This document shows positions 1 to 64,000 of a stretch of 64,000 nt of DNA, in pieces. The DNA lies in contig JAAFJM010000002.1 of NCBI GenBank assembly GCA_013298895.1, forward strand, positions 217,314-281,313, read 5' to 3'. The position numbers and the translations under genes were made by a program. Numbering within the stretch: position 1 is the first letter of the stretch; each line of letters starts with the position of its first letter. The notes beneath the pieces were generated by a model. It worked only from the letters and a program-made list of their open reading frames with translations. It ran no database searches and had not been told where the DNA came from. Source of the stretch: Bacteroidota bacterium. Lineage in GTDB: Bacteria; Bacteroidota; Bacteroidia; UKL13-3.

Positions 1-1046
1 ACAGGTAAGTTCCCGGTTTTTCTTACTGTGCTTAATGCTTCATCTATGGCTAAATAACTGGCATTACTCTTAGCCGAAGTTGCTAAGTATACAACTGTTT
101 GCGACAAAATAATTCGTGCTTCGGGCATACCAATCATTTGTATAGCTTGAAAACAATTAGTGGCTAAAAGCAAAGCATTTGGGTTAGCATTGCCTATATC
201 TTCACTTGCCAAAATTAACATGCGCCTTGCTATAAACTCAATACTTTCGCCCGCATCAAGCATCCGTGCTAGGTAATAAACAGCAGCATTGGGGTCGCTA
301 CCGCGCATTGATTTTATAAATGCCGAAATAATATTGTAATGTTCCTCACCATTTTTATCATAACTCGCTATTTTTTGTTGTAAAATGCGAGTAGTGTTTT
401 CATTATTAATTACAATTGGTGTGCTATTGGTTTGATTAATAATTAACTCTAAAATATTGAGTAATTTTCGAGCATCGCCACCACTGTGTAAAAACAACGC
501 TTCGGTTTCTTTAAATTCAATTTGTTTACTTTTTAACCAATCATCTTTAGCTATAGCATTATCTATTATTAATTGTAAATGCTCGGCTTCTAGTTCTTTT
601 AAAATATAAACTTGGCAGCGCCAAAGCAATGCGTTGTTTACTTCAAAACTTGGATTTTCTGTAGTGGCGCCAATTAATACAATACTTCCATTTTCAACGG
701 CACCAAGTAAAGCATCTTGTTGGCTTTTGTTAAAACGATGTATTTCATCTAAAAACAATAAAACTTTTCCAATTTTTTTAGCCTCATCAATTATGCGTCT
801 TACATCGGCTACTCCAGCATTAATGGCACTTAAGCCATAAAAAGGTAAGTTTAATTCATAACCAATTATGCGCGCTAAAGTAGTTTTACCAACTCCCGGA
901 GGGCCCCAAAATATGATAGATGGAATGCTTTTATTTTGAATAGCTTCGCGTAAAATAGCGCCTTTCCCTATTAAATGCTCTTGGCCAGTATATTCGTCTA
1001 AGTTTTGAGGTCTAACACGTTCAGCTAATGGTTTATTTGGGTTCAT
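1..1046 (-). CDS. rarA: Replication-associated recombination protein A (RarA/MgsA AAA+ ATPase), 3' end cut by window edge
   Basis: Reverse strand reads MNPNKPLAERVRPQNLDEYTGQEHLIGKGAILREAIQNKSIPSIIFWGPPGVGKTTLARIIG...; Walker A GPPGVGKT and RarA-typical N-terminus; frame runs off position 1. Confidence 0.9.
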   Translation of the reverse strand, partial: MNPNKPLAERVRPQNLDEYTGQEHLIGKGAILREAIQNKSIPSIIFWGPPGVGKTTLARIIGYELNLPFYGLSAINAGVADVRRIIDEAKKIGKVLLFLDEIHRFNKSQQDALLGAVENGSIVLIGATTENPSFEVNNALLWRCQVYILKELEAEHLQLIIDNAIAKDDWLKSKQIEFKETEALFLHSGGDARKLLNILELIINQTNSTPIVINNENTTRILQQKIASYDKNGEEHYNIISAFIKSMRGSDPNAAVYYLARMLDAGESIEFIARRMLILASEDIGNANPNALLLATNCFQAIQMIGMPEARIILSQTVVYLATSAKSNASYLAIDEALSTVRKTGNLP

Positions 1047-1236
1047 TTTTACAATAATTGTAGTTACAATAATAAGCTTCCAAAAAGCTAGTTTGGCTAA
1101 ATTGAATTTTTATTTATAAAATTTTTTCCAATTCATTGTCAATTTTATGCAGTCATGTATGTTTTAATTGTTGGTAATATTTAGTTTTTGGCACAATTTT
1201 TAACAGGGAATTTTATATTTTTGAAAATAATATAAC

Positions 1237-2706
1237 ATGTTAAAACAAGGCCTATATCAAAAACAACAGCAAAAGCTATCGCCTTTGCAAATACAGTTCA
1301 TTAAGTTATTGCAACTTAATACTGTAGATTTTTTGCAGCGTATTGATTTAGAAATGATTGAAAATCCTGCCTTGCTTAGCAACAAAGATACCGATGCTGC
1401 GCCAAGTGAAGACCCCAAAACCGAAACTCAAGATACGGATGATTTTGATAAAGATTCAAGCGTAGAGGATTATTTGGCTAGCGAAAGTTTTGATGTGAAA
1501 GAGTATGTTAATGATGAATATGAACCTGATGGTTTTCATTTAAGTGATGAAGGTAACGAAGAACGTAAAGATTCGCCATTAGCCGAAACATCTACTTTTC
1601 ATGATGCTTTATTAGAACAATTTAGTGCAGTAGTTACTTCAGAAAAAGAAGAAATTATTGGCAATCAAATTATTGGAACTATTGATGATGATGGCTACTT
1701 GCGCAGGCCTTTAGAAGCTATTATTAATGATTTGGCTTTTGCTCAAAATGTAGAAGCTTCAATAGATGAAATGAAGCATGTTTTAGCTAAAATTCAAAAA
1801 TTAGATCCTCCAGGAATTGGTGCTACCAGCTTGCAAGAATGTTTAATTATTCAGCTAAAACGTAAAGATTATTATAACCGAGCTATTGAATTAGCTATAG
1901 AAGTTTTAGAAAATTATTTTGAAGAATTTAGTAAAAAGCATTATGAAAAAATTGCTAAAGAACTTCATTTAGATGATGAAAAAATAAAGTCAATAATTGG
2001 TATCATTACTAAGTTAAATCCTAAACCAGGCGATAGTTACGGTGGGCAAGCTGCGCAATACATTATGCCTGATTTTACTTTAAACGATGATGGAGGCATG
2101 TTAAGTGTAAGTTTAAATGGCCGTAATACGCCAGACTTGCGCATAAGCCGAACTTATATGGAAGCCATGCAGGCTTACGAAAAAAGTGCTGCGCCTACCA
2201 AAGACCAAAAGGATACCGTGATGTTTATTAAGCAAAAGTTAGATGGAGCAAAATGGTTTATTGATAGCATTAAGCAACGTCAAAATACTCTGCTAACTAC
2301 CATGAATGCCATTTTACAATACCAACACAAGTATTTTGAAGATGGTGATGATAGTAAACTAAGACCTATGATTTTGAAAAACATAGCCGACATGACAGGT
2401 TATGATATTTCAACCATAAGCCGTGTGGCTAATAGTAAATATATCCAAACAGGTTGGGGAATTATTCCATTAAAATACTTTTTTAGCGAAGGTATTACCA
2501 ACGATGATGGCGAGGAAGTAAGCAGCCATGAAGTAAAAAATATTTTAAAAGAAGCCATTGATTCGGAAGATAAACACAAACCTTTACCTGACGAAAAATT
2601 AATGGAAATTCTAAAAGACAAAGGTTACAACATAGCACGCAGAACTGTGGCCAAATACCGCGAACAGCTTAATTTACCTGTAGCAAGGCTTAGAAAAGAA
2701 CTTTAA
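1237..2706 (+). CDS. rpoN: RNA polymerase sigma-54 factor
   Basis: 489 aa; Q-rich N-terminus (LKQGLYQKQQQKLSPLQIQFIKLLQL) and C-terminal RpoN-box ARRTVAKYREQLNLPVARLRKEL. Confidence 0.95.
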   Translation: MLKQGLYQKQQQKLSPLQIQFIKLLQLNTVDFLQRIDLEMIENPALLSNKDTDAAPSEDPKTETQDTDDFDKDSSVEDYLASESFDVKEYVNDEYEPDGFHLSDEGNEERKDSPLAETSTFHDALLEQFSAVVTSEKEEIIGNQIIGTIDDDGYLRRPLEAIINDLAFAQNVEASIDEMKHVLAKIQKLDPPGIGATSLQECLIIQLKRKDYYNRAIELAIEVLENYFEEFSKKHYEKIAKELHLDDEKIKSIIGIITKLNPKPGDSYGGQAAQYIMPDFTLNDDGGMLSVSLNGRNTPDLRISRTYMEAMQAYEKSAAPTKDQKDTVMFIKQKLDGAKWFIDSIKQRQNTLLTTMNAILQYQHKYFEDGDDSKLRPMILKNIADMTGYDISTISRVANSKYIQTGWGIIPLKYFFSEGITNDDGEEVSSHEVKNILKEAIDSEDKHKPLPDEKLMEILKDKGYNIARRTVAKYREQLNLPVARLRKEL

Positions 2707-2712
2707 AAATAC

Positions 2713-3378
2713 ATGTTGTATTATGTTGTAAACGATATTTTTCCTGAATCGGTTTATACTAGAAGGAAAGATGGATTATTGGCTGTTGGTGGGCAAATGA
2801 GTCCTGATTTAGTTTTAAAAGCATACCGAAAAGGTATTTTCCATTGGTTTAATGAAGGTGATTTTCCTATGTGGTTTAGCCCAAATCCTAGAACTGTGCT
2901 TTATCCTAACCAAGTTCATATTTCAAAAAGCATGAAACAAGTTATTAAAAGTAACAAGTTTACTTGTACCATTGATAGAGCTTTTCCTGAAATAATAAAA
3001 CTTTGTAGAACCGAACGCTTAAAAGCCGAAGGCACTTGGATTAGTGAAGAAATAGAGGACATTTATAATATTTTACACTTAAAAGGATACGCACACAGTG
3101 TAGAGGTTTGGTTCGAAAACCAATTAGTTGGAGGCTTATATGGAGTGGCAATAGGTAAATGTTTTATGGGCGAAAGCATGGTGAGTACCATGAGTAATGC
3201 CAGTAAAATGGCTATGATACATTTATGCCAATATCTACAATTGTTCAACTTTCACATGATTGATTGCCAAGTAGAAAATCCTCATTTAATGAGCATGGGC
3301 GCTACCAATATTCCAAGACGCCAATTTTTAGCTGAACTAAATAAAAATATTAAAATTGAAACTGAGGCTTTTAAATAA
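2713..3378 (+). CDS. aat: Leucyl/phenylalanyl-tRNA--protein transferase
   Basis: 221 aa; FPESVYTRRKDGLLAVGGQMSPDLVLKAYRKGIFHWF...WFSPNPRTVL, MGESMVS motif typical of Aat. Confidence 0.93.
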   Translation: MLYYVVNDIFPESVYTRRKDGLLAVGGQMSPDLVLKAYRKGIFHWFNEGDFPMWFSPNPRTVLYPNQVHISKSMKQVIKSNKFTCTIDRAFPEIIKLCRTERLKAEGTWISEEIEDIYNILHLKGYAHSVEVWFENQLVGGLYGVAIGKCFMGESMVSTMSNASKMAMIHLCQYLQLFNFHMIDCQVENPHLMSMGATNIPRRQFLAELNKNIKIETEAFK

Positions 3379-4155
3379 TTAAAAGAAAGATGGGCACTTT
3401 ATTCTTCCTGGTATTCTGTAAGCTATGCTAGCAGTGAAAGTCATATACCAATCGTTGTAATTATCGCTTCCTCTTTTTGTTCCCTTTTGGAAAATATTAC
3501 TTCCATAAATTTCATAGCTTCTATCAGCAATTTGCTGTGTTCTTAAACTTCCAGCAGAGTAGTCCAGGTATTGGGCACTCACGTCATCAATGTAATCGGT
3601 GTATGTTTTTCTGATATTATAATTGGCTTCAAGACTAAAATTTCTCGCAAAAATCCATTTAACACCAACACCAAAAGGTATAGCAAATGAATATTTATTA
3701 TAACCAACACCCTCCGTTTTAACATCCCTAAGTGTTACTGTTTCTCCATTATAAGTTGTTTGCGGATTAAACTGAAAATAAGAAAACCCTCCAAAAATAT
3801 AGCCCGTAACTTTGTAATCCAATACACCATAACCAAATGGCACAAAATTGTATTCTACTAAACCTGCTAATTCTCTTATATTACTTGTGAAATTTAAATT
3901 ACGTGATTTATTAAATTCAAAGTTTTTATCATTTCCACTTACGTTGAATGACGAAAGCTGGCCAACCAATGACCATGTATTGTTAAAATTTAATCTTCCG
4001 AATAAAGTTCCGGCAGCATGTGTTTCATTAAAAGCCACACTTGGAGCCAAATCACCCCAATAGTTTGAAACACCCAAACCAATTCCAACATCAACACTTT
4101 GAGCGTTTAACTTTAAAATATTAACAAGTGCTAAAAATAAAAAAATCTTTTTCAA
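3379..4155 (-). CDS. Outer-membrane beta-barrel protein, DUF6089-like
   Basis: 258 aa; signal peptide, VGIGLGVSNYWGDLAPS..., alternating beta pattern; paralogue of the next gene. Confidence 0.65.
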   Translation of the reverse strand: MKKIFLFLALVNILKLNAQSVDVGIGLGVSNYWGDLAPSVAFNETHAAGTLFGRLNFNNTWSLVGQLSSFNVSGNDKNFEFNKSRNLNFTSNIRELAGLVEYNFVPFGYGVLDYKVTGYIFGGFSYFQFNPQTTYNGETVTLRDVKTEGVGYNKYSFAIPFGVGVKWIFARNFSLEANYNIRKTYTDYIDDVSAQYLDYSAGSLRTQQIADRSYEIYGSNIFQKGTKRGSDNYNDWYMTFTASIAYRIPGRIKCPSFF

Positions 4156-4164
4156 TGAATTATA

Positions 4165-5049
4165 TTAATTAAAAAATGTTGGACATGGTTGACCCTTTGA
4201 CCTAATTATGTATGTTAAGGTTACACCAGAAATAATATAAATATCATTTTCAAAAATCTTTTTGTTACTCCTTGGTGCTCCATCATCAAAATGACCTGTG
4301 CCTAGTTCTGGATAAGCCTCCCAAGACCTATCTGCCAATAAAGCAGCAATTTCTCCACTATTAGATTTTACAACCAAATTATCAGCATATTTACCGCCTA
4401 CATCATCCAAGTAATTAGTCGTTGTAAACCTAAGACCTGTTTCAAAACCTAAATAAAAGGCATCACTAATTCTTGTTCTAAATCCAATACCAAAGGGAAA
4501 AGCAATTTCAGTTAAATTATATTGTTTCAAATCATTATAAACAGTGGAGCCTTGACCTTCAGTTTTTAAAGGTTGCAATTCAATTACTTGTTTTTCGCCA
4601 GCTTGGTTAACATATTCCGTTTTAGGATTGAATTTAAATACACCAATTCCTCCAAATATATATGGAATAAACGGACGTGAATGCAAATTTCTTAAATCAT
4701 TTTTAAGCAAATTGTATTCAAAGTGTAAGCTAAATTCATAAATATCAGAATAAAAATTAAGATTTCTGATTTTTGATTCTGATAAGCTACTTTGCTGATC
4801 AGCACCACTAACTCGGCCATATGCAGCCATTCCCTTAATGGCTACTTTGTTAGAAAAATTGTATCTACCAAATAAAGAAGCAGCAAAATAAGTATTGCTA
4901 AAATTTAATTTTTCATCACTTAAATCGCCAATATAATGCGATGTCCCCAAAAGCATTCCAATCTCTATTTGTTGGGCTTTTACATGTAAATGGTTTAATG
5001 TAATTAGTATAAAAACAGCTAACAGCTTTATTAATTTCATAGCAAACAA
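4165..5049 (-). CDS. Outer-membrane beta-barrel protein, DUF6089-like (tandem paralogue)
   Basis: 294 aa; signal peptide, IGMLLGTSHYIGDLSDEKLNF; aligns by eye with 3379..4155. Confidence 0.65.
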   Translation of the reverse strand: MFAMKLIKLLAVFILITLNHLHVKAQQIEIGMLLGTSHYIGDLSDEKLNFSNTYFAASLFGRYNFSNKVAIKGMAAYGRVSGADQQSSLSESKIRNLNFYSDIYEFSLHFEYNLLKNDLRNLHSRPFIPYIFGGIGVFKFNPKTEYVNQAGEKQVIELQPLKTEGQGSTVYNDLKQYNLTEIAFPFGIGFRTRISDAFYLGFETGLRFTTTNYLDDVGGKYADNLVVKSNSGEIAALLADRSWEAYPELGTGHFDDGAPRSNKKIFENDIYIISGVTLTYIIRSKGQPCPTFFN

Positions 5050-5127
5050 AAATATATAATTTTTTAAAAGTACAAAGCTTTTTAAATCATGTTTAACAAG
5101 TTTGTATTTTAATAACGCATTTATTGG

Positions 5128-5841
5128 TTATTTATTTTGACTTATTTCTAAAATATTATTTTCAATAGCTTCTAATTTAGGACTATAAGTTAAAGTATCG
5201 AGTCTAAATTTACAGTATTTTATTTTGCGGCCTTTGGCCGAAAATAGCTTTTCATAATGTGTAGTAATATTTCTTAAATTGTCATAATTATGAGGTTCGT
5301 TGTGAACATCTTTAATCACCTCAATTGGCCTAATATTCACATTTTCAAAGGTTTCTAGTGTATAGTCAAAGAGACCATCGTCATCAGTTTTAAAATTAAT
5401 AATACCATCTGGCTTGATAATATTTTTGTAAAGAGTTAAAAACTCTGGATGGGTCAACCTATTTTTTTCGTGTCTATCTTTTGGAAAAGGGTCAGGAAAA
5501 GTAATCCAAATTTCATCTACTTCGCCTGGCTCAAAAAACATGTTAATTTTTTGGATAGACATTCGCACAAAGCCAGTATTGGTTAATCCAAGTTCTTGCG
5601 AAATGCCTGCACCTTTCCACATTCTATTGCTTTTTATATCAATTCCTACAAAATTGGTTTCAGGGTCTTGTTGTGCTAAATTTACAGTGTACTCGCCTTT
5701 GCCGCAAGCTAATTCAAGTACCAAAGGCTTGTTGTTTTTAAATACTTCTGTTTTCCATTTTCCTTTTAAATGATAAGGAAAATCAAAACAGTTTGGAAAA
5801 GTTATAAATTCAGCAAATCGTTTTAATTTCTGTTGTCCCAT
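5128..5841 (-). CDS. trmB: tRNA (guanine-N7-)-methyltransferase
   Basis: LELACGKGEYTVNLAQQDPETNFVGIDIKSNRMWKGA and ITFPDPFPKDRHEKNRLTHPEFL motifs. Confidence 0.93.
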   Translation of the reverse strand: MGQQKLKRFAEFITFPNCFDFPYHLKGKWKTEVFKNNKPLVLELACGKGEYTVNLAQQDPETNFVGIDIKSNRMWKGAGISQELGLTNTGFVRMSIQKINMFFEPGEVDEIWITFPDPFPKDRHEKNRLTHPEFLTLYKNIIKPDGIINFKTDDDGLFDYTLETFENVNIRPIEVIKDVHNEPHNYDNLRNITTHYEKLFSAKGRKIKYCKFRLDTLTYSPKLEAIENNILEISQNK

Positions 5842-5870
5842 ATTTTTTTAGTATAATGGATTATACTTTT

Positions 5871-7112
5871 TTATTGCGTTTTAGGTTTGTTATTAGGTTT
5901 AAATTTCTTTTTGAAGCCAGTTTTTTTCTTAAAACCACCAGCAGGTTTATCCATTTTTTTCTCAGGTTCGTATAATGGCGCTTCTCCTAAAAATTCAGGT
6001 AGTGGCAGTTTTGGAATTTCAGTTCCAATTAAATTTTCTATACTAAAAAACCTGCGTTGATCCTTTGGATTGATAAATGTAATGGCTGTTCCAGTAGTTT
6101 CAGCTCGAGCAGTACGGCCAATTCTGTGTATATAATCTTCAGGGTCAGGTGGAACATCAAAGTTTACTACCAAGCTAATTCCATCTACATCTATCCCTCG
6201 TGAAAGAATATCGGTTCCTATTAAAATTTGAACTTCTTTATTTTTAAAGGCAAGCATTATTTGCTCGCGCTCACCTTGTTCTAAATCGCTATGAAATGCT
6301 TTTATAGAAAGGCCAGAGCGTTGCAATTCTTTGTTTAACTCTTTTACTTTTTCTTTGGTACTGGCAAAAATTATTACACTGTTGTGTTCTTTTTCGTTTA
6401 AAATATGTTTAACCAATGCCACTTTTTGCGTGTCAAAAGCCATATAAGCTTGTTGTAAAATTCCTTCTGCGGGCTTACTAATGGCAATATTTACTTGCTC
6501 AGGATTGGTTAAAATACGGCTTGCCATATTCCTGATTTTAGGAGGCATGGTGGCCGAAAATAGAACCGTTTGTCTGTGCTTTGGCAAATAATTGATAATG
6601 CGCATGATATCATCATAGAAACCCATGTCTAACATACGGTCTGCTTCATCCAATACCAAATGTTGCAATGAGCTCATATCAACCGAACCAGCCGAAGTAA
6701 GCATGGCAATTAATCGGCCAGGTGTAGCTATAATAATGTCTGCACCTTCGCGCATGGCTTTTTTCTGTTGCTCAAAAGCTGCACCATCGCCACCACCATA
6801 AACCGAAATAGAACTAATGCCTAAAAAGTAAGCAAAACCTTCTACTTGTTGGTCTATTTGTTGAGCCAACTCGCGTGTAGGTGCAATAATCAGTGTGTTT
6901 AAATTATTCGATTGATTTATTACTATTTTATTTAAAATAGGAAGTAAATAAGCGGCTGTTTTTCCTGTTCCTGTTTGCGCACAAGCTATTAAATCTTTGT
7001 TTGCTAAAATTAAAGGAATGGCGTGTTCTTGAATAGGTGTGGGTTTATCGTAACCCATTGAATAAAGACCGTCTAAAAGCCTTTCGTCAAAATTAAATTC
7101 GTTAAAGTTCAA
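5871..7112 (-). CDS. DEAD-box RNA helicase, RhlE-like
   Basis: ACAQTGTGKTAAY, VLDEADRMLDMGF, SATMP, HRIGRTAR motifs; Lys-rich C-tail. Confidence 0.92.
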   Translation of the reverse strand: MNFNEFNFDERLLDGLYSMGYDKPTPIQEHAIPLILANKDLIACAQTGTGKTAAYLLPILNKIVINQSNNLNTLIIAPTRELAQQIDQQVEGFAYFLGISSISVYGGGDGAAFEQQKKAMREGADIIIATPGRLIAMLTSAGSVDMSSLQHLVLDEADRMLDMGFYDDIMRIINYLPKHRQTVLFSATMPPKIRNMASRILTNPEQVNIAISKPAEGILQQAYMAFDTQKVALVKHILNEKEHNSVIIFASTKEKVKELNKELQRSGLSIKAFHSDLEQGEREQIMLAFKNKEVQILIGTDILSRGIDVDGISLVVNFDVPPDPEDYIHRIGRTARAETTGTAITFINPKDQRRFFSIENLIGTEIPKLPLPEFLGEAPLYEPEKKMDKPAGGFKKKTGFKKKFKPNNKPKTQ

Positions 7113-7256
7113 ATAAGTGTATTGTTAAATGTTATTTTTTAAAATCATCAAATTGTAATTATTGATTACAAAAAATGGTCTAAAAACTTTTACAATATAT
7201 ACAATTTGAGCCATAAGCCAATTTTACTAAATTAAAATCAGCTTTTAGCCAATCAA

Positions 7257-7778
7257 TTACCTAATTCTATCAGCACTTTTTACCAAATCATCATCCTTTT
7301 TGATTAAGCGCAAAACGCGCCAGTTAAGGTAAAAATTAAATATCATCAACATAATACCTAAAGTGCTGTATGGCATTAGTTTACTAAACTCAAATCCAGG
7401 GATATAATTGATGGCTTTTGCAAAAACTGCTGAGTATAACATGGCCATTACTAAAAAGTTTAAACGAGTTAATTTCATTTGTTTTTCGCGGTTTTTGTAA
7501 GAAAAAATAATACCAATAGTTAATCCAATTAAAATAGCCGCAATGGCAATTAAACCATATTGAATTGACATGGATTTAATAACACTTGTTTGTGTTGCTT
7601 GACCACCTGTCATACTTTTTTGTACTTCGGTTACTTTAAAATAAAATATATTTAAATCATATTCATCCACGCCATTAGTTGGATTTGATTGTTTTAGCGA
7701 TAATAAACTTCCGCTACACATTACTGATGTTAATACAATAATTGCAATTAAATATACGGTTTGAATACGTTGAATCAT
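7257..7778 (-). CDS. DUF4293-like membrane protein
   Basis: 173 aa, MIQRIQTVYLIAIIVLTSVM..., several TM segments. Confidence 0.7.
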   Translation of the reverse strand: MIQRIQTVYLIAIIVLTSVMCSGSLLSLKQSNPTNGVDEYDLNIFYFKVTEVQKSMTGGQATQTSVIKSMSIQYGLIAIAAILIGLTIGIIFSYKNREKQMKLTRLNFLVMAMLYSAVFAKAINYIPGFEFSKLMPYSTLGIMLMIFNFYLNWRVLRLIKKDDDLVKSADRIR

Positions 7779-7889
7779 GGTTTTGTTTGTTTTAAAAAGT
7801 GTGGCAATTTATAAATCTTTATTCAAATTTTTAAAAATGAAAAGTAGCATTAGCTTTGCCTAGCTAAAATTAGTTTTAAAATACAGATT

Positions 7890-9086
7890 ATGAAAGATGT
7901 TTTTATTATAGATGCAGTAAGAACTCCAATTGGAAAATTTGGAGGATCCCTAAGTTCTATCCGCCCCGATGATTTAGGTGCAGAAGTGATTAAAGCCTTA
8001 ATTGCACGCAATCCCAATATTGATATTAATGAGATAGAAGATGTAATTTTTGGTGCTGCTAATCAAGCAGGTGAAGATAACCGAAATGTGGCTAGAATGA
8101 GTGCTTTGTTAGCTGGTTTACCAATTACAGTTGGAGGTAATACAGTAAATCGTTTATGTGCTTCTGGTTTGCAAAGTATAGCTGATGCTAGCCGTGCCAT
8201 TGCTTGTGGCGATGGAGATATTTATATTGCTGGAGGTACCGAAAGCATGACCCGCGCACCTTTTGTAATGGCTAAAGCCGAAACTGCTTACAGCCGCATT
8301 CCAGAAATTTATGATACAACAATCGGTTGGCGTTTTACTAATAAAAAATTATCGGAATTATACCATCCTTTTTCAATGGGCGAAACTGCCGAAAATGTAG
8401 CAGAGCAATGGAAAATTAGGCGCCAAGCGCAAGACGAATTTGCTTTTGCTTCGCAACAAAAATACCATGCTGCTCATTTAGCTAATGTATTTGCAAATGA
8501 AATTATTCCTATAAGCATTCCACAGAAAAAAGGCGATGCCATAGTTTTTAGTAAAGATGAACATCCACGTTTGAGTAGCTTGGAAGAATTAGCCAAACTA
8601 AAACCTGCCTTTAAAAAAGATGGTTCAGTAACTGCCGGAAACTCAAGTGGAATAAACGATGGTGCTGCAGCTTTGATTTTAGCAAGTGAAGATGCTATAA
8701 AAAAATACAATTTAAAACCTTTAGCTCGTTTGGTAAGTAGAGGGGTGGCTGGTGTGCATCCTTCTATAATGGGTGTTGGGCCAATTCCTGCTACTCAAAA
8801 AGCGTTAAAACGCGCAGGATTAACCATGAATCAAATTGGTTTAGTGGAGTTAAATGAGGCTTTCGCAGCTCAAGGTTTGGCTTGTGCCCGCGATTTGGAA
8901 ATTGATCCAAGCATTATCAATGTTAATGGAGGTGCTATAGCCATTGGGCATCCACTTGGAGCAAGTGGGGCACGAATTTCAACTACATTGATACATCAAA
9001 TGCAAAAACAAAATGTACAATATGGTTTAGCCACTATGTGCATTGGCGTAGGCCAAGGTGTGGCATTGATATTTGAAAGAGTTTAG
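7890..9086 (+). CDS. Acetyl-CoA C-acyltransferase / 3-oxoadipyl-CoA thiolase-like
   Basis: 398 aa; VNRLCASGLQSI (active Cys), GGAIAIGHPLGASGAR, TMCIGVGQGVA; GWRFTN resembles PcaF/PaaJ. Confidence 0.9.
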   Translation: MKDVFIIDAVRTPIGKFGGSLSSIRPDDLGAEVIKALIARNPNIDINEIEDVIFGAANQAGEDNRNVARMSALLAGLPITVGGNTVNRLCASGLQSIADASRAIACGDGDIYIAGGTESMTRAPFVMAKAETAYSRIPEIYDTTIGWRFTNKKLSELYHPFSMGETAENVAEQWKIRRQAQDEFAFASQQKYHAAHLANVFANEIIPISIPQKKGDAIVFSKDEHPRLSSLEELAKLKPAFKKDGSVTAGNSSGINDGAAALILASEDAIKKYNLKPLARLVSRGVAGVHPSIMGVGPIPATQKALKRAGLTMNQIGLVELNEAFAAQGLACARDLEIDPSIINVNGGAIAIGHPLGASGARISTTLIHQMQKQNVQYGLATMCIGVGQGVALIFERV

Positions 9087-9131
9087 TATTGTTAGTTGAT
9101 GGTTGTTTGTTGTCAGTTGATAGGTTGTTGA
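9087..9131 (+). repeat. Dispersed GTTAGTTGATGGTTG-type intergenic repeat, copy 1
   Basis: 9093..9125 TAGTTGATGGTTGTTTGTTGTCAGTTGATAGGT matches the reverse complement of 42675..42707 at 29/33 positions. Confidence 0.7.
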
Positions 9132-9287
9132 ACGGAGCCGAAACGAAAAAGCAACACTGAATAATGAATAAAAAATTTTGAATTTTGAAGGAAGTTTTGA
9201 TAAAAAGTTAAGTTTAATTTGCAGGTTTGTTATTTTAATCGGACTAAATCAGTACTTTGTAGAATTTTCCATTAAAATTTACCATAA

Positions 9288-9642
9288 TTTTTTTTAGAAC
9301 AACAAACTAAGAAATCCACTAGAATATATTCGATTAGGTTAATTATTTGTAGCTTACTTTTATTTACAAACACATTTGCTGTTGTAACGGCACAAAATGC
9401 AACTGATACTTTAGTTATAAAAAAAGAAAGTAATAAAGAAACAGTTCCAATCATTAAAAAGAAGGTACATAATCCAATTAGAACGCCAATTATAATTGTT
9501 ACTACCATAAATGGTATAGAGCCCTTATTGTATTTTTACAATATCAAGGAAAAAGTTAATCAACTATTGTACGTTGATATCAAAACTCATTCGGGCTTGT
9601 ACACCGCGGTAATGCATGAGTTTTTCAATACTGTTAATTAAC
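9288..9642 (+). pseudogene. Possible remnant of a small secreted protein (no ATG start)
   Basis: Open plus frame reads ...RIYSIRLIICSLLLFTNTFAVVTAQNATDTLVIKKESNKETVPIIKKK...; signal-peptide-like but lacks an ATG and its end overlaps the sppA 3' end. Confidence 0.3.
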
Positions 9643-11333
9643 TTAAACTGCTCAGGTGTTAAACTCTTTTTAGCAAAATACATATTTGCTTGTTCCGATA
9701 CATCTGAAAATAAATTTTGAAGAGGGTTTTTTAATTCTGGGAAACTTACTGTTCTGTAATCCGTTAGTTTTGCTTTGTTTTTAGCTATTTCAAGGGCTTT
9801 ATCTAAACCACCAAATTCGTCTACCAACCCTATCTTTTTAGCATCTAATCCTACCCAAACTCTTCCCTGTGCAATGCTATCTACTTGTTCTTTTTTTAGC
9901 TTTCTTCCTTCAGCTACTTTGGTAATAAAATCCTCGTAAATTCTATCAACACCTTTTTGAATAATTGCTCTTTCGGCAGGTGTTAGAGGCCTATCAATGG
10001 AACCTAAATCAGCATATTCTCCAAACTTTACAGTTTCTACGTTTACTCCAATTTTATTATTCAAAAGTTCTTTTGCATTTATCATTAATCCAAATACACC
10101 AATAGAACCAGTTATGGTATTTGGTTCAGCTACTATTACATCAGCTGGAGCAGCTATATAATATCCACCACTAGCCGCTACACTTGCCATACTTACCACA
10201 ATTGGCTTTACTTTTTTAGCCAAAATTACTTCGCGCCAAATTACATCGCTTGCCATGGCACTTCCTCCTGGCGAATTGATACGTAAAACAATGGCTTTAT
10301 AATTATTATCCAATCTTACTTTTTTAATGGCTTTAGCAATAGTTTCGCTACCCATTGCATCGTCTGTACTTTCGCCACTAATTATCTCTCCATCACAGTA
10401 TATGATAGCTATTTTATCTTCGCTAGTTGAGATATTTATTTTAGGCGTTTTACTGTATTTTCCAAAAGTAACTATATTCACTTTTTCTTCATTTGAAGTA
10501 TTCGCCAGCTTTTTAAGTTCAGTTTCTATTTCGTCATCGTATTTTAAACCATCAGCTATACCAAGATTTACTGCGTCTTGCGGATGTTGAATCAATAATT
10601 GGTTAATAATATTTTCTATTTCAGTACTTGATTTTTTTCGTGCAGATGCTATTCCATTAACCATGGTATAATAAATGCTACCCAAATAAGAGCTAATTTG
10701 TTCTCTGTTTGCATTACTCATTTTATCAGCGATTAAAGGTTCGCCTGCCGATTTAAATTTACCATGACGAATCAATTCAGGATTTACGCCTACTTTTTCG
10801 AACATGGTTTTTAAATAAACTACACTGCTTGATAAACCATTTAATATTAACTCGCCTGCAGGATTCAAATACACTTTATTGGCCACAGAGCTTAAATAGT
10901 ATGATTTTTGGTCGGCTAATTCGCCATACGCCAAAATGAATTTTTTAGTTTTTTTAAATTCAATCAGTTCATTTCTTATTTCTTCTAAAGTAGCAAAGCT
11001 GTTCATATTAATGCCCATTACCAAATAAATACCTTTAATATTATCATCGGCAGCGGCTTTTTTAATATTAGCTAAAATATCATCTAAGCCTGCATCTTCT
11101 TTACTTTCAAAAGTTTGAAAATTAAAGTTTTTTAAAATATTCTCAGTTGTTCTTTCTGGAATCAAATAGTTAAGATCCAATTTTAAAATGGAATTATTGG
11201 GTACTTTAACTTCTTCCTTATTGCCACTTGAGGCTAAGCCTGCTATAGTTGCTATTAGGATAAAAAACAACACCACGCCACTTATTATAAATCCTAACAT
11301 ACTGGCAAACATAAATTTGAAAAACTGCTTCAT
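9564..11333 (-). CDS. sppA: Signal peptide peptidase SppA, 67K type
   Basis: 589 aa; N-terminal TM; duplicated S49 domains; VVSMASVAASGGYYIAAPAD catalytic Ser motif and AYGELADQKSYYLSSVANKVYL. Confidence 0.93.
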   Translation of the reverse strand: MKQFFKFMFASMLGFIISGVVLFFILIATIAGLASSGNKEEVKVPNNSILKLDLNYLIPERTTENILKNFNFQTFESKEDAGLDDILANIKKAAADDNIKGIYLVMGINMNSFATLEEIRNELIEFKKTKKFILAYGELADQKSYYLSSVANKVYLNPAGELILNGLSSSVVYLKTMFEKVGVNPELIRHGKFKSAGEPLIADKMSNANREQISSYLGSIYYTMVNGIASARKKSSTEIENIINQLLIQHPQDAVNLGIADGLKYDDEIETELKKLANTSNEEKVNIVTFGKYSKTPKINISTSEDKIAIIYCDGEIISGESTDDAMGSETIAKAIKKVRLDNNYKAIVLRINSPGGSAMASDVIWREVILAKKVKPIVVSMASVAASGGYYIAAPADVIVAEPNTITGSIGVFGLMINAKELLNNKIGVNVETVKFGEYADLGSIDRPLTPAERAIIQKGVDRIYEDFITKVAEGRKLKKEQVDSIAQGRVWVGLDAKKIGLVDEFGGLDKALEIAKNKAKLTDYRTVSFPELKNPLQNLFSDVSEQANMYFAKKSLTPEQFKLINSIEKLMHYRGVQARMSFDINVQ

Positions 11334-11447
11334 AAATTTTTATTGATTAATTGCGCAGCTAATATAGCTTAATAATAAAATAACAGCCCAAATTATTGTT
11401 GGAACGAGGCAGCAAAAAGATAAAAGGTATAAATGAATGATGACTAA

Positions 11448-12047
11448 CTACTTTTTCTTTAACCAACCCGTAATACTCATGCGCTGTTTTTGGGTAACTA
11501 ATACTTCATGAGGCATTTCATTGCTTTTAAACAAAACAGTTGTTCCTTGTTTGGGCTCAATGATTTGTGCGTTACTGTTATGATTGTTATAAACCAAAAG
11601 TTCACCACCATCATGAGATTGCCAGTCTATATTTAAGTAGCTTATTAAAGAAAAAGCTCTGCTTGTATCGTTTTTAAACTGATCGATGTGTTTGATGTAA
11701 AAACTTCCTTTTACATAAAGTGTATAATGAAATTCGTAATCTGTAATACCTGCATAGCAACTCATGTTTAGGTATTTAATAAAATTTTCTATTTGAATAA
11801 AAAACTCATTTTCAGCTTGGTTATTATTATTTTTATCTAACCAATAAATGGCATCACCTCTTATAGCTAAATTATGATTTGGATTTTGAGAGTTACCTGT
11901 GCCAGCGGCTAATAACAAACTATTTTTATTAAGTAAAACAAGGCTGTCTTTTAATTTATTTGCCAACCCATTAGTTAAAAAATTTGATACAATACCAATC
12001 CTGTTTTCAATATAACTACCAATTAAGGCTTCAAACACATCATCCAT
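11448..12047 (-). CDS. 2OG-Fe(II) oxygenase (prolyl 4-hydroxylase-like)
   Basis: YIKHIDQF (HxD) ... GGELLVYN ... TTVLFKSNEMPHEVLVTQKQRMSITGWLK. Confidence 0.85.
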   Translation of the reverse strand: MDDVFEALIGSYIENRIGIVSNFLTNGLANKLKDSLVLLNKNSLLLAAGTGNSQNPNHNLAIRGDAIYWLDKNNNNQAENEFFIQIENFIKYLNMSCYAGITDYEFHYTLYVKGSFYIKHIDQFKNDTSRAFSLISYLNIDWQSHDGGELLVYNNHNSNAQIIEPKQGTTVLFKSNEMPHEVLVTQKQRMSITGWLKKK

Positions 12048-12201
12048 TACGCCACCATACCCTATTTTATTGGTATTTTTACAAGATAACTAATTAAATG
12101 CCAATATTTCTATTTTTATAAAAACATGCATTTTAAAAACTTTCTAAATTTTAAACGTGATATTTAAATTAAAATATATTTGATTAATATTACAGCCTAA
12201 T

Positions 12202-13554
12202 ATGTATGCAATAGTTGATATTGAAACTACAGGCGGGCACGCTTCAACCAATGGAATAACCGAAATCTGTATTTTTATTTTTGATGGTGAAAAAGTAATT
12301 AACGAATACCAAACTTTAATAAATCCGGGAATGGAAATACCCCGATTTATTGAATCGCTTACTGGTATTAGCAACGAAATGGTAGCTACTGCTCCATATT
12401 TTAACGAAGTGGCTCATCAAATTTACACCCTGCTCAAAGACAATATTTTTGTAGCACATAATGTTAATTTTGACTACTCATTTATCAAACATTCGCTTGG
12501 GTTATGTGGCTTTCAACTTAATACCAGCAAACTTTGTACTGTTAGGTTAAGCCGAAAAATTATTCCAGGTTATGCTAGCTATAGTTTAGGTAATTTATGT
12601 GGGTATTTAAATATCCCAATGTTCGATAGGCACAGGGCTAAAGGTGATGCTGCGGCTACAGTAAAACTATTTGAAATTTTACTTGAGCAAGACAGCAATG
12701 GAGATATTGAAAAAATGCTTAAAAAAGGTTCAAAGGAGCAGTCATTGCCTCCTAATTTACCTAAACAACAATTTGAAAAACTACCTTCAAAACCTGGCAT
12801 ATATTATTTTCATAATCAAGAAGGAAAAATAGTTTATATAGGCAAGGCTATTAATATTAAAAGTAGGGTAAGCAGCCACTTTTCAAACAATTCAACCAAT
12901 AAACAGAAGCAAGATTTTTTAAGAGAAATTCATAGCCTTTCATTTGAGGAAACCTCTACAGAACTTTTGGCTCTTATACTCGAATCGCACGAAATTAAAG
13001 CTCATTGGCCAGCGTTTAATAAAGCACAAAAAAAATATGATGCCAAATATGGTTTATACGACTACATAGATAGAAGCGGTATAATTAGATTGGGAATTGA
13101 AATTATTGGAAAACATAGACATACCAAACCGCTAATTGAATACAGTTCAAAAACAGAAGCTATTGAACACATTCAACAAATGGTGGAGGTATTTGAATTA
13201 TGTCCTCAATTTTGCGGTGTTCAGCAAGTTTGTATTAACTCAAACTGCGATTGCAAACAACCCATCTCCCTATATGAATACAATGCAAAAGTAAATGATT
13301 TAATAGTTCAATTAAGCAATAAAGAAAGTTACTTAATAATTGACAAAGGACGAACTAAAAATGAGTTTTCAGCTATTTATGTGAGTAAGGGTAAATTTAT
13401 TGGCATGGGATATATTCCTGTTGAAGTTCCAAGAGACAACCTTGATGAAATCATCCATTTTATTAAAAAATATAAAGAGAATTTTTTTATTTTGAAACAA
13501 ATAGAATTATTTGCTTTGGCTAATCCCGAAAAAGTGATTGAAGTAACGGATTAA
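12202..13554 (+). CDS. DnaQ-like 3'-5' exonuclease fused to GIY-YIG (UvrC/Cho-type) nuclease
   Basis: N-term YAIVDIETTGG...AHNVNFDYSFIKHSL...HRAKGDAAATVKLF; C-term KPGIYYFHNQEGKIVYIGKAINIKSRVSSHF. Confidence 0.88.
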   Translation: MYAIVDIETTGGHASTNGITEICIFIFDGEKVINEYQTLINPGMEIPRFIESLTGISNEMVATAPYFNEVAHQIYTLLKDNIFVAHNVNFDYSFIKHSLGLCGFQLNTSKLCTVRLSRKIIPGYASYSLGNLCGYLNIPMFDRHRAKGDAAATVKLFEILLEQDSNGDIEKMLKKGSKEQSLPPNLPKQQFEKLPSKPGIYYFHNQEGKIVYIGKAINIKSRVSSHFSNNSTNKQKQDFLREIHSLSFEETSTELLALILESHEIKAHWPAFNKAQKKYDAKYGLYDYIDRSGIIRLGIEIIGKHRHTKPLIEYSSKTEAIEHIQQMVEVFELCPQFCGVQQVCINSNCDCKQPISLYEYNAKVNDLIVQLSNKESYLIIDKGRTKNEFSAIYVSKGKFIGMGYIPVEVPRDNLDEIIHFIKKYKENFFILKQIELFALANPEKVIEVTD

Positions 13555-13562
13555 TTTAAAAA

Positions 13563-14591
13563 TTATCTTACCAAAATCACGTTACCATCAACTGCTTTTT
13601 TTCTTCCGCTAGCAGTGGTAACTGTTATTTTATATGTGTAATTACCCAAAGCGCTTAATTGTCCATTATAGGTACCATCCCAGCCTTTATTTGTCCCCTC
13701 ATAAATAAGTCCACCAAAAGCATCAAAAATTTGCATAAAATAATCGGAATAATTAGAACCGATAGGCTCAAAAATATCGTTTAAATTATCATTGTTTGGT
13801 GAAAAAGCAGAAGGAATGTAGAGGTCAAGTTTATTCACCACATTATTGGTAATTGAAAACGTATCGCTACAATTAAAACTATTGTATGCCGTTAGTTTAA
13901 TAGTGTTCAATCCTATTAAATTGAGAATAAAACTAATTGTTGGTTGATTTTGATTCATTGGCATATTATTGATATCCCAAACCCATTTATTTATAGTTAA
14001 ATCGGTGGCAGTAAATTGAATTTCATCGCCAATTATCCAATCATTTATTTGGTTCGCTGTAAAAGCAGCATTTGGCTTACTAATAACAGTAACTGTTTTA
14101 AAAACAGTATCACTTCTACAGCCATTATTTTCACCAATTACATAATAAGTTTTAGTGTTTTGTATTTTTTCAACAATGGCATTTCCTGTACTTCCATTGC
14201 TCCAAACATAATTAATACTTCCAGAAGCTTGGACTGCAATTAATGAGTCGGCACAAACTAAATCTGGACCAATAATAACAACTTGAGGTTTACTTTGAAT
14301 TAGAATACTGTCTGTTACCATTTCACCTACACAACTTGCACCGTTTGTTTCAGTAACTGAAAGTGTAAAAACACCAGCTAAACTCCCCCAATTAACAAGG
14401 ATATTACTTGTGCCCTGCCCTCCAATTATTGCACCTCCTGTAACTTGCCAGTTATATGAGGACCCCATGGTTTCATTTACCTTGTAACGAACATTATTTT
14501 CATTTACACAAACTGTATCAAAATACTGCGCATAGCCTTTATAATTAAAGGCTAACACAAATAATAATGATATGTAAATGTACTTTTTCAA
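13563..14591 (-). CDS. Secreted protein with gliding motility-associated C-terminal domain (type B T9SS cargo)
   Basis: Signal peptide; C-term LDLYIPSAFSPNNDNLNDIFEPIG...MQIFDAFGGLIYEG...GWDGTYNGQ...GNYTYKI (CHU_C-like). Confidence 0.85.
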   Translation of the reverse strand: MKKYIYISLLFVLAFNYKGYAQYFDTVCVNENNVRYKVNETMGSSYNWQVTGGAIIGGQGTSNILVNWGSLAGVFTLSVTETNGASCVGEMVTDSILIQSKPQVVIIGPDLVCADSLIAVQASGSINYVWSNGSTGNAIVEKIQNTKTYYVIGENNGCRSDTVFKTVTVISKPNAAFTANQINDWIIGDEIQFTATDLTINKWVWDINNMPMNQNQPTISFILNLIGLNTIKLTAYNSFNCSDTFSITNNVVNKLDLYIPSAFSPNNDNLNDIFEPIGSNYSDYFMQIFDAFGGLIYEGTNKGWDGTYNGQLSALGNYTYKITVTTASGRKKAVDGNVILVR

Positions 14592-14603
14592 ATATATTTT
14601 TAA

Positions 14604-15752
14604 TTAATAAACTGATATAATTTGACTAGTAATGGGTGGTTGATTAATGGTAATTGTTTTATAAATAGTTTTGGTACAACCTAAATTACTTGTGGCTGTT
14701 AAGCTTACGGTATAATTATTTGCACTACTATAAATTTTGGTAAATGAGGATGCTGAATTAGTGCTGGTGCTGCCGTCTCCAAATACCCAATTATAGTTTA
14801 ATATACTGCCACTAGAAATGGTGGTGTTATTAGTAAATAAAGTAGAGCCACCTAAACAAAAATTGCTTGTAGAAAAATCAACATTTGGAATAGTACCACT
14901 GATTACGTTATAACTATAATTATTATTAAAATTATTATTTATGTTTAATGAACTTAAATCGCAATAAGTTTGATTGACCACACCATTAGGGGCTAATTTA
15001 TTGATATTATATTTTGAAGTAAATACGTAGAAATATACCGTACCTATAACAATAGGTGTTGGAATTTTAGCGTAGCCATTTAATCCCACAAACTGAGCCT
15101 GAACAAGACTAGAAGATGCAAAATTTGCATTTGATGAATAACGTAAATATACATTTTCAGTGCTATTTAAAAGCTGATTAGCCGTTAATAAAATACTAAC
15201 GGAATCACCATTGGTACATACCGTATTTGGAGATTGAGAACTAACAGAAATGGCAGTTGGATTAAAATTAGTTTCCCAAACGGCCATGTAATTATTCCCA
15301 GTTGAGTCTCCAATATTAAAAGTATAATACCTATTTGCTACAACAGCAGGTAGTTTACCTGAGTTTCCGTTACCAAAGCCTCCTGCTGTATTGTTATACA
15401 TGGCTCCAACCGTTGGGGTTGAGTTTGGAGAAATAATAGAATCGAAGGAGAAGATAGTTTGATTGGCGGCATATGGCCGCCATACAATATTGTAGTTAGG
15501 AGAGATAGAATCCCCAGTTGGAAACTCCCAAATTGCACTTCCACTATTTGCATTGTTATCGGCTTGAAATCTATATTGTCTTAATTTACCAAAATTATTT
15601 AAGTTAAATCTATCGTAAAAATTATACCTTTTTGCATTGGTGCCAAGCACAGTAGGTTGTGCCTTAATTTTATTAATAAAGCAAATACCAAAAACGATAA
15701 AAATTACACACAGTAATTGTTTCACCAAGAGTTTAAAATTTGGTGCTAACAT
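14604..15752 (-). CDS. Secreted PKD-domain protein ending directly after the PKD domain
   Basis: 382 aa; PKD motif LNYNWVFGDGSTSTNSASSFTKIYSSANNYTVSLTATSNLGCTKTIYKTITI; no recognisable T9SS C-terminal domain. Confidence 0.7.
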   Translation of the reverse strand: MLAPNFKLLVKQLLCVIFIVFGICFINKIKAQPTVLGTNAKRYNFYDRFNLNNFGKLRQYRFQADNNANSGSAIWEFPTGDSISPNYNIVWRPYAANQTIFSFDSIISPNSTPTVGAMYNNTAGGFGNGNSGKLPAVVANRYYTFNIGDSTGNNYMAVWETNFNPTAISVSSQSPNTVCTNGDSVSILLTANQLLNSTENVYLRYSSNANFASSSLVQAQFVGLNGYAKIPTPIVIGTVYFYVFTSKYNINKLAPNGVVNQTYCDLSSLNINNNFNNNYSYNVISGTIPNVDFSTSNFCLGGSTLFTNNTTISSGSILNYNWVFGDGSTSTNSASSFTKIYSSANNYTVSLTATSNLGCTKTIYKTITINQPPITSQIISVY

Positions 15753-15788
15753 AATTATAATTTTTCACAATTACGATAATAAACCTAA

Positions 15789-16148
15789 CTATTTACCCTC
15801 TGTTTGTTCTAGTTTCCAGCTAAATAACATAGAGAGTTCTTTAGCTTTATCAATAGCTTTTGTTGAAACAACACCCTCAAAATTTTGGTTTACAGTTTCA
15901 CAAAAAAGGGTAAGCCATATATCGAAATGAGGTGATTTTATGTTTCTATTACTATGCGAATCATATATATTACCTTTAAAACCTGGTTTATCCAATAATA
16001 TAAAGTACCAAAATTCTTTCATTCTTGGTAAGTGATGTTCCCAATTAGTATTCTTAAAAAAAGGACCTATGGTAGTATCCTTTTTTACTTTTGTATAAAA
16101 ACTGTCAACTAATAAATCAATGTCTTGTATATTTGTAATATCTTTCAT
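15789..16148 (-). CDS. Group III truncated haemoglobin
   Basis: 119 aa; DIDLLVDSFYTKVKKDTTIGPFF...HLPRMKEFWYFILL...H.DIWLTLFCETVNQNFEG. Confidence 0.8.
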   Translation of the reverse strand: MKDITNIQDIDLLVDSFYTKVKKDTTIGPFFKNTNWEHHLPRMKEFWYFILLDKPGFKGNIYDSHSNRNIKSPHFDIWLTLFCETVNQNFEGVVSTKAIDKAKELSMLFSWKLEQTEGK

Positions 16149-16151
16149 AAC

Positions 16152-16185
16152 AATAAAGGCTACTTAATTTTAAGCAGTCTTTATT
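16152..16185. promoter_or_regulatory. Imperfect 34-bp palindrome immediately upstream of the truncated haemoglobin start
   Basis: AATAAAGGCTACTTAATTTTAAGCAGTCTTTATT; 14 of 17 arm positions self-complementary. Confidence 0.45.
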
Positions 16186-16206
16186 AAAAATTATAGTAAT
16201 TAATTA

Positions 16207-17355
16207 TTATAATTTAGGAATAGGTGCAAGCTGCTGAATATTGATTGCAAAAGTAGCATTGAAGGTACTAAATTGCTCATTGGCAAATGAATGATTATAC
16301 TCAGCACCAAAAGCTGCCGGACCTAACTTAAATCTAAAACCCAAAGTACCTTTATAGGCTTGCGCTGCTTTGCTTGAAAATGAAATGGGGTCAGTTATAT
16401 TTTCGGTATATTCCTCTATATTCCCATTATTATTTCGCAATGATTTTATTGGAAAAATACCTTTCATAGCAACATCTGATGTGGCACTATGATAGGTTAC
16501 TCCAAGATAAGGAGTAAAAAAAAGTAGTTTTTTAGATACAATTACACCAGCTTGGTAACCTGATGTTTTTATAGTCAATTTTTGAGAATTTTTGTAATCG
16601 GAACTAGGCAGCGAACCTGGTAATGAGGAATTGGCGTTTAAAAAATTTTCTCCAAAAGTAAGTTCCAAATTATTTGTATTGTATGTAGCAATTGCAGCAA
16701 TATCTATTGGCAATTTTTCAACTCCCCAAATCCATTGAGATAAAGAGTGTTTTACCCCAAATCCAAATCCATTAGAAGTAAAATCGCCTGTTTGAATAGG
16801 CATAAGTCTTACCATAATTTCTGTTGATTTGATAATACCTAAACTAACCTGAATAAAAGGAGTTGTGCCAACTGATGCAAAACTTCCAGTACCTGAAAAT
16901 GAATTAATAGTATCAATATATAAACGTTGTGTGTTATCTAAAGGATTTAAAGTAGAAATAGCAAACCTAGAGCTATTGCCATCACCCATTATTGTAGGCT
17001 GTTTAGTATTAACATCACCACTTATGGGAGTAAGCAAAAAATTACTTTTTGAATCAGTATTTGCACCTATACTATTTAGAGTAAAAGTTTTCGAATCGTT
17101 ATTTACTAACGACCCACCAAAACCCACTTTAATATCGAAGCCAAGTAACCCTAATGGTTTCGCAGTGCTATACCAAGCGTCATTTATACCACTTGAAAGA
17201 CCTCTGCTAATGGGCTGTAAATAGCCGTTTACTAATTTATTGGCTTCCTCTTTTCCTGCTTTTAAAAATGAAGCGGCATCATTTTGTGCAAATAGTACTT
17301 TTGTAATAAATAAAATACTTGATGTAAATATTGTCTTGGTAAATAAGTGTTTCAT
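16207..17355 (-). CDS. DUF6588-like outer-membrane protein
   Basis: 382 aa, signal peptide, GYLQPISRGLSSGINDAWYSTAKPLGLLGFDIKV. Confidence 0.6.
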   Translation of the reverse strand: MKHLFTKTIFTSSILFITKVLFAQNDAASFLKAGKEEANKLVNGYLQPISRGLSSGINDAWYSTAKPLGLLGFDIKVGFGGSLVNNDSKTFTLNSIGANTDSKSNFLLTPISGDVNTKQPTIMGDGNSSRFAISTLNPLDNTQRLYIDTINSFSGTGSFASVGTTPFIQVSLGIIKSTEIMVRLMPIQTGDFTSNGFGFGVKHSLSQWIWGVEKLPIDIAAIATYNTNNLELTFGENFLNANSSLPGSLPSSDYKNSQKLTIKTSGYQAGVIVSKKLLFFTPYLGVTYHSATSDVAMKGIFPIKSLRNNNGNIEEYTENITDPISFSSKAAQAYKGTLGFRFKLGPAAFGAEYNHSFANEQFSTFNATFAINIQQLAPIPKL

Positions 17356-17547
17356 ACTTGTTATTTTTTATAACAAACATATATTTTTTTTACTATTTAG
17401 TGCAATATGGAATTTATTATTTATTCATAGAAGTTATTTAATAACCTTTTAAAATTTGTTGATTCGAATTTATATTATATTACTTAATGCTTTTCAAAAT
17501 GATAGCAGTATTACTATATTAATTTTCTAAAAAAACATTTGCAATAA

Positions 17548-17583
17548 AAAAGCCCGAATCTATATGGAATCGGGCTATTTTTT
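17548..17583 (-). terminator. Rho-independent terminator after yceI-like gene
   Basis: AAAAAAGCCCGAATCTATATGGAATCGGGCTATTTTTT stem-loop, one internal mismatch. Confidence 0.75.
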
Positions 17584-17600
17584 ACAAAATTGACAACTAA

Positions 17601-18212
17601 TTATTTAGTAGCTACAACTCTAATTTTTACATTGAATTTATCATCGATCGCTTTATCGCCAATTCCTTCGAAGAAGTTTTTAGAGCCATATTTAATGTCG
17701 TAAGCAGTTCTATCAATATCGAAGTTAGCATTAGCTACTACTTCACCAGTTTTTTTAACTACTACAAAAGCAGGGAATTTTACTTCTTTAGTAATACCTT
17801 TAATAGTTAAATCAGCTACTACATTGTAGTTATCAGCACCAGCTTTAGCACCATTAATTGCTGAAGCAGATTTGATTTTTAAATTAGCTGTTTTAAAGTT
17901 ATCAACTGCAAAGAAATCAGCTGACTTTAAGTGACCCATTAATTTGTCGTTCCATTCGCCTGCAGGAAGGTCTGTACAAGCCATAGATGTCATGTCTACA
18001 TCAAAGCTACCACCAACTAATTTAGCGCCATTCAATTCAACTGTACCAGTTGCAAATTTTACTGTACCCATGTGCTCGCCAGTTACTTTTTTAGCGTGCC
18101 AGTTAAAAGTAGATTGTTCTGCACTTACTTTGTAAGATGTGTTTGCTGCTGGTTTGAATGCAACCGCTGCTAATGATAATGCTGCTACTGCAGCGATAAT
18201 TAACTTTTTCAT
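17601..18212 (-). CDS. YceI family protein
   Basis: 203 aa; signal peptide; YKVSAEQSTFNWHAKKVTGEHMGTVKFATGTVEL; YNVVADLTIKGITKEVKFPAFV. Confidence 0.92.
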   Translation of the reverse strand: MKKLIIAAVAALSLAAVAFKPAANTSYKVSAEQSTFNWHAKKVTGEHMGTVKFATGTVELNGAKLVGGSFDVDMTSMACTDLPAGEWNDKLMGHLKSADFFAVDNFKTANLKIKSASAINGAKAGADNYNVVADLTIKGITKEVKFPAFVVVKKTGEVVANANFDIDRTAYDIKYGSKNFFEGIGDKAIDDKFNVKIRVVATK

Positions 18213-18233
18213 TTTTATTTTTTGTTTAGGTTT

Positions 18234-18695
18234 TTATTTATTTTTTTGGTTTGTTCTTAATTTGTTTAACAAATCATTTAGCATGTCGGCTTCACCATCT
18301 GTTAATTGAATATTCGACTCGTTTAAAACAATTACTTCATCAAGTTCTAATAATACTTTTAGACCTTCCTGGGTAATGGTTATTTCCATTTGTCGTTTAT
18401 CGTTAGGACAAACTTTACGAATTGCTAACTTTTTATCTTCCAACTTATCAATTAAACGCGATGCATTTGATTGAATATCGAGCATTCTTTCTTGAATTAA
18501 TCCTATTGAAACAGGTGTACCATTTTGTCCTCTTAAAATACGCAATACATTGTATTGCTGTAAACTAAGCCCAAATGGTTTGAATAAACGTGTTTGCTCC
18601 AAGTTTAAAACACTAGCAGTATAAACAACATTTAAATAAGCACGTTGGCGCTTTGTTTTAAATTCTTTTTGTTTTAACTGTTCTTCGAGTGTCAT
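18234..18695 (-). CDS. MarR family transcriptional regulator
   Basis: 153 aa; LSLQQYNVLRILRGQNGTPVSIGLIQERMLDIQSNASRLIDKLEDKKLAIRKVCPNDKRQMEITITQEG. Confidence 0.88.
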   Translation of the reverse strand: MTLEEQLKQKEFKTKRQRAYLNVVYTASVLNLEQTRLFKPFGLSLQQYNVLRILRGQNGTPVSIGLIQERMLDIQSNASRLIDKLEDKKLAIRKVCPNDKRQMEITITQEGLKVLLELDEVIVLNESNIQLTDGEADMLNDLLNKLRTNQKNK

Positions 18696-18708
18696 TATTA
18701 ATTCGAGT

Positions 18709-18738
18709 GCAAATTATATGTATATACATACAATTTGC
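18709..18738. promoter_or_regulatory. Candidate MarR operator, near-perfect 30-bp palindrome
   Basis: GCAAATTATATGTATATACATACAATTTGC; 14/15 arm positions complementary; 13 bp upstream of the marR ATG. Confidence 0.65.
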
Positions 18739-18787
18739 AACTTAATTATTTCTAAATATTTTAAACAGCTATAAATCAACAAAATAA

Positions 18788-21700
18788 TTATTGAATAGTG
18801 TACCTTAAACTAAAGCCTCCACTTGAAATTACGGTAGGATATTGATTAGAAGTAAGTGGATTGGTTTGTCGTCTATCGTAGAAAATTCTTAATTGAAGTT
18901 TTTCATTAATTTGGTATTCAATAGTAGGTCGTAAACTATAAATTGTTTGACCAGAAACAGGCTCATTCGACTCTCTATCCAAATTACGAATTTTAGTTAC
19001 ATTCTCCCTCATTGAAAAATCTAACCTAAAGTTTAAATCATTTTCCAAAACTAATTGACGACTTCGTCCAAAAGGAATTTTTAGTTTTTTAGCTCTGTAA
19101 CCAACACCAAACGAAAGCTCTTCACCTAGTTGTTCATTTAGTTGTCGTGAACCAAGTGCCAAGTTTAAAGTTCTATCTTTAATATACCTGAAAGATGTGG
19201 TTAAATTATTTGTTAAAGTAACCTCTATTCCTATTAATGGTGCAAAACGTTCAGCAATTGAAACATTTTTTATCACATATTGCGATTGAATATCAGTTTG
19301 ACCTGCAGCTGTATCGAGTGGTATAGTAGACGGACTTAAAAAATTATTTACTGTGTAAGTAGATGAATAACGATGACTTAATGCAATATTAGATGCCCAA
19401 TTTTTAACAAAACTTAATTTAGTTAATCCATTATAATTTACAGACCAATTAGGAATAGGAATTTTTGGAAATGCTGAAAGTTCAGCATTAGAAGCACTAG
19501 AACCACTGTAGGCAGATAAAAATGCAGGTATCAACACATCTTGACTATACCTACTGTATCCTACAATATAATCAAAACTGTCGCGTAATAAACCTTGTGT
19601 GCTTCCAAATTTTTCAATGGCTAATCGTTCGGATATTTCCTTCCTATTGTTTTCAAATTGTTTGAAAACTTGCGAAATGCCTTGAGCATTATCAACGCTA
19701 AAAGCAGTATTTATTGTACTAAATGTAGTACTAAACGAACCTGATTCTTGAAAACCAAAATCTTTAAAGCTGTTATCGGCATCATTGAATCTAAATATGG
19801 AAGTTGTATTCTTTTGAGTTGACCTATCAACGTTTAAAACAATTCTTAAATCTTCAATTGGATCAAGCGTTAAAGTACCTGAAATTTTTTCCTGTAAATT
19901 TTGAGCAAACTGATTGTTCATTCTTGAATCGTTAGCTAACCAACCATTTTTAGCTGCATCAAATCTATAATTAGGATCTTGATCACCTAAAATAAAGCCA
20001 TAACCTGGTGCTGATAAATCACTATTTTGACCGAAAAAGTCAGGGCGTGGCCTAAAACCCGGAAGCATAGTACCATCAGAAATAGTGTATGAACCATTCA
20101 AATTCTTCACACCCATTAATAATTTAAAGAATGTTTTTACAACAGGATTTAATTCTTTAGCTGGTTTTTCCTCTTTATCTACCTCCTCTTTGTCACCCTT
20201 TTTATTTTTATCATTACTATTTGCTGTAGCTTTGGGTTTAGGCTTACTAATAGGAGGAGGTGTATTAATATCACGTAAAAACTTAAGTTTATTGTACAAT
20301 ACAGTAAAATTAGCCCCAACATTAACTTGCTGTTGACGAGAATTTTGAATTGTATTACCTAAACTATCAGCTGCTGGCGGTGCTTGTCGCCATTGGTAAT
20401 TAACTGAATAACTATAATTTGATTGACTGATAAAGTCTAATAAAGGTAATTTGTTTATTGGCACATTATAACTAGCTCTCACATTTTGATCAAATTGAGT
20501 TAGGCGGCCACCTTTCCATAAATTATTAAAAATAGAATCTCGCTTAGCTTGTTGTGTTTCATCTATTCTTCCATTAGGTTCGTCAATACGAGCATCAGCA
20601 ATGGCATTATAATCAAATCTTATACTTTTTGTAAACTGCCAACCTAAATCGTAAGTTCTACGCATGGTGAACAGTTTATCGTAAAAGGCAGGTATAAAAA
20701 CACTTCCTCCTGTATTATCATTGGTTCTATTAATAGTTTCACCATAACGTCTATCAACTTGAATGCGGGCACCCCAATTAGATGGTAAAAAATTAAAATT
20801 AATGTCCTTTATTAATGCTAAATTTTTTGATTTTATCAACTTGCTGAAAGGTTCAAAAGGTTTATTGGTAAAAGTATAATTATAACCTACTATAGTTTGA
20901 TAGGTTTGTAATAAATAACTTTCATATTGCTGATTGCGTCTAAAGTTTTCACTAAATGAAAAGGTAGCAGTTAAATTTTCTAAATCCCAAGGATAGGCCT
21001 TTTTGCTTCCAATTCTATTTTTTCTAACATTGGTAAAATTAAATGCACGCTGTGAAGAATAATCATCCGTAGCTCGGGAAATATATGTTTTTCTATCCTC
21101 ATTGGTGGTTTGATCCAATTCTTTTTGGAGCTTGGTATCCATGTTTAAAGGATTGTACAATGGGCGAATGATGGTATTACCATAAGAAAAGAAAAACGGA
21201 ATAGATAAACCCGATTTGGCAGGAAAGAATTTTCCTAATTCAAAATTTGATGAAATATCATATTTGTAAGTATCATCCATCGCACGTTGTTGCAATTTCT
21301 TATCAACTCCACCCCATCCATTGGTAATGATGCTTCCTGTAAGTTGCACATTACCAAAGTCGGCTAATTTAGCTTGTAATCTTCCATTAGCAGCCCAACC
21401 TCCTCTAACATTAAATTCAGTCATGCGCAATTCATTAAACCACACTTCGCCACATACGGGTAATCCATTATCCGTTATACTTCCATTTTCTTTTTTAGGA
21501 TTACGAATACCTAGCATAAAAACACGAGCCTGACTAAAATCAGGCATACCCACTACAGTAATTTTTGCATTTCCTTTTTGAACAGAATAAGGTAAAGTGA
21601 ATGCCCAACTTGCATTATTTCTGGCAATTTTTGCATCTACCAAATCTTCCAAGGTAATCACCATTTCGTTACCCCAAACATTTGCTTTATCAGCAGTTCC

Positions 21701-24700
21701 CGGTGTAGATAAATTTAAAGGAATTTCATATTCGTAATAATTGTTTACCATATCGGTACCAAAACGAATAAAGGCACGTAAATCACCATTTTTTGACTGT
21801 GCACTTTCGGCATGCACAAACATGCGTAACTTAGCATATTGACGCATATCAACAGTTGCATTTTTAAAGGCAGCTCTGGCATCTCCATCTTTTAAATTAC
21901 ATACTAACAATGAAAGCGATTGTTCATTTAAAGGAACAGATTGAGGAGAACTAAAATCAACTTGCCTATCAATTCCTGGAGGTGTGGTATAAGCAATAGG
22001 ACTTCTATTCTGATTTTTTTCTACGTTAACAGTAGATACCACAAATTGGGTATTATCAGTTGGATCAACAGGTTTATGTTCGCCCCCTGTTTCCAAATTA
22101 CCCGCGTATTTTCTCCAATCAGCTCTAACTAATTGCAAGTATGCAAAACGCAATACTGTACTATCTTGAAAGCCACGCATAAACATTCGCATAAACCTTA
22201 CAGATTTAAAATCTGTAATATCACCTACTTGTTTTTGAAATTCACGAACTGGTATTTTTAATTGATACCAAGTTTCTTCTCTTTCATCAAGATTAGCAAA
22301 TTTAACTACGCTTCTTACACTATCGGTTACATAATTTTTTCCTATAACAAATTTATCTTTAGCTATATCAATTTTATATTGGAAATAAGCTTCTATGTCG
22401 TTTGTGGTAAAGTCCTTGTTTATATCTTCTACATCTGGTTGATTAGTGGCAGCAGTGGGATATGCGGTTTCTCTTCCTTGTCCAATTACTGGTGAGTTAC
22501 CTTGAGTTTGATTAAATTCTTTATACCTAGCCAATATACCCAATTGAGCACCATCGTAATCTCCACCTAAATAATAATGATAGTTATCGGCCGAGGGATC
22601 TTCAACAGCTTTATTGTAAGCAGTAGTGGTAGGACCAAATTTTTTGGCAACTTCTTTTATATAAACTGAATCAAAAAAAGTTCTTTCTGTTTCATCATCC
22701 AATCCATCTAATCCCACATCTTGCCTTAACCTTCTATTTGCATCAGCATCAAAAGCGTAATTAATTACAGGGTTTTTAGGAACTCTACCCCAAACAGTAT
22801 TATCGGTAGCGGCAGCAATAGCTTCTGCTCCAGCCTCTTTAGCTAGGCCGTTTTCAGCCGCTCTTCTATTATCTCTTAAAATATCTTCACTTACATTTCC
22901 TAGGTTAATATATAATTCCCCTTTATTGTTACTTAAAGGATTGTCTTCGTAAGGATTTTGCATCCAAATTTCTATGTAATCAATATTTGATTGCTCAAAA
23001 TCATTTTGATCAATTTTGCGCATGATACCTCCCCAATTACTTTGAGGATTATCAATTTGTCCGTTCGATAATAAATCTTTTACATTGTAATTGTAAGGCC
23101 CTCTTTCACTAGGATAAAATGACAAATCGAAGGTGGGTAAAGTATTAGGTAAACCTGCTTGAATCATTTTTCCTTTAAAAATATCAGTAACCAAAACCTG
23201 CCTAACATTATGATTAGAAATCGTAGCAGGATTATCCTTTATGTGTGTTGGCATAAATGGATCATTGGAATTATGAAAACTTGTAGCAATCATATACCAT
23301 GCTAACTTGGCTCTTTTACTTCCATTTTGTAAGGTGTTAAACAAATTTCCTTCGGGAAACATATCCGGTTGTCCTTGAGGAGTACTTGCTAAAAACCAAT
23401 TATTTTGAGTCTTTAAATCAAAAGGAATTTCTGCATTTTCAAAGTTATCAATGTAGCCAGTACCGCCATCACTTAAGGCACTATTGATACCCGGAATTAA
23501 TTGTGCATACTCTCCATTAAAAGCAATTGAAGAAGGTGCTTTAGTAGTAATAAAAGGAAGCCTATCAACCATCTTGGTTAAAAATCTTGAATCTCTTTTA
23601 TATGAACCATCTATTCCTATTACCATATTAGAAATAGGCTCCTCGCCTGCATTAACAATTCTTGTCAATGGCTTTTCATTCATATAAATAAAGGTTGAGC
23701 CCAATAAAAAGTCTTTATGAACTTTATAATCTAACCTTGTACCAACCAATGTACGTTGTTGAACATTAAACAAGCTATTTCCTTCACTAGATACTTTAAT
23801 AGCAGCTCCAGAATTAAGCAATGCAGTATTTACAATTTTTACTCTACCTAAACTATAATCTACCGTGTAATCTACATTTTCTGTTAATGGAGCACCATTT
23901 GCAGTAACCTTAACAGAACCAGGCTGTAGGTTAGTTGAACCTACCGAAATTTCATTATTTGATTGACCTTGGTAGGAGCCTCGTAAAAAGAATTTATCGA
24001 ACTGAGGCAATTGAATGGCAGCAAATTTAGTACTATCATACAAAGCAGAGAAACAGTAGTAATCGGCAAGTGCAGGATTGTTAACAAATTTATTTCTCAA
24101 AAACTTACCAAAAGGCTCCACGGAAGGTAAGATAATTCGGCCTGATTGAGAAAGAACAGTTACCCCTTCAACATAATCAAAAACTCCATCCTGAACGCGC
24201 TCTTGTTGCAAGTTCATTTTATCTAAATTAAATACATTTAGTAATGCCTGATCATTGATTAATGGTTCATTTTTAACTGGTAAATAATTCAAGTCGGCTC
24301 CAGAAGGATCATCAGCATAAACAATATTTAGCCTGAAATTAGTCGGTTGAATTCCAAAAGAACCTAATGAATAAATATTTTTCATCATTAACTTCCACAA
24401 TGGTAAATCTGGTCGTTGAGATGGACCTTTAATCATTTTCAAAAACAACACATTTGGAGTAACTGGATTAGGCGCTTTGTCAGAACTAAACTCCCCCACT
24501 TGAAACTCAACACCACCAATATTTCCAGAAAAGGCAACCATCAATACATCATCATTATTCAGAGCTTGATTTAACGATATAAATCCTAATCTTGAATTGA
24601 AAGTATATTCGTTTTGATTTAATAAACGCGCTTGACCAACCAACATGTATTGGCTTAGTGGCTTAAGTCCATTAACGGCTTCATCGGCATATATTTGGTT

Positions 24701-26056
24701 CAATACATTCTTTGATTCATTTAACCTTGCGGCTACATTAGGGTTGGTAATGGCACCCGTAGTGGTAGCCAGATTTCCTCTACCACGCAAGTAGCCCCAA
24801 ATTCCGTTAACTTGATTACCTAAGGATGTATCGGAACTATTAGTATTAACTGTCCAATATTTATTAACACGTTGACTTGCTTCACCCAAATCGGCCAAAC
24901 CTAAAACATCTCTGGTATTATCAAATGCATTTGTTCTGTTTGTTACCCATACCTCTACCCTAGTAATATTAACCCTACTATTAATTATTGGTAAATTGCT
25001 TACTGCATTATCAAAATTTTGATAAAAATATTGTGATAAGAAAAAGTGACGATTCATATCATAAGCACTTGACTGAACATCAAATTTTGTATTGGTAGCT
25101 CCACCTTGAAGTTCTGTTTCGGTACTTCGGCCACGCTGTTGAGACACTACAGCAGTAGCAGTTAACCTACCAAATTGCATGGTAGTTTTAACACCAAATA
25201 AACTTTGGCTTCCTTGAATCAAAGAAGAGTTTAGAGGTAAACTAACATTTCCTAATTCAATTTTTTTAATAATATCATCTTCTTTACCTGCATAGTCTAA
25301 CTTCATTTGATTTTCGAATTCAAATGTAGCTTCGGTATCATAGTTCATATTCACCTTAACTTTATCACCAACCGAACCAGCTACATTTAACTGAATCTTT
25401 TGTTGGAAATCAAATTGTGAGGTACTTTGCTGACGTAATGAAAAAGCAGGATTACGAACTTCGTTTCCTTTGTATGAGAATATTAATTCTGCATTTCCTC
25501 TTGGTCTAATATCAATAACTGAGCTTCCAAATATTTTATCAAATATTTTATTAGGAATCATGATGGGAGGTATTAAACTACTTCCTTTTGCAAAATTATT
25601 GGCTTGACTCCTTTGGTTAAAATACTGTTTATTGGCTCGTTTATTTTCGTTTTTTAAACGCTCTTTAATACTTTCACTTGCGGGCATTTTAGTATTAAAA
25701 CCGCCTACTTTAGACGAGAAATTGTATTTATTCTTTTCTTTATCTAATTCATAAACGGATTTAATATTAGGAGGATCATTTAAATCGAAAGGATTTTTAC
25801 TACCGTTAATTTCCCAAGGCTTTTTATCCTTAATTGGAAAAGGCATTTTAATTTTTTTGTTGGTGGTGTCCTTTTTATTAGTGCTATCAGGAGGAAGGAT
25901 ATTAAAATCCTTATTTTGGCGCATAGAACGAACACTCCCGGCAGAAACCAGACCAAAAGCCATACTACTTAAAATAGCAAAAAGGCTTATATGAGATAGA
26001 TGTATTTTAGGTATTTTACTTAACAATGTAGAGTTTATCCATCGGCTAATATTCAA
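18788..26056 (-). CDS. sprA: T9SS outer-membrane translocon protein SprA (Sov)
   Basis: 2422 aa; GNAELIFSYKGNEVRNPAFSLRQQSTSQFDFQQKIQLNVAGSVGDKVKVNMNYDTEATFEFENQMKLDYAGKEDDIIKKIELGNVSLPL typical of SprA; upstream neighbour is ruvA. Confidence 0.95.
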   Translation of the reverse strand: MNISRWINSTLLSKIPKIHLSHISLFAILSSMAFGLVSAGSVRSMRQNKDFNILPPDSTNKKDTTNKKIKMPFPIKDKKPWEINGSKNPFDLNDPPNIKSVYELDKEKNKYNFSSKVGGFNTKMPASESIKERLKNENKRANKQYFNQRSQANNFAKGSSLIPPIMIPNKIFDKIFGSSVIDIRPRGNAELIFSYKGNEVRNPAFSLRQQSTSQFDFQQKIQLNVAGSVGDKVKVNMNYDTEATFEFENQMKLDYAGKEDDIIKKIELGNVSLPLNSSLIQGSQSLFGVKTTMQFGRLTATAVVSQQRGRSTETELQGGATNTKFDVQSSAYDMNRHFFLSQYFYQNFDNAVSNLPIINSRVNITRVEVWVTNRTNAFDNTRDVLGLADLGEASQRVNKYWTVNTNSSDTSLGNQVNGIWGYLRGRGNLATTTGAITNPNVAARLNESKNVLNQIYADEAVNGLKPLSQYMLVGQARLLNQNEYTFNSRLGFISLNQALNNDDVLMVAFSGNIGGVEFQVGEFSSDKAPNPVTPNVLFLKMIKGPSQRPDLPLWKLMMKNIYSLGSFGIQPTNFRLNIVYADDPSGADLNYLPVKNEPLINDQALLNVFNLDKMNLQQERVQDGVFDYVEGVTVLSQSGRIILPSVEPFGKFLRNKFVNNPALADYYCFSALYDSTKFAAIQLPQFDKFFLRGSYQGQSNNEISVGSTNLQPGSVKVTANGAPLTENVDYTVDYSLGRVKIVNTALLNSGAAIKVSSEGNSLFNVQQRTLVGTRLDYKVHKDFLLGSTFIYMNEKPLTRIVNAGEEPISNMVIGIDGSYKRDSRFLTKMVDRLPFITTKAPSSIAFNGEYAQLIPGINSALSDGGTGYIDNFENAEIPFDLKTQNNWFLASTPQGQPDMFPEGNLFNTLQNGSKRAKLAWYMIATSFHNSNDPFMPTHIKDNPATISNHNVRQVLVTDIFKGKMIQAGLPNTLPTFDLSFYPSERGPYNYNVKDLLSNGQIDNPQSNWGGIMRKIDQNDFEQSNIDYIEIWMQNPYEDNPLSNNKGELYINLGNVSEDILRDNRRAAENGLAKEAGAEAIAAATDNTVWGRVPKNPVINYAFDADANRRLRQDVGLDGLDDETERTFFDSVYIKEVAKKFGPTTTAYNKAVEDPSADNYHYYLGGDYDGAQLGILARYKEFNQTQGNSPVIGQGRETAYPTAATNQPDVEDINKDFTTNDIEAYFQYKIDIAKDKFVIGKNYVTDSVRSVVKFANLDEREETWYQLKIPVREFQKQVGDITDFKSVRFMRMFMRGFQDSTVLRFAYLQLVRADWRKYAGNLETGGEHKPVDPTDNTQFVVSTVNVEKNQNRSPIAYTTPPGIDRQVDFSSPQSVPLNEQSLSLLVCNLKDGDARAAFKNATVDMRQYAKLRMFVHAESAQSKNGDLRAFIRFGTDMVNNYYEYEIPLNLSTPGTADKANVWGNEMVITLEDLVDAKIARNNASWAFTLPYSVQKGNAKITVVGMPDFSQARVFMLGIRNPKKENGSITDNGLPVCGEVWFNELRMTEFNVRGGWAANGRLQAKLADFGNVQLTGSIITNGWGGVDKKLQQRAMDDTYKYDISSNFELGKFFPAKSGLSIPFFFSYGNTIIRPLYNPLNMDTKLQKELDQTTNEDRKTYISRATDDYSSQRAFNFTNVRKNRIGSKKAYPWDLENLTATFSFSENFRRNQQYESYLLQTYQTIVGYNYTFTNKPFEPFSKLIKSKNLALIKDINFNFLPSNWGARIQVDRRYGETINRTNDNTGGSVFIPAFYDKLFTMRRTYDLGWQFTKSIRFDYNAIADARIDEPNGRIDETQQAKRDSIFNNLWKGGRLTQFDQNVRASYNVPINKLPLLDFISQSNYSYSVNYQWRQAPPAADSLGNTIQNSRQQQVNVGANFTVLYNKLKFLRDINTPPPISKPKPKATANSNDKNKKGDKEEVDKEEKPAKELNPVVKTFFKLLMGVKNLNGSYTISDGTMLPGFRPRPDFFGQNSDLSAPGYGFILGDQDPNYRFDAAKNGWLANDSRMNNQFAQNLQEKISGTLTLDPIEDLRIVLNVDRSTQKNTTSIFRFNDADNSFKDFGFQESGSFSTTFSTINTAFSVDNAQGISQVFKQFENNRKEISERLAIEKFGSTQGLLRDSFDYIVGYSRYSQDVLIPAFLSAYSGSSASNAELSAFPKIPIPNWSVNYNGLTKLSFVKNWASNIALSHRYSSTYTVNNFLSPSTIPLDTAAGQTDIQSQYVIKNVSIAERFAPLIGIEVTLTNNLTTSFRYIKDRTLNLALGSRQLNEQLGEELSFGVGYRAKKLKIPFGRSRQLVLENDLNFRLDFSMRENVTKIRNLDRESNEPVSGQTIYSLRPTIEYQINEKLQLRIFYDRRQTNPLTSNQYPTVISSGGFSLRYTIQ

Positions 26057-26077
26057 ACTTTTCTTTAAAATAAAAAA

Positions 26078-26665
26078 CTATAATTGTTTAAGTGATTGTT
26101 TTACTAACTGTTCTACTGTAAATTCAGGGTTTGATTGGCGAATTTTAACCAATACTTTTTCAGCATCATTTTTAACAAAACCTAGTGATATTAAGGCCGA
26201 TAGCGCTTGTTCTATCATGGTGTTTCTTACCCCACTTGTTGTATTTTGAGGTTCATTTAGATTAATCATTTTTAATTTATCTTGTAAATCAATAACTAAT
26301 CGTTGTGCTGTTTTTGGTCCAATGCCTTTGATTGATTTCAATAAAGTCCAATTCCCTGTTCCAATAGCATGTTTTATTTCGGAAGGTTTTAATGATGACA
26401 ATATCATTCGAGCGGTATTGGTTCCAACACCATTAACTGAAATCAACTGCAAAAACAACTGCTTTTCGTCCTCATCGGCAAAACCATATAAAATATGAGA
26501 GTCTTCCTTGATACTTAAATGTGTAAGAAGTTTTACTTCATTTAAAGCACTAATTTGCTCAAAAGTATTTAATGAAATTTGAATTCCATATCCTACTCCA
26601 TTGCAATCTACTACAATATATGCTGGCGTCTTTTCGCTAATTTTACCTTGAATGTGTGCTATCAC
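26078..26665 (-). CDS. ruvA: Holliday junction branch migration protein RuvA
   Basis: 195 aa; MIAHIQGKISEKTPAYIVVDCNGVGYGIQIS; LLKSIKGIGPKTAQRLVIDLQDK. Confidence 0.95.
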   Translation of the reverse strand: MIAHIQGKISEKTPAYIVVDCNGVGYGIQISLNTFEQISALNEVKLLTHLSIKEDSHILYGFADEDEKQLFLQLISVNGVGTNTARMILSSLKPSEIKHAIGTGNWTLLKSIKGIGPKTAQRLVIDLQDKLKMINLNEPQNTTSGVRNTMIEQALSALISLGFVKNDAEKVLVKIRQSNPEFTVEQLVKQSLKQL

Positions 26666-26737
26666 TATAATTCTTTTTCAAATAAGGGTGCTAAAATATA
26701 AAATGTTTTTAATTTTGCTTAGTAAATAAAATAATAT

Positions 26738-27052
26738 ATGTATCTAACAGTCAAACATTTTATTCTTTTTGTTTTTTTTATAGTTTGTTTTAAAATATCA
26801 AATGGTCAAAACCAAACGAAAAAAGTAAAAGAATATTATGAAAATGGAATATTAAAAACTAAAGGCAAGTTAAAAAATGACTTAAAAACTGGTATTTGGT
26901 TTTATTATTCTGATAATGGGGCACTGATTCAGAAAGAGTATTGGAAAAAAGGAAAATTAAATTTTACCATCAAAATTAACGAAAAACACAAGGCATATGA
27001 AATATTATACCCAGATGGTAAAGTTAAAAAATTAAGAACCTGTGGTTGTTAA
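26738..27052 (+). CDS. Small secreted MORN/YwqK-like repeat protein
   Basis: KEYYENGILKTKGKLKNDLKTGIWFYYSDNGALIQKEYWKKGKL; signal peptide. Confidence 0.6.
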   Translation: MYLTVKHFILFVFFIVCFKISNGQNQTKKVKEYYENGILKTKGKLKNDLKTGIWFYYSDNGALIQKEYWKKGKLNFTIKINEKHKAYEILYPDGKVKKLRTCGC

Positions 27053-27054
27053 TT

Positions 27055-27900
27055 TTATTTACTTATAATTTGATAAAAAAGTTCGTCAGGGTTAAGCATT
27101 GAACTATGTTCTTTTTCTTCTAATTCTTGCTCTTGTTTTTCTTGTTCTGTTTCTGGTTCTTTTACATAATGATGAAGTCGCCACATGCCCTCATTGTATT
27201 CTAAGGCTGTTAAATTTTCCACCCAATCGCCACTATTCAAATAAGTTACTGTTCCTAAATCTGTGGTTACAGTTTTTATACTTGGCTGATGTATGTGACC
27301 ACAAATTACATAATCATATTTTTTTTGAATTGCTAATTGAATAGTTGTTTCTTCAAAATCATCAATAAATTTAATAGCACTTTTTACACCTTGCTTTACT
27401 TTTTTTGAAAAAGAAAGTCTTCCTTTTCCTAATATTTTTTCAGAAATAAAATTAACTATGCTATTCAAAATAATTAACAAATCATAGCCTTTCCCTCCTA
27501 ATTTAGCTAACCATTTGCTATGTTTCATGCTAATATCAAATACATCACCATGAAAAAACCATGCACGCTTTCCATCCAAATCTAACACAAGTTTATTCAG
27601 CAATTGCATATTCCCTAAGTTAAAATCAGTAAATCTTCGCAGCATTTCATCATGATTGCCCGTTAAATAATAAACTTTAGTTCCGTTGGCAAGCATTTTA
27701 AAAATTCGTTGTACCACTTTGGTATGACTTTGGGGCCAATAGTGTTTACTAAATTGCCATATATCAATTATATCGCCATTAAGTACAAGTATTTCAGGGT
27801 CTATGGATTTGAGGTATTTATTAACTGCCTTAGCTTGACAACCATATGTTCCTAGGTGAATATCGGAAACAACAGCCAATTTTAATTTACGTTTACTCAT
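27055..27900 (-). CDS. Metallophosphoesterase, UDP-2,3-diacylglucosamine diphosphatase (LpxH)-like
   Basis: VSDIHLGT, LNGDIID, TGNHDEML, HGDVFD, CGHIHQP metal-binding motifs. Confidence 0.85.
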   Translation of the reverse strand: MSKRKLKLAVVSDIHLGTYGCQAKAVNKYLKSIDPEILVLNGDIIDIWQFSKHYWPQSHTKVVQRIFKMLANGTKVYYLTGNHDEMLRRFTDFNLGNMQLLNKLVLDLDGKRAWFFHGDVFDISMKHSKWLAKLGGKGYDLLIILNSIVNFISEKILGKGRLSFSKKVKQGVKSAIKFIDDFEETTIQLAIQKKYDYVICGHIHQPSIKTVTTDLGTVTYLNSGDWVENLTALEYNEGMWRLHHYVKEPETEQEKQEQELEEKEHSSMLNPDELFYQIISK

Positions 27901-28026
27901 GTAAAAAAGTTTTACAAACTTCTGCTATTTTGCACACTCCTACATCACGTTAATGTTAAGTAATTAATTATTTAACATTATGGTTAAAACAATACCACAA
28001 ATGCCATTTAATAAATATATTTGGAC

Positions 28027-28410
28027 ATGATTTTTAAACATATAAAAACATATGCACCGGCTTATATTTGGGCTATAATTGTTACCTGTCTTTGTGGTAC
28101 TAATGGTAATAATTTACCACATTTTGAGTTCTCGAGTTTATTACGAATAGATAAAATAGCTCACCTATTTTTATTTGGTACCGAAACGTATTTAATAGCC
28201 ATTGCGACTAAAAAAAATAATGTTTCGAAAAGTAACTTTCAAATCATTTTCCCTGCATTTATAATTGGTGCTGTGTTTGGAGTAATTATTGAAATACTAC
28301 AAGCAACTGTTTTTCCTAATCGTTCGTTCGATTTTATGGACATGATAGCCAATACTATTGGCTGTTTATTAGCTTGGTTTATTTTGAATAGGAAGTTTAA
28401 ATTAAATTAA
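28027..28410 (+). CDS. VanZ-like membrane protein
   Basis: DKIAHLFLFG...GVIIEILQATVFPNRSFDFMDMIANTIGCLLAWF; ATG at 28027, the listed ORF begins with an upstream alternative codon. Confidence 0.75.
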   Translation: MIFKHIKTYAPAYIWAIIVTCLCGTNGNNLPHFEFSSLLRIDKIAHLFLFGTETYLIAIATKKNNVSKSNFQIIFPAFIIGAVFGVIIEILQATVFPNRSFDFMDMIANTIGCLLAWFILNRKFKLN

Positions 28411-28647
28411 TCATTGACTTTGTAGCTATTAGAATAACCATTAAAAGTTGTTGTATTTATTTAAAGAAATTCACATAATTAACGTTGATATCAGTATTAC
28501 AAATATTTATTTTTATGTTACCCAAAAAAACAACTTATTTCTTAACTAAAAGTTATTTCTCCAAAAAGAAAGATTGTAGTAAGAAATTTTTATCGCTATC
28601 AAATTTTTAATAACTTTGGCTTTATCCATACAGTTTCATTACACTCG

Positions 28648-29394
28648 TCAAATAATCCGCTTAACAATTCGCAACTTATGGCTATACTTTCGAGTTTCAG
28701 AATTCATAATGCCATAATTATCTATTTTATCAATTCTTACCTTACCATTTGCATGAATTATTTGCCCATTTTCTAACAGTATTCCTACATGATTAATTTT
28801 ACCTTCATCATTATCAAAAAATGCTAAATCACCTATTTTAGATTCCTCTAAAAAAGCCAAGGTTTCGCCTTGTTCAGCTTGTTGGTAGGCATCTCTTTTC
28901 AGGAATATTCCATTTTGCGCAAAAACAGTTTGAGTAAAGCCACTACAATCAATTCCCCATGGAGTTTTTCCGCCCCACAAATAGGGAGTATTTAAATATT
29001 GTAAAGCTGTTTGTTCCAAACTTACATGCTTATTCGTTTCAACCAAATTGGTAATAATATTATATCCCCCCACCTTAAATTGAGTGGAAGAATAGATGAT
29101 ACTTCCTGTGCTAATGCACATTGGAGTTTCATTTACTAAAATTTTTAAAAAAGGATATTCTAAAACAACTTTGGGATTTTCCAAACTTAGCCAATCAGAT
29201 TCGTTAATTATCTCAGCTTGCGTATCGTTAATCCATCCTATATATTTATCGTCAATGGTTTCAATTTTCAACCAATTAGGTTGTGTGTGTAACACGATAT
29301 ACTTTTGTCCAAATAGCAATTGGCTAACCATTTCACTCTTGCTACTTGGCTCACTTCTAAGCGGAATAATCGGAATTAAACTAATACCAAACAT
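28648..29394 (-). CDS. SH3 domain + NlpC/P60 (C40) cell-wall peptidase
   Basis: QTALQYLNTPYLWGGKTPWGIDCSGFTQTVF; GDLAFFDNDEGKINHVGILLENGQIIHA. Confidence 0.88.
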   Translation of the reverse strand: MFGISLIPIIPLRSEPSSKSEMVSQLLFGQKYIVLHTQPNWLKIETIDDKYIGWINDTQAEIINESDWLSLENPKVVLEYPFLKILVNETPMCISTGSIIYSSTQFKVGGYNIITNLVETNKHVSLEQTALQYLNTPYLWGGKTPWGIDCSGFTQTVFAQNGIFLKRDAYQQAEQGETLAFLEESKIGDLAFFDNDEGKINHVGILLENGQIIHANGKVRIDKIDNYGIMNSETRKYSHKLRIVKRII

Positions 29395-29449
29395 TTTTTT
29401 AAAAAACTTAAAATTTATTGTTTATTTGCGTCAAAGCTATTAAAAAAAA

Positions 29450-29794
29450 ATGAACAATATTGACCTTACCTATTTAAAAGAGATTTCTGGCGGAGATGAT
29501 TCGTTTATTAGAGAAATGTTAGATTTATTTATAAACACTACAGCTATTGAAGTGAATGAATTTGACCACCACTTAGCAGTTGGAGATTATACAGCAATTG
29601 GCCAATTAGCTCATAAAATGAAAGCTCCCATACAAATGATTGGCGCAAGTGAACTTTTTGATAAATTAAAAGAAATTGAAAAAATTGGTAAAAATGGCGT
29701 TAGTACTGATTCAATTCCAAATATGATTAATGAGGTTAAAGTAAAAATTGCAAACTTAGCAACTGAAATTAATGAACTATTGGCTACTATGTAA
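29450..29794 (+). CDS. Hpt (histidine phosphotransfer) domain protein
   Basis: 114 aa; IGQLAHKMKAPIQMIGASELFDKLKEIE (H-x-K-x5-G-like Hpt motif). Confidence 0.75.
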   Translation: MNNIDLTYLKEISGGDDSFIREMLDLFINTTAIEVNEFDHHLAVGDYTAIGQLAHKMKAPIQMIGASELFDKLKEIEKIGKNGVSTDSIPNMINEVKVKIANLATEINELLATM

Positions 29795-29869
29795 CTAGGT
29801 AACTTTTTACAAATAAATATCCTATCAATTTATTTCTGTTTCTAAATTTTTTATACTCAATTTTTTATT

Positions 29870-30697
29870 ATGACTAACTACAAAGTTTTCCAAATTAACT
29901 GCGGTACCGATTTAACTGATATTTTAATAGCTGAATTAGCCGAAATTGGCTTTGAAGGATTTTTGGAAAATGAAACTGGTTTTGAAGCCTATTTATTAGA
30001 AAGTGAATACAATGAAAATTTATTCAAAGAAATTGTAAGTAATTATAGTTTATCCCAAAATCAAATCATTGAAAACACCATTCCTCAACAAAATTGGAAT
30101 GCACAATGGGAAAGTAGTTTTGAGCCTGTAATAGTAAGCAATCAATTAATTATAAAAGCGCCTTTTCATCAAATTGAACAAAAATATCCTTACGAAATAA
30201 TTATTCAACCTAAAACATCTTTTGGAACTGGCCACCATGAAACCACACAAAGTATTATGGAATTAATGCTTAAAATGGAATTTAAAAATAAAACCGTTTT
30301 TGATTTTGGCTGCGGCACAGGGGTTTTGGCTATTTTAGCTTCGCAATTAGGAGCTACCACCATTTTTGCCAACGATATTGACGATTGGGCTTTTGAAAAT
30401 GTGGGCGAAAATGCAGCCATGAATAATATAACCAATATCGATTATCAAAAAGGCGATTTAAGCATAGTTCCCAATACCGAATACGATATCATTTTAGCCA
30501 ATATCAACAAAAATATTTTACAAAAAAGTTTTGAGCAATTAAGCAAACATGTTAAAGCAAATGGTATAATTTTAATAAGCGGTTTTTATGAATCTGATTT
30601 GCTTGATTTGTTAAATTGCTGCCAAGCTTTTGGCCTAAATTTACAACAAAAAGTGGTTACCAATAATTGGTGTGCGGCAGTGTTAAACAATCAATAA
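29870..30697 (+). CDS. prmA: Ribosomal protein L11 methyltransferase
   Basis: IIQPKTSFGTGHHETTQSIMELML...VFDFGCGTGVLAILASQLGA...DIILANINKNIL. Confidence 0.93.
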   Translation: MTNYKVFQINCGTDLTDILIAELAEIGFEGFLENETGFEAYLLESEYNENLFKEIVSNYSLSQNQIIENTIPQQNWNAQWESSFEPVIVSNQLIIKAPFHQIEQKYPYEIIIQPKTSFGTGHHETTQSIMELMLKMEFKNKTVFDFGCGTGVLAILASQLGATTIFANDIDDWAFENVGENAAMNNITNIDYQKGDLSIVPNTEYDIILANINKNILQKSFEQLSKHVKANGIILISGFYESDLLDLLNCCQAFGLNLQQKVVTNNWCAAVLNNQ

Positions 30698-30729
30698 CTT
30701 AAAAGTATCTTTTCGATAATTTAAGAAAA

Positions 30730-31377
30730 CTAACTTAAAGTAAAAAATTCTGTTTTTTCGGTGGTATGCGAGCGTAAAATGCCGGCACTTACTAAATTAA
30801 TCAGCATTTTTTGTGCTCGCCAACGACCTATGTTCAGTAATTTTGACACTTCCTTTAAAGTAATTTTATTATTGGTGTTTAGATATTGCAATAAACCTTG
30901 CTCGTGCTTACTGTATGCAATAAAAGTATTGGTATTATTAGTTTGTCGTTTTAATACATCTAATACAATTTTACTGGCCAATAAAGTTTTATCGGCTACA
31001 CGAATATGTGCCCACCATTTACCATCTTCATCTTTGGCATAATAAGGTTTGTCGTTTCCTTCAGGAATAATGCATTCAATAACAGTTTTACCGCCTATCT
31101 CCCACTCTACCAAAGTTATTTTTATTTCGGGTTTGCAGTAAAAACTTGCGGCCAAATCAAGCATGTATTTTTCGTCTTCGCTTTTTACGCCTGAAATGGT
31201 TTTATTATCGTTAACGCCAACTAGTAAAGTTCCGCCTTTGTGGTTAGCAAAAGCAGCCATGGTTTTAGCAATTTTATTGGCCGAAGAAATGGTTTTTTTA
31301 AAATCCAATTGTTCACCCTCGCCCCTACTTATTAGCTGCATTACATGTGGAAACGATATGTTTTTATGGAAACTCAA
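30730..31377 (-). CDS. AlbA_2/Schlafen-type putative ATP-binding protein
   Basis: GEGEQLDFKKTISSANKIAKTMAAFANHKGGTLLVGVNDNKTISGV. Confidence 0.8.
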   Translation of the reverse strand: MSFHKNISFPHVMQLISRGEGEQLDFKKTISSANKIAKTMAAFANHKGGTLLVGVNDNKTISGVKSEDEKYMLDLAASFYCKPEIKITLVEWEIGGKTVIECIIPEGNDKPYYAKDEDGKWWAHIRVADKTLLASKIVLDVLKRQTNNTNTFIAYSKHEQGLLQYLNTNNKITLKEVSKLLNIGRWRAQKMLINLVSAGILRSHTTEKTEFFTLS

Positions 31378-31587
31378 GACAAAAATTTTACTTAATTAAT
31401 ACCTTTATGAAAGTATAATTTAAAACATTACGCAAACAAATAAGTTTTTATTAAAAATACGCTATTTAAATTTTAAATATTTGATTCATTTATCAATAAA
31501 ATTTTTATGGCACATATTTTAAATATAATTAGTTAATACCAACACAAATTCTACATTTGAACTAAACAAAAATACATTCAATCAATT

Positions 31588-31872
31588 ATGGATACTACAT
31601 TTGAAATTATTGAAAAAGAAGCAATCGAAACATTAAAATTCCCGCACCAAGAAGTTTTAAAAGATGCTGAGAAAATTAAAGACAGAACCGATAACTTAAA
31701 CAAAGCACTTTCGCTGGGAAATTTAGAGCATTTTAAAATAAAAATATATTTTGAAGACAATACCAAAAAGCGCATGGTTGATACCACTGTTTGGGGATTA
31801 ACAGAAGAACGAGTTATTTTAAAACAAGGAGTAGTAATTCCAATTGAAAGAATTCACAAATTAGAATTATAG
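31588..31872 (+). CDS. Conserved-looking hypothetical protein
   Basis: 94 aa, well-formed ORF with basic/acidic composition; no family recognised. Confidence 0.5.
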   Translation: MDTTFEIIEKEAIETLKFPHQEVLKDAEKIKDRTDNLNKALSLGNLEHFKIKIYFEDNTKKRMVDTTVWGLTEERVILKQGVVIPIERIHKLEL

Positions 31873-31887
31873 CCAATAAAATAGTTG

Positions 31888-32220
31888 TTACAAAGCCAAC
31901 TCCACATTTGGATCCCAAAAGTGTTTATCAAAATCTTTTATTTGGTTATTTTCAATTACAAAACCTTCGGCCTCCAATAGTTCTTGCATGGAATTTTCTC
32001 CAAAATGGTGTTTTCCTGTTAGCAAACCATTTCTATTCACTACTCTGTGAGCAGGAATTGGTGGGATTAATTGATGGCTAGCATTCATGGCATAACCCAC
32101 CATTCTGCTACTTTTGGCACTACCTAAATACTTAGCTATGGCGCCATAACTAGTAGCCTTTCCAAACGGAATTTGCCTCACCACATCAAATACGTTGTCA
32201 AAAAAGGTGTACTTATCCAA
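31888..32220 (-). CDS. MGMT-family alkyltransferase-like (ATL) protein lacking the catalytic Cys
   Basis: VRQIPFGKATSYGAIAKYLG...AMNASHQLIPPIPAHRVVNRNGLLTGKHHFG; PAHRV instead of PCHRV. Confidence 0.85.
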   Translation of the reverse strand: MDKYTFFDNVFDVVRQIPFGKATSYGAIAKYLGSAKSSRMVGYAMNASHQLIPPIPAHRVVNRNGLLTGKHHFGENSMQELLEAEGFVIENNQIKDFDKHFWDPNVELAL

Positions 32221-33375
32221 TTAAATCAATTTTTGAAAAGCTTTTATCCATCTGTCAGGTATTTCGTTAGAAAGTGCAATTTGGTAATCAGCATAACTGC
32301 ATGGCACCATAAATGAGCCCTTATTATCGCTTCTATCCTTAGGATATGGCACTTCCATCCACCATCTTTCACTCAATATATTTTTATAAAAAGTAATTTC
32401 ATAAGTTTCTTGAATACTAGTATAATAAACCATAAAGTCATTACTTTCTTTGGTTGGGTATTCTACCTTTCTATTTCCAAATCCATCTATAAAATACCAA
32501 AGCATCTGAGCTGCTAATTGACTAGTTAAATTATTCAAATCATGTGTAGGATTTATATTATAAATACCAAATGATTTCAAATCATTACTCATTCCTGCAT
32601 AACGGGCAATTTGACAAGCCTCTTCGCCCATAAAACCATTGGCTGATGGCATATTTTGACCATGTGCATCGGCTGCTTTTATTGCCGAAATATTAAATGC
32701 CATCATATCTGCATTTCTGCAAAAAGGTTCAATATCTTGAATTTTATTTCGAAAATTTCCTACTCGAAGCATATCAAAGTTCATTCGCTCAAACGCATCG
32801 TAGTTTTCAGGTTCTACAAAATAACTTTGATGCCCAATATGCGCAATATTGAACAAATAGTTTTTTGGATGTGCAATTATTTTACTGATGTATCCGTTAT
32901 TTTCGGGATTATCGTCATCAAATTTCAAGGCCACTCTTGCATCTACAAACAATACATTCATATTAAAATGTGTTTCCTCGTAAGCAGCATATTGAGCATA
33001 AACAAAATCTTCGCTGGCACCTATTATTAAACACATAATATTCTTTTTCAAAAGTGTTGCAATAGTTTGTTTAAGTGCAAAATAAGTATCGCTTAAAGTG
33101 TTACCTGCTTCAATATTTCCTAAATCAACTATGCGAAAATCATTTCTATGCTTAATTAACTGATAAAATTCTTTTCTAACAGCATTTGCAGCCAATGCCG
33201 ACCCACTAAATTCAGGTCTTAATCTATCATCGCAAACTCCAACAATAGCAATATCAACATTATCTAAATTATCTGCATTATTGGTAAATGTGGTGCTATA
33301 AAAAATACTCTTTTGGCTACAGTTTGAGGCTAAAAAATCGATAGTGCTTTTCGGTATAGGTTTTAAAAATTCCAT
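32221..33375 (-). CDS. Arginase/formimidoylglutamase superfamily protein
   Basis: 384 aa; IAIVGVCDDRL, LIIGASEDFVYAQYAAYEE, ADMMAFNISAIKAADAHGQ; ureohydrolase-like layout with divergent metal motifs. Confidence 0.65.
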   Translation of the reverse strand: MEFLKPIPKSTIDFLASNCSQKSIFYSTTFTNNADNLDNVDIAIVGVCDDRLRPEFSGSALAANAVRKEFYQLIKHRNDFRIVDLGNIEAGNTLSDTYFALKQTIATLLKKNIMCLIIGASEDFVYAQYAAYEETHFNMNVLFVDARVALKFDDDNPENNGYISKIIAHPKNYLFNIAHIGHQSYFVEPENYDAFERMNFDMLRVGNFRNKIQDIEPFCRNADMMAFNISAIKAADAHGQNMPSANGFMGEEACQIARYAGMSNDLKSFGIYNINPTHDLNNLTSQLAAQMLWYFIDGFGNRKVEYPTKESNDFMVYYTSIQETYEITFYKNILSERWWMEVPYPKDRSDNKGSFMVPCSYADYQIALSNEIPDRWIKAFQKLI

Positions 33376-33486
33376 GGTTATTATTTTTATCTACTTTTAG
33401 TTTTAAACAATCGCTTAATTCATAGTAGCTATTTGCCTCAAAACTCATTAATTTGTTGGCATATAAAATAAACATATCCACAAACA

Positions 33487-34509
33487 GTGATTTTAGTTAC
33501 CGGTTCAACAGGTTTTTTAGGTGCCCACATGGCTTGTTATTTAATTTTACAAGGTAAAAAAATAAAGCTAATTAGGCGAAGTACAGCTAGTTTGGCTGAG
33601 TTTAACAAAATATTTAATTATTATTTCAAACATTTCAAAATTGATGCTAAAAATGCATTATTCGAATCTTTGAATTGGGTAGAAGCCGATATTTTAAATT
33701 TGCCACAACTTCAAGAAGCATTTATTGGTGTTACTGAAGTATATCATTGCGCAGCAATGGTAAGTTTTGCCCAAGCCGATAAAACTAAAATGGACAAAAC
33801 CAATGTAGAAGGAACTGCCAATATGGTAAATCTTGCTCTCATTAATAAGGTTGAAAAATTTTGCTATATCAGTTCTATAGCGGCTATTGGTCGTAGTTTG
33901 AATGGTACAACCATCAACGAAAATTGCAAATGGGAAAATGGAAAATTAAATAGCAATTATGCCATTAGCAAGTACAAGGCCGAGATGGAAGTTTGGAGAG
34001 CCAAAGAAGAAGGTTTGAATGTATGTATTGTTAATCCTGGCGTTATATTAGGTTATGGCGATTTCACAAAAGGTTCTGTGGTTCTTTTTAACTCTATTTA
34101 CAAAGGAATGCCATTTTATACCAATGGTGTAAACGGCTATATTGACGTACAAGATATTACTAAAGTTTGTCTTCAATTAATGGAACAAAATATTTTTGGT
34201 GAACGCTATATTTTAGTGAGTGAAAGCATTAGTATAAAAAGTTTATTTTTCAATATTGCCAAATACCTAGAGGTAAAGCCGCCCAAAATAGCCGTAACTC
34301 CATTTCTTAGTGAAGTGGCATGGCGTGTATTTGCCATAGTTCGCTTTTTAAAATTATCGACATTTAGCTTAACAAAAGAAACTGCAAGAGCATCGCAGAA
34401 ACAATTTTATTATGACAATAATAAAATAATTAAAACGCTCAATTTTAAATTTAAACCTGTTGAACAAACAATTAAAGAAGTGTGTAATGCCTTTTTGGTT
34501 GATTTGTAG
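33487..34509 (+). CDS. NAD(P)-dependent epimerase/reductase (extended SDR), GTG start
   Basis: ILVTGSTGFLGAHMACYLI; YHCAAMVSF; YAISKYKAE; first codon at 33487 is GTG. Confidence 0.85.
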   Translation: MILVTGSTGFLGAHMACYLILQGKKIKLIRRSTASLAEFNKIFNYYFKHFKIDAKNALFESLNWVEADILNLPQLQEAFIGVTEVYHCAAMVSFAQADKTKMDKTNVEGTANMVNLALINKVEKFCYISSIAAIGRSLNGTTINENCKWENGKLNSNYAISKYKAEMEVWRAKEEGLNVCIVNPGVILGYGDFTKGSVVLFNSIYKGMPFYTNGVNGYIDVQDITKVCLQLMEQNIFGERYILVSESISIKSLFFNIAKYLEVKPPKIAVTPFLSEVAWRVFAIVRFLKLSTFSLTKETARASQKQFYYDNNKIIKTLNFKFKPVEQTIKEVCNAFLVDL

Positions 34510-34547
34510 TTGAAGTTAACTACATTTTAAATTAATTAAATTTAAGT

Positions 34548-34985
34548 CTATTTTTTCTTTTTCCCAAAGTCTTTTGGACCGAAACCTTGTTCAGCTAATG
34601 CTTGCCAATATTCTTTTCCATAAGCCACAAAAATTTCATCACCTGGAATGAAATTGCGACTTGCTATGATATATACCCTACCACGTATTATTTCAAAACG
34701 CGCATTGTTTTTAAGTCCACTAATTTTAGTAAATCCATTAGCATCATTGCAATATCTTGCCAAACTATCTAAGTGATGTTGCGCATCAATACATTTCTTT
34801 TCACTTATATAAAAATAGTATGCACCGACTCCATCTTTAATTTCATTGTTTCTACGCTCACATTCCTTCCAAGTGATAACATCCCCAATATATTCAATTA
34901 TTCGTTCGCCACGCTTAATTTTTGCATCGGTAAACAATCCTTTTCCTGCACCTTTCAGTGTGCTTTCAGCTACATATAATGCCAT
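34548..34985 (-). CDS. SET-domain protein (putative protein lysine methyltransferase)
   Basis: GKGLFTDAKIKRGERIIEYIGDVI...ARYCNDANGFTK...NARFEIIRGRVYIIASRNFIPGDEIFVAYGKEYW. Confidence 0.85.
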   Translation of the reverse strand: MALYVAESTLKGAGKGLFTDAKIKRGERIIEYIGDVITWKECERRNNEIKDGVGAYYFYISEKKCIDAQHHLDSLARYCNDANGFTKISGLKNNARFEIIRGRVYIIASRNFIPGDEIFVAYGKEYWQALAEQGFGPKDFGKKKK

Positions 34986-35007
34986 CTAATTTAAATTTAA
35001 TTTAATA

Positions 35008-35667
35008 CTAAATTCTAGCTATTGCTCTATCTTGTTTACCTATTATCATTCTAAAATGATCATCAAGTACATTTAAACTATTTTCAAAATGCTCATTATT
35101 ATTTACTATGATATCCGCTTGAGGCATAAATGGAAGTAAGAATTTTTGATATGCAGGCATTACATGATTTTTCCATTGGTAATGAATATAATCAGTTGGA
35201 ATATTACGTTCAGCTGAATCTCGCTTAAGCCTTCTGTTTAATGCTATTGACTCATCAGCTTGAATAAATATTTTTAAATCAAATTGTTTTCTAATAGCCT
35301 CCGAGTAAAAAATAAAAAGTCCTTCGCACACTATTATTGGAGCTGGTTTAAATGTTAAAAGGGGCCCTACCTGATTTTCATGTTGAAACAAATACTCATT
35401 ACGATATATTGTTTCATTATTATGTAATTTTTCTAAATCTTTTGCAAATGCATTTAAATCTATGCATTCAGGTAAATCAAAATTAATATTCCCTTCTTCA
35501 TCTAATATATGCTCATATGCCAATTTATAATAATTATCTTGGCTTATAACACACAACTCGTCAGTGCTAAATAATTTTTTTAGTGAATTTAAAAAATGGG
35601 TTTTACCCATGGCACTTCCACCTGTTATACCAACTAAATAAGGTTTTTGAACTTGCATAATCGGCAT
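35008..35667 (-). CDS. Uridine kinase-family P-loop kinase
   Basis: YLVGITGGSAMGKTHFL; VISQDNYYK; IIVCEGLFIFY; RLKRDSAERNI. Confidence 0.85.
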   Translation of the reverse strand: MPIMQVQKPYLVGITGGSAMGKTHFLNSLKKLFSTDELCVISQDNYYKLAYEHILDEEGNINFDLPECIDLNAFAKDLEKLHNNETIYRNEYLFQHENQVGPLLTFKPAPIIVCEGLFIFYSEAIRKQFDLKIFIQADESIALNRRLKRDSAERNIPTDYIHYQWKNHVMPAYQKFLLPFMPQADIIVNNNEHFENSLNVLDDHFRMIIGKQDRAIARI

Positions 35668-35730
35668 GCAAAATAGGTTTTATTAAGGAGTAAATAAAAC
35701 CTATTTTAAATATGCTTAATTGATTTTTAT

Positions 35731-36750
35731 TTATTTAAACAATTGCAATAAGCAAGTTTTCAAAATATCAGCCATATTTTTAGCCTTTAAAAACCTTTGA
35801 TTTTTATAGTGAATAGCTAATTCGTTTTTAAGCTTTTCTATATTTTGAGGAGTAGAAATAGCATCTTTACTCATTGCATTTAACAAATTAAACATTGGCC
35901 AACGAGCTGCTTTAAGCCTTGCTACCATTACTGAACGTTCTTCGCGTTGGTATTGGTAAATGCTTTCTTTGCTTAAACATTGAGTTGCTAGTTCCACGTA
36001 ATCTTTATTTTGTTTATAAAACTGTGGCAGGTAAACATTTTTCCTGCCCTCATGGCTTTGTTGGTCAAAATCTATTGCTCTTATTCTGTAATGAATTTCT
36101 TCAAAATCGGGGATAACCTGAATAACAAAATTGCTAGAATGCATATCGCCTAAAAGCCTAATAAAACAACGCTCGTTAAATTTTACGAATTCCTTAGCTA
36201 GCCTGATTGCATTGAAGTTTTCTTTGTTAAAATAAAGCTTCAAAAAATCATCACCAGGAACCCCAACTATGTGTTCTTCAATTAATGTATCGCCACTAAC
36301 TAAATAGCTTATACGATTTGGAGATAACAAATGCTCTAATTCTAAACCATAAATCCTAGATGCATCAGCATTTTTTACATAAAAATAATCAAAATTATCG
36401 TTCAGTTTATTAATAATCCTGATTCTAAAAGGCATTGAATTTCCATACAAACAATAATCAATTCGCTCCACGGCCAAATGCTCTAAAATATTAACATCTC
36501 CGCCTGTTTTAAGCAAAGCATAAATTTTTAATAAATCGTAATGAATTTGTTCTGTATCGCTTTGCGGATAAAGGCAAGTTTCCCATAAAGTATCTTTTCC
36601 TTTTTTATCATAAAGTGCTATGCTGTCACTAAAATTTTTTAAGTGAGGATACTGAATTGGCAAGTTAATGCCACGACCGTGGGTTTGCAAATAATGCCTT
36701 AAGTGCGGGCTTACCTTTACAGGTTGTTTACGTTTACTAATTTGTTGCAA
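35731..36750 (-). CDS. Hypothetical protein with phosphotransferase/kinase-like catalytic motifs
   Basis: RLLGDMHSSNFVIQV...YRIRAIDFDQQ resembles the catalytic D-x-H-x2-N and metal-binding D-F-D of APH/Kdo-kinase folds. Confidence 0.45.
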   Translation of the reverse strand: MQQISKRKQPVKVSPHLRHYLQTHGRGINLPIQYPHLKNFSDSIALYDKKGKDTLWETCLYPQSDTEQIHYDLLKIYALLKTGGDVNILEHLAVERIDYCLYGNSMPFRIRIINKLNDNFDYFYVKNADASRIYGLELEHLLSPNRISYLVSGDTLIEEHIVGVPGDDFLKLYFNKENFNAIRLAKEFVKFNERCFIRLLGDMHSSNFVIQVIPDFEEIHYRIRAIDFDQQSHEGRKNVYLPQFYKQNKDYVELATQCLSKESIYQYQREERSVMVARLKAARWPMFNLLNAMSKDAISTPQNIEKLKNELAIHYKNQRFLKAKNMADILKTCLLQLFK

Positions 36751-36846
36751 TCAATTTGGTGTTTAATGTAAAAAACAAACTTAGTAATAAATTCTGAATC
36801 GAGGTTTATGATTTGTTTTTAAAAGTATAACTTATTCCATTTAAAG

Positions 36847-36893
36847 CCATAATAAATGTTGTTTTGATAATTATTGAAAACACTTTATTATGG
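36847..36893. repeat. Long intergenic inverted repeat
   Basis: CCATAATAAATGTTGTTTTGATAATTATTGAAAACACTTTATTATGG; 10-bp perfect outer stem plus inner TTTTga/AAAA pairing. Confidence 0.5.
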
Positions 36894-36939
36894 TATTTTT
36901 ATTGTGGTAATATTAGTCTGACATTTAAATGATTTAAAC

Positions 36940-36976
36940 AAAAAACGCAAGCATTTTTGGTACTTGCGTTTTTTTA
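36940..36976 (-). terminator. Rho-independent terminator after peroxiredoxin
   Basis: AAAAAACGCAAGCATTTTTGGTACTTGCGTTTTTTT. Confidence 0.75.
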
Positions 36977-36994
36977 TTATTAGCTAACTAAGTA

Positions 36995-37468
36995 TTAGTT
37001 CAATTCAGCTAAAGTAGCGTTAATAGCTTCAAAATTAGGCAAATCGCCAGGACTTGCTAATACTTCAGCATATTGAATAACACCTTCTTTGTCAATTACA
37101 AAAGCTGAGCGTTTTGAAACACCTTGCATACCAAAAGCAGGGAAAGTTTCGTACAATGCGCCATAAGCAGCCGATGTTGTTTTATTAAAGTCCGACAACA
37201 AATCAAATGATAAGTTTTGTTCAGTTTTAAATTTATCTAAAACAAATAAAGAATCAACCGAAATAGCTACCACATCGGCATTATCGTTTTTATACATAGT
37301 AATGGCATCGCGCACTGTGCACAATTGTGCTGTGCAAACGCCTGTAAAAGCTAATGGAAAAAAGTGTACCACTAGGTTTTTACCTTTAAAATCTTCTAAT
37401 TTAACTTCCTTTTTTTCAGTATTTAATAATGAAAACGAAGGTGCTTTATTTCCTTTTTGTAGTGTCAT
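36995..37468 (-). CDS. Peroxiredoxin (AhpC/TSA)
   Basis: HFFPLAFTGVCTAQLCTVRDAI; AYGALYETF. Confidence 0.9.
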   Translation of the reverse strand: MTLQKGNKAPSFSLLNTEKKEVKLEDFKGKNLVVHFFPLAFTGVCTAQLCTVRDAITMYKNDNADVVAISVDSLFVLDKFKTEQNLSFDLLSDFNKTTSAAYGALYETFPAFGMQGVSKRSAFVIDKEGVIQYAEVLASPGDLPNFEAINATLAELN

Positions 37469-37535
37469 GTTATATTTTGTTGTTATAATTTTTAAACTGC
37501 AATACTAAAAAAATGTTTTGACCAATTTTAGATTA

Positions 37536-38540
37536 TTATTTTATTCTTTTCATTCCCTCAATTGCTAATTGATACTGTGGGCTGTATTTCAAAACAAATT
37601 CGTAGTTTAGTTTAGCATTTTCTTTGTCTTTTAACATTTCGTAACAAAGGCCGCGCATGTAGTAAGCTGGCAAATAATCGTTCATCATTCGCACACATAA
37701 ATCAAAATTATGAATAGCTTCTTTTAAAAAACCAGTTTCAAAATTAATATAGCCTACGTTGTAATAGCATTGGTAATAATTCATGTTTTTGTCAATTACC
37801 TTTTTGTAATCGCTTAAAGCCATTTTGAATTGTTTTTGGCTTTGCCAAAATGTTCCTCTTGCAAAAAACGCATCTTCATCGTTTGGTCTAATTCTAATGG
37901 CTGCGTTTATATATTCTAAAGCCAATCTGTTATTTTGAGCCATTAAAATTTTTGCCAAAATCATGTGGCTATCAAAATCGTTATTATCTAATTCAATGGC
38001 TTTTTGGAAGTTTAAAATAGCTTTAGCAGTATCGCCCACATCTTTATAATTCATGGCTCTAATGTGATAAGCGTAAGCCTTGGTTTTATCTAATGCCAAA
38101 ACCGAATTGGCTAAATTAATTGACTTTTCGTGCTCTTTTGTAATGTAGTATAAATCAGCAAGTTTTATTTTTGCGTCAATAAATTCTGGTGCTAATGCAA
38201 TTGCTTTTTCATAGTTTTTAGCAGCTAGTAATGAGCGATTTAAGCCATAATTACAACGCGCTTGCATATAAAAATAATTTGGATTGGTTGAATCTAAGGT
38301 ACAAGCATCTTTAAAATCAATTTCGGCTCTTTCTAAAATATCGGCAGCAAAATACTTTTCACCTCTTTCAAAATACAATTCAGGATTGCGCGGATTTTCT
38401 TGAATTTTTATCGAAATCTCTTGAACACCAGCTTTTATGGCTACTGAATCAATATTGGCAGAGGAAGCGGTTTTATTTGTATTGTTGCCGCAGGCAATAA
38501 CAAAAAGGGCAGCAATAAAAAGGATAGTATTTTTATACAT
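37536..38540 (-). CDS. TPR-repeat lipoprotein
   Basis: Lipobox-like FVIACGN; repeated TPR units (AYHIRAMNYKDVGDTAKAILNFQKAIELD etc.). Confidence 0.85.
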   Translation of the reverse strand: MYKNTILFIAALFVIACGNNTNKTASSANIDSVAIKAGVQEISIKIQENPRNPELYFERGEKYFAADILERAEIDFKDACTLDSTNPNYFYMQARCNYGLNRSLLAAKNYEKAIALAPEFIDAKIKLADLYYITKEHEKSINLANSVLALDKTKAYAYHIRAMNYKDVGDTAKAILNFQKAIELDNNDFDSHMILAKILMAQNNRLALEYINAAIRIRPNDEDAFFARGTFWQSQKQFKMALSDYKKVIDKNMNYYQCYYNVGYINFETGFLKEAIHNFDLCVRMMNDYLPAYYMRGLCYEMLKDKENAKLNYEFVLKYSPQYQLAIEGMKRIK

Positions 38541-38641
38541 TAATGGTAAATTTTAGCTGAAATAAATAAGTGTTTATTACAAGTCACAAAAAAACATAAT
38601 TTTGTTGGCTCAAAAAAGTTTTAAAGTTTAAGAAGTGTTAA

Positions 38642-39129
38642 TGTTTTTTTAGTGTTAAAGTGTTTATGTAGCTTTTGTTTATGAGTAAAATTGACCGTTT
38701 TGAAGATTTAGATTGCTGGAAGAAATCAAGAGAGTTGGTGAATTTAATCTTTGATATTTGCGAAAATCAAATGAAAAACAAAGATTTTTCTACTCAAGAC
38801 CAAATAAAACGAGCAGCTTTATCTACGATGAACAATATTGCAGAAGGATTTGGAAGATATAGTAATAAAGAGTTTATTCGTTTTTTGGAGTATTCAGCTG
38901 CTTCTTCAATGGAAATCAGAAGTATGTTGTATATTTTATCTGACAGAAAATACATTGATGAAATTGAATTTGAAAAATGTTATCAACTAACAAATGATCT
39001 TACCAATACTACTTTAGGCTTGATTAGGTATTTAAAGACATAAATTTAACTAGAAGAACTAAGAAAACAAAACTTTGAACTTAAAAACTTAAACACTTAT
39101 AACATAAAGACTTTAACACTCATAAAACA
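38642..39129. mobile_element. Candidate small cassette: four-helix-bundle gene between imperfect inverted repeats
   Basis: Left arm 38642..38670 TGTTTTTTTAGTGTTAAAGTGTTTATGTA; right arm 39101..39129 AACATAAAGACTTTAACACTCATAAAACA; 25/29 complementary; encloses the S23-like ORF. Confidence 0.4.
38681..39043 (+). CDS. Four-helix-bundle protein (S23 ribosomal / 23S IVS-associated, Avd-like)
   Basis: FEDLDCWKKSRELVNLIFDICENQ...SLSTMNNIAEGFGRYSNKEFIRFLEYSAASSMEIRSMLYI; ATG at 38681. Confidence 0.88.
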   Translation: MSKIDRFEDLDCWKKSRELVNLIFDICENQMKNKDFSTQDQIKRAALSTMNNIAEGFGRYSNKEFIRFLEYSAASSMEIRSMLYILSDRKYIDEIEFEKCYQLTNDLTNTTLGLIRYLKT

Positions 39130-40287
39130 ATGGCATTTTACCACAAACAAGGACAAGTACCCGCTAAAAGACATACACAATTTAGAAAGCCTGATGGCTC
39201 ACTTTATTCAGAAGAATTGGTTTCAACCGAAGGTTTTAGTAGTTTATACTCTTTGGTTTACCATTGCCATCCGCCTACTTTGGTTAAGGAAATTGGTGAG
39301 GCATACGATATTGGGCCTAAGGCTGCCATTGAAAAAAATTTACAAAACCGTAGTTTTTTAACTTTTAAAACCGCACCTGTTGACGATTATTTAAAAAGTC
39401 GTGTTTATACGCTTTTTAACAACGATGTTTATTTGGCTTCGGCTGCGCCTCGCAAAAGCATGACAGATTATTTTTTCAAGAATGCGGATGCTGATGAAGT
39501 ATTATTTATTCATGAAGGAAATGGTGTTTTAAAAACAGTTTATGGACAAATTTCATTTGAATATGGCGATTATTTGGTAATTCCTCGAGGTACCATTTAC
39601 CAATTGCATTTTAAAACTGAGCAAAACAGGATTTTTATTACTGAATCATTTTCTCCAATCCGTCCACCAAAACGTTATTTAAACCAATATGGACAATTAT
39701 TAGAGCACTCGCCTTATTGCGAACGCGATATAAAATTACCTGAACTAAATGAGACCTTTGATGAAAAAGGTGACTTTAAGGTTTTAATTAAAAAACAAGA
39801 TATGATTTTCCCATACACTTATGCCACACATCCTTTTGATGCCATAGGTTGGGATGGATTTCAGTATCCTTTTGGGTTTAGTATTCATAATTATGAGCCA
39901 ATAACAGGTCGTGTGCACATGCCACCACCTATTCATCAAACTTTTGAAGGACACAATTTTGTAATTTGTTCGTTTGTACCTCGTTTATACGATTACCATC
40001 CGCTATCAATTCCTGCGCCTTATAACCATAGCAATGTAGATAGCGATGAAGTTTTATATTATGTTGATGGCGATTTTATGAGCCGCAAGCATGTAGAACG
40101 TGGTATGATAAGTTTACATCCAAAAGGTATTCCGCATGGTCCACATCCAGGAACGGTTGAAAAATCGATTGGTAAATTAGAAACCAAAGAATTAGCCGTA
40201 ATGATAGATCCATTTTATCCGTTAAAAATTACTGAAGCTGCTATGCAAATGGAAGACCCTGGTTATTATAAAACTTGGGTAGAGTAA
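39130..40287 (+). CDS. hmgA: Homogentisate 1,2-dioxygenase
   Basis: 385 aa; DEVLFIHEGNGVLKTVYGQISFEYGDYLVIPRGTIYQL; HPKGIPHGPHPG. Confidence 0.88.
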   Translation: MAFYHKQGQVPAKRHTQFRKPDGSLYSEELVSTEGFSSLYSLVYHCHPPTLVKEIGEAYDIGPKAAIEKNLQNRSFLTFKTAPVDDYLKSRVYTLFNNDVYLASAAPRKSMTDYFFKNADADEVLFIHEGNGVLKTVYGQISFEYGDYLVIPRGTIYQLHFKTEQNRIFITESFSPIRPPKRYLNQYGQLLEHSPYCERDIKLPELNETFDEKGDFKVLIKKQDMIFPYTYATHPFDAIGWDGFQYPFGFSIHNYEPITGRVHMPPPIHQTFEGHNFVICSFVPRLYDYHPLSIPAPYNHSNVDSDEVLYYVDGDFMSRKHVERGMISLHPKGIPHGPHPGTVEKSIGKLETKELAVMIDPFYPLKITEAAMQMEDPGYYKTWVE

Positions 40288-40376
40288 GGAATTTTGGATG
40301 TTGGGTTTTGAATGAAATTTCACCCAATTTGTTTAAGCAAACCTAAGATACTAAACAACAAATAAACCAAAACCAT

Positions 40377-40745
40377 TTGCAAGCAAAATTATTCATACTG
40401 AGAGATATAAAAGAAATTATATCCGTTTCGAAAGACAAAGCCATTAGGGCTGTTGACAATGAGCGGGTGTTAATGTATTGGAGTATTGGTAAGCGTATTT
40501 TAGAAGAAGAACAAGACGGAAAAGAAAGAGCGGTTTATGGAGAGTATTTAATTAAAACTCTAGCGGAACAATTAGAACCTGAATATGGAAGTGGATTTTC
40601 TATTAGACAATTAGAACTATGTAGACAATTTTATCGAACTTTACCAATTACGAACGCACCGCGTTCGCAATTCAGTAGGACACATTACCGCTATAATATT
40701 CTTTTTAATACTGAATATATTATAAAACCAAATACTTTTGTATAA
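40377..40745 (+). pseudogene. Truncated DUF1016/YhcG-type N-terminal domain
   Basis: AVDNERVLMYWSIGKRILEEEQDGKERAVYGEYLIKTLAEQLEPEYGSGFSIRQLELCRQFYRTLP...RSQFSRTHYR then divergent tail and stop; C-terminal nuclease domain missing. Confidence 0.75.
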
Positions 40746-40756
40746 AAAATAAGGCA

Positions 40757-40981
40757 ATGGATTTTTTGTTAAAAATTGAGAATGAAGAGAAAGCTAAATA
40801 CTTGTTTCAATTTCTTAAAAATTTAGATTTTTTTGAAATTGAAAAATTTGATCAAGATAAAAACTGGAAAGAATTGGTTAAACAAGCTGAAAAAAGTAAA
40901 TCAATTTACATTGATGAAGCAAAATTGTCGATTGAAAGTTGGAAAATCAAACTCAAGAAGATCAGAAAAATAAAAGAATAA
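40757..40981 (+). CDS. Small hypothetical, possible antitoxin
   Basis: 74 aa, MDFLLKIENEEKAKYLFQFLKNLDFFEIEKF...; sits directly upstream of hicBA. Confidence 0.45.
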   Translation: MDFLLKIENEEKAKYLFQFLKNLDFFEIEKFDQDKNWKELVKQAEKSKSIYIDEAKLSIESWKIKLKKIRKIKE

Positions 40982-40985
40982 TACC

Positions 40986-41192
40986 ATGAATGAACTAATT
41001 TTTTTAGTAGAAGAATCAGTTGATGGCGGCTATGAAGCCAAAGCCATTGGGGAGTCTATATTTACTCAAGGTGAAGACCTAGAGGATTTAAAAGTTCAAA
41101 TTAAAGAAGCTATAAACTGCCATTTTGAAGAAAATAATATGCCAAAAATGGTTAGGCTTCATTTTGTAAAGGATGAAGTTTTTGCAATATGA
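40986..41192 (+). CDS. HicB-like antitoxin
   Basis: 68 aa, FLVEESVDGGYEAKAIGESIFTQGEDLEDLKVQIKEAINCHF; overlaps hicA start by 4 nt. Confidence 0.8.
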   Translation: MNELIFLVEESVDGGYEAKAIGESIFTQGEDLEDLKVQIKEAINCHFEENNMPKMVRLHFVKDEVFAI

Positions 41193-41428
41193 AAATCCCT
41201 AGAGATGTTAATGGTTCAGAACTGGTAAAGGTTTTGAAAAAACTTGGTTTTATTGAAACAAGACAACTTGGGAGCCATATTAGGTTAACACATAAATTAA
41301 ATAATGAAGAATTTCATATAACAATTCCTAACCATAAACCAATTAAAGTTGGCACACTCAATTCTATAATAACTGAAGTTGCCAATAATTTAAAAATAAA
41401 CAAACAAGAAATAATAGATTTATTATAA
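41189..41428 (+). CDS. HicA-like mRNA interferase toxin
   Basis: GSELVKVLKKLGFIETRQLGSHIRLTHKLNNEEFHITIPNHKPIKVGTLNSIITE; conserved GSH. Confidence 0.85.
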   Translation: MKIPRDVNGSELVKVLKKLGFIETRQLGSHIRLTHKLNNEEFHITIPNHKPIKVGTLNSIITEVANNLKINKQEIIDLL

Positions 41429-41432
41429 AACT

Positions 41433-42560
41433 ATGAATACCGAACAAACAACAGAAATGTTACCTCAAACATCAGATTTCCTACCCTTACACGGAACTGA
41501 TTTTATTGAATTATATGTGGGAAATGCCAAGCAAGCAGCCCATTTTTACAAAACAGCTTTTGGGTTTCAAAGCTTGGCTTATGCTGGTCCTGAAACTGGT
41601 GTAAAAGATAGAGTAAGTTATGTATTGATACAAAACAAAATGCGCTTAATGCTTACTACGCCTTTGCATTCTGATTCGCCAATTGCAGAGCACCATAAAA
41701 AACATGGTGATGGTGTTAAAGTATTAGCTTTGATGGTAAATGATGCTTACGATGCATTTGAACAAACTACCAAACGCGGTGGAGTAGCTAGTTTAGAACC
41801 AAAAACTTTAACTGATGCCAATGGAGAAGTGCGCATGAGTGGTATTAAAACTTATGGCGAAGTGGAACATTGGTTCATTGAACGTAAAAACTACAATGGT
41901 GTGTTTATGCCCGGTTTTGTTAAGTGGGAAAGCGCTTATAATCCGGAGCCAACAGGCTTATTATATGTTGACCATTGCGTAGGAAATGTAGATTGGAATC
42001 AAATGAATCCGTGGGTGAGTTTCTACGAAAATGTAATGGGTTTTAAAAATATCCTTTCGTTTGATGATAACGACATCAGTACTGAATACTCTGCTTTAAT
42101 GAGTAAAGTAATGAGCAATGGAAATGGCTATGTTAAATTCCCGATTAACGAGCCTGCGGAAGGTAAAAAGAAAAGCCAAGTAGAAGAATACTTGGAGTTT
42201 TACGAAGGTGAAGGTGTTCAGCATATTGCCATTGCTACACTAGACATTGTTTCGACTGTAAAACAATTAATGGCTCGTGGTGTGGAGTTTTTAAAGGTAC
42301 CAAGTAGCTACTACGATGATTTATTAGACCGTGTTGGTCCAATAGAAGAAGATATTGAACCATTAAAAGAGTTAGGTATTTTAGTAGATAGAGATGATGA
42401 AGGATATTTATTACAATTATTTACCAAACCAGTTGAAGACAGACCAACTATGTTCTTCGAAATTATTCAACGTAAAGGTGCTAAAAGTTTTGGAAAAGGA
42501 AACTTTAAAGCCTTATTTGAAGCCATAGAACGCGAACAAGCAAATAGAGGTAACTTATAA
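41433..42560 (+). CDS. hppD: 4-hydroxyphenylpyruvate dioxygenase
   Basis: 375 aa; VDHCVGNVDW...EYLEFYEGEGVQHIAIATLDI...FFEIIQRKGAKSFGKGNFKALFEAIEREQ. Confidence 0.93.
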   Translation: MNTEQTTEMLPQTSDFLPLHGTDFIELYVGNAKQAAHFYKTAFGFQSLAYAGPETGVKDRVSYVLIQNKMRLMLTTPLHSDSPIAEHHKKHGDGVKVLALMVNDAYDAFEQTTKRGGVASLEPKTLTDANGEVRMSGIKTYGEVEHWFIERKNYNGVFMPGFVKWESAYNPEPTGLLYVDHCVGNVDWNQMNPWVSFYENVMGFKNILSFDDNDISTEYSALMSKVMSNGNGYVKFPINEPAEGKKKSQVEEYLEFYEGEGVQHIAIATLDIVSTVKQLMARGVEFLKVPSSYYDDLLDRVGPIEEDIEPLKELGILVDRDDEGYLLQLFTKPVEDRPTMFFEIIQRKGAKSFGKGNFKALFEAIEREQANRGNL

Positions 42561-42712
42561 GTTGTCAGTTGATGGTTGTCAGTTGTTAGATATAAAATTT
42601 AATATCATAGTTTTATTTTAAATTATTAGTAGTTTAGTCTAACAACTTTCAATCATCACTTATTAAATATGCTAGTCTATCAACTGTCAACTAACAACCA
42701 TCAACTAAAAAA
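42561..42712. repeat. Dispersed intergenic repeat, copy 2, with inverted-repeat organisation
   Basis: 42561..42590 GTTGTCAGTTGATGGTTGTCAGTTGTTAGA; inverted partners TCTAACAACTTTCAATCATCACT and CAACTGTCAACTAACAACCATCAACT. Confidence 0.7.
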
Positions 42713-42715
42713 AGT

Positions 42716-43483
42716 ATGGCAAAAAAGAGCATTTCAGAATTAAGGGCTAAATATTCCAATAGTGAACGCAGGTTTTTAGAAGGTCCACGAAGCAGGAGAA
42801 GAGAGTTTATATTTTCTTTTAAAGTTTTGTACGAATTTTTAAAAGGCTTTAGAGCTTTACATTTTGTAGGGCCTTGCGTAACTGTGTTTGGTAGTGCAAG
42901 GTTTAAAGAAGATCATTTTTACTACCAAGAAGCCATGAAAATGGGTGCAGAGATTAGTAAAATTGGCTTTACTGTTATGACTGGTGGAGGGCCTGGAATT
43001 ATGGAAGCTGCTAACCGCGGTGCTTTTGAAGCAAATGGACGTTCAGTGGGTTGTAATATTGTGCTGCCTCACGAACAATCAGAAAATCCTTATGTGCAAA
43101 AATCGGTTGAGTTTAGGTACTTTTTTGTGCGTAAAACTTTATTGCTAAAATACTCCTATGCTTTTGTAATAATGCCAGGTGGTTGGGGAACAATGGACGA
43201 ATTGTTTGAAGCACTTACTTTAATTCAAACAGGTAAAATGGAGGAATTTCCAGTCATTATTTTTGGTAAAGAATATTGGAAAAACTTAATTGATTTAATC
43301 AATGACATGATTGAAAAAGGAACTGTATCTCCTGACGATTTAAGGCATTTATTAATTACAGATTCAATTGATGAAAGCATAGACCATTTAAAAAAATACA
43401 GCATTGAAAAATTTAGTTTAAAGCACAGAAAAAGAGTTAAAGCAATGTCTTGGCTTGGCGAGCTTATTAAATGGAAAAAATAA
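42716..43483 (+). CDS. LOG family protein (TIGR00730, nucleoside 5'-monophosphate phosphoribohydrolase-like)
   Basis: VMTGGGPGIMEAANRGAFE ... FVIMPGGWGTMDELFEALTLIQTGK. Confidence 0.92.
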   Translation: MAKKSISELRAKYSNSERRFLEGPRSRRREFIFSFKVLYEFLKGFRALHFVGPCVTVFGSARFKEDHFYYQEAMKMGAEISKIGFTVMTGGGPGIMEAANRGAFEANGRSVGCNIVLPHEQSENPYVQKSVEFRYFFVRKTLLLKYSYAFVIMPGGWGTMDELFEALTLIQTGKMEEFPVIIFGKEYWKNLIDLINDMIEKGTVSPDDLRHLLITDSIDESIDHLKKYSIEKFSLKHRKRVKAMSWLGELIKWKK

Positions 43484-43484
43484 A

Positions 43485-43847
43485 GTGCTAAAATTTATAA
43501 CTAATAGAATCAAATCATTTGGCCCTGCATTAAAGGGCCTTTTTTGGTTATTTAAAAATGAAGGAAATGCCCAATTTCATTTAATAGCAACTATAGTAGT
43601 AGTAATAGCAGGATTCTATTTCAAAGTCACTATTTCTGAGTGGGTATTATTGTGCTTTGCAATAGGTTTGGTATTATGTGCCGAAGCCTTAAATACAGCC
43701 ATTGAAAAAACCATTGATTTATTACATCCTCAAAAACATGAAAAAGCAGGTTTAGTAAAAGACCTAGCTGCGGCAGGCGTTTTGGTAGCATCAATTTTAG
43801 CAATTATTGTTGGTGTATTAATTTTTGCACCAAAACTTATCCAATAA
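43485..43847 (+). CDS. Diacylglycerol kinase family protein
   Basis: ALKGLFWLFKNEGNAQFHLIATIVV...CAEALNTAIEKTIDLLHP; GTG 43485 or overlapping ATG 43455 as start. Confidence 0.85.
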   Translation: MLKFITNRIKSFGPALKGLFWLFKNEGNAQFHLIATIVVVIAGFYFKVTISEWVLLCFAIGLVLCAEALNTAIEKTIDLLHPQKHEKAGLVKDLAAAGVLVASILAIIVGVLIFAPKLIQ

Positions 43848-44006
43848 TTATATTTAATAATTTAACATAAATCAACTTATGTTTATGCTCATAAAGAAGT
43901 ATGTCTTAAAATCTTAATTTTTTTAAAACGACTTTTTTAATTTTCAATCATTACCGTTTGAGAACTACAAAAAAATTTCATTCAAATGAGAAATCTATCA
44001 TATCAA

Positions 44007-44040
44007 AAAAAAAGCTCAAGTTTTACAACTTAAGCTTTTT
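44007..44040 (-). terminator. Terminator-like hairpin 3' of tRNA-Pro
   Basis: AAAAAAAGCTCAAGTTTTACAACTTAAGCTTTTT with poly-A on plus (poly-U on minus). Confidence 0.65.
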
Positions 44041-44116
44041 GGTCGGGGTGGCAGGATTCGAACCTACGACCTCCACATCCCAAATGTGGCGCGATACCAG
44101 GCTACGCTACACCCCG
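44040..44116 (-). tRNA. tRNA-Pro (anticodon TGG), CCA encoded
   Basis: Minus strand CGGGGTGTAGCGTAGCCTGGTATCGCGCCACATTTGGGATGTGGAGGTCGTAGGTTCGAATCCTGCCACCCCGACCA folds as cloverleaf. Confidence 0.95.
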
Positions 44117-44184
44117 TTTGCAAGTTTTTCAAAATTGCTAACTTTTTGAACTAAGTATTGCTACTCGCCCCTTCAAATTTTGTG

Positions 44185-44273
44185 CGGTGAGAGAGAGATT
44201 CGAACTCTCGATACACTTTGACGCGTATGTCGGTTTAGCAAACCGGTGGTTTCAGCCGCTCACCCATCTCACC
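44185..44273 (-). tRNA. tRNA-Ser (anticodon GCT), CCA not encoded
   Basis: Minus strand GGTGAGATGGGTGAGCGGCTGAAACCACCGGTTTGCTAAACCG...GAGAGTTCGAATCTCTCTCTCACCG with long variable arm. Confidence 0.93.
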
Positions 44274-44509
44274 AAATGCTCTTTTAAAGGGAGTGCAAAT
44301 GTAGCAAACAAAACTATATTTCAAAATATTTTAGAGAATATTTTTATATTTATTTTTCAATAGTAAAAATTGGATTTAAGTGTACAAAATAAAGCAATTG
44401 AATATTAATGTATTAAGGTAAGTATTCTGTAAAATTTAATATTACTTATTTTTGAATAATAATATGCAATTAAAATGTTCGTTAATTAGCAAAAAAATAA
44501 ACTATAGTC

Positions 44510-47116
44510 ATGGCTAAGGATAAAGTTGTTCATTATAAATTTCGCGATTTAAAAATATTTGGTAGTACTGAATGGCTTGCGAACAATGAAAAGAAATATA
44601 GGCAAGTGTACGACATGACGGAGTGCACATTTATTTACTGTGAACTTTCGTTTTTTAATAAATTATTTGACGAAAAACAGTGGGATTTAAAAATTAGTTT
44701 AAAGTGTGTAAAGCAAGAAGACGGTGCTGAAGTATGTACCTTATCAGCTGATAGAACCATAAAAAAAGACGAAAATATTGTTTATATCCGAGAAGGTTGG
44801 GGTGTAAAAACTCCTGGCACTTATTGGAAAAAAGGTACATATCGTTGGGAGGCTTGGATTGATGGTGTTTTTATTGCTGAAAAAGAGTTTTATATTGTAG
44901 ATGTTGGTTTGGTTACTGAAACCGAAAATCCTTATTTTAATATCAAATCCAATAAATTGTATGAAGGAACTGAAATTAATGTTCCAAAAGTTGAACGCAA
45001 TTATTTAAGTGCTTTCGATACCAAAGAAACAAGATATGTTTGGCTAGAAATGATGGCCGAAAATTTGGTAACTACTGGTGAAAAATGGCCATGTGAATTG
45101 ATATTTAATTTTAAAACACGTTCAGGTCAATTGAAAGGAACAATTGAAAAAATATTTTTTGTTGATTCAGCTGAACCTGAATTTGAGTGTAGTATTGGTT
45201 GGGGAAATGATGTAAAAGGTACATGGGGTTTAGATTATTATACCATTGAAATAATTTTTATGGATCAATTGGTGGCTAGTATTTTATTTGATGTAGGCAC
45301 CGAATTTTTAATTGAACCAAAGGTTAAAGAAATAAAACCAAAAGTAAATAAACTTATTGAAAAGAATGCACCCGTTGCGACTGCTCCCGAAAATATTGAA
45401 GATATAATGAAGGAGCTTGATAGTTTAATTGGGCTTGATTCAATAAAAAAGAAAGTTAAAGAATATACTACTTACCTTAATTTTTTAAAAATTAGAAAAG
45501 AAAAAGGCTTTGACGATTCTGAAAAAATTAACTTACATGCAGTTTTTACAGGAAATCCAGGGACTGGAAAAACTACCGTTGCCAAAATGCTAGGAAAAAT
45601 TTACAACCAACTTGGTTTGTTAAGTAAAGGCCATGTTATTGAGGCTGATAGAAGTGATTTAGTAGCAGAATATATTGGACAAACTGCACCTAAAACCAAA
45701 GAAATTATCAAACGTGCAAAAGGTGGAATTTTATTCATAGATGAAGCCTATGCATTAGCTCGTAAAAACGATGATAGCAAAGATTTTGGTAAAGAAGCCA
45801 TTGAAATTTTACTAAAGGAAATGAGTGATGGGGATGGGGATATAGCCATTATTGCTGCTGGATACCCTGATGAAATGAATAATTTTTTAGAAAGTAATCC
45901 AGGTATGCGAAGTAGGTTTCAAATGTTTTACGATTTTCCAGATTATTTACCAAAAGAGTTATTAGCAATTGCTGATTACTCAACCCAAAAACGTGGTATA
46001 AAATTTAACGAAGCATCAAAAGAATTGATTTTTAAAAAATTGGTTGATGCTTACCGCGATAGAGACCGTATGTTTGGAAATGCTCGTTATGTAAATAATT
46101 TAATTGACGAATGTAAAATGAATATGGGTTTACGATTAATGCAATCGCCTAATCCTTATGATTTGAGCAATGATGTACTAAGTACTATTGAAACTGTAGA
46201 TATTGATAAAGTTTTTGGAATTAAACATAAATCAATTACCGATATTCCAATTGATGAAGAATTGCTAACTGCTTCACTAAATGCATTGCACGGTTTAATT
46301 GGTTTACAAACAGTTAAAACCGAAATTGATGAATTGGTTAAATTGGTTCGTTTTTACCGAGAAATTGGTAAAGATGTTCGTCAGTCGTTTTCGTTACATA
46401 CAGTATTTACTGGAAATCCAGGTACAGGGAAAACCACTGTTGCACGTATTTTAGCTCAAATTTATAAAGCATTAGGCATTTTAGAACGTGGTAATTTGGT
46501 AGAATGCGATAGGCAAGATTTAGTAGGAGGTTTTGTGGGGCAAACTGCGTTAAAAACCACTGAAGTGCTTAACAAAGCAATGGGTGGCGTTTTATTTATT
46601 GATGAAGCTTATGCTCTAAGCGAAGGCGGAGAAAACGATTTTGGTAAAGAAGCTGTTGAAACCATTTTGAAAAAAATGGAAGATTCGAGAGGTGACTTTA
46701 TTGTAATTGTAGCTGGTTATACCGATAATATGAAACGCTTTTTAGAAAGCAATCCTGGTCTTAAGAGCAGGTTTGACCGCGAAATGCAGTTTGAAGATTA
46801 CGATGCACCACAGTTACACGATATTGCATTGAAAATGCTTTTAAATAACGGCATTAAACCTACTGAAGAAGCTTCAAACCATATTAAACAGTATTGCGAA
46901 TTTTTATACAAAACCCGTAATAAGTTTTTTGGAAATGCACGTAGCGTAAGGAAAGTAATAGAAGAAGCTATTAAAAACCAACATTTGCGTTTGGCAAAAA
47001 CCGAAACTGAAAAACGTACCAAAGAAATGATTTACGAATTGGTACTTGAAGATGTAGAGGAATTTAAAGTTGATCCTAACTTTACAGAGGAGCGTAAAAC
47101 TATTGGATTTAAATAA
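44510..47116 (+). CDS. Tandem CbxX/CfxQ (SpoVK-type) AAA+ ATPase with duplicated beta-rich N-terminal domain
   Basis: Two Walker A (FTGNPGTGKTTVAKMLG; FTGNPGTGKTTVARILA), two Walker B (GGILFIDEAYAL; GGVLFIDEAYAL), two SNPGMRSRF/SNPGLKSRF motifs; N-terminal repeat units aa ~41-133 and ~176-263. Confidence 0.9.
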   Translation: MAKDKVVHYKFRDLKIFGSTEWLANNEKKYRQVYDMTECTFIYCELSFFNKLFDEKQWDLKISLKCVKQEDGAEVCTLSADRTIKKDENIVYIREGWGVKTPGTYWKKGTYRWEAWIDGVFIAEKEFYIVDVGLVTETENPYFNIKSNKLYEGTEINVPKVERNYLSAFDTKETRYVWLEMMAENLVTTGEKWPCELIFNFKTRSGQLKGTIEKIFFVDSAEPEFECSIGWGNDVKGTWGLDYYTIEIIFMDQLVASILFDVGTEFLIEPKVKEIKPKVNKLIEKNAPVATAPENIEDIMKELDSLIGLDSIKKKVKEYTTYLNFLKIRKEKGFDDSEKINLHAVFTGNPGTGKTTVAKMLGKIYNQLGLLSKGHVIEADRSDLVAEYIGQTAPKTKEIIKRAKGGILFIDEAYALARKNDDSKDFGKEAIEILLKEMSDGDGDIAIIAAGYPDEMNNFLESNPGMRSRFQMFYDFPDYLPKELLAIADYSTQKRGIKFNEASKELIFKKLVDAYRDRDRMFGNARYVNNLIDECKMNMGLRLMQSPNPYDLSNDVLSTIETVDIDKVFGIKHKSITDIPIDEELLTASLNALHGLIGLQTVKTEIDELVKLVRFYREIGKDVRQSFSLHTVFTGNPGTGKTTVARILAQIYKALGILERGNLVECDRQDLVGGFVGQTALKTTEVLNKAMGGVLFIDEAYALSEGGENDFGKEAVETILKKMEDSRGDFIVIVAGYTDNMKRFLESNPGLKSRFDREMQFEDYDAPQLHDIALKMLLNNGIKPTEEASNHIKQYCEFLYKTRNKFFGNARSVRKVIEEAIKNQHLRLAKTETEKRTKEMIYELVLEDVEEFKVDPNFTEERKTIGFK

Positions 47117-47121
47117 ATATT

Positions 47122-47155
47122 AAATGGCTGTTTAACATAAACTGAACAGCCATTT
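47122..47155. terminator. Perfect 11-bp stem hairpin between convergent AAA and HIT genes
   Basis: AAATGGCTGTT TAACATAAACTG AACAGCCATTT; no strong T tract. Confidence 0.5.
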
Positions 47156-47181
47156 GAAGTAATAAATTAAACTTAAAGTTC

Positions 47182-47574
47182 TTATATAAAAGTGTTTATA
47201 TAATTTGCAATCTTTTGCATTTCATGATTACTTAAAGTGATTTTTTTATTTGAAAAATTCATATCGTTTACCTCATTTATTGGAATCAAATGAATGTGTG
47301 TGTGTGGCACTTCTAATCCAATAACAGTTACTCCAATCCTATTACATGTAATAGCCTTTTTCATAGCTATTGCTACTGACTTGGCAAATAAATTAAGTTG
47401 AATGAACGTTTCATCATCCAAATCAAAAATATAATCAACTTGTACTTTGGGAATAACCAAAACATGACCTTTTGCAAGTGGGTTTATATCTAAAAAAGCC
47501 AAAAAAGAGTCATTTTCCGCTACCTTATAACAAGGAATTTGCCCAGCTACTATTTTAGAAAATATACTTTCCAT
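47182..47574 (-). CDS. HIT family protein
   Basis: MESIFSKIVAGQIPCYKVAENDSFLAFLDINPLAKGHVLVIPK...HTHIHLIP; start adjusted inward from the listed ORF. Confidence 0.9.
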   Translation of the reverse strand: MESIFSKIVAGQIPCYKVAENDSFLAFLDINPLAKGHVLVIPKVQVDYIFDLDDETFIQLNLFAKSVAIAMKKAITCNRIGVTVIGLEVPHTHIHLIPINEVNDMNFSNKKITLSNHEMQKIANYINTFI

Positions 47575-47581
47575 ACAATCA

Positions 47582-48082
47582 CTAACTAAAAGAAATGGAT
47601 AATATTTCCAATTTAATTGTTCCTGCAGGAGCCGCAATTTCTGCTAATTCTCCTACCTTTTTTCCTATTAAACCAGCACCAATTGGTGATTTTACAGATA
47701 TTTTTCCAATTTTAAAATCTGCCTCATTTTCAGAAACAATAATATAAGTAAATTCTTTTTTAACATTATGATTCAATACAAGTACTTTACTAAGCAACAT
47801 AACTTTACTATTATCTAGTTTAGTTTCGTCTATAATTCTACTAATTGCTAAAAGTGATTCGACTTGAGAAATTTTAGTTTCTAAATGTCCTTGATCCTCC
47901 TTGGCAGCGTGATATTCAGCATTTTCACTTAAATCACCTTTATCTCTTGCATCAGCAATTTGTTTTGAAATGAATGGACGTTGAACAAACTTTAAATCGT
48001 GAAGTTCTTTTTGCAATTTTTCGAAACCATCTTTCGATAAATAATTTAAAGCCGGAGTTGCCGACAATGTTTTTTTGGCCAT
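47582..48082 (-). CDS. greA: Transcription elongation factor GreA
   Basis: YLSKDGFEKLQKELHDLKFVQRPFISKQIADARDKGDLSENAEYHAAKEDQGHLETKI. Confidence 0.94.
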   Translation of the reverse strand: MAKKTLSATPALNYLSKDGFEKLQKELHDLKFVQRPFISKQIADARDKGDLSENAEYHAAKEDQGHLETKISQVESLLAISRIIDETKLDNSKVMLLSKVLVLNHNVKKEFTYIIVSENEADFKIGKISVKSPIGAGLIGKKVGELAEIAAPAGTIKLEILSISFS

Positions 48083-48118
48083 TTTATATTTGAAATTTGA
48101 TACGTTTTAAAACAAAAA

Positions 48119-48149
48119 GAAACGTTCGGATTAATAACCCGAACGTTTC
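48119..48149 (-). terminator. Rho-independent terminator after PorV/PorQ-like gene
   Basis: GAAACGTTCGG ATTAATAAC CCGAACGTTTC followed on minus by TTTTTGTTTT. Confidence 0.75.
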
Positions 48150-48173
48150 AAATGATTAAACAAATATATGTAA

Positions 48174-49271
48174 TTAATTGTTATTTCCCAATGCAAGTTT
48201 GAAGCCAATGCTATGGATACCATTAAAGATAACTGTTGGCTGGTAAGCATAATCAATTGATAAAGCAGTTCCAGCATCGCTAATAGGCAAGTTAAAACCA
48301 ACACCAAAACTTAAACCATACTGAGGAGTTCTGTAATCTGATGTACTGAAATTACCTTCTTGGTGAGCATAGGCTGTACGTAACATGAACATGTTTTTAA
48401 ATGCATATTCTGTTCCTAATGAAATAATATTAGATGAAAAAGCATTGTAATTAAAATTACCATTAACCGTTAATTTATGGTCGTAGCTTTCCTCATTTTG
48501 ATCTAATCTAAAATCGTAGGCTGCACCAATATTGGCTAGGGCAGGCATATTGAAAGGTTGTGATCCAAATAATGTTTTGCGAGTAGCTCCTGTTGAAGTT
48601 ACTGTAGTATTTGCTGTTAAACCAGTACCTTGGTATGCAAAATCTGGTCCTAAATTACGAACAGCAATTCCAAATCTAAAGTCTTGCTTTTTAATTTTTT
48701 TAGCGGCATTCAAAGAGGTTTGGTATTGAACACCTGCATCTAATGTAATTCCACTTGCATTTACACTAGATGTACCTTCACTAATATATCTAACCAACAA
48801 ACCACCCGTAATTGAATTTGAAAATGTTTTTGAATAAGCTAAACCCATATTCAAAATTTGAGTAGTATAGGTACCTAAAGTCATATCAGGTGCTTCAGTT
48901 GTAGTAATTGGAATGCTTCCAATATCCCAATAACTTAACGCCAAACCAAGTACACCACCGCTTCCATTTTCACCTAATGCTTGTGCAATACCAAAATTAT
49001 TCAGATACATATCAGTACCTACCAAATAGCGTGTTTGAGATGCTTGGATTTCCATTTTCTTAACATAGGCCAATCCCCCAATATTTAAATAATATGATTC
49101 TAAACCACGCGCAGATGCGGTATTTGAACCTCCTAAACCTACACCTCTAACATAAGGATTTACTAATAGTTGAGTTGCCCCAGCTCCACCAGCCCTATCT
49201 GGGTTACCTGCATTAGCAGTAGCCAACAATCCGAAACAGGCTACCAAACTTTGTAAAATATACTTCTTCAT
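48174..49271 (-). CDS. PorV/PorQ family outer-membrane protein
   Basis: 365 aa; AGGAGATQLLVNPYVRGVGLGGSNTASARGLESYYLNIGGLAYVKKMEIQASQTRYLVG; beta-barrel C-terminus. Confidence 0.8.
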   Translation of the reverse strand: MKKYILQSLVACFGLLATANAGNPDRAGGAGATQLLVNPYVRGVGLGGSNTASARGLESYYLNIGGLAYVKKMEIQASQTRYLVGTDMYLNNFGIAQALGENGSGGVLGLALSYWDIGSIPITTTEAPDMTLGTYTTQILNMGLAYSKTFSNSITGGLLVRYISEGTSSVNASGITLDAGVQYQTSLNAAKKIKKQDFRFGIAVRNLGPDFAYQGTGLTANTTVTSTGATRKTLFGSQPFNMPALANIGAAYDFRLDQNEESYDHKLTVNGNFNYNAFSSNIISLGTEYAFKNMFMLRTAYAHQEGNFSTSDYRTPQYGLSFGVGFNLPISDAGTALSIDYAYQPTVIFNGIHSIGFKLALGNNN

Positions 49272-49301
49272 ACGAGTAATTTATTTTATTATGATTTATT
49301 A

Positions 49302-49332
49302 AATGTACCTTCAAAACAAATGAAGGTACATT
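49302..49332 (-). other. Intercistronic stem-loop between T9SS cargo gene and PorV-like gene
   Basis: AATGTACCTTC AAAACAAAT GAAGGTACATT; 11-bp perfect stem without poly-U tract on minus strand. Confidence 0.5.
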
Positions 49333-49343
49333 ATATTATTTTT

Positions 49344-52300
49344 TTAGAATGAATCGAAATCTGCTGGACGCATTACACCAAACCATTTTATAATTCTTTC
49401 ACCGATTCCTGGTGCTTCAATATGAATTAAATATACACCACTTGAAATAGGAACATTGGCATCATTACGTAAATCCCATTCGATGTAAGTTTTTGAATCA
49501 TCATCTTTAGGAATTCTTCTTACTAAGAACCCACTTTGTGTATAAATAGAAACAATACATTTCTTAGGTGTGTTAATTATTTTAACTTTATTATCCAATG
49601 CATTTCCTGGATCTTCATAACCACTGTAAGCATAATATGGATTTGGTGATACGTTAACCATATCCATTGCCTTATTTGCAGCTTTACTATTATTTATCTT
49701 AGGGGCTATACTACTGGTATTGAACTCGTATAAAGGCTGACCACCGTTAACTAAAGGTGTATCAACATTAGCAGTAAATTTAGCATAAGGACGCTTTACA
49801 CGAATTCTTACTGTTGCTTCATTAGGAACCAAACCATCAGCCATGCTAAGTAAATTAGAAGTTTGATTAATAACTGGAATTGTAACCCACATAAACTGTG
49901 ATAAGAAATAACGTTTTTGTAATGTAGCTGGCTCATCAGAAGGAGTAGCAACATTTAACAAAGTTTTATAGGTAGCACCTTCATCATATCTTGGACCTCT
50001 GAACAATACATTATTACCAACTTTAAGTTCTTTAGCACCCATAATATAAACATGATGTTTACCACCGAAGGCAGGAATGTTTCCATTTGAATTTCTATCA
50101 AACCAATTTTTTGTAGGATTCCAAATCATATCATTACCATTTTCATCAGGTAACGATGAATCTTCACCAAAACAAATATTTAATCTTTCGCCTGTTTCAA
50201 CATTGATTGCATATCCAGGAAACCAACTTAATCCAAAACTACCAGATTCCGGTTTACCATTTTTATCAACTGAAGCAGAAGCCCTTATATTTCCTTTTGA
50301 AACATTTCCAATATTTTGCTCTTTATTTTCCCCCATTTCTAAAACGATACAACGAGTCCATTTAGACTTATCATTTGTAAAAACTACATCTACACCTTGT
50401 AAAGATGATAATGGATTGTCTTCAGATACCTGATTAGTATTTGGTGTTAGGCTAATACCAGGTCCATAAGAAGCTTGCACTGATCCATTTTTAACAGCTT
50501 TGGCACATAATTCAAAAGGAGCCCAAGTGGCACCAATCATATTACTATATTGTTTTCTAGGATCAATTGCAACTTTACTACCACTGATTGACCTAAAGAA
50601 ATCATGCTCATTTAAGTTTGTGAATTCTGGTGTTCCTGTATTTCCTGACCTAATCCAGTTAAAAGAAGGTAAAGCTACAGATCCATCTGGTACGCCAGAT
50701 AACCAAGGATTGGTTGCATCAGAAAAAGTCAATGTTGCATTTACAAATCCGTTACTTAAATCAGAATTATTATTTGGATCTCCAGGAGCTGCTACTTGAT
50801 TAACACTAACAGAAAGACCCAAATCTTCAAAAATTTGCTCATTTTCTACCTCTAAATTTCTCTTTCCAAGGTATTTTAATCCAGTTTCAGTATTTATAAT
50901 GTACCATTTTGAGGTACTTCTAGCTAAAGAATCAGTAATTTTTGTGTTTACCGATGAATCATTAATAAACAACCTGAAATTAGCCAAAGGTACTTTAAAA
51001 GGATTAATTACTTTAATTGTAACAGGTCCTTGTCCTTCTATGTATTTTGGTTTTCTAGAGTAATATGGTGCAGATAATGCTTCTTCAATGGTTTGTTTAG
51101 ATAAATTTATAAAATTACCTGCATTACCAATTCCTTCAATTTTGGTTAATGCTGGACCACTTGAAAAATCAGAATTTAATTCAGTGCCTTGCTGATGTCC
51201 ATATGGTAAATGAGGGGTAGCTGAGATAATTACTGGTTTAGAACCTGCTAAATATTGTAATGCTTCTTGTGGACAATTACCAACTGCAGCATAAGGAATA
51301 ATTAAATAATGATAATTTTTGTAATTAACCAAAGTTTGATCAGACTCCACTGAGAACAAATCTTTAGTAATTTGGAAGGAGTGACGTACACCTTTATCTT
51401 CACCACTAACCATTATTTTTTTAACATTACCCAAATCAGCATCATTTACTGTATTTACAATAAAACCTATACCATCTTGAATATCACACTGAGCTACTAA
51501 TCTAATTTGATCTCTATCAGAAAAATCACTAGGAGTAGCTGGCACTTTTAATTGAAAAATTTGATACCCTTGAAATTTATATTGAGTAGAATCAGCGCAT
51601 AATCCAGCTACTTTAGCAGAAAAAGATTCTGGCTTATCAGGATTCACAATACTAAGAATTAGCTCTCTGTTCAATTCAGTAATTTTTACTGAATTGTCTT
51701 CAAATTCTGGTCCTCTAAGTATTTTAAAATTATTTTTAAATAATACAGTAGCTTTATCACTTGCTTCTTTTAGTAAATTAAATGAACCAGTAGCACCACC
51801 TGTTGTAGCACGTGCCCAAACTACACCTATAGTAACCCTATTTACAGCACCTGGTAATAACTTAAAAGAACCTGCTGTTTGTAGAAAGCGTCTATCTGCT
51901 GGTGTGTTTCCTGATGTTCTTTCTGTCCATAATGCTCTTCCTGCAGGATCAGTTGCTCCCGGAAACATATAACTTGCAGTATCAGAACCTCCTCTACCAT
52001 TGCCTCCGTATGTAATATTTTGTCCATCTTTCCAACGACCATTTAAATAATTCCAAAAATGAGATGGAAGACTTGGATTACCTTGTTGAGATTGATTATT
52101 ATCGTAATAAACAAATTTTGTTAAACCAATTTGTTTACCTTTTTCATCTAATGGCCCTTCAAAAAAGTTAACACCTACACTAGGTGGATTTAATCCATAA
52201 CCTAATATACCTTCATCATTATCATCACCATTATAACAAATACCTAAATTACGCTTAACATCACATTCTACATAATCATCCGAATAATTACCTAAATCTG

Positions 52301-53186
52301 CATCTACCCATTGTCCAAATACACAACTATCAATTGCATCCGTTCCGCGGTTAATGATTGTTGTTCTATAAAAAGTCATGTTATTAACCTCATCATTGGT
52401 AGCAAAACCAAATGCTTGCAAACGGAACTCTAAATTCAATGGTAATCCTTGGGTTTCTGAATGTATGTTTCCTTTGTCGTTATAACAAATAAACATCATT
52501 TGATCTGGTATAGAAGCCAAGCCGTTTTCACCTTGATTGAAAGTAGGATAATCTCCATCATCAGAGCTATAGTTAAAATCGTTATTTGCATCGAAGAAAG
52601 GTGCTAAAAATTTAGCTTCACCTACACCCCCATTACCTGGCCAAGTTGCTATATCAGCAGACGCTGTACCTCCATTTTGAAAATTAGCAATTTCTGAGCG
52701 TGTAACGGTCCAAACTTTATCAAATTCTTTACATCTAGCGGCCGAAATTGCTGCAGACCCGTCAATTTGCAAAGGACCTGGAAAAAAATCGTTACCCGTT
52801 TGACGATACGTTTGAGCAGCCAAGCGCAAGTTACCTTGTGTAATACCACCAATCCATAATGCACCTGAGAATAATGAATTTTTGGCAACTTGACCAGTTT
52901 GCACCTTTGGAATCTCATAACGAGCATTACTTAAATTCCACCACATATCACCACCATTTAAAATAATAGTTCTTACGTTATTAATGGAAAGTTCTTTTTG
53001 TGCTGTTGCAGGAGCACAACCTGCACCCATTTTTGACAATGGGTTAGATTTTATATTTGGTAAAACATTAGAGGAATTCCCTCCAGATTTGCCTAAACCA
53101 ATATTTTCGCGGGCTTGTAAGCTTAAACCTAATCCTAAAGCACTTAATACGAGTGTTGCTGTTTTTATATTTTTAAAGTTTAACAT
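49344..53186 (-). CDS. Large T9SS type A-like sorting-domain secreted protein
   Basis: 1280 aa; C-term VKIINTPKKCIVSIYTQSGFLVRRIPKDDDSKTYIEWDLRNDANVPISSGVYLIHIEAPGIGERIIKWFGVMRP. Confidence 0.8.
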   Translation of the reverse strand: MLNFKNIKTATLVLSALGLGLSLQARENIGLGKSGGNSSNVLPNIKSNPLSKMGAGCAPATAQKELSINNVRTIILNGGDMWWNLSNARYEIPKVQTGQVAKNSLFSGALWIGGITQGNLRLAAQTYRQTGNDFFPGPLQIDGSAAISAARCKEFDKVWTVTRSEIANFQNGGTASADIATWPGNGGVGEAKFLAPFFDANNDFNYSSDDGDYPTFNQGENGLASIPDQMMFICYNDKGNIHSETQGLPLNLEFRLQAFGFATNDEVNNMTFYRTTIINRGTDAIDSCVFGQWVDADLGNYSDDYVECDVKRNLGICYNGDDNDEGILGYGLNPPSVGVNFFEGPLDEKGKQIGLTKFVYYDNNQSQQGNPSLPSHFWNYLNGRWKDGQNITYGGNGRGGSDTASYMFPGATDPAGRALWTERTSGNTPADRRFLQTAGSFKLLPGAVNRVTIGVVWARATTGGATGSFNLLKEASDKATVLFKNNFKILRGPEFEDNSVKITELNRELILSIVNPDKPESFSAKVAGLCADSTQYKFQGYQIFQLKVPATPSDFSDRDQIRLVAQCDIQDGIGFIVNTVNDADLGNVKKIMVSGEDKGVRHSFQITKDLFSVESDQTLVNYKNYHYLIIPYAAVGNCPQEALQYLAGSKPVIISATPHLPYGHQQGTELNSDFSSGPALTKIEGIGNAGNFINLSKQTIEEALSAPYYSRKPKYIEGQGPVTIKVINPFKVPLANFRLFINDSSVNTKITDSLARSTSKWYIINTETGLKYLGKRNLEVENEQIFEDLGLSVSVNQVAAPGDPNNNSDLSNGFVNATLTFSDATNPWLSGVPDGSVALPSFNWIRSGNTGTPEFTNLNEHDFFRSISGSKVAIDPRKQYSNMIGATWAPFELCAKAVKNGSVQASYGPGISLTPNTNQVSEDNPLSSLQGVDVVFTNDKSKWTRCIVLEMGENKEQNIGNVSKGNIRASASVDKNGKPESGSFGLSWFPGYAINVETGERLNICFGEDSSLPDENGNDMIWNPTKNWFDRNSNGNIPAFGGKHHVYIMGAKELKVGNNVLFRGPRYDEGATYKTLLNVATPSDEPATLQKRYFLSQFMWVTIPVINQTSNLLSMADGLVPNEATVRIRVKRPYAKFTANVDTPLVNGGQPLYEFNTSSIAPKINNSKAANKAMDMVNVSPNPYYAYSGYEDPGNALDNKVKIINTPKKCIVSIYTQSGFLVRRIPKDDDSKTYIEWDLRNDANVPISSGVYLIHIEAPGIGERIIKWFGVMRPADFDSF

Positions 53187-53203
53187 AAAATTATTTTTAA
53201 TAA

Positions 53204-56200
53204 TTAAAACTGAACTGATACTCCAATACGAGTTAAACGCGGTAATAAAAATCTATCCGGGTTAACCATCCTTGTATTATATAAGTCAACAAATGATTGT
53301 GCATTGGTTGCAGTTCTAATTTGATCTGCAGCAAATGGCGATGATAAGTATCCATCATTGTATGCACTACCTGTATATCTAAATACTCCTGTAACATTAG
53401 CAGCATTTAATAAATTGGTCATGGTAAAGAAAACACGCATTCTGTATTCTTTAACTCTTGCTCCTGCACGCTCATTTTTTATGGTAAAATTCTTATCAAT
53501 ATTTAAATCAACGTTAAATTGTGCGGGTAAATTAGCTCCATTTGGGGTTCCTTTAATTGGACTTCTAGTAGCTGCACCACTTTGAACTCCTGAAGGAGTT
53601 GATATTAAATCTTGAGTAAAAGGACGACCTGAAAAAGCAGAGAAAATAAAGTTAAATCCTGCATTCTCTAAAATTTTCTTACCTGCTACAATAGGACCAT
53701 CATATTTTTTACCTTCCTTGTAGTGAAAATCAAAATTTGTTTTAAATGTATGGCGTGTGTCAAAATCTAAAGGAAAAATTGTTCTAGTATTTGGCAATCC
53801 TGCCTGGATTAAAGCTGTACTAGAGGCTACATTAGATCCTGTACCATCAGCAAATTGCAATTGGTAATTGGCATCTACATTTATATTACCCATATCAATT
53901 AACTTATATTCTAAACCAACTGATTTAACTGTTGAGAAATCAATATTACCTACCGTTGTATAGGTATTTGGCCAAGCTTGAATATAGCTAAATAATTGGG
54001 TCATATTTCTATTTTCACGATAAGAAGCAATAATTCCAACTGCTGAGTTTTTTCCAATTTGCTGACGGAAACCTATTTCATAATCAGTAACAGAGGTCAT
54101 TTTCAAATCTGGATTGGCAATTGTACCTGTTAATCTGTTTGATAAGTAAAAATAATCATCAATTTGTGCCACGTTACTACTTGGTCTCTGAGTTAAAATA
54201 TCATAGGTACCATAGAACTGTGAAGAAGTGCTAATAGGAAACGAGAACCATACACGAGGTAAAATTTTTACATCTGGTACATAATCTTTAAATGATTCTG
54301 CTGTAGGCGTTTTTGGATTTTTAGCATCAACTACATAAGGAATATTTTGGCTAGTTCCTGCAGCACGTTGAATAGCCGCTGGATCAGAAATTGGGTTACC
54401 ATTTTTATCATACCATTTGTTTCCATCTCTATAACCTGCCACACCATATGATGATGTTGAACTAAAATTATCTGTATTGATATATACTTTCCAATTATCC
54501 TTAACAATATCTGGAATTGCATCAGCTTTCATATTGGCTAAATTTCCCTGACGAACTTCACCTGCTGTATAAATTGGAACCATTGAATAAGGGTCGCGCA
54601 ATACCAATTGATTTGCATCAAAACGTTCAACACGAACACCAACTCTTAAAATTAAATCTTTAAATTGGAATTTATCTTGAATCCAAGCTGCCGCATAAAC
54701 AGGTTGGTATGCTGGTAAAATTCTGTTTTTGAAAAATTCATTGATACCTGGTTTACCTGTAACAACATTTCCTAAGTGATCGTATCCAAAATAACCAATA
54801 TAAGAATTACCATTATTCAATAATTCATTGGCAGAAAACATATTTAAATTATATGTTCCTGGTGAATAAGAATTTACATCCAAGAATGTTTGATCAGTAA
54901 TAGCATTTCCATTATTATCAGTAGCACCTTGACTAATTAATTTAGCTCTTAAATTTTTATCGAACTCTGATTGGTCAGCAGCTACAATTCTACGGTTAAA
55001 AGTAATAGTATCTTGAAAAACACCATTTGCGTCAAATTTAGCAGTTCCAATAGAGTCAAGACCCGAAAACTGACGATTTGCTAATAGTGGCATTAACTGC
55101 CATAAATTTCCTGCTGATAAATTATAACTACGTTGGAAACGCTGTTCATAAGTTAAACCAAATTGTAAATTGTGTTTAGCCTTTAAATTTCTTCTAGGTG
55201 CTACTGTTGCATTTGATTCTAGGTAAACAATATAGTTTTCATATAAGTTCTTTGAATAACCTGTTTGAATATCGGCCAAATTACCCCACATTCCAGAATA
55301 GATTGATATAGGATCATCACCATTACCTAAAGCTCCTAAGCCCCTAAGTGGCGAGAAATTATTAAAATTATTTGCACCGTAATAATTTAGAAACGCTTGT
55401 GTATAATTACCTCTTAAAGTATTAAAATCTGCTTTTTGAAAGCGGAAAGCAGTATCTCTAAAACCTGTTTGACGAGTATAACCTGTTAAAAACATTTTTC
55501 TACCATCTTGTAGTGTAATTGTATCAGCAGGTTGTCCGAAAGTTTTCCTAACAGTAGTATAATTAGGTGCATTATAAGTTTTAAAGCTACCTACATATCC
55601 ATATTTAAATAAATCTTCTCCATGATTGGCATCAAAAGTTTCACTTGAATTACGCTCATAACTAACACGAACAGTATAATAGGCATCCGAAATTTTTACT
55701 CCTTTTGTTATTGCGGCTTCTAATCTTGCTTTGGCAGTATCCTCTTTTTTATTGAACATTTGGGTAAACTGCAAATAAACTAATCCTCTATATCCTTGAG
55801 TAACTGAATTGTTGGTAGAATTTAATAATGAATAATAACTACTCCAATTGTTTTGTGAGAAGAACTGTGCTTGGTAACCCAATTTAAAGTTCATATTATT
55901 ACTAGGTTGATAATTAAAATTACCACTTGTATTGATATTATATGCTGCCACATTCTGGCGATAATCTACTTTTTCTAAATCACCTTTTGTCAAAAACTCC
56001 GCAGCAGGAACCAAAGTACCTAAAGCATTAGGACGCACTGGAGTTGCTTCCAATTCTTTCATTTTAGCATCTTTAACCTTGAAAACATCCACAGCTGGCA
56101 ATCCTGGATCCAAAGAATAAAAACCTCTAACTGAATTAGTAAAGCCAATTAATACTTTTTCTCTTTCCCTGTTTCCTTTGTCTTTTAACATAATTGGACC

Positions 56201-56971
56201 AGAAACGAAAGTAGTAAATTCATTGGTATGTGAATTATCTAAATAACCGTAGAAAGGAGAGGCAGTTCTGAATTCCATAAAACGAACCCAATTTTTAGTT
56301 GGAGCTTTTGTAGTAGCACTGATAGCACCACCCGTAAAATCTCCATAAGAAGCAGGAGTTCCACCTGTAATTACTTCTAAATTTTCAATTGCATTAGCAG
56401 GAATATTGATTCCTGTTACACGCACTCCATCAATGTAATAAGCAGTATTTTCAGCACGAGAACCACGAATATTTGGAGCCCCTCCACCTCTAGAATCAAC
56501 ACCACGGGAAATACCTGCAATTGCATTTAAGTTTTGTGTCCCTTGCTTATTTATGTTTTTAAAATTATTTTGATTTGGATCGTCTTTGTCAATCAATTGT
56601 ACCTTATCTCTAACCACAAGTGTTCCCAAAGTATTGGCACTACTTTGACTCAAAGAAATTGTTCTTGAGGTAATTTTGTTGTCACCTTTTACAGGAACAT
56701 CCTCTAGTTTTGCTTTTTGATAACCCGTAAATGAAACGGTAATATCATAATTACCTGATGGAATTGCTGTAAACTCAAACTCACCATCCTTATCGGTTGT
56801 TTTGGATTTTCTGATTCCTCCACCACCTTCAATGGTTACAACCGCGAAATCTATCGGCTTCTTGGTAACTCCGTCAATTACTTTACCATCTAAAACTCCC
56901 AGATTTGATTGGGCAGTAGCAATGGCAGAAAGGCCTATTAAGGCCGCTAATAATAAATATATCCTTCTCAT
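53204..56971 (-). CDS. TonB-dependent receptor with carboxypeptidase-like regulatory domain
   Basis: 1255 aa; NLGVLDGKVIDGVTKKPIDFAVVTIEGG; plug GTQNLNAIAGISRGVDSRGGGAPNIRGSRAENTAYYIDGVRV; C-term RLTRIGVSVQF. Confidence 0.9.
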   Translation of the reverse strand: MRRIYLLLAALIGLSAIATAQSNLGVLDGKVIDGVTKKPIDFAVVTIEGGGGIRKSKTTDKDGEFEFTAIPSGNYDITVSFTGYQKAKLEDVPVKGDNKITSRTISLSQSSANTLGTLVVRDKVQLIDKDDPNQNNFKNINKQGTQNLNAIAGISRGVDSRGGGAPNIRGSRAENTAYYIDGVRVTGINIPANAIENLEVITGGTPASYGDFTGGAISATTKAPTKNWVRFMEFRTASPFYGYLDNSHTNEFTTFVSGPIMLKDKGNREREKVLIGFTNSVRGFYSLDPGLPAVDVFKVKDAKMKELEATPVRPNALGTLVPAAEFLTKGDLEKVDYRQNVAAYNINTSGNFNYQPSNNMNFKLGYQAQFFSQNNWSSYYSLLNSTNNSVTQGYRGLVYLQFTQMFNKKEDTAKARLEAAITKGVKISDAYYTVRVSYERNSSETFDANHGEDLFKYGYVGSFKTYNAPNYTTVRKTFGQPADTITLQDGRKMFLTGYTRQTGFRDTAFRFQKADFNTLRGNYTQAFLNYYGANNFNNFSPLRGLGALGNGDDPISIYSGMWGNLADIQTGYSKNLYENYIVYLESNATVAPRRNLKAKHNLQFGLTYEQRFQRSYNLSAGNLWQLMPLLANRQFSGLDSIGTAKFDANGVFQDTITFNRRIVAADQSEFDKNLRAKLISQGATDNNGNAITDQTFLDVNSYSPGTYNLNMFSANELLNNGNSYIGYFGYDHLGNVVTGKPGINEFFKNRILPAYQPVYAAAWIQDKFQFKDLILRVGVRVERFDANQLVLRDPYSMVPIYTAGEVRQGNLANMKADAIPDIVKDNWKVYINTDNFSSTSSYGVAGYRDGNKWYDKNGNPISDPAAIQRAAGTSQNIPYVVDAKNPKTPTAESFKDYVPDVKILPRVWFSFPISTSSQFYGTYDILTQRPSSNVAQIDDYFYLSNRLTGTIANPDLKMTSVTDYEIGFRQQIGKNSAVGIIASYRENRNMTQLFSYIQAWPNTYTTVGNIDFSTVKSVGLEYKLIDMGNINVDANYQLQFADGTGSNVASSTALIQAGLPNTRTIFPLDFDTRHTFKTNFDFHYKEGKKYDGPIVAGKKILENAGFNFIFSAFSGRPFTQDLISTPSGVQSGAATRSPIKGTPNGANLPAQFNVDLNIDKNFTIKNERAGARVKEYRMRVFFTMTNLLNAANVTGVFRYTGSAYNDGYLSSPFAADQIRTATNAQSFVDLYNTRMVNPDRFLLPRLTRIGVSVQF

Positions 56972-57086
56972 GTAAATGTTTGTTACAAATTATTAATTGG
57001 ATTGATTTTAAGAGCGTAAATTAAATGGGTTTTCTTCAATAAATCAAACATCACCCAAAATAGCCGCTCAAGTAATTTTATTGTGC

Positions 57087-58013
57087 TTATTTTAAGTCAG
57101 TTAATTTTAAGAGTATGGATTGCGCAATTTTTTCATAGCTCTCAAAAGTCCAACCGGCAATATGCGGTGATAAAACTACTTTTTTGTTGTTTATAAGGTA
57201 GTCAAAATCTTTTTGCTGCTGGTTGCTTAGGTTATTTATTTTTTCATTTTCCAATACATCAAAACAAGCTCCCTTTATTTTCATATTATTCAGATATTCA
57301 ATTGTTTCAGACATGTTTACCACCTCTCCCCTACACATATTTAATAGGTAAATATTTTTTTTAAATTGTGTAAAAAAACTTGCATTCACCCAATTTTTAG
57401 TTTCGGAAGTTAATGGAACATGAAGCGATAAAATGTCACTTTCTTCAAAAATTTGTTCCAAAGTTGCCTCTTGCGCATTTTGGTTAGAATAATTTTCCAA
57501 ATATTTATCATATGCCAAAATTTTCACTTCAAAACCGGCTAATTTTTTGGCAAATGCTTTTCCTGTGTTTCCAAAACCAATAATTCCTACCGTTTTTCCA
57601 TTTAATTCATAACCTCTGTTGCCTTCTCTATCCCAAATTTTATTTCTTACCTCAAAATCGGCTTTGGCCAAGTTACGCATTAAACTTAAAAGCATACCCA
57701 AAGTATGCTCACCCACAGCATCGGCATTGGCTTGCCCAGCGTTAAAACAATAAATTCCTCTTTGATTGGCTAACTCCAAATCAATATTGTCTAATCCGCT
57801 GCCTGCTCGTGCTATAATTTTTAAATTTGCTGCAGCTGCAAAAATTTCTTTATCAATTAAAGTTTTGGTGCGCACCACCAAAACCTCAAAAAGAGCAATT
57901 ATTTGTAAAATTTCGTTTCTATTAATAGTAGGCAAATAAGTTACTTCATAACCAATTTTATTTAATCCTTCTGTTAATAAACTACTTACATCGTCAATAA
58001 TGAGTACTTTCAC
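57087..58013 (-). CDS. NAD-dependent D-2-hydroxyacid dehydrogenase (phosphoglycerate dehydrogenase-like)
   Basis: ARAGSGLDNIDLELANQRGIYCFNAG; VGIIGFGNTGKAFAKKLAGF; LSPHIAGWTFES. Confidence 0.88.
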   Translation of the reverse strand: MKVLIIDDVSSLLTEGLNKIGYEVTYLPTINRNEILQIIALFEVLVVRTKTLIDKEIFAAAANLKIIARAGSGLDNIDLELANQRGIYCFNAGQANADAVGEHTLGMLLSLMRNLAKADFEVRNKIWDREGNRGYELNGKTVGIIGFGNTGKAFAKKLAGFEVKILAYDKYLENYSNQNAQEATLEQIFEESDILSLHVPLTSETKNWVNASFFTQFKKNIYLLNMCRGEVVNMSETIEYLNNMKIKGACFDVLENEKINNLSNQQQKDFDYLINNKKVVLSPHIAGWTFESYEKIAQSILLKLTDLK

Positions 58014-58172
58014 TGCTGCAATAAAGTTAAATTAACAATGAAAAGAAATTGACTTAAAGCATATATCTGATAATCTACTATTTACAAAAAATGCCTGTTT
58101 GCAAATTTGTTTTAGCTAAAAATTTCTTAAAACATTTTTCCTTGAAACGCTTTATTAAATGAAACAAATAAT

Positions 58173-58802
58173 ATGATTCAACTACTTGCTTCCGATTTTG
58201 AAAAACTAGAAAAACAAAAACGTACTAATTTAATTAATTGCCTTTCGGGATTTAGGGCAGCTAACTTAATTGGCACTATTAATAATAGTGGAAAAAGTAA
58301 TCTGGCTATTTTTAACTCGGTTAATCATATTGGTGCCAATCCGCCTTTGATGGGTTTTATTCAAAGACCAGCTAGTGTAGAAAGACATACCTATGAAAAT
58401 ATAAAAAATACAGGCTGTTTTACCATTAACCATGTAAACGAAAATATTTACAAACAAGCCCATCAAACTGCTGCCCGATTTGGAGAAAATGAAAGCGAAT
58501 TTGAAAAAACTGGTCTTAACGAATTTTATTCTAATATTATTAAAGCACCTTATGTGGCTGAAAGTTTGGTAAAAATAGGTTTAACCTTTGAAGAAGAAGT
58601 TTTGATTAAATCAAATAATACCATTTTAGTAATTGGCAGAGTAGTGGAACTGATTATTAACGAAGATTTTTTAACAGAAGAATATTTACTTGATTTAAGT
58701 AAAAGCAAAAGTATTGCTGTTCAAGGTTTGGAGACTTATTACAAAGCAAAAAAAATAGCGACTTTGCCTTATGCTAAACCTGATTTGAATATTTTAACTT
58801 AA
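58173..58802 (+). CDS. Flavin reductase-like (FMN-binding split barrel) protein
   Basis: LSGFRAANLIGTINNSGKSNLAIFNSVNHIGANPPLMGFIQRP; TYENIKNTGCFTINHV. Confidence 0.8.
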   Translation: MIQLLASDFEKLEKQKRTNLINCLSGFRAANLIGTINNSGKSNLAIFNSVNHIGANPPLMGFIQRPASVERHTYENIKNTGCFTINHVNENIYKQAHQTAARFGENESEFEKTGLNEFYSNIIKAPYVAESLVKIGLTFEEEVLIKSNNTILVIGRVVELIINEDFLTEEYLLDLSKSKSIAVQGLETYYKAKKIATLPYAKPDLNILT

Positions 58803-58871
58803 CCGAAAATATTTGCCTGCACAATTTGAGTTAATTACTCTTATTTTTTTTAGCTAATATCGAAGCCAAAT

Positions 58872-59948
58872 ATGATTTTAGCTTTACGAATATTAGCTGC
58901 GCCTTTTGCACTGCTTTACGGGTTTATTTTATTTATACGAAACTGGTGTTACAGTGCAGGATTATTGCCCGAAACATCTTTTGAACTGCCAATTATTAAT
59001 GTAGGTAATTTGGCTTTTGGAGGCACAGGAAAAACGCCTCACATTGAATATTTAATAAAATTACTCAAACCTACCCACAAAGTTGCTGTTTTAAGTCGAG
59101 GCTATAAACGCAAAACCATTGGTTATTTCTTTGCAACCATTGAAAGCAGCGCTACCGAAATTGGCGATGAGCCCAGACAAATAAAACAAAAATTTAAAGA
59201 CGAAATTCACCTTGCCGTTTGCGAAAACAGAGTTATTGGCGTGCCAAACTTACTTTTTGATGCGGAGGATACTGATGTAATTTTATTGGACGATGCTTTT
59301 CAGCACAGAGCTATAAAAGCTGGATTAAATATTTTATTAACTGATTACCATAATTTATTTACCCAAGATTATTTAACTCCAGCAGGTACTTTACGAGAAT
59401 ACCGAGCAGGCTATAAACGTGCTGATATTATTATAGTTACCAAATGTAATCCTGATTTAGAGCAAACTGAAAAAAATAAAATTAAAGCTCAAATAAAACC
59501 TTTAGCACACCAACAAGTATTTTTTAGCTATCAAAAATATGATGATTTAGTGCCTTATTTTGATAAAAATATTGAAAACCAAATAAACCTAAAAAATGCT
59601 GATGTTTTAATGTTTAGCGGAATTGCTAAAGCCGATAGTTTTGAAAATTATTTGGAGCAAAATGCCCGTAAAGTATTAACTGCTTGGCGCTTTGGCGATC
59701 ATCATGATTTTACGAAGGAAGAAATTACTAAACTTTTAGCTGAATTTGATAAATATGAATCTGAAAACAAAATATTGGTAAGTACAGAAAAAGATGCCAT
59801 GCGCTTGCAAACCGATGAGTTCAAAGATTTGCTAAAAAATTATCCTATTTATTATTTGCCTTTGCAAGTGGCATTTTTCGAAAATGATAAAGAAAAATTT
59901 AACCAAACCATATTAAACTATGTTGAACAAAATAAACGAAGCTACTAA
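58872..59948 (+). CDS. lpxK: Tetraacyldisaccharide 4'-kinase
   Basis: VGNLAFGGTGKTPHIEYLIKLL; LSRGYKRKTIG; GDEPRQIKQKF; LLDDAFQHRAIKAGLNILL. Confidence 0.93.
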   Translation: MILALRILAAPFALLYGFILFIRNWCYSAGLLPETSFELPIINVGNLAFGGTGKTPHIEYLIKLLKPTHKVAVLSRGYKRKTIGYFFATIESSATEIGDEPRQIKQKFKDEIHLAVCENRVIGVPNLLFDAEDTDVILLDDAFQHRAIKAGLNILLTDYHNLFTQDYLTPAGTLREYRAGYKRADIIIVTKCNPDLEQTEKNKIKAQIKPLAHQQVFFSYQKYDDLVPYFDKNIENQINLKNADVLMFSGIAKADSFENYLEQNARKVLTAWRFGDHHDFTKEEITKLLAEFDKYESENKILVSTEKDAMRLQTDEFKDLLKNYPIYYLPLQVAFFENDKEKFNQTILNYVEQNKRSY

Positions 59949-60723
59949 TTATATTTTATCAAAATCTGCCATAAAACCTGAAACTGGTGTTATTTTAGGT
60001 ACTGGTTTGGGTGCTTTGGTTAACGATTGCGAAGTGGTAAACACCATCAATTATGAGGATATTCCACATTTTCCAATAAGTACGGTTGAAAGCCATAAAG
60101 GCAAACTAATTTTTGGCTATTTAAATAAAAAACCAGTGGTAATTATGCAAGGTAGGTTTCATTATTACGAAGGTTACAGCATGCAAGAAGTTACTTTTCC
60201 AGTAAGGGTTTTAAAATTTTTAGGCATAAGTAAATTATTGATAAGCAATGCTGCGGGTGGATTGAACCGAAATTACCAAGTAAGCGAACTGATGCTGATA
60301 AACGACCATATTAATTTATTGCCCGAATCGCCATTAAGAGGAAAACATTACCGTGAGTTCGGGGATAGATTTCCTGATATGTGCGAACCATACAACAAAA
60401 CATTGTGTGAGCAAGCTTTAAGTATTGCAACGCAAAATAATATAAAACTACACGAAGGTTGTTACGCATCGGTACAAGGACCTGCTTTAGAAACCAAAGC
60501 TGAGTATAAAATGCTTAGCATAATGGGCGCTGATGCTGTTGGAATGAGCACTGTGCCCGAAGTTTTGGTGGCTGTACAAATGAAATTAGCAGTTTGTGCC
60601 ATTTCGGTTATTACTGACTTAGGATTTCCTGAAACTTTAAAACCAGTAAGTTTAGAAAAAATAATTGCGGCCGCCAATAAAGCTGAACCACAATTAAGTA
60701 AATTATTTATGGAGTTGGTATAA
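59920..60723 (+). CDS. Purine-nucleoside phosphorylase
   Basis: GVILGTGLGALV; GRFHYYEGY; SNAAGGLN; GPALETKAEYKMLSIMGADAVGMSTVPE; overlaps lpxK by 29 nt. Confidence 0.93.
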   Translation: MLNKINEATNYILSKSAIKPETGVILGTGLGALVNDCEVVNTINYEDIPHFPISTVESHKGKLIFGYLNKKPVVIMQGRFHYYEGYSMQEVTFPVRVLKFLGISKLLISNAAGGLNRNYQVSELMLINDHINLLPESPLRGKHYREFGDRFPDMCEPYNKTLCEQALSIATQNNIKLHEGCYASVQGPALETKAEYKMLSIMGADAVGMSTVPEVLVAVQMKLAVCAISVITDLGFPETLKPVSLEKIIAAANKAEPQLSKLFMELV

Positions 60724-60951
60724 TTTTTTTGAGATTATCTCGATAACTCCTAAAATGTTGCCTTGGTTTGATAGGAAGTTATGCGGAAAGAGTTCCTTTT
60801 GTATATGGCAAAAAATAATTTTATACAATTAGTGTATTGTGTGTTGCAAATCAATTTGTGAAGTATTTTTTCATTCAAAAAACTAAGTTGGTGTTTTAAT
60901 TCAGAACTCCTATTTTCGCACGATTTTAAAAATTAGAGACAAAAAGAAAGA

Positions 60952-63381
60952 ATGGAAAATGTAATTTACTTAGTTCCCGCCTTGGGAGTTATTGGCCTTA
61001 TTGTAATGGCCATTAAAAGTGCTTGGGTAAACAAGCAAGATGCTGGTGACAAAAACATGCAAGAATTAGCAGGTTATATTGCCGATGGTGCAATGGCATT
61101 TTTAAAAGCTGAATGGAAAGTATTAAGTATTTTCGTAGTATTTGCTGCGGCTTTATTAGCTTATTCAGGAACAATTCACGAAGTTAATGGAAAAGCAATC
61201 CACTCAAGTTGGATTATTTCTATTTCATTTATAATTGGTGCAGTATTTTCGGCAACTGCCGGATACATTGGTATGAAAGTAGCTACAAAAGCTAACGTTC
61301 GTACTACACAAGCTGCACGTACAAGTTTAAAACAAGCCTTAAAAGTTTCATTTACTGGTGGAACTGTAATGGGTTTAGGAGTGGCTGGTTTAGCTGTTTT
61401 AGGTTTAGGTGGCTTATTCATTGTTTTCTTAACCATTTTTGCTGATTTAGGCGAAAACACAGTTATTACTGCTATCGAAGTATTAACAGGCTTCTCATTA
61501 GGAGCAGAATCAATTGCTTTATTTGCACGTGTTGGTGGTGGTATTTATACAAAAGCTGCTGATGTTGGGGCTGATTTAGTAGGAAAAGTTGAAGCTGGTA
61601 TTCCTGAAGATGACGTTCGTAATCCTGCAACTATTGCCGATAACGTGGGTGATAACGTAGGTGACGTTGCCGGTATGGGTGCCGATTTATTTGGTTCATA
61701 CGTAGCAACTATTTTGGCTACTATGGTTTTAGGCCAAGAAATTAAAGTTACTGATAATTTTGGAGGTATGTCGCCTATTTTATTACCAATGGTAATTTGT
61801 GGTTTAGGTATTTTATTTTCTATTGTTGGAACTTGGTTTGTTACCATTAAAGATGATAAATCAAACGTACAAAACGCTTTAAATTTAGGTAACTGGTCTT
61901 CAATGATTTTGACAGTAGTAGCCTCTTATTTTATTGTAAATTGGATGTTACCTGAAACTTTAAACTTACGTGGTTATGAGTTTTCTAAATTGAATGTGTT
62001 TTTAGCTATTGTTGTTGGAACAGTTGTAGGTGCTATTATGAGTATTGTAACTGAATATTACACAGCAATGGGTAAAGGTCCCGTTTTATCAATTATTCAA
62101 CAATCATCAACAGGACATGCTACTAATATTATTGGTGGTTTATCAGTAGGTATGAAATCAACAGTTATTCCTATTTTAACTTTAGCTGGTGGTATCATGG
62201 CCTCATACTATTTTGCTGGATTATATGGTGTAGCAATTGCTGCTGCTGGTATGATGGCAACTACTGCTATGCAATTAGCCATTGATGCTTTTGGTCCTAT
62301 TGCTGATAATGCAGGTGGTATTGCTGAAATGAGCCAATTACCTCCTGAAGTTCGTGAAAGAACTGATAATTTAGATGCTGTTGGTAATACTACTGCTGCT
62401 ACAGGTAAAGGATTTGCAATTGCTTCTGCAGCTTTAACTTCGTTAGCATTATTTGCTGCGTTTGTTGGTATTGCTGGAATTGATGCAATTGATATTTATA
62501 AAGCCAATGTATTAGCTGGTTTATTTGTAGGTGGAATGATTCCTTTTATTTTCTCGGCACTATGTATTCAAGCAGTTGGTAAAGCAGCTATGGATATGGT
62601 GCAAGAAGTTAGACGTCAGTTCCGCGAAATTCCAGGAATTATGGAATACAAAGCTAAACCTGAATACGAAAAATGTGTAGCTATCTCAACCAAAGCTTCT
62701 ATAAGAGAAATGATGTTACCAGGTGCTATTGCTTTAATTACGCCAGTAATTGTTGGTTTTATATTTGGGCCAGAAGTATTAGGTGGTTTATTAGCTGGTG
62801 TTACTGTAAGTGGTGTGTTAATGGGAATTTTCCAAAGCAACGCAGGTGGTGCTTGGGATAATGCTAAAAAATCATTTGAAAAAGGTGTTTTAATTAACGG
62901 TGAAATGTATTACAAAAAATCTGAGCCACACAAAGCTTCGGTAACAGGTGATACAGTAGGTGATCCTTTCAAAGATACTTCAGGACCATCAATGAATATT
63001 TTAATTAAATTAATGTCAATCGTTTCGTTGGTTATTGCTCCTTATATTGCTGTTCAAGGTGGTATGAAAGCTGATAAAGCTGGAATGGTAAATGGTGCAA
63101 AAACAGAATGCTGCGCAATGGATTCAGTAGATATGGACCATTGCGATATGATGGGCAATTGCGATATGGAAAAATGCATGACAATGACCAAAGAAGAATG
63201 TGCTGCTTATTGCGATAGCATGCAATGCTCTCCTGAGCAAAAAGCTATGTGCCAAAGCATGTACGGTGCTGATGGTAAATTTGATATGGCTAAATGTAAA
63301 GCAATGTGCAAAGAAAGCGCTGGTAAGGAAAAGAAAGCTTGCTGCGCAGAAGGCGAAGAGCATGGTCACGATAAAAAATAA
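60952..63381 (+). CDS. hppA: Membrane-bound H+/Na+-translocating pyrophosphatase with Cys/Met-rich C-terminal extension
   Basis: [56 protein letters not shown] signature; last ~92 aa are [26 protein letters not shown]... Confidence 0.95.
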
Positions 63382-63408
63382 TTAAACATTATAAAGTTTA
63401 CAAAACAA

Positions 63409-63434
63409 AAAACACGCTCTCGGGCGTGTTTTTT
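63409..63434 (+). terminator. Rho-independent terminator after hppA
   Basis: AACACGC TCTCGG GCGTGTTTTTT. Confidence 0.8.
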
Positions 63435-63618
63435 ATGGCATCAAATTGATTTAATTTTATAAAACGTTGGTACTAAAAATTTCAAGAAGAGCTTGTTTTC
63501 AAAAGCACAAAGTGTAATCGACATTACAATTCATAATAAATCATTAAAGCGCTGCTACCTTGAGGGATATTCGGATACTGCAAAAAATAATTAAACATAC
63601 CTTTAGTTCAATACACAA

Positions 63619-63648
63619 AAAAACACGCCCTAGAGCGTGTTTTTTTGT
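63619..63648 (-). terminator. Rho-independent terminator after recA (near-copy of the hppA terminator)
   Basis: AAAAACACGC CCTAGA GCGTGTTTTTTT; A-tract on one side, T-tract on the other. Confidence 0.75.
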
Positions 63649-63668
63649 GTAACATATCTTATTAATTA

Positions 63669-64000
63669 TTATTCGGCAGATGCTTTTATTTTGATTTCGC
63701 CAGAGCTGGCTTTTTCAAATATTTTAGCTTCAATTTCGGCTGTTAATTCTGGATTATCGCCTAAAATTTGTTTTACCGAATCGCGGCCTTGGCCTAATTT
63801 GGTATCATTATAACTGAACCATGAACCTGATTTTTTAATGATTTCGTACTCTACACCTAAGTCAATGGTTTCGCCTAAACGACTCACACCTTCACCATAA
63901 ATAATATCGAACTCTACGGTACGGAAAGGAGGCGATAATTTATTTTTAGCCACTTTAACGCGTGTGCGGTTTCCAATAATTTCTACACCTTCTTTTATTT
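63669..64000 (-). CDS. recA: Recombinase RecA, C-terminal part, 5' end beyond window
   Basis: [67 protein letters not shown]; frame stays open to 64000. Confidence 0.94.

Follow-up and report, generated by a model that had tools for sequence, protein, structure and literature searches.

A tandem AAA+ protein with a paired Ig/FnIII-like N-terminal domain is core to one order of Bacteroidota

We identified, in a genome of the Bacteroidota order UKL13-3, a gene for an 868-aa protein that joins a motor of a known kind, two AAA+ modules of the SpoVK-CbbX-EccA clade, to a paired N-terminal domain that is absent from the libraries searched. The gene lies in the window, that is, the whole 64,000-nucleotide stretch of DNA that was analyzed (Table 1), and is core to its order while being patchy in other Bacteroidota. 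As nearly every relative in the order retains this single gene, the protein is probably a dedicated protein-remodeling chaperone. The explanation that we favor, with moderate confidence, is that of a soluble, cytosolic, two-ring (type II) AAA+ remodeling ATPase whose paired beta domains dock a client or an adaptor.

Table 1. Positions, in the window, of the AAA+ gene, its parts and its immediate neighbors
Feature	Position	Strand	Basis or remark
868-aa AAA+ protein gene	44510..47116	+	ORF (ATG at 44510, ends at 47116 with the stop included) and orthologs
Beta unit 1, residues 9-133, Ig/FnIII-like sandwich (predicted)	44534..44908	+	Profile alignment, AlphaFold
Beta unit 2, residues 142-264, same predicted fold	44933..45301	+	Profile alignment, AlphaFold
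Linker, residues 265-295	45302..45394	+	Mostly low confidence in the model, poorly conserved (0.19)
AAA+ module 1 with lid, residues 296-568	45395..46213	+	Pfam, CbbX/EccA1 alignment, motifs
AAA+ module 2 with lid, residues 585-853	46262..47068	+	Pfam, CbbX/EccA1 alignment, motifs
tRNA-Ser(GCT), upstream of the AAA+ gene	44184..44273	-	Opposite strand
HIT-like gene, convergent with the AAA+ gene	47182..47637	-	Named by eye from sequence

The original prediction described a doubly duplicated protein, with two beta-rich domains followed by two AAA+ motors, and this organization was borne out by profiles, the structural model, and Pfam. Two AAA and two AAA_lid_6 stretches were detected above the Pfam cut-off, and modules 1 and 2 match each other with an E-value of 6e-85 (43% identity). 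Each aligns over nearly its full length with CbbX (E about 1e-60 for module 1 and 1e-54 for module 2), and EccA1 also aligns with each. The Walker A motifs begin at residues 348 and 635, the Walker B glutamates are E412 and E699, and the arginine fingers are R469 and R754. The sensor-1 GY pairs (G451-Y452 and G736-Y737) and the sensor-2 arginines, or second arginine fingers (R526 and R811), are invariant among orthologs, as are N463 and N748, which by our count lie six residues ahead of R469 and R754. With the ATPase motifs invariant or nearly so throughout the orthologs, both modules look ATPase-competent, in agreement with what had been proposed from their complete motifs. The pore-loop aromatics, Y388 in module 1 and F675 in module 2, align with residue 114 of CbbX (3syk), its pore-loop tyrosine. 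CbbX threads the tail of its client by means of this tyrosine, and replacing it with alanine preserves the ATPase activity and abolishes activation (PMC5437159).

The N-terminal region had been put forward as a tandem repeat of about 265 residues of a kind that was not recognized. The repeat stood, with its boundary moved so that it ends at about residue 264, and no characterized domain matched the region by sequence: residues 1-297 have no Pfam model, and no convincing match was obtained in Pfam, NCBIfam, the PDB by sequence, or PHROGs. A literature search of partial coverage likewise returned no paper on this beta domain. Although units 1 and 2 share only 17% sequence identity, their self-alignment, suggested earlier as a check, supported the repeat: the profile-profile alignment spans 121 of 140 columns with an E-value of 7.2e-10, while the best of twenty column-shuffled controls gave 0.025 over short stretches. 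In a single-sequence Smith-Waterman alignment the units scored 57, where shuffled sequences averaged 30 (sd 5) and 2 of 500 scored at least as high. In an AlphaFold model made with 30 orthologs, the region is predicted to form two eight-strand sandwiches (mean pLDDT 84.7), with strands starting at residues 10, 33, 41, 58, 74, 90, 109, and 120 in unit 1 and at 143, 165, 176, 192, 208, 224, 242, and 253 in unit 2. The predicted strands thus follow the same order with a near-constant offset. In these comparisons of sequence and strand order, neither of the outcomes that the original prediction had named as refuting was seen. Both the profiles and the model indicate that the two units are true repeats.

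The predicted fold of the beta unit is Ig/FnIII-like. A Foldseek search of the PDB with the beta pair returned Ig/FnIII-like proteins, the first being RbmA (E 8e-9, prob 1.0), with a low TM-score of 0.30 over the pair that may reflect a different angle between the domains. Only further Ig/FnIII-like matches were found in a viral fold library. Unit 1, which carries an invariant loop, NKLFDE..W, at residues 50-58, is better conserved (mean pairwise identity 0.67) than unit 2 (0.52); its conservation nearly equals that of the AAA modules, while the linker varies freely. The full-length AlphaFold model has a low pTM of 0.46 and is uninformative on where the beta pair sits relative to the ring.

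In the genome collection, the window's order corresponds to one family with 64 genomes, of which 60 encode the beta unit; it is present in 44 of the 45 good genomes and in all 14 genera, and three of the four genomes lacking it are 65-68% complete. A related complete genome, that of Bacteroidetes bacterium UKL13-3 (L040), has 71% identity, and more than 30 full-length orthologs were collected. Across a sample of Bacteroidota, 45 of 396 genomes encode the unit when any architecture is counted. Retention this close to universal suggests that the protein has a housekeeping role in the order. The gene looks like a stand-alone transcription unit, because the upstream tRNA genes lie on the other strand, with no close co-directional partner, and the downstream HIT-like gene is convergent. 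The search for a Bacteroidota-type promoter yielded only a -7-like TATTTTTG at 44447, for which no promoter role is claimed. No signal peptide is visible by eye at the N-terminus of the protein.

The neighborhoods of the orthologs were searched for a conserved partner, a check that the original prediction had called for, and no neighbor of the window type recurred across independent lineages. Two candidates, a two-component pair and an amidophosphoribosyltransferase-like gene, were rejected, as they recur among near relatives only. Some other genes of the window were noted by eye. Three consecutive genes at 48174-56971 encode a PorV-like protein, a 1280-aa protein whose C-terminal domain resembles a sorting domain, and a protein similar to TonB-dependent receptors; this cluster, which reads like type IX secretion cargo, is not conserved beside the AAA+ gene. 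A 122-aa ORF at 40377-40745, between a homogentisate dioxygenase-like gene (39130-40287) and a 4-hydroxyphenylpyruvate dioxygenase-like gene (41433-42560), is similar to an N-terminal piece of a DUF1016-type nuclease and is possibly a remnant. Another 122-aa protein, encoded at 38675-39043 and away from any rRNA seen, resembles the four-helix-bundle family of 23S rRNA intervening sequences.

The analysis went beyond the original prediction in showing that the gene is core to one order, that tandem AAA modules are common in the SpoVK-CbbX-EccA clade, where many relatives have them, and that the beta unit is found outside the window protein. Indeed, the unit, of about 122 aa, is a mobile, unnamed domain, and its profile (best match among 780 reversed ORFs, E 0.18) detected it in several architectures besides the window type, which has two beta units and two AAA modules. 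L116 encodes both units with a single AAA module, so that two rings appear dispensable in some cases. A 278-aa protein (L114:7526-8359) contains only two beta units after a signal-peptide-like start, as judged by eye, and similar proteins are encoded by L097 and L194; a 644-aa protein of L115 also has two units and, by eye, a signal-peptide-like start. Two single-unit proteins were found in one genome (L191 and L192). The two domain matches in L105 and L106 were set aside as chance, since by reading they look like a glycoside-hydrolase protein. In a tree of the units that was midpoint-rooted and has one weakly supported group, the two units of L114 group together, as do the two of L115, and both pairs fall outside the window type. 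This suggests that the tandem duplication took place repeatedly and independently, which in turn suggests that the unit works in pairs; homogenization within a gene may also explain the pattern.

A further architecture, the TPR type, has a single beta unit, flanked by TPR-like repeats on one side and by up to three AAA modules, usually three, on the other. A tree built from the AAA modules places the first modules of the window and TPR types together (support 0.90), and likewise their second modules (support 1.0); the third TPR-type module is separate. The AAA duplication therefore predates the split, and by this tree the two types descend from one two-module ancestor. Later modules in some proteins of the TPR group (L109:8332-12174 and L113:8204-10495) have no recognizable Walker A or B motif, and some motors of the group thus appear to carry inactive AAA modules. 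Of 42 TPR-type loci, which include L080, L112, L113, L161, L164, L166, L168, and L170, 22 have genes for an ABC ATPase and an ABC_tran_2 permease immediately downstream, in most cases no more than 60 bases away, and 6 have groEL upstream in the same orientation, either adjacent or at a distance of one gene. These counts are not independent, since some loci are apparently from one genome sampled twice and many others are related. In the window genome, groEL is on a different contig from the AAA+ gene, and the TPR-type ABC permease had no match with a query for which there was no positive control.

In the two-ring remodeling ATPase that we favor, the motifs and the repeat come from the sequence and the model, and we infer the hexamer, the threading, the docking, and the client. 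By homology, six subunits would form a double ring, above which the paired beta domains, on flexible linkers, would dock one particular client or adaptor. Pore loops powered by ATP could then draw a tail or a loop of this client into the channel, much as CbbX does with the C-terminus of Rubisco, and the outcome for the client would be activation, assembly, or disassembly rather than degradation. In favor of this reading are the complete ATPase motifs and pore-loop aromatics, the conservation of unit 1 beside a freely varying linker, the lack of a visible signal peptide, the retention within the order, and the apparent repeated pairing of the unit in other proteins; against it stand L116 with its single AAA module, the lack of a conserved neighbor, and the low pTM of the full-length model. 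Client recognition, as originally suggested, is the most likely role of the beta repeats, and it fits published work on the clade (PMC10659427).

The free linker, which suggests a mobile arm, and the presence of the unit in proteins with no AAA module, which shows that it is more than an AAA-assembly device, make it rather unlikely that the beta pair is instead an assembly or regulatory element that holds or gates the hexamer while clients meet the ring surface directly, in the way that the top surface of CbbX engages Rubisco. Such an arrangement would agree with the similar conservation of unit 1 and the AAA modules, as expected of an intramolecular contact, and with the fact that CbbX works with no beta domain (PMC5385338). 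We consider it distinctly improbable that the pair binds a carbohydrate or an envelope precursor, with the motor remodeling an envelope-synthesis enzyme or complex in the cytosol. Ig folds are ubiquitous, the likeness to RbmA is one of fold only, and no envelope gene is among the conserved neighbors of the window type, all of which count against this possibility. What speaks for it is that RbmA, the closest solved fold, is a polysaccharide binder (PMC5605196), that MurG is a client of SpoVK and mycolate enzymes are connected with EccA1 (PMC10659427), and that some stand-alone copies of the unit have a signal peptide by eye. An anti-phage defense ATPase, suggested by weak IetA-type matches in PADLOC and NCBIfam, is very improbable, as these matches fall in the AAA core, the NCBIfam score of 61 is far below its cut-off of 510, the gene is core to the order and not patchy within it, and no defense partner was recognized nearby by reading.

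Characterized members of the clade each serve a narrow client (Rubisco, MurG, or type VII substrates). A member that is strictly retained and carries a new paired domain at its N-terminus hints at a chaperone-client pair yet to be discovered, an idea that its well-defined domain boundaries make testable. A broader proposal, speculative and unlikely as a whole, would be that the 122-aa unit is a general protein-docking module, used by cytosolic AAA+ chaperones and by apparently exported proteins, and that the beta-AAA-AAA family is a dedicated chaperone system of the phylum, which in one branch cooperates with GroEL and an ABC-2-like exporter and in the window's order has turned into a stand-alone, possibly essential remodeler.

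The scores of the window protein exceed the cut-offs for SpoVK (TIGR02881; 551 against 423) and CbbX (TIGR02880; 484 against 459) with two modules summed, and fall below that for EccA (TIGR03922; 429 against 467) even so; the automatic label "stage V sporulation protein K", which can come from such sums, is misleading here. SpoVK is reported to occur in sporulating Firmicutes only (PMC10659427), whereas the orthologs of the window protein are in Bacteroidota. CbbX, the red-type Rubisco activase (PDB 3syk, 3zuh), shares the near-full-length alignment and the position of the pore-loop aromatic; it differs in having a single AAA module and, at its N-terminus, a short helical extension, and it goes with a red-type Rubisco whose operon includes cbbX. 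As stated originally, there is no Rubisco context here: RuBisCO_large had no match in the window genome, with the control matching in 5 genomes.

The TPR type shares the beta unit and the related modules 1 and 2. It differs in that the protein, of about 1200-1370 aa, has TPRs at its N-terminus, a single beta unit where the window type has two, and a third AAA module, and in that its gene clusters with ABC genes and sometimes groESL. RbmA, a biofilm scaffold of Vibrio cholerae, shares two tandem beta sandwiches (tandem FnIII) and is, in contrast, an extracellular matrix protein with no motor; by sequence profile it did not match the beta units at E up to 5. DUF3859 (PF12975) aligned with almost the whole unit in the relative L115 (E 0.0022; 18.4 against a gathering cut-off of 24) and had no match in the window protein itself; DUF3859 members were found in 0 of 198 genomes of the phylum, in a search in which the controls also had no match, and none were found among plasmids.

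Characterized clade members are dedicated chaperones, with no protease partners, whose variable N-terminal domains are thought to recruit the substrate, and SpoVK lacking its N-terminus shows reduced MurG binding (PMC10659427). The N-terminal domains named in the text of that paper are TPRs, a beta-helix, a beta-prism, and an RNA helicase domain, and the beta-prism, mentioned for some CbbX-like proteins, may refer to the present group. The window protein shares with the SpoVK-CbbX-EccA clade the AAA and AAA_lid_6 domains, the sensor-1 GY, the sensor-2 arginine, the pore-loop aromatic, and a variable N-terminal domain, and differs in that this domain is a predicted Ig/FnIII-like pair.
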